From contig CAMEKL010000006.1 of assembly GCA_945921365.1 (NCBI GenBank), positions 1 to 12,678 on the forward strand: a stretch of 12,678 bases of DNA. The letters run 5' to 3'. The notes below the pieces were generated by a model, which did no database searches, had not been told where the DNA came from, and saw only the letters and a program-made list of their open reading frames with translations. Numbering within the stretch: the stretch's first letter is position 1; each line of letters begins with the position of its first letter. This document shows positions 1 to 12,678 of this stretch, in pieces. This stretch comes from an uncultured Bacillota bacterium (GTDB taxonomy: Bacteria > Bacillota > Clostridia > Christensenellales > UBA1242). Position numbers and translations under genes: made by a program.

Positions 1-2
1 CA

Positions 3-698
3 GCAACATACATAAGCGCTGTAAAACCATGCTATGACAAATTTAATATTCCATTTTTTCCAAACAGTTTAGTAATTGAATATAGAGTTCCTGTTGTTCT
101 TGGCAAAAAAATCCAAGGAAAAACATCACTTTGGTGCGTTGTTCTCCACTGCAGTGGAAAACCATCAAGCAAAAAACTTGGCTCTGTTGATAAAACATTC
201 AGTCAAGGAATGGGAGTAATCAAAAAGTTTAATCAAGAATATGGAATGAATATTTCTCCAGATTATATAATTGGTGGTCATTTCCACGCAAATGCAGATG
301 CAGATTATGTTGTTGAAAAAACAATTTACAACGAAAAAGGAAAGGCAACTGGAACATATCTTCAAACTATCAAAGTTAGAAGTGGCGCAACGCTTCAAAG
401 CAGTAATTCAAGTTCATTTAACAGGTCTTTCCCAGAAATTTTATATCCTAACTTAACTCAATATGACATTCATTTTGTTAAGAACACCGAATTTAATGAA
501 AACACATTTAATAGATTTCCTAAATACATTCCAATTTCAACTGAATTCCCAATTTTAAACAAAAATGCTCAACTCTCAAAAGCGGCAAAAGAATATATGT
601 CAGTAAGGAAAGACCACGATTTTTCAGCTTTAATTGAAGACACATATAAAAATAGCAATATTAAATCTCTAACAGAAAATTTTGAAAAAGGAATATAG
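3..698 (+). CDS. Calcineurin-like metallophosphoesterase, C-terminal part (5' end outside window)
   Basis: The frame is open from the window edge, giving 231 residues from the first whole codon, so the N-terminus with the first metal-binding motifs is missing. Visible residues fit the second half of a calcineurin-like phosphoesterase: a strand ending in a histidine (VVLHCSG, His at about residue 49, bases 147-149), then a strand leading to GGHFHA (residues 91-96, bases 273-290), the family's GHxH metal-binding motif. The roughly 135 residues after it are polar and not recognised. By family knowledge it would be a two-metal phosphodiesterase or phosphomonoesterase; the substrate cannot be told. 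An internal ATG at 210 is not a credible start, because it would cut off the His strand. The next gene starts 5 bases after the stop and encodes a degenerate relative, so the two probably act together. No signal peptide can be assessed. Confidence 0.8.
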   Translation, partial: ATYISAVKPCYDKFNIPFFPNSLVIEYRVPVVLGKKIQGKTSLWCVVLHCSGKPSSKKLGSVDKTFSQGMGVIKKFNQEYGMNISPDYIIGGHFHANADADYVVEKTIYNEKGKATGTYLQTIKVRSGATLQSSNSSSFNRSFPEILYPNLTQYDIHFVKNTEFNENTFNRFPKYIPISTEFPILNKNAQLSKAAKEYMSVRKDHDFSALIEDTYKNSNIKSLTENFEKGI

Positions 699-703
699 AA
701 GAT

Positions 704-1942
704 ATGGACGGATATAAGAACAATGCACAAAAAATCAATGCTCTTTGGGAAAAATGGTATCCTGCAACAAGTGATAAGCCATTCATTGGAAGAACAAACC
801 TTGACATGAACTCAGTTGTTGAAATGGCGTCACTTGGAACAATTCCAAATTATATTGAAGAAATCAAAAGTAAACAAACTGAAAGAATTAGTGATGTTGA
901 AATAGTTTTAAATAATAACGAAGAGTCGTTACAAGCGGTTTTCTGGTATAACACTGGAACTTTTGACACATCAAACTATCAAGCTGGTTTGATTGATAAT
1001 AGTTATAGAGATGATTTAAAAAGAGATATTACGCGTTTTAATAATGATGTTGGAAGAACTGTTGTGTTTATGACTGGCAACCTTATTGGTAAAGAATGGG
1101 GACTTAATCACCTTATTAAAGCAGCAATTAAAGTTTGCACGGATACTTCACTGGAAGAAAAAGAAGAAGAGGGTGAAAAAAGCCCTATAAGAATCCTATT
1201 CTTTGGTCTTAAGAAGCGTATTGACAAAATTATAAAAGATGTTAAATTCTGCCTTAACAATGGAGCTGAAGAAGTTTGTTTAATGAAAGGTGAAGAAGAA
1301 TTTGAAGTTCTTAAAAAGCTTGGGATTGATGTTCTTGGCGAAATTAAAAACTTCTTTAAAGATGACAACAGAGTTAAATATATAAGCGAAGGAACAGAAA
1401 CAAGAATTAACATCATTAAAAAGCAAAAAGGCAAACCAACTTTATATAATGTTATTAAAATTAAAACAAATAATTCTTCAAAGAGTGACAATGTTGCCGT
1501 TATGGAAAAATTTAAAGAAAACCTATATGAAACAAAGCCAGATGCAACATTCATCTGCGGAGGAAACTACACTGCTTCAATTAAAAATGAAAACACATTT
1601 TTCCCTTCTGGGCAACTTAACTTTATGAACGCAAGAAAAGGTTCTAACCCATACTTTATGTTCAATGAAGGAAACATATTTAAAATCTACCCTGAAGACA
1701 CACACAGTTTAACAGTTGTTAAAGGTGGACAAGAACTTTATGAAGATAGTGCGTTGTTAATCAATGAAACATACAAGAAAAAAAAGCTTAACGAAGCGCT
1801 TGGCAACTATATCAAAACAAGAATTGATGACAAGATTGCAAAAATGATGAGCGAAAAAGTTCCACTTGTTAGAGTTAAATCAGTAAAAACAAAAACAGAA
1901 GAAAACACAACTTCAAAAGGAGTAGACAATGGAAAAGAATAG
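704..1942 (+). CDS. Metallophosphoesterase-like protein with substituted catalytic motifs (probable pseudo-enzyme)
   Basis: This 412-residue soluble protein has no signal peptide or membrane segment. Its fold appears to match the preceding gene. The stretch KKQKGKPTLYNV then NNSSK (residues 239-260) lines up with KKIQGKTSLWCV then KPSSK upstream, and CGGNYTA (285-291) lines up with the active-site GGHFHA. The metal ligands seem replaced throughout: TGNLIG (124-129) where families have GDxxx, GEEE (196-199) in a LMKG-EEF-VLKKLGID context where GNHE is expected, a Lys/Thr stretch in place of the His strand, and NYT in place of HFH. I infer a catalytically dead paralogue that could scaffold or regulate the active partner, or bind nucleic acid. 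An acidic linker lies at 150-159, and the last 40 residues are basic and polar. ATG 704 follows the previous stop by 5 bases, with a weak AAAAAGGA at 685-692. Its 3' end overlaps the next gene by 14 bases. Confidence 0.75.
   Translation: MDGYKNNAQKINALWEKWYPATSDKPFIGRTNLDMNSVVEMASLGTIPNYIEEIKSKQTERISDVEIVLNNNEESLQAVFWYNTGTFDTSNYQAGLIDNSYRDDLKRDITRFNNDVGRTVVFMTGNLIGKEWGLNHLIKAAIKVCTDTSLEEKEEEGEKSPIRILFFGLKKRIDKIIKDVKFCLNNGAEEVCLMKGEEEFEVLKKLGIDVLGEIKNFFKDDNRVKYISEGTETRINIIKKQKGKPTLYNVIKIKTNNSSKSDNVAVMEKFKENLYETKPDATFICGGNYTASIKNENTFFPSGQLNFMNARKGSNPYFMFNEGNIFKIYPEDTHSLTVVKGGQELYEDSALLINETYKKKKLNEALGNYIKTRIDDKIAKMMSEKVPLVRVKSVKTKTEENTTSKGVDNGKE
1915..1922 (+). promoter_or_regulatory. Ribosome binding site of the zinc-ribbon gene, inside the upstream coding region
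   Basis: AAAAGGAG sits 6 bases before ATG 1929 and lies within the end of the preceding reading frame. It fixes the start codon and supports the overlapping gene as real. Confidence 0.75.
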
Positions 1943-2147
1943 ATGCGAAAAATGCGGTAAAATTCTTGAAAATTCTAACTTTTGTCCAGAGTGTGGAAAT
2001 GCAATAAGTGAAATTGCTCAAACACTTAAACAAGAAAATGAAATAAACGTTAAGCTTGAAACAATTAGAGATATGATTGCACTAACAAAAGATGTTGAAA
2101 CTCTTAGAATGTTAAAAGCATATGCAAAAAATATTTTAAAAAAATAA
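1929..2147 (+). CDS. Small zinc-ribbon protein with C-terminal helix
   Basis: This 72-residue protein carries an N-terminal zinc ribbon: Cys6-x2-Cys9-Gly then Phe-Cys19-Pro-x-Cys22-Gly, the classic CxxCG...FCPxCG zinc_ribbon_2 pattern. Residues 28-72 form a charged, probably helical or coiled-coil tail ending in KNILKK. Such mini-proteins commonly act as protein-protein or nucleic-acid adaptors; no enzymatic role is implied. The ATG lies inside the last codons of the phosphoesterase-like gene, overlapping it by 14 bases in another frame, with a strong AAAAGGAG at 1915-1922 and a 6-base spacer. The two are therefore translationally coupled and probably made together. It is the last gene before a terminator. 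The partners are inferred from the overlap; the zinc site is seen directly. Confidence 0.8.
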   Translation: MEKNRCEKCGKILENSNFCPECGNAISEIAQTLKQENEINVKLETIRDMIALTKDVETLRMLKAYAKNILKK

Positions 2148-2152
2148 TTATT

Positions 2153-2178
2153 AAAAAACACCAAAATTGGTGTTTTTT
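2153..2178. terminator. Bidirectional rho-independent terminator between convergent genes
   Basis: A perfect 12-bp inverted repeat (AAAAAACACCAA, 2-base centre, TTGGTGTTTTTT) sits between the zinc-ribbon stop (2147) and the rarA stop (2177-2179). The A tract on one side and T tract on the other give a U run after the ACACC/GGTGT core on either strand. The hairpin runs into the rarA stop codon, so one element serves both transcripts. Confidence 0.85.
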
Positions 2179-3412
2179 AATTTTTTGTTTCTTTTCTTAC
2201 AAAATATTTCCTATCTTTCAAACTATTTGGCAAATACTGCTGTTGTACATATCCTCCATAATCGTGTGGATATTTGTATTTCTTGCTTGCTTCAGTGTGA
2301 TTTTTTAAATAATCTGGAATATTGTCATCTGGATGGTTTTTTGCGTCATCCTGAGCCATATTCATTGCTGTTACTACCCTATTATCTTTTGGAGATTCAC
2401 AAACATAAATTATCGCTTGCGTGAGCGCTAAATTTCCTTCTGGCATTCCAAGATTATCAAGCGCATATAAACTTGCACAGGCTTGAAGAAGTGCTTGAGG
2501 AGCAGATAGCCCAACGTCTTCTGATGCATGTGCTATTGTTCTTCGTGCAAGAACCTGTGGTTCTACTCCTGCTTCAATGAGCCTATTGGCATAATATAGT
2601 GCCGCAGTTGAATCGCTTCCCCTTAAACTTTTACAAAATGCACTGAGCAAATGATAATATAAGTCTTCATCAAGACTTAGTGCTTTTTTTTGAAGACATT
2701 CAGATGCAATTTCTTTTGTTATAACAATTTCTCCGTTTTCGTTTGTTTGAGTTGTTATAACTCCAATTTCCAAGCCATTAAGTGCGCTTCTAACATCACC
2801 ACAGCTTGCATCTGCAAAATAAGAGAGTGCATCACTGTCAATTTTTATATTATGTATTTTTAAATTGACATCTTCATTTAAAGCTCTTTGAAGAACAAGT
2901 TTTATATCTTCCGCACTGATTTTTTTAAATTCAAAAACTGAACAACGAGAAACAATCGCCCTTGTCATGCTGTAGCTTGGATTTTCAGTTGTGCAACCAA
3001 TAAAGTTGATATATCCATTTTCAAGTGCGGCAAGAAGTGAATCACTTTGTGCTTTGCTCCATCTATGGCATTCGTCAAGAAGAAGATATGTTTGTTTGCC
3101 ATAAAGTTCAAACTCACTTTTTGCTTTTTCAATCACACCTTTAACATCTGCAACTCCGCTTGAAATTGCATTTAATTTAACAAAGTTTGAATTACTTGTA
3201 TCAGCAATAATTCTTGCAAGTGTTGTTTTTCCTGTTCCAGGTGGTCCAAAAAAAATCACGCTTGGAACACGCTTTGCTTCAATGAGTCTTCTAAGAAGTT
3301 TGCCGTCACCCAAAATATGTTTCTGACCAACAAAGTTATTTAAAGAATTGGGTCTCATTCTCTCAGCAAGTGGCTTTTTGTCATTATGTAAATTTTCAAA
3401 TAAATTCTGCAT
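2177..3412 (-). CDS. rarA: Replication-associated recombination AAA+ ATPase RarA/MgsA
   Basis: This 411-residue protein is full length for the RarA/MgsA/WRNIP1 family. In order: an N-terminal segment with PLAERMRP and NFVGQKHIL (16-34), Walker A GPPGTGKTT (56-64), Walker B LLLDECHRW (110-118, more often DEIHRF), sensor 1 CTTENPS (140-146), an SRC arginine-finger motif (155-157), sensor 2 GDVRSALN (205-212), then the RarA clamp-loader-like C-terminus ending in the typical KYPHDYGG...QQYLP region. The family forms cytosolic tetramers, acts at stalled forks and ssDNA gaps, and interacts with SSB in studied species. The start ATG at 3410-3412 follows GGAG (3421-3424) with an 8-base spacer. It has its own promoter, so it need not depend on the gene upstream. 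Ile to Cys in the Walker B box is unusual but leaves the DE pair intact. Confidence 0.95.
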   Translation of the reverse strand: MQNLFENLHNDKKPLAERMRPNSLNNFVGQKHILGDGKLLRRLIEAKRVPSVIFFGPPGTGKTTLARIIADTSNSNFVKLNAISSGVADVKGVIEKAKSEFELYGKQTYLLLDECHRWSKAQSDSLLAALENGYINFIGCTTENPSYSMTRAIVSRCSVFEFKKISAEDIKLVLQRALNEDVNLKIHNIKIDSDALSYFADASCGDVRSALNGLEIGVITTQTNENGEIVITKEIASECLQKKALSLDEDLYYHLLSAFCKSLRGSDSTAALYYANRLIEAGVEPQVLARRTIAHASEDVGLSAPQALLQACASLYALDNLGMPEGNLALTQAIIYVCESPKDNRVVTAMNMAQDDAKNHPDDNIPDYLKNHTEASKKYKYPHDYGGYVQQQYLPNSLKDRKYFVRKETKN

Positions 3413-3448
3413 TAAAATTTCTCCAAAAATTAAGTTTTTTCATGAAGA

Positions 3449-3477
3449 ATTCTATCACAAAGAAAAAAAATTAACAA
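3449..3477 (-). promoter_or_regulatory. Housekeeping-type promoter of rarA
   Basis: On the minus strand TTGTTA (3472-3477) and TAGAAT (3449-3454) are separated by 17 bases, a good SigA-like pair. Transcription would start near 3442, about 30 bases before the rarA ATG. The -35 box overlaps the end of the unknown gene upstream (stop at 3471-3473). This could uncouple rarA from that gene, for which no terminator is seen here. Confidence 0.6.
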
Positions 3478-4910
3478 CAATAAATCTCCTTTTTGCCATT
3501 AACTTTTTTTAAATCTATTTCTTTCAAATTAACATATTCAATGTTGTCAATTATGATTTTATTTGAAAAATTTTTCTGCTTTTTTATTGTGAAAATTTCC
3601 CCAACAAAAACAAATGTAAGAGAAAAAGTGAAATTTGCTTTTAAGAGTTTCTCAATATTTAAAATTCCATTACTTAAATGTAATCCTAAAATATCATGAA
3701 GAAAGCTGAGATAGTATTCTCCCAATTTATTCTTTTTAAGGTTAAAAAAATAATCAAAACTTGTGCATTTTTTGTTTATACATATATCATTAAAAACACA
3801 CTTAATAAAAGATTTCTTTATTTCATAATTTAAATTATTACACGTTAAATTTTGAAATTCAACATTAAAAAATTTATTTAAAGAGCAAAACAAATTAAGT
3901 TTAAATTGTTTTAACTCTCCAAAAATATTTTCAAATTTGTAATCACTTCTTATGCATGAAATTGAATATGTTTGATTGATTTTTGCAAAAAAATTAAAAA
4001 AAACAATCAAAAAACACTTTTTTTTATATTTTTTAATGCAAAAGTCAAAGTTTTTGTCTGAAAAATTAAAAAACTGCTTTTTTAAATTTAAATAACAAAC
4101 TTCAATTTTTTCTTTCTCTCTTTTAATATTTAACACATCGTCTTCAAGTTGTAAACAAAATTCAATTTCGTGTTTTTTTGATTTTGCAAATTTTAAATTC
4201 GCATCAACATATAGGTTAAAGTTTGAAAAAGTTAAGATATTTTCATCTTGTTTTGGAAACAAAATTTTTGAACTAACTATCTCACACTCGCTTCTAATTT
4301 CTTCTGATCTAAAAAATAGGTTTTTAAATTTATAGTTTTCAACTTTTTTCCCATCAACAAAAATGCCTTCACGAACCTTTTCACAATCGCCAGGATAATT
4401 TATATTTAGTTTGTTAATTTCAAAAAGAAGATTACTATTTATATCGCTTTCTAAAAAAACTTTAACATTTTTTAATCTTAAATTTAAAAGAAAATTTTCA
4501 ATTTTTTTTCTTATTTCAATTTTCGAAAGAAAAACAACAAGCAAAAACTCATTTTCAAAACTGAGTTTTCTAAGCGAAAGCAATTGTGCTTTTTGATTTA
4601 TTGTAAACTCTTTTAATTCAATTTTAAAAATTGGCTTTGTGAAATCAACATTACATTTTTCTAAGAGTGAAGTGTTAACATCTTTAAACAATTTTAAAGT
4701 GTTAGATTCCAATCTTTTTTTACATTCAAAATAATATTTCTTATCTAAAATATATAAGAAAAACTCACCACTAAAAATTTTAGCACGCTTTACAAGACAT
4801 TTTTTCTTTATAAGAATATCAATTTTGCTTTTTAAAAACAAATTTTTAACGCCAAGCAAAAAAAACAATACTGATAAAAAAACGCATGATACAAGTGTAA
4901 AAATTTTCAT
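3471..4910 (-). CDS. Unknown membrane-anchored protein downstream of spoVM
   Basis: I do not recognise this 479-residue protein. One hydrophobic segment (about residues 4-21) follows only Met-Lys and is followed by a dense basic stretch (Lys/Arg from 22 to 44). By the positive-inside rule this suggests the bulk faces the cytoplasm, although a signal-anchor with an outside body cannot be excluded. The rest is rich in Phe, Lys, Asn, Ile and Leu, looks strand-rich, and holds 18 cysteines, including the C-terminal Tyr-Cys-Cys; that many fits a reducing compartment better than an extracellular one. No catalytic motif is visible. ATG 4910 is the only start after an in-frame stop at 4962-4964, and it lacks a clear ribosome binding site. 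It begins 28 bases after the spoVM stop on the same strand, with no terminator between. A sporulation role in the mother cell is therefore inferred from position, not homology. Confidence 0.7.
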   Translation of the reverse strand: MKIFTLVSCVFLSVLFFLLGVKNLFLKSKIDILIKKKCLVKRAKIFSGEFFLYILDKKYYFECKKRLESNTLKLFKDVNTSLLEKCNVDFTKPIFKIELKEFTINQKAQLLSLRKLSFENEFLLVVFLSKIEIRKKIENFLLNLRLKNVKVFLESDINSNLLFEINKLNINYPGDCEKVREGIFVDGKKVENYKFKNLFFRSEEIRSECEIVSSKILFPKQDENILTFSNFNLYVDANLKFAKSKKHEIEFCLQLEDDVLNIKREKEKIEVCYLNLKKQFFNFSDKNFDFCIKKYKKKCFLIVFFNFFAKINQTYSISCIRSDYKFENIFGELKQFKLNLFCSLNKFFNVEFQNLTCNNLNYEIKKSFIKCVFNDICINKKCTSFDYFFNLKKNKLGEYYLSFLHDILGLHLSNGILNIEKLLKANFTFSLTFVFVGEIFTIKKQKNFSNKIIIDNIEYVNLKEIDLKKVNGKKEIYCC

Positions 4911-4938
4911 ATGTAGATTTTTAACATAAAAAACTTTT

Positions 4939-5010
4939 TTAATCTTTCTTAACGAATGGCTTTAAGAAAAAAGAAATAAATTTTGGCAGTTTAATACAAA
5001 TTATTCTCAT
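4939..5010 (-). CDS. spoVM: Stage V sporulation protein SpoVM (23 residues)
   Basis: This tiny gene encodes a 23-residue peptide starting MRIICIKLPKF and ending FVKKD. From memory, Bacillus subtilis SpoVM is 26 residues, starts MKFYTIKLPKF and ends RKD, so residues 6-11 (IKLPKF) match at identical positions, as do the basic residue 2 and the C-terminal K-D. Pro9, known to matter for curvature sensing, is kept. The remainder is an amphipathic, basic and aromatic helix three residues shorter than the B. subtilis peptide. In studied species SpoVM inserts shallowly in the outer forespore membrane, anchors SpoIVA to build the coat basement layer, and is a substrate and inhibitor of FtsH. The start is set by a near-perfect GGAGGA at 5015-5020. 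It is transcribed away from the ABC transporter operon and is followed after 28 bases by an unknown membrane protein gene. Confidence 0.87.
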   Translation of the reverse strand: MRIICIKLPKFISFFLKPFVKKD

Positions 5011-5014
5011 TTTA

Positions 5015-5020
5015 TCCTCC
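5015..5020 (-). promoter_or_regulatory. Strong ribosome binding site of spoVM
   Basis: On the minus strand GGAGGA precedes ATG 5010 by about 4-5 bases (GGAGGATAAAATG). This is the best Shine-Dalgarno match in the window and is the evidence that the 23-codon frame is translated. Confidence 0.85.
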
Positions 5021-5030
5021 AATATTACTC

Positions 5031-5039
5031 TATATTATG
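5031..5039 (-). promoter_or_regulatory. Candidate mother-cell sigma -10 element (SigE/SigK-like) of spoVM
   Basis: On the minus strand CATAATATA fits the SigK -10 pattern CATANNNTA and partly fits the SigE pattern CATACAxT. A start near 5024 would leave a leader of only about 14 bases, including the ribosome binding site. An AC dinucleotide stands 18 bases upstream, slightly beyond the SigK spacing. No convincing TTGACA-like box sits at the SigA distance. B. subtilis spoVM is mother-cell expressed under SigE. The assignment is tentative. Confidence 0.35.
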
Positions 5040-5063
5040 TTAAGAAAAATAACTTTTGTTACT

Positions 5064-5092
5064 TTCACATTTTTTAGCAAAAAACATAAAAT
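5064..5092 (+). promoter_or_regulatory. SigA-type promoter of the ABC transporter operon
   Basis: TTCACA (5064-5069) and TAAAAT (5087-5092) are spaced by 17 bases, each one mismatch from consensus. The start would be near 5099, giving a leader of about 25 bases. That is too short for a TPP, SAM or other riboswitch, so control by such an element looks excluded here. Confidence 0.65.
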
Positions 5093-5123
5093 GCAATATA
5101 ACAAAAAAATCAAAGGATAAAAC

Positions 5124-5918
5124 ATGAAAAAGGAAATTCTTAAATTTGAAAACATCAATTTAATATATCACACGAACCAAGGAGAAACACTTGCACTAAA
5201 AGATGTTAATTTTTCTGTTTATGATGGCGAATTTATCGCAATTGTTGGCCCTTCTGGTTGTGGAAAAACAACAATTCTTTCGCTAATTAGCGGAATCTTA
5301 ACCCCAACAAGTGGAAAAATTTATATTGATGGAGAGGAAACTAGAAAGGCACAAAAGAAAAATTTAAACTCAAACATAGGATATATGTTTCAAAAAGACC
5401 ACCTTTTTGAATGGCGAAACATTTGGAAGAATGTCACACTTGGAATTGAACTACAAAAAAAGAAAAAAGACGAAAACCTTTTAAAAACAGCAGATAACCT
5501 TTTAAACAAATATGGACTTTCTCAATTTAAGAACAGCAAGCCAAGTGAACTTTCTGGAGGAATGAGACAGCGTGCAGCACTAATTAGAACTCTTGCGCTA
5601 AACCCAAAACTTCTTCTTCTTGATGAGCCTTTTTCTGCGCTTGATTTTCAAACTAGGTTAAACGTTTGTGACAATGTTTATGAGATTATCAAAAACGAAA
5701 AGAAAACGGCAATACTTGTTACTCATGACATCTCAGAAGCTGTCAGCCTAGCTGACAGAGTTATTATTCTATCAACAAGACCAGGAACAGTTAAAAAGGA
5801 AGTTGAAATTCATTTGGAAAAATATAAAACACCACTTAAAAAACGTGAGAGCAAAGAATCACACGATTATTTTGATGAAATTTGGAAAGAACTTGTTATT
5901 TATGATAAAAAGGAGTGA
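5124..5918 (+). CDS. ABC transporter ATP-binding protein, SsuB/TauB/ThiZ (nitrate/sulfonate/taurine-type) family
   Basis: This 264-residue ATPase has all the family motifs: Walker A GPSGCGKTT (42-50), Q-loop Gln90 (YMFQKD), signature LSGGMRQR (143-150), Walker B LLLLDEP (163-169), D-loop SALD (171-174) and H-loop His201 (VTHD). The sequence after the Q-loop (LFEWRNIWKNVTLGIE) and the ending of the nucleotide domain (VIILSTRPGTVKKEVEI) are typical of the importer subfamily that energises uptake of nitrate, aliphatic sulfonates, taurine, thiamine precursors (HMP) or riboflavin. The substrate cannot be chosen from the ATPase. It would sit on the cytoplasmic face, paired with the permease that begins 3 bases after its stop. 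AAAGGA at 5112-5117 fixes the start. There is nothing broken or missing. Confidence 0.93.
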   Translation: MKKEILKFENINLIYHTNQGETLALKDVNFSVYDGEFIAIVGPSGCGKTTILSLISGILTPTSGKIYIDGEETRKAQKKNLNSNIGYMFQKDHLFEWRNIWKNVTLGIELQKKKKDENLLKTADNLLNKYGLSQFKNSKPSELSGGMRQRAALIRTLALNPKLLLLDEPFSALDFQTRLNVCDNVYEIIKNEKKTAILVTHDISEAVSLADRVIILSTRPGTVKKEVEIHLEKYKTPLKKRESKESHDYFDEIWKELVIYDKKE

Positions 5919-5921
5919 CAA

Positions 5922-6773
5922 ATGAAAAAAATTTTAAAATTCTTTAACTTTAAAGAAAAAATTAGGAAAAAGAAACAAATAAAACTTAATTATTCAAAAG
6001 AACATTTAAAATTTTTAAAGAAAAATAAAACAAATAAATTGATAACTCATTCTATAAGAATTTTAATTTTAGTTGCAATCTTTGGATTTTGGGAGTTATT
6101 TACGAGAGTTGGAATCCTTGACCCTTTCTTCGTTAGTTCCCCTTCAAGAATGATTGAGACCATTAAAAGTTTAAACTCTACTGGCGAGCTTTTCACACAC
6201 ATTTCTATAACACTTTACGAAACTGTTATTGGCTTCGTTCTTGCAACTGGAATTGGGTATCTATTTGCCGTTCTTCTTTGGTGGAGCGAAAAGCTTAGAA
6301 ATGTGCTTGACCCCTACATTGTTGTGTTAAACAGTTTGCCAAAAATTGCACTTGGACCAATCATCATAATTTGGGTTGGCGCTGGAACAAAAGCAATTAT
6401 TGTTATGTGCATTTTAATCTGTGTGATTATAACAACACTTTCAATATTGGGTTCTTTCCTTTCCTGTGATAAAGATAAAATTCTTCTAATGAAATCAATG
6501 AATGCTAGAAAGCATCAAATTTTCTTTAAACTTATTATTCCAAATTCAATGCCAGATTTTATCTCTGTTCTAAAAATCAACGTTGGCATGAGTTGGGTCG
6601 GAACAATTATGGGAGAATATCTCGTTTCGAAAGCTGGGCTTGGATATTTAATTGTGTATGGCGGAACAGTTTTTAAACTTGACCTTGTTATGACAAGCAC
6701 TGTGATTTTATGTTTCCTTGCTGGTCTGATGTATTTCATTGTTAGCAGAATTGAAGCACACTTTAAAAAATAA
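5922..6773 (+). CDS. ABC transporter permease, SsuC/TauC/ThiX-type
   Basis: This 283-residue inner-membrane importer subunit (BPD_transp_1 fold) begins with a very basic cytoplasmic extension (residues 1-44, about one third Lys/Arg). Hydrophobic spans follow near 45-62, 97-119, 132-153, 156-180, 216-235 and 256-277. The coupling (EAA-type) loop is seen as KSMNARKHQIFFKLIIP at 191-207, contacting the ATPase; the usual small-residue Gly is replaced. WVGTIMGEYLVSKAGLGYLI (225-244) is characteristic of the nitrate/sulfonate/HMP permease group. The start is set by AAAAAGGAG (5907-5915), which overlaps the ATPase stop codon, so the pair is translationally coupled. The single permease presumably works as a homodimer. 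No substrate-binding protein gene follows; the operon ends at a terminator. Confidence 0.92.
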   Translation: MKKILKFFNFKEKIRKKKQIKLNYSKEHLKFLKKNKTNKLITHSIRILILVAIFGFWELFTRVGILDPFFVSSPSRMIETIKSLNSTGELFTHISITLYETVIGFVLATGIGYLFAVLLWWSEKLRNVLDPYIVVLNSLPKIALGPIIIIWVGAGTKAIIVMCILICVIITTLSILGSFLSCDKDKILLMKSMNARKHQIFFKLIIPNSMPDFISVLKINVGMSWVGTIMGEYLVSKAGLGYLIVYGGTVFKLDLVMTSTVILCFLAGLMYFIVSRIEAHFKK

Positions 6774-6810
6774 AAGCATTAAAACTTTCAAAAATCCAAA
6801 ATTTAAGCAT

Positions 6811-6838
6811 AAAAAAAGCGGATATTTCCGCTTTTTTT
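6811..6838. terminator. Bidirectional rho-independent terminator
   Basis: A perfect 12-bp inverted repeat around a 4-base loop (A7 then GCGGA, TATT, TCCGC then T7) lies between the permease stop (6773) and the stop of the convergent giant gene (6837-6839). It works on both strands and has the strongest GC core of the two terminators in the window. Confidence 0.9.
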
Positions 6839-9800
6839 AATTATTTGGCGTATTTGCAATTTCATTTGGAGTGACAACAGATGAAATTGACTTATTTTCA
6901 ATTACATAATTTTCGTTGTCATATGGATATGTTTGCTTGTTTTGATCTTTTTCATAATAAGCAACAATTGTTCCATGAGAAATTGTAACATCACTTTCAA
7001 ATGAATAGTTATTGAAATATATTGAATATTTTTTAACTTCACTTGGATGAGTTAAAGAAATTTTAATAATTGAATCTTCTTCTCCTAATTCAATATCACC
7101 AGTAGGCGTTTGTGAAATGGTTGTTAATCCAACAAGTGTTCCAATTGAAACATTAGACTTTGAAGAATTTGATGTTAAACTTCCAACAAGATAAGAATTA
7201 CTTATTGTAATTTGATTTTTAATTTCCTTAAAATCTGTATCTCTTGAATAACCGTTTGTTTCAACTTCTCCTGCATATCCAATAAGACCACCAACATGCT
7301 GTCCTCCTCTTATGTCTCCCGTTATGACAACATTAACAAGTTTTCCAGTTTCCATAATTCCAACAGCTCCACCAACAAACTGGATTGAGGTTGGAAGAAT
7401 GGTTTTTGTGTTAACAACAGCATTGTTGATTTCTCCGCCAATCATAAACCCAACAATATTTCCAACTGCTTTTGGGCTGTATACGCTTTGAGCAAAAAAT
7501 GAATTTCTTCCATTGTTATCTGTAACTCTAATAGTGTTCAATTTAGCATTTGAAACAGCAACAACAACCCCGCCATAAATATCTGCTTTAATAATTTGAT
7601 TTTGTGAGGAATTAACATAGATGTTTGAAATAACAGCATTTTCCCCTGCAAAGCCAAACACAAGCCCTGCGCATTCTGCAATTGAAACATTATTGCCAAC
7701 TGAATAAACATAATCAATTTTTCCATTTCCAGTTACTGCCCCAGCAATAAGCCCTGCAAACGAAACAGAATTTGCATTGTAAACATTAAAGTTAATTGTA
7801 ACATCTTTTTCGTCTAAACTTGCTCTGTATGTGGCGTTTGTTGAAATATTTGAAGTTATATTGTTAAAGATATAACTTCCTGTTGCAAATCCAACAACTC
7901 CACCAACAAGATTTTTTCCAAGTATTACAATTCCTTCATAGTCATTTTCAAATCCATCAACACTAACATTTATTATGTTTGCACCATAAACGCTTCCCGC
8001 AACTGCACCAACTGAATTTGCATTTGGAAGGTTTATATATCTTGGAGCAAAGTTGACATTCTTTATCGAACCCTTCTGTTTGATTGAATTTCCAATTCCT
8101 GCAAAAAATCCTGCACTTTGTAAAATTTCAGAAGAATCTAAAACATAGTTTGAAATTGTGAAACTGTTTCCTTCAAGATTTCCAAGGAAATAATATTTAT
8201 AAAGTTTGCTTGATGTTGTTCCAGAATTATATGTGACATCGCAAACAAGTCTATAATATCTATTTTCGCCAACATTATAGCCACTAATGTCTGCAATTGC
8301 TTCTAAGCTGTCAACATTATAAATTAGAATTGGATTGCTTATTTCTCCAATATTTGAGGCAGTGTTATATTCATAAATTGTTTCGCCTGTTGCATCATTG
8401 TATATTTGTTGTTTAAATGTTTGCTGTCCAAAAACTAAAAGATTTGGAGAAACAAGTTCTGGCCTTCCAATAACAAGTTTTTTATAACCTGTGTAAGAAG
8501 TTCCATCTGTAAGTCTATACTCTGCTTGTGTTTCACTTGCTGGGAAGAACCAAACAGCATTTGTTTTTGATGCATCTGTTGAAAGAGCGTATTTAGAGAA
8601 CAAATTTGTGCTTGCAAACTGCTTTTGAACTGTTAGATAACTGCCAGCTGCACCATCGAATGAAATTGTAATTCCACCAGTTGAAACTTTTTTGTTCTTA
8701 ATTATTGTAAGACCTTCTATATTTTCGTTTGATCCAAGATTATGGTTCATAAATATCATATTTGAGTCTGTGTAACAGCCTTCTCTTATCTCTCCAAGGT
8801 CAAGAATAACATCTTCAACTGCATAACATTCTATGATTTTTCCTCTATTTAAAAGCCCATCAGATGTTCTTCCAATAAACACTGTGTGTCCAAGTGTTAA
8901 GTTAGACATTTTTGAAGTTGAATAAGAGTAGCTAATTTCTCCAGAGGATTCATTACTGAAAACAAATCCACTTGCAATTACAGCTGAAGATGAAACAGGG
9001 ATATTAGAATAACAATTTGAGATTTTTCCGGAGTTTGAATAAACAAAAGTTGCAAGTTTGTAGTTTGACGAAACTATCTTATAACTTGATGAATTCTCGT
9101 CAGCAGTTGCAAAAGGTGTGTTGATTGCTGGATTTGTTTGATGTAAATATTCCTCTTTATAATCCCCTGTTATATAGCTTGTGAAGATTGTTGCATCATA
9201 ATTGTTGTTTGCAACAAAACCAGCAGTTATAGAAGAGGTTGATGTTGTTTCATTAACAATAGTGCCATAAACAAATGAACTTGCAATGTTTCCGTTGTTT
9301 TCATAAACAAATCCTGCAATGTTTCCTTTTCCTTTGATTGAAATTTCAACTCTTGAATTTGTGATTGAGCCAAAGTTATTAACAACAAAAGCTGAAATAT
9401 TGCTTTCTGGAGAAATTGAAGAATCTGAAGCATCTTTATTTAAAACTTCAATTCTAGAGTTGTAATTTGTTCCAACAACAGCACAATTTGTGATAATTCC
9501 ATAGTTATTAACTGCCAAAACGCCAAAATTTATGTTGTTGAAAGCTGTTAAATCAACACGAGTTAAATTTACTTTTATCCTTATGTTAGAGAATAACGCA
9601 CCTTCTGCAATTGTTCTAAAAATTGCAAAATTATATGTTGTGTTTTCTCCAACATTTTCAACTTGCAAATTGCTTGGTAGAATAATGTTATGATTATTTC
9701 CATCAAATCCTCCAATAAGCGTTGAAATGCCAGTGAAATTATTTGGAAGAGTTATGTCTTCCATGAGAATATAATAGTTTCCTGCAACCATATTCATGAA

Positions 9801-12626
9801 TTCTTCTGGATTGTAAATTGGATATGGATTTGTTAGAGAAGTTTTTTCTGTAACTTCAAAATGCAAGTTTGTTTGACTAATTAGAATGTCATCATTGCTT
9901 CCGTTTGAAATTGTTGGAATTCCATTGTTGTAATAAACATATTTTTCAAACTTAATTATGCAAGAAGGATTTGTTGGCCTTTCAAGTTTCTTGAATTTAA
10001 CAACAAGTTTATCGTCAACAGTGCTAAATTCCATTGATTTATTTCTAACTCTGTTTTGAGCGCTTTCTAAGTTTTCAAAAGATTGCCAACCGCTATAGTA
10101 GCCTGTTGCGTCTTTAATTGAGAAATTTTTATAGTTTGATAAACTTTTTAGGAAATTTTCAACTTCAAGAGCAATAACAGCATTTGATTTATCGTAAATC
10201 AAAATTTCGTCATTCAAACTGACTTCAAAAGTGAATTCATCTCCAATTGCAGAGTGATGAATGCCATCATTAAAATCTAAAATAATATCTAAGTTATTTT
10301 CATTTGTTTTAACAATAAAGTAAACAACTTCAATGTGGAAATTAAATTCAGCGCTTCTAATAATGCCATTATTTGTAACTTTTTCACCATAAGCGGTGAT
10401 AGTTACATTTCTGTCTGTAAAATTTGTTTCACTTGTTACAACAAGCCTATATTTGCCATCAACTTTTTCAAGTTTTAACAAATTGTCAATTTGATTGAAT
10501 TTAAAAACAATTTCGCCATCTGTATATGTTTTTGTTGAATTGTTAAATTGCAAATTTGATCCAGTTTCAAAGCCTTTAACATTTAAATCTAAACTATATG
10601 TTTTTCCTACAGCAACTTTAAGTTTTTCTGTTTCTGTTGTGTTAGCAACTCCATCAACTGAAATTTTAACCCCTGGCAAATGTTCGGCATAGAAATCATA
10701 TCTTATTGGGTTATATATCTTTTCGCCATTCTTATCGTAAATGTCAACAACAAATGAAACAACCTCGCCATCACTTATTCTTGCATCAAGCCCAGCTCTA
10801 ATTGAAAATCTGCCATTTAATCCTAATTGTTCAAGTGTTTCTTTTGAAATTTTAAAGCCATTTTTTGTTTTTGTTATAACTTGAATCTCTGAGAAATCTT
10901 CTCTTTTATAAAGATTCTCGAAAATAATATTGTAGGCATTTGTGCTTAAATTTGAGACTTCAATATATTCATAATCACTGTAGTTTGGAACAATTAAAAA
11001 TTCAAAAAGCCCTGCAACTCCTGGAACAATTTTATTTGTTGAAACATATGAGAAATTTTCTCCGCTATCTGTTTTACTTTCAAAATTATAGAAATAAACA
11101 TCAACATTGTTTGGAGTTTGTGGATTAAATGTTATGTTTAGTTCGCATTTTTTCTTGTTTGAAGAAATTATTTCAATTTTATATTTTTCTTCTTTTGTTA
11201 TGTTTTTATCTTTAAGTGAAACATAAATTTTGAAATTTTTATTGTTTCCCTCAGGAACTTTAACACAGTCAATTTCCTCTGTTGCTAGATAAACTCCATC
11301 AACAAGTTTAAGTTTATTTATTGTTAATATTTCATCTTCTTTTTCTGTGTTAACAACTATATCAAACACTGCAGTGTATATTGGCATAATTTTAACATCT
11401 GTTTGATTTGAAGAAATATTCTTTGTTTGCTTTTCAACTTTAATTGTTAATTGTATGCCTGAAAGCTCAATTTCATTTAATTGTAAATTGTCAATAAACA
11501 ATGTTCTATAAACATTTCCATCTATTTTTGTTTCAAAATATGGAATAAACTTGATGATTTTTGAATTTGTTATGTTATTAAAAGAAATTTGATATGCATC
11601 ATAAGAAATTCCAAAGAAATTTATTAAATCTGAACTATTTCCAGCAAATAAAAGTTTTTCATCTTCTAAAATTGCAACTTTAATCTGTGAACTAGAAGAA
11701 TAGCCTTTCAAGTTAAACTTTTCCAAATAGTTGAAATAGAGCATATAACTTGAATTAAAATCTAAAACTTTTTGTGAATTTGTGAGAACTTGATTTGAAT
11801 TTTTATCCGCACTTAAGAATAAATCAAAATTTGAAACATAGTTAACAGCATAAATATAAAATTCTTCTTTAAGTGTTTTACTAAATTCGCTTGTGACAAC
11901 AATTTTCACAACGCCAGTTCCAACAACTTCAAAATAGTTTCCATCGATTTTAAGAATATTTTCGTTTTCTGAAGTTAAAATGATTGGCGTGTTTGAATTT
12001 ACAACGCAATTAACATATTTTGAAATTAAATATTTGTTTTCTTTTTCAAATTTGTTTTGTTCGTTTGCATCAAGCTTTTGATGATAGTAAAGATAGAAAA
12101 CTAAATCTGAACCTTCTTCTGACTGTAATTTGTTATTTTTGCCGTCTTCTGCAAGTGTTATTGTTATCTGTGTTGGTGGAAGAATGATGAAATCAACACC
12201 CGTTTCTTCCCCTTCTTCTGCTGCATCTTTTACTGCTTTAACTTTGCTTATAAATTCTTCTAAGGTTGTGTCTTTTAATATATAAGCTGGATCATCACAT
12301 AAATTTTCAACAAAATTTAAACTAACATAATTAACTGGCGCTTCGCTGTTTTTAACATAACCAAAGAATGCATTCTCTTCAGAAAAAGTTTCGTCAATAA
12401 CATTTAAAGTGTTTCCATTAACATCACAAATTGCAACATTTTGCGAAAAAGCACCACTATCATCAACAGCAACAATTCTTCCAACGTTACATGTTGAAAT
12501 AGAAATTCCTAAAATATTGCCATAATATTCTGCATTTTCAACTGATAAACTGTTAAAATTCTTTGAAACATAAGATATAACTGTGTTTTTTGTTATGCTT
12601 TCAGACTGCCTGCTTGCATCTCTCAC
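6837..12626 (-). CDS. Giant surface-type protein with Ig-like domains and GLUG-repeat beta-helix, probably missing its N-terminus
   Basis: This is a 1929-codon open frame. The N-terminal half (1-900) is strand-rich with Ig-like modules. The clearest is at about 150-262, with a Big_2-like end (SENENILKIDGNYFEVVGTG); another is at about 650-767. From about 933 a beta-helix begins with the pattern YNPEEFMNM then FDGNNHNI, and repeats at about 1435 (YNVDSLEAIADI). GLUG-type repeats follow both segments. Such architecture is typical of adhesins and large cell-envelope proteins of low-GC Bacillota; the ligand is unknown. There is no signal peptide, no LPXTG motif and no terminal membrane span. The only start is GTG 12624-12626 without a ribosome binding site, just after an in-frame stop at 12639-12641; the first Met is residue 294. 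The real N-terminus therefore probably lies upstream in another frame, making this the C-terminal part of a frameshifted or broken gene. Confidence 0.8.
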   Translation of the reverse strand: MRDASRQSESITKNTVISYVSKNFNSLSVENAEYYGNILGISISTCNVGRIVAVDDSGAFSQNVAICDVNGNTLNVIDETFSEENAFFGYVKNSEAPVNYVSLNFVENLCDDPAYILKDTTLEEFISKVKAVKDAAEEGEETGVDFIILPPTQITITLAEDGKNNKLQSEEGSDLVFYLYYHQKLDANEQNKFEKENKYLISKYVNCVVNSNTPIILTSENENILKIDGNYFEVVGTGVVKIVVTSEFSKTLKEEFYIYAVNYVSNFDLFLSADKNSNQVLTNSQKVLDFNSSYMLYFNYLEKFNLKGYSSSSQIKVAILEDEKLLFAGNSSDLINFFGISYDAYQISFNNITNSKIIKFIPYFETKIDGNVYRTLFIDNLQLNEIELSGIQLTIKVEKQTKNISSNQTDVKIMPIYTAVFDIVVNTEKEDEILTINKLKLVDGVYLATEEIDCVKVPEGNNKNFKIYVSLKDKNITKEEKYKIEIISSNKKKCELNITFNPQTPNNVDVYFYNFESKTDSGENFSYVSTNKIVPGVAGLFEFLIVPNYSDYEYIEVSNLSTNAYNIIFENLYKREDFSEIQVITKTKNGFKISKETLEQLGLNGRFSIRAGLDARISDGEVVSFVVDIYDKNGEKIYNPIRYDFYAEHLPGVKISVDGVANTTETEKLKVAVGKTYSLDLNVKGFETGSNLQFNNSTKTYTDGEIVFKFNQIDNLLKLEKVDGKYRLVVTSETNFTDRNVTITAYGEKVTNNGIIRSAEFNFHIEVVYFIVKTNENNLDIILDFNDGIHHSAIGDEFTFEVSLNDEILIYDKSNAVIALEVENFLKSLSNYKNFSIKDATGYYSGWQSFENLESAQNRVRNKSMEFSTVDDKLVVKFKKLERPTNPSCIIKFEKYVYYNNGIPTISNGSNDDILISQTNLHFEVTEKTSLTNPYPIYNPEEFMNMVAGNYYILMEDITLPNNFTGISTLIGGFDGNNHNIILPSNLQVENVGENTTYNFAIFRTIAEGALFSNIRIKVNLTRVDLTAFNNINFGVLAVNNYGIITNCAVVGTNYNSRIEVLNKDASDSSISPESNISAFVVNNFGSITNSRVEISIKGKGNIAGFVYENNGNIASSFVYGTIVNETTSTSSITAGFVANNNYDATIFTSYITGDYKEEYLHQTNPAINTPFATADENSSSYKIVSSNYKLATFVYSNSGKISNCYSNIPVSSSAVIASGFVFSNESSGEISYSYSTSKMSNLTLGHTVFIGRTSDGLLNRGKIIECYAVEDVILDLGEIREGCYTDSNMIFMNHNLGSNENIEGLTIIKNKKVSTGGITISFDGAAGSYLTVQKQFASTNLFSKYALSTDASKTNAVWFFPASETQAEYRLTDGTSYTGYKKLVIGRPELVSPNLLVFGQQTFKQQIYNDATGETIYEYNTASNIGEISNPILIYNVDSLEAIADISGYNVGENRYYRLVCDVTYNSGTTSSKLYKYYFLGNLEGNSFTISNYVLDSSEILQSAGFFAGIGNSIKQKGSIKNVNFAPRYINLPNANSVGAVAGSVYGANIINVSVDGFENDYEGIVILGKNLVGGVVGFATGSYIFNNITSNISTNATYRASLDEKDVTINFNVYNANSVSFAGLIAGAVTGNGKIDYVYSVGNNVSIAECAGLVFGFAGENAVISNIYVNSSQNQIIKADIYGGVVVAVSNAKLNTIRVTDNNGRNSFFAQSVYSPKAVGNIVGFMIGGEINNAVVNTKTILPTSIQFVGGAVGIMETGKLVNVVITGDIRGGQHVGGLIGYAGEVETNGYSRDTDFKEIKNQITISNSYLVGSLTSNSSKSNVSIGTLVGLTTISQTPTGDIELGEEDSIIKISLTHPSEVKKYSIYFNNYSFESDVTISHGTIVAYYEKDQNKQTYPYDNENYVIENKSISSVVTPNEIANTPNN
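7265..8015 (-). repeat. GLUG-type repeat block 2 in the giant protein
   Basis: About eight units are seen at protein positions of roughly 1539-1787. Examples are VGAVAGSVYGANIINVSV, VGGVVGFATGSYIFNNI, FAGLIAGAVTGNGKIDYVY, CAGLVFGFAGENAVISNI, VGNIVGFMIGGEINNAV and VGGAVGIMETGKLVNVVI, then VGGLIGYAGEV. These are closer to the canonical GLUG pattern (GGLxGxxxxGxIxN) than block 1. Confidence 0.8.
9000..9530 (-). repeat. GLUG-type repeat block 1 in the giant protein
   Basis: About six degenerate units of 20-30 residues are seen at protein positions of roughly 1033-1238. Examples are FGVLAVNNYGIITNC, FVVNNFGSITNS, IAGFVYENNGNIASS, FVYSNSGKISNCY and SGFVFSNESSGEISY. The pattern is hydrophobic G-F-V, N-x-G, I-x-x-S/C, matching the GLUG motif that forms rungs of a beta-helix. 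Repeats are degenerate in DNA. Confidence 0.7.
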
Positions 12627-12633
12627 AAGCGTC

Positions 12634-12678
12634 TTATTTTAATAAATCTATTTCTTGCCTATCACTTTGTCTCTTGCT
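12634..12678 (-). CDS. Tail of an upstream reading frame, probably the N-terminal part of the giant protein
   Basis: On the minus strand one frame is open from the window edge for 14 codons (SKRQSDRQEIDLLK) and stops at TAA 12634-12636. The giant frame opens at 12638. A single +1 shift at AAA-TAA-G would join them as DLLK-KTLVRDASRQ, which reads as one hydrophilic helix. It could instead be the end of an unrelated gene; 14 residues are too few to tell. Confidence 0.3.
   Translation of the reverse strand, partial: SKRQSDRQEIDLLK

Follow-up and report, generated by a model that had tools for sequence, protein, structure and literature searches.

The question raised by this locus is whether an open reading frame of only 23 codons encodes SpoVM and, if so, at what stage of sporulation the peptide is made. 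SpoVM is a textbook protein placed by membrane curvature and is thought to recruit SpoIVA first. The frame lies in a stretch of 12,678 nucleotides, here called the window, from an uncultured member of the Bacillota (GTDB lineage Bacteria; Bacillota; Clostridia; Christensenellales; UBA1242), and was analyzed together with the rest of its genome and 59 relatives. Galperin et al. (PMC3533761) point out that annotations seldom recognise SpoVM and that in some clostridia none was found.

A short spoVM gene and its conservation

The frame occupies positions 4939..5010 of the minus strand (MRIICIKLPKFISFFLKPFVKKD), with its ATG start codon at 5010-5008 and its TAA stop codon at 4941-4939. A ribosome binding site, GGAGG (5016..5020, minus strand), is found 5 nt ahead of the ATG. 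The initial annotation had described a hidden spoVM gene with a near-perfect ribosome binding site, and both are present as claimed. A TTG four codons upstream would extend the product to 27 amino acids, but the alignment of relatives favours the ATG. In a profile search, NCBIfam model SpoVM_broad (NF033436) matched residues 1-17 of the peptide (E 3.1e-6), although its 27.1 bits do not reach the curated cut-off of 31, which no match in the 60 genomes passed. The peptide, which with its 23 residues is within the size range of SpoVM (under ~30 amino acids), was the sole match to the SpoVM profile at E<=1 in its own genome (E 2.3e-4). A sequence search of the PDB with the peptide gave no match.

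With the NCBI model, 24 peptides from the order were collected and aligned, and the resulting profile was searched against the same 60 genomes. It detected spoVM in 47 genomes at E<=0.1. At E<=0.01 the number is 46, of which 22 had not contributed to the alignment used for building the profile. Pro9 is present in all 46 peptides, that of the window included, position 6 is always Ile, Phe or Val, and Cys5 and Lys7 occur in 44 and 40 of the peptides. According to its figure legend, Pro9 is also the sole fully conserved residue of the published SpoVM alignment. In the window Cys5 is encoded by codon 5 (4996-4998, minus strand). SpoVM of B. subtilis has Thr at this position; it shares with the window peptide the core IKLPKF, including Pro9. 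A second proline, encoded in the window by codon 18 (4957-4959, minus strand), is found in all five members of the genus and in one further genome (G013), and falls inside the presumed amphipathic helix.

The frame is kept in all four sampled relatives from the genus, so that the first condition under which the initial annotation would have been refuted, a frame not conserved in close relatives, did not arise. In the first 22 codons, changes between the five members are most frequent at the third codon position in all ten pairs, with for instance 0, 0 and 4 changes at the three positions between G002 and G004, and 3, 1 and 10 between G003 and G004. The excess is less clear in the four pairs that involve the species of the window itself, which differs from G001 by 6, 3 and 7 changes (7 nonsynonymous and 4 synonymous codons). 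Of the SpoVM features to which the initial annotation had drawn attention, Pro9 stands, but the K-D ending does not: the four sister peptides continue into a charged C-terminal tail that the window species lacks, and the ending was therefore ruled out as a homologous feature. The suggestion of a naturally shortened SpoVM was rejected as well, since the order shows lengths of 21-47 amino acids (26 being the commonest among the 46 peptides) and five of the 46, G022 among them, come out at 21-22 amino acids, start codons having been assigned by script and none having been found for at least G013 and G022. Shortening was accordingly dropped as the main point of interest.

Because of the profile match, its being the only such match in its own genome and the detection of spoVM in 46 of the 60 genomes, the frame is not a chance one. 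It is near certain that it represents a real spoVM gene, encoding an overlooked but ordinary protein.

Gene neighbourhood and sporulation genes

The usual spoVM neighbourhood is rpe - thiN - spoVM - asp23 - dak2. This order is found in G036, from another family, and in slightly different form in G023 (rsgA, rpe, spoVM, asp23, dak2), but it is not that of the window gene, which has a divergent ABC transporter pair on one side and, on the other, a gene for a protein of 479 amino acids. The usual location is a common trait and not a defining one for the SpoVM family. The arrangement of open reading frames in the window is repeated in G002, G003 and G004; the contig of G001 stops just upstream of spoVM. 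The transporter pair matched SaoA/SaoP- and taurine/sulfonate-type models with scores below the cut-offs. Elsewhere in the window a frame of 1929 amino acids (6837-12626, minus strand) gave no NCBIfam or Pfam match at E<=0.01.

The 479-amino-acid gene (3471..4910, minus strand) is unannotated and lies on the same strand, 28 nt downstream of spoVM. A terminator between the two genes was looked for and not found, and the gene is probably an operon partner, co-transcribed with spoVM. Its product has a predicted N-terminal helix and no significant match to any protein family; one other relative was recovered among 7,996 database candidates scored, and none was confirmed in named genomes. A six-row profile, five rows of which come from the genus genomes themselves, found the protein in all five genus genomes and in none of the other 31 genomes of the family; a single weak match (E 0.001) came from elsewhere. 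The proteins of the window and its sisters are only ~21-23% identical, and by these comparisons the gene is restricted to the genus and fast-evolving. The predicted structure has a mean pLDDT of 38, with moderate confidence confined to parts of residues 1-168, and the model is not usable. The product is a candidate lineage-specific spore protein.

The initial annotation had taken the organism for a probable endospore former and had named spoIVA and sigE/sigK as genes to be looked for in the same genome. Indeed, the assembly of the window (549,671 bases, 61% complete) contains spoIVA, whose score of 692.9 bits exceeds the cut-off, together with a sigE-type gene (323.4 bits, under a cut-off of 348.6), a gene with a SipL domain and a partial spoIIIAA, which supports endospore formation. 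The second refuting condition of the initial annotation, a genome lacking spoIVA and the sporulation sigma factors, did not arise either. Seven named relatives of the spoIVA product, among them those from Lutispora, Oceanirhabdus and Anaeromassilibacillus, are 48-52% identical to it, which points to the Clostridia. A search for sigK in this 61% complete assembly found none; a second, sigK-type gene is present in each of the four genus relatives. Among the 60 genomes 55 carry spoIVA, 45 of them with spoVM (E<=0.01) and 10 without, so that 45 of the 46 genomes with spoVM also have spoIVA. The one exception, G057 (74% complete), combines spoVM with a strong sigK-type gene. The other four genomes without spoIVA (G038, G039, G045 and G056) also lack spoVM (best E 0.054 with the order profile), have no match to the sigK model at 1e-40 and only weak matches to the sigE model (best ~1e-18), and show no SipL-domain or spoIIIAA match. 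Assemblies of the family (G000-G035) are ~0.8-1.4 Mb, apart from the incomplete G000 and G001, which are smaller, and they keep spoIVA and sigE- or sigK-type genes. In G025 (contig C1, ~424002-424703, minus strand) the spoIIIAA match lies in an open frame of 24,268 amino acids, perhaps unresolved or odd sequence.

Promoters of spoVM and spoIVA

Upstream of the window gene a -10 box of the mother-cell type, CATAATAT, is found at 5032..5039 (minus strand), 29 nt before the ATG. The dinucleotide AC at 5058..5059 (minus strand), 18 nt before this box, fits the sigma-K type of -35 element by the rule given in PMC3789822, according to which sigma-E and sigma-K have the -10 box in common and a Gln or Arg residue in SigE and SigK reads the differing -35 boxes. 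The site thus reads AC-N18-CATAATAT, with AC and not ATA at -35: the combination of an AC-type -35 with a CATA-type -10, as in the sigma-K regulon, is present, and the ATA-type -35 with CATA-type -10 of the sigma-E regulon is absent. The specificity residues are retained in the proteins examined. Among 20 sigma proteins picked from matches to the sigE and sigK models, all 11 of the SigE type have Gln (ISQSYISR) and all nine of the SigK type, four of them from genus relatives, have Arg (ISRSYISR).

A common site in the family consists of AC, a gap of 16-18 nt and CATANNNT. In the first 23 spoVM regions of the family AC-N14-18-CATANNNT was found in 17, whereas 200 shuffles gave 0.56 on average and never more than 4. 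The comparison was then made between 32 spoVM genes and 24 spoIVA genes fetched from the 36 family genomes. Upstream of spoVM, 20 genes have AC only (gap 16-18), three have both -35 types, two have neither and seven have no CATANNNT; upstream of spoIVA, 17 have ATA only (gap 14-16), one has both, two have neither and four have no CATANNNT. The exact sigma-K signature AC-N17-CATANNNT precedes 18 of 32 spoVM genes versus none of the 24 spoIVA genes, and the sigma-E signature ATA-N16-CATANNNT precedes none of the spoVM genes versus 18 of the spoIVA genes. For the AC/ATA split among the 20 and 17 clear cases a Fisher value of 6e-11 was obtained, which is not to be read as a probability because gap widths were picked after inspection of the data and the genomes are related. 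Nine of the 32 spoVM genes are without a clear box, and in two of the 20 with AC only (G015 and G024) the -10 box lies just 13 nt ahead of the chosen ATG. Outside the family AC with CATA was found at six of 14 spoVM genes and ATA with CATA at none. Of the further sigma-E controls, neither sipL, from 20 family genomes, nor spoIIIAA, at 23 loci of the family, gave a clear result. The planned sigma-K controls were rare: dpaA was found in nine of 60 genomes and one of the 36 of the family (below the cut-off), and yabG in none of the 60, and so in none of the family.

A strict form of the motif, AACAN{16,17}CATANNATA, gave 31 matches in the five genus genomes versus 14 with a reversed control. Thirty of these could be given a locus, and 15 overlap an open reading frame of at least 120 amino acids. 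Two matches, against zero in the control, come from the genome of the window itself, and one of them is the spoVM site; over the genus the motif precedes spoVM in G000, G002, G003 and G004. It also precedes glmS in three of the five genomes (G002, G003 and G004; two of the three proteins were identified), the site in G002 also overlapping a frame on the opposite strand. In C. difficile glmS is described as controlled by SigK, with a SigK and a SigA promoter (PMC7438776), and the glmS sites serve as a positive control for the motif. Furthermore, the motif was found upstream of a small protein of 89-103 amino acids (SLFEFA...) in G001, G002 and G003 (L211, 1561-1827, plus strand; L218, 1555-1839, plus strand; L227, 1164-1472, minus strand). 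This conserved protein matches no family significantly at curated cut-offs and is a putative sigma-K target. Another match in G003 lies upstream of a gene for an SsuA-like substrate-binding lipoprotein (L230, 476-1471, minus strand).

The favoured explanation, which we consider likely, is that the window gene encodes the SpoVM coat anchor and that this is made late in the family, from a sigma-K-type promoter. The main competing explanation, possible but rather doubtful, holds that it is an ordinary early SpoVM under sigma-E, with AC/CATA being read by sigma-E in these bacteria or acting as a second promoter beside an unrecognised one. It draws on the sigma-E dependence of spoVM in B. subtilis (PMC517825) and in C. 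difficile, where it was established by RNA-seq and qRT-PCR (PMC5607322), on the -10 box common to both factors, and on the nine family genes without a clear site and the three with both -35 types. It is opposed by the opposite distribution of the two signatures over spoVM and spoIVA within the same family, and by the retained Gln and Arg of SigE and SigK. In the literature searched, which covered few subscription papers, no report of a sigma-K controlled spoVM was found.

A vegetative sigma-A promoter, with the site being an ordinary -35/-10 pair, is very unlikely. A sigma-70-like sequence, GTAACA-N17-CATAAT (9/12), does overlap the site, and among 14 spoVM genes from outside the family TATA and CATA follow AC-N16-18 equally often (four genes each). 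However, sigma-70-like matches occur at chance level (two found, 2.4 expected), and although C makes up just 11% of this DNA, it stands before ATA at AC-N17 in 21 of the 32 family spoVM genes, with A in seven and T in two. It is scarcely conceivable that the frame is a chance one, or a leader peptide of the 479-amino-acid gene, without a role in the spore. The sub-threshold profile score and the position 28 nt ahead of a longer gene would suit such a reading, but the peptide is found in 46 of 60 genomes with an invariant Pro9, spoVM lies in the rpe-asp23-dak2 region in G023 and G036, and the 479-amino-acid gene was found in no family genome beyond the genus.

Timing of SpoVM in coat assembly

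With a sigma-K-type promoter at spoVM and a sigma-E-type promoter at spoIVA, SpoVM is probably made late, after SpoIVA; we infer this computationally, from the promoters of the family. Regulation of spoVM looks different across the family and perhaps across the order. For the order as a whole, a division in which spoVM is part of the late sigma-K programme and spoIVA remains with the early sigma-E genes is slightly favoured.

By homology, the peptide would be membrane-bound and, in the mother cell, provide the anchor for the spore coat's basement layer. Its N-terminus and the kink at Pro9 may bring the amphipathic helix to rest on the outer membrane of the forespore; there the peptide would recognise the curved surface, bind the SpoIVA ATPase and help the layer of SpoIVA and SipL to hold and encase the forespore. 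Made late, after SpoIVA, SpoVM would have the task of completing or securing encasement rather than that of recruiting first. As in B. subtilis, a very short peptide is found in a genome with spoIVA. It differs in length (23 residues versus 26 in B. subtilis; PMC3533761), in the near-invariant Cys5 of its order and the position-18 proline of its genus, and in its sigma-K-type promoter, spoVM of B. subtilis being turned on by sigma-E (PMC517825). The resemblance to C. difficile lies in a clostridial SpoVM that keeps Pro9 and is accompanied in the cell by SpoIVA and a SipL-domain protein. Unlike the sigma-E dependent spoVM near rpmB in C. difficile (PMC5607322), the window gene has a promoter of the sigma-K type, and its neighbours are a divergent ABC transporter pair and a gene restricted to the genus. 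In C. difficile SpoIVA encases the forespore without the need for SpoVM, according to the same paper.

The analysis yields 46 natural SpoVM sequences, among them those of a genus with a second proline in the helix, and an order profile that detects spoVM genes scoring below the curated annotation cut-off. If SpoVM is indeed made late, coat assembly in these bacteria would begin without it and SpoVM would be a late clamp or completion factor. Such timing would turn around the order that textbooks give for the basement layer, and it would fit the finding that C. difficile largely copes without SpoVM, whose partial dispensability there would then join a wider pattern. If a whole group of spore formers with such small genomes expresses SpoVM only late, the hierarchy of coat assembly would not be fixed.
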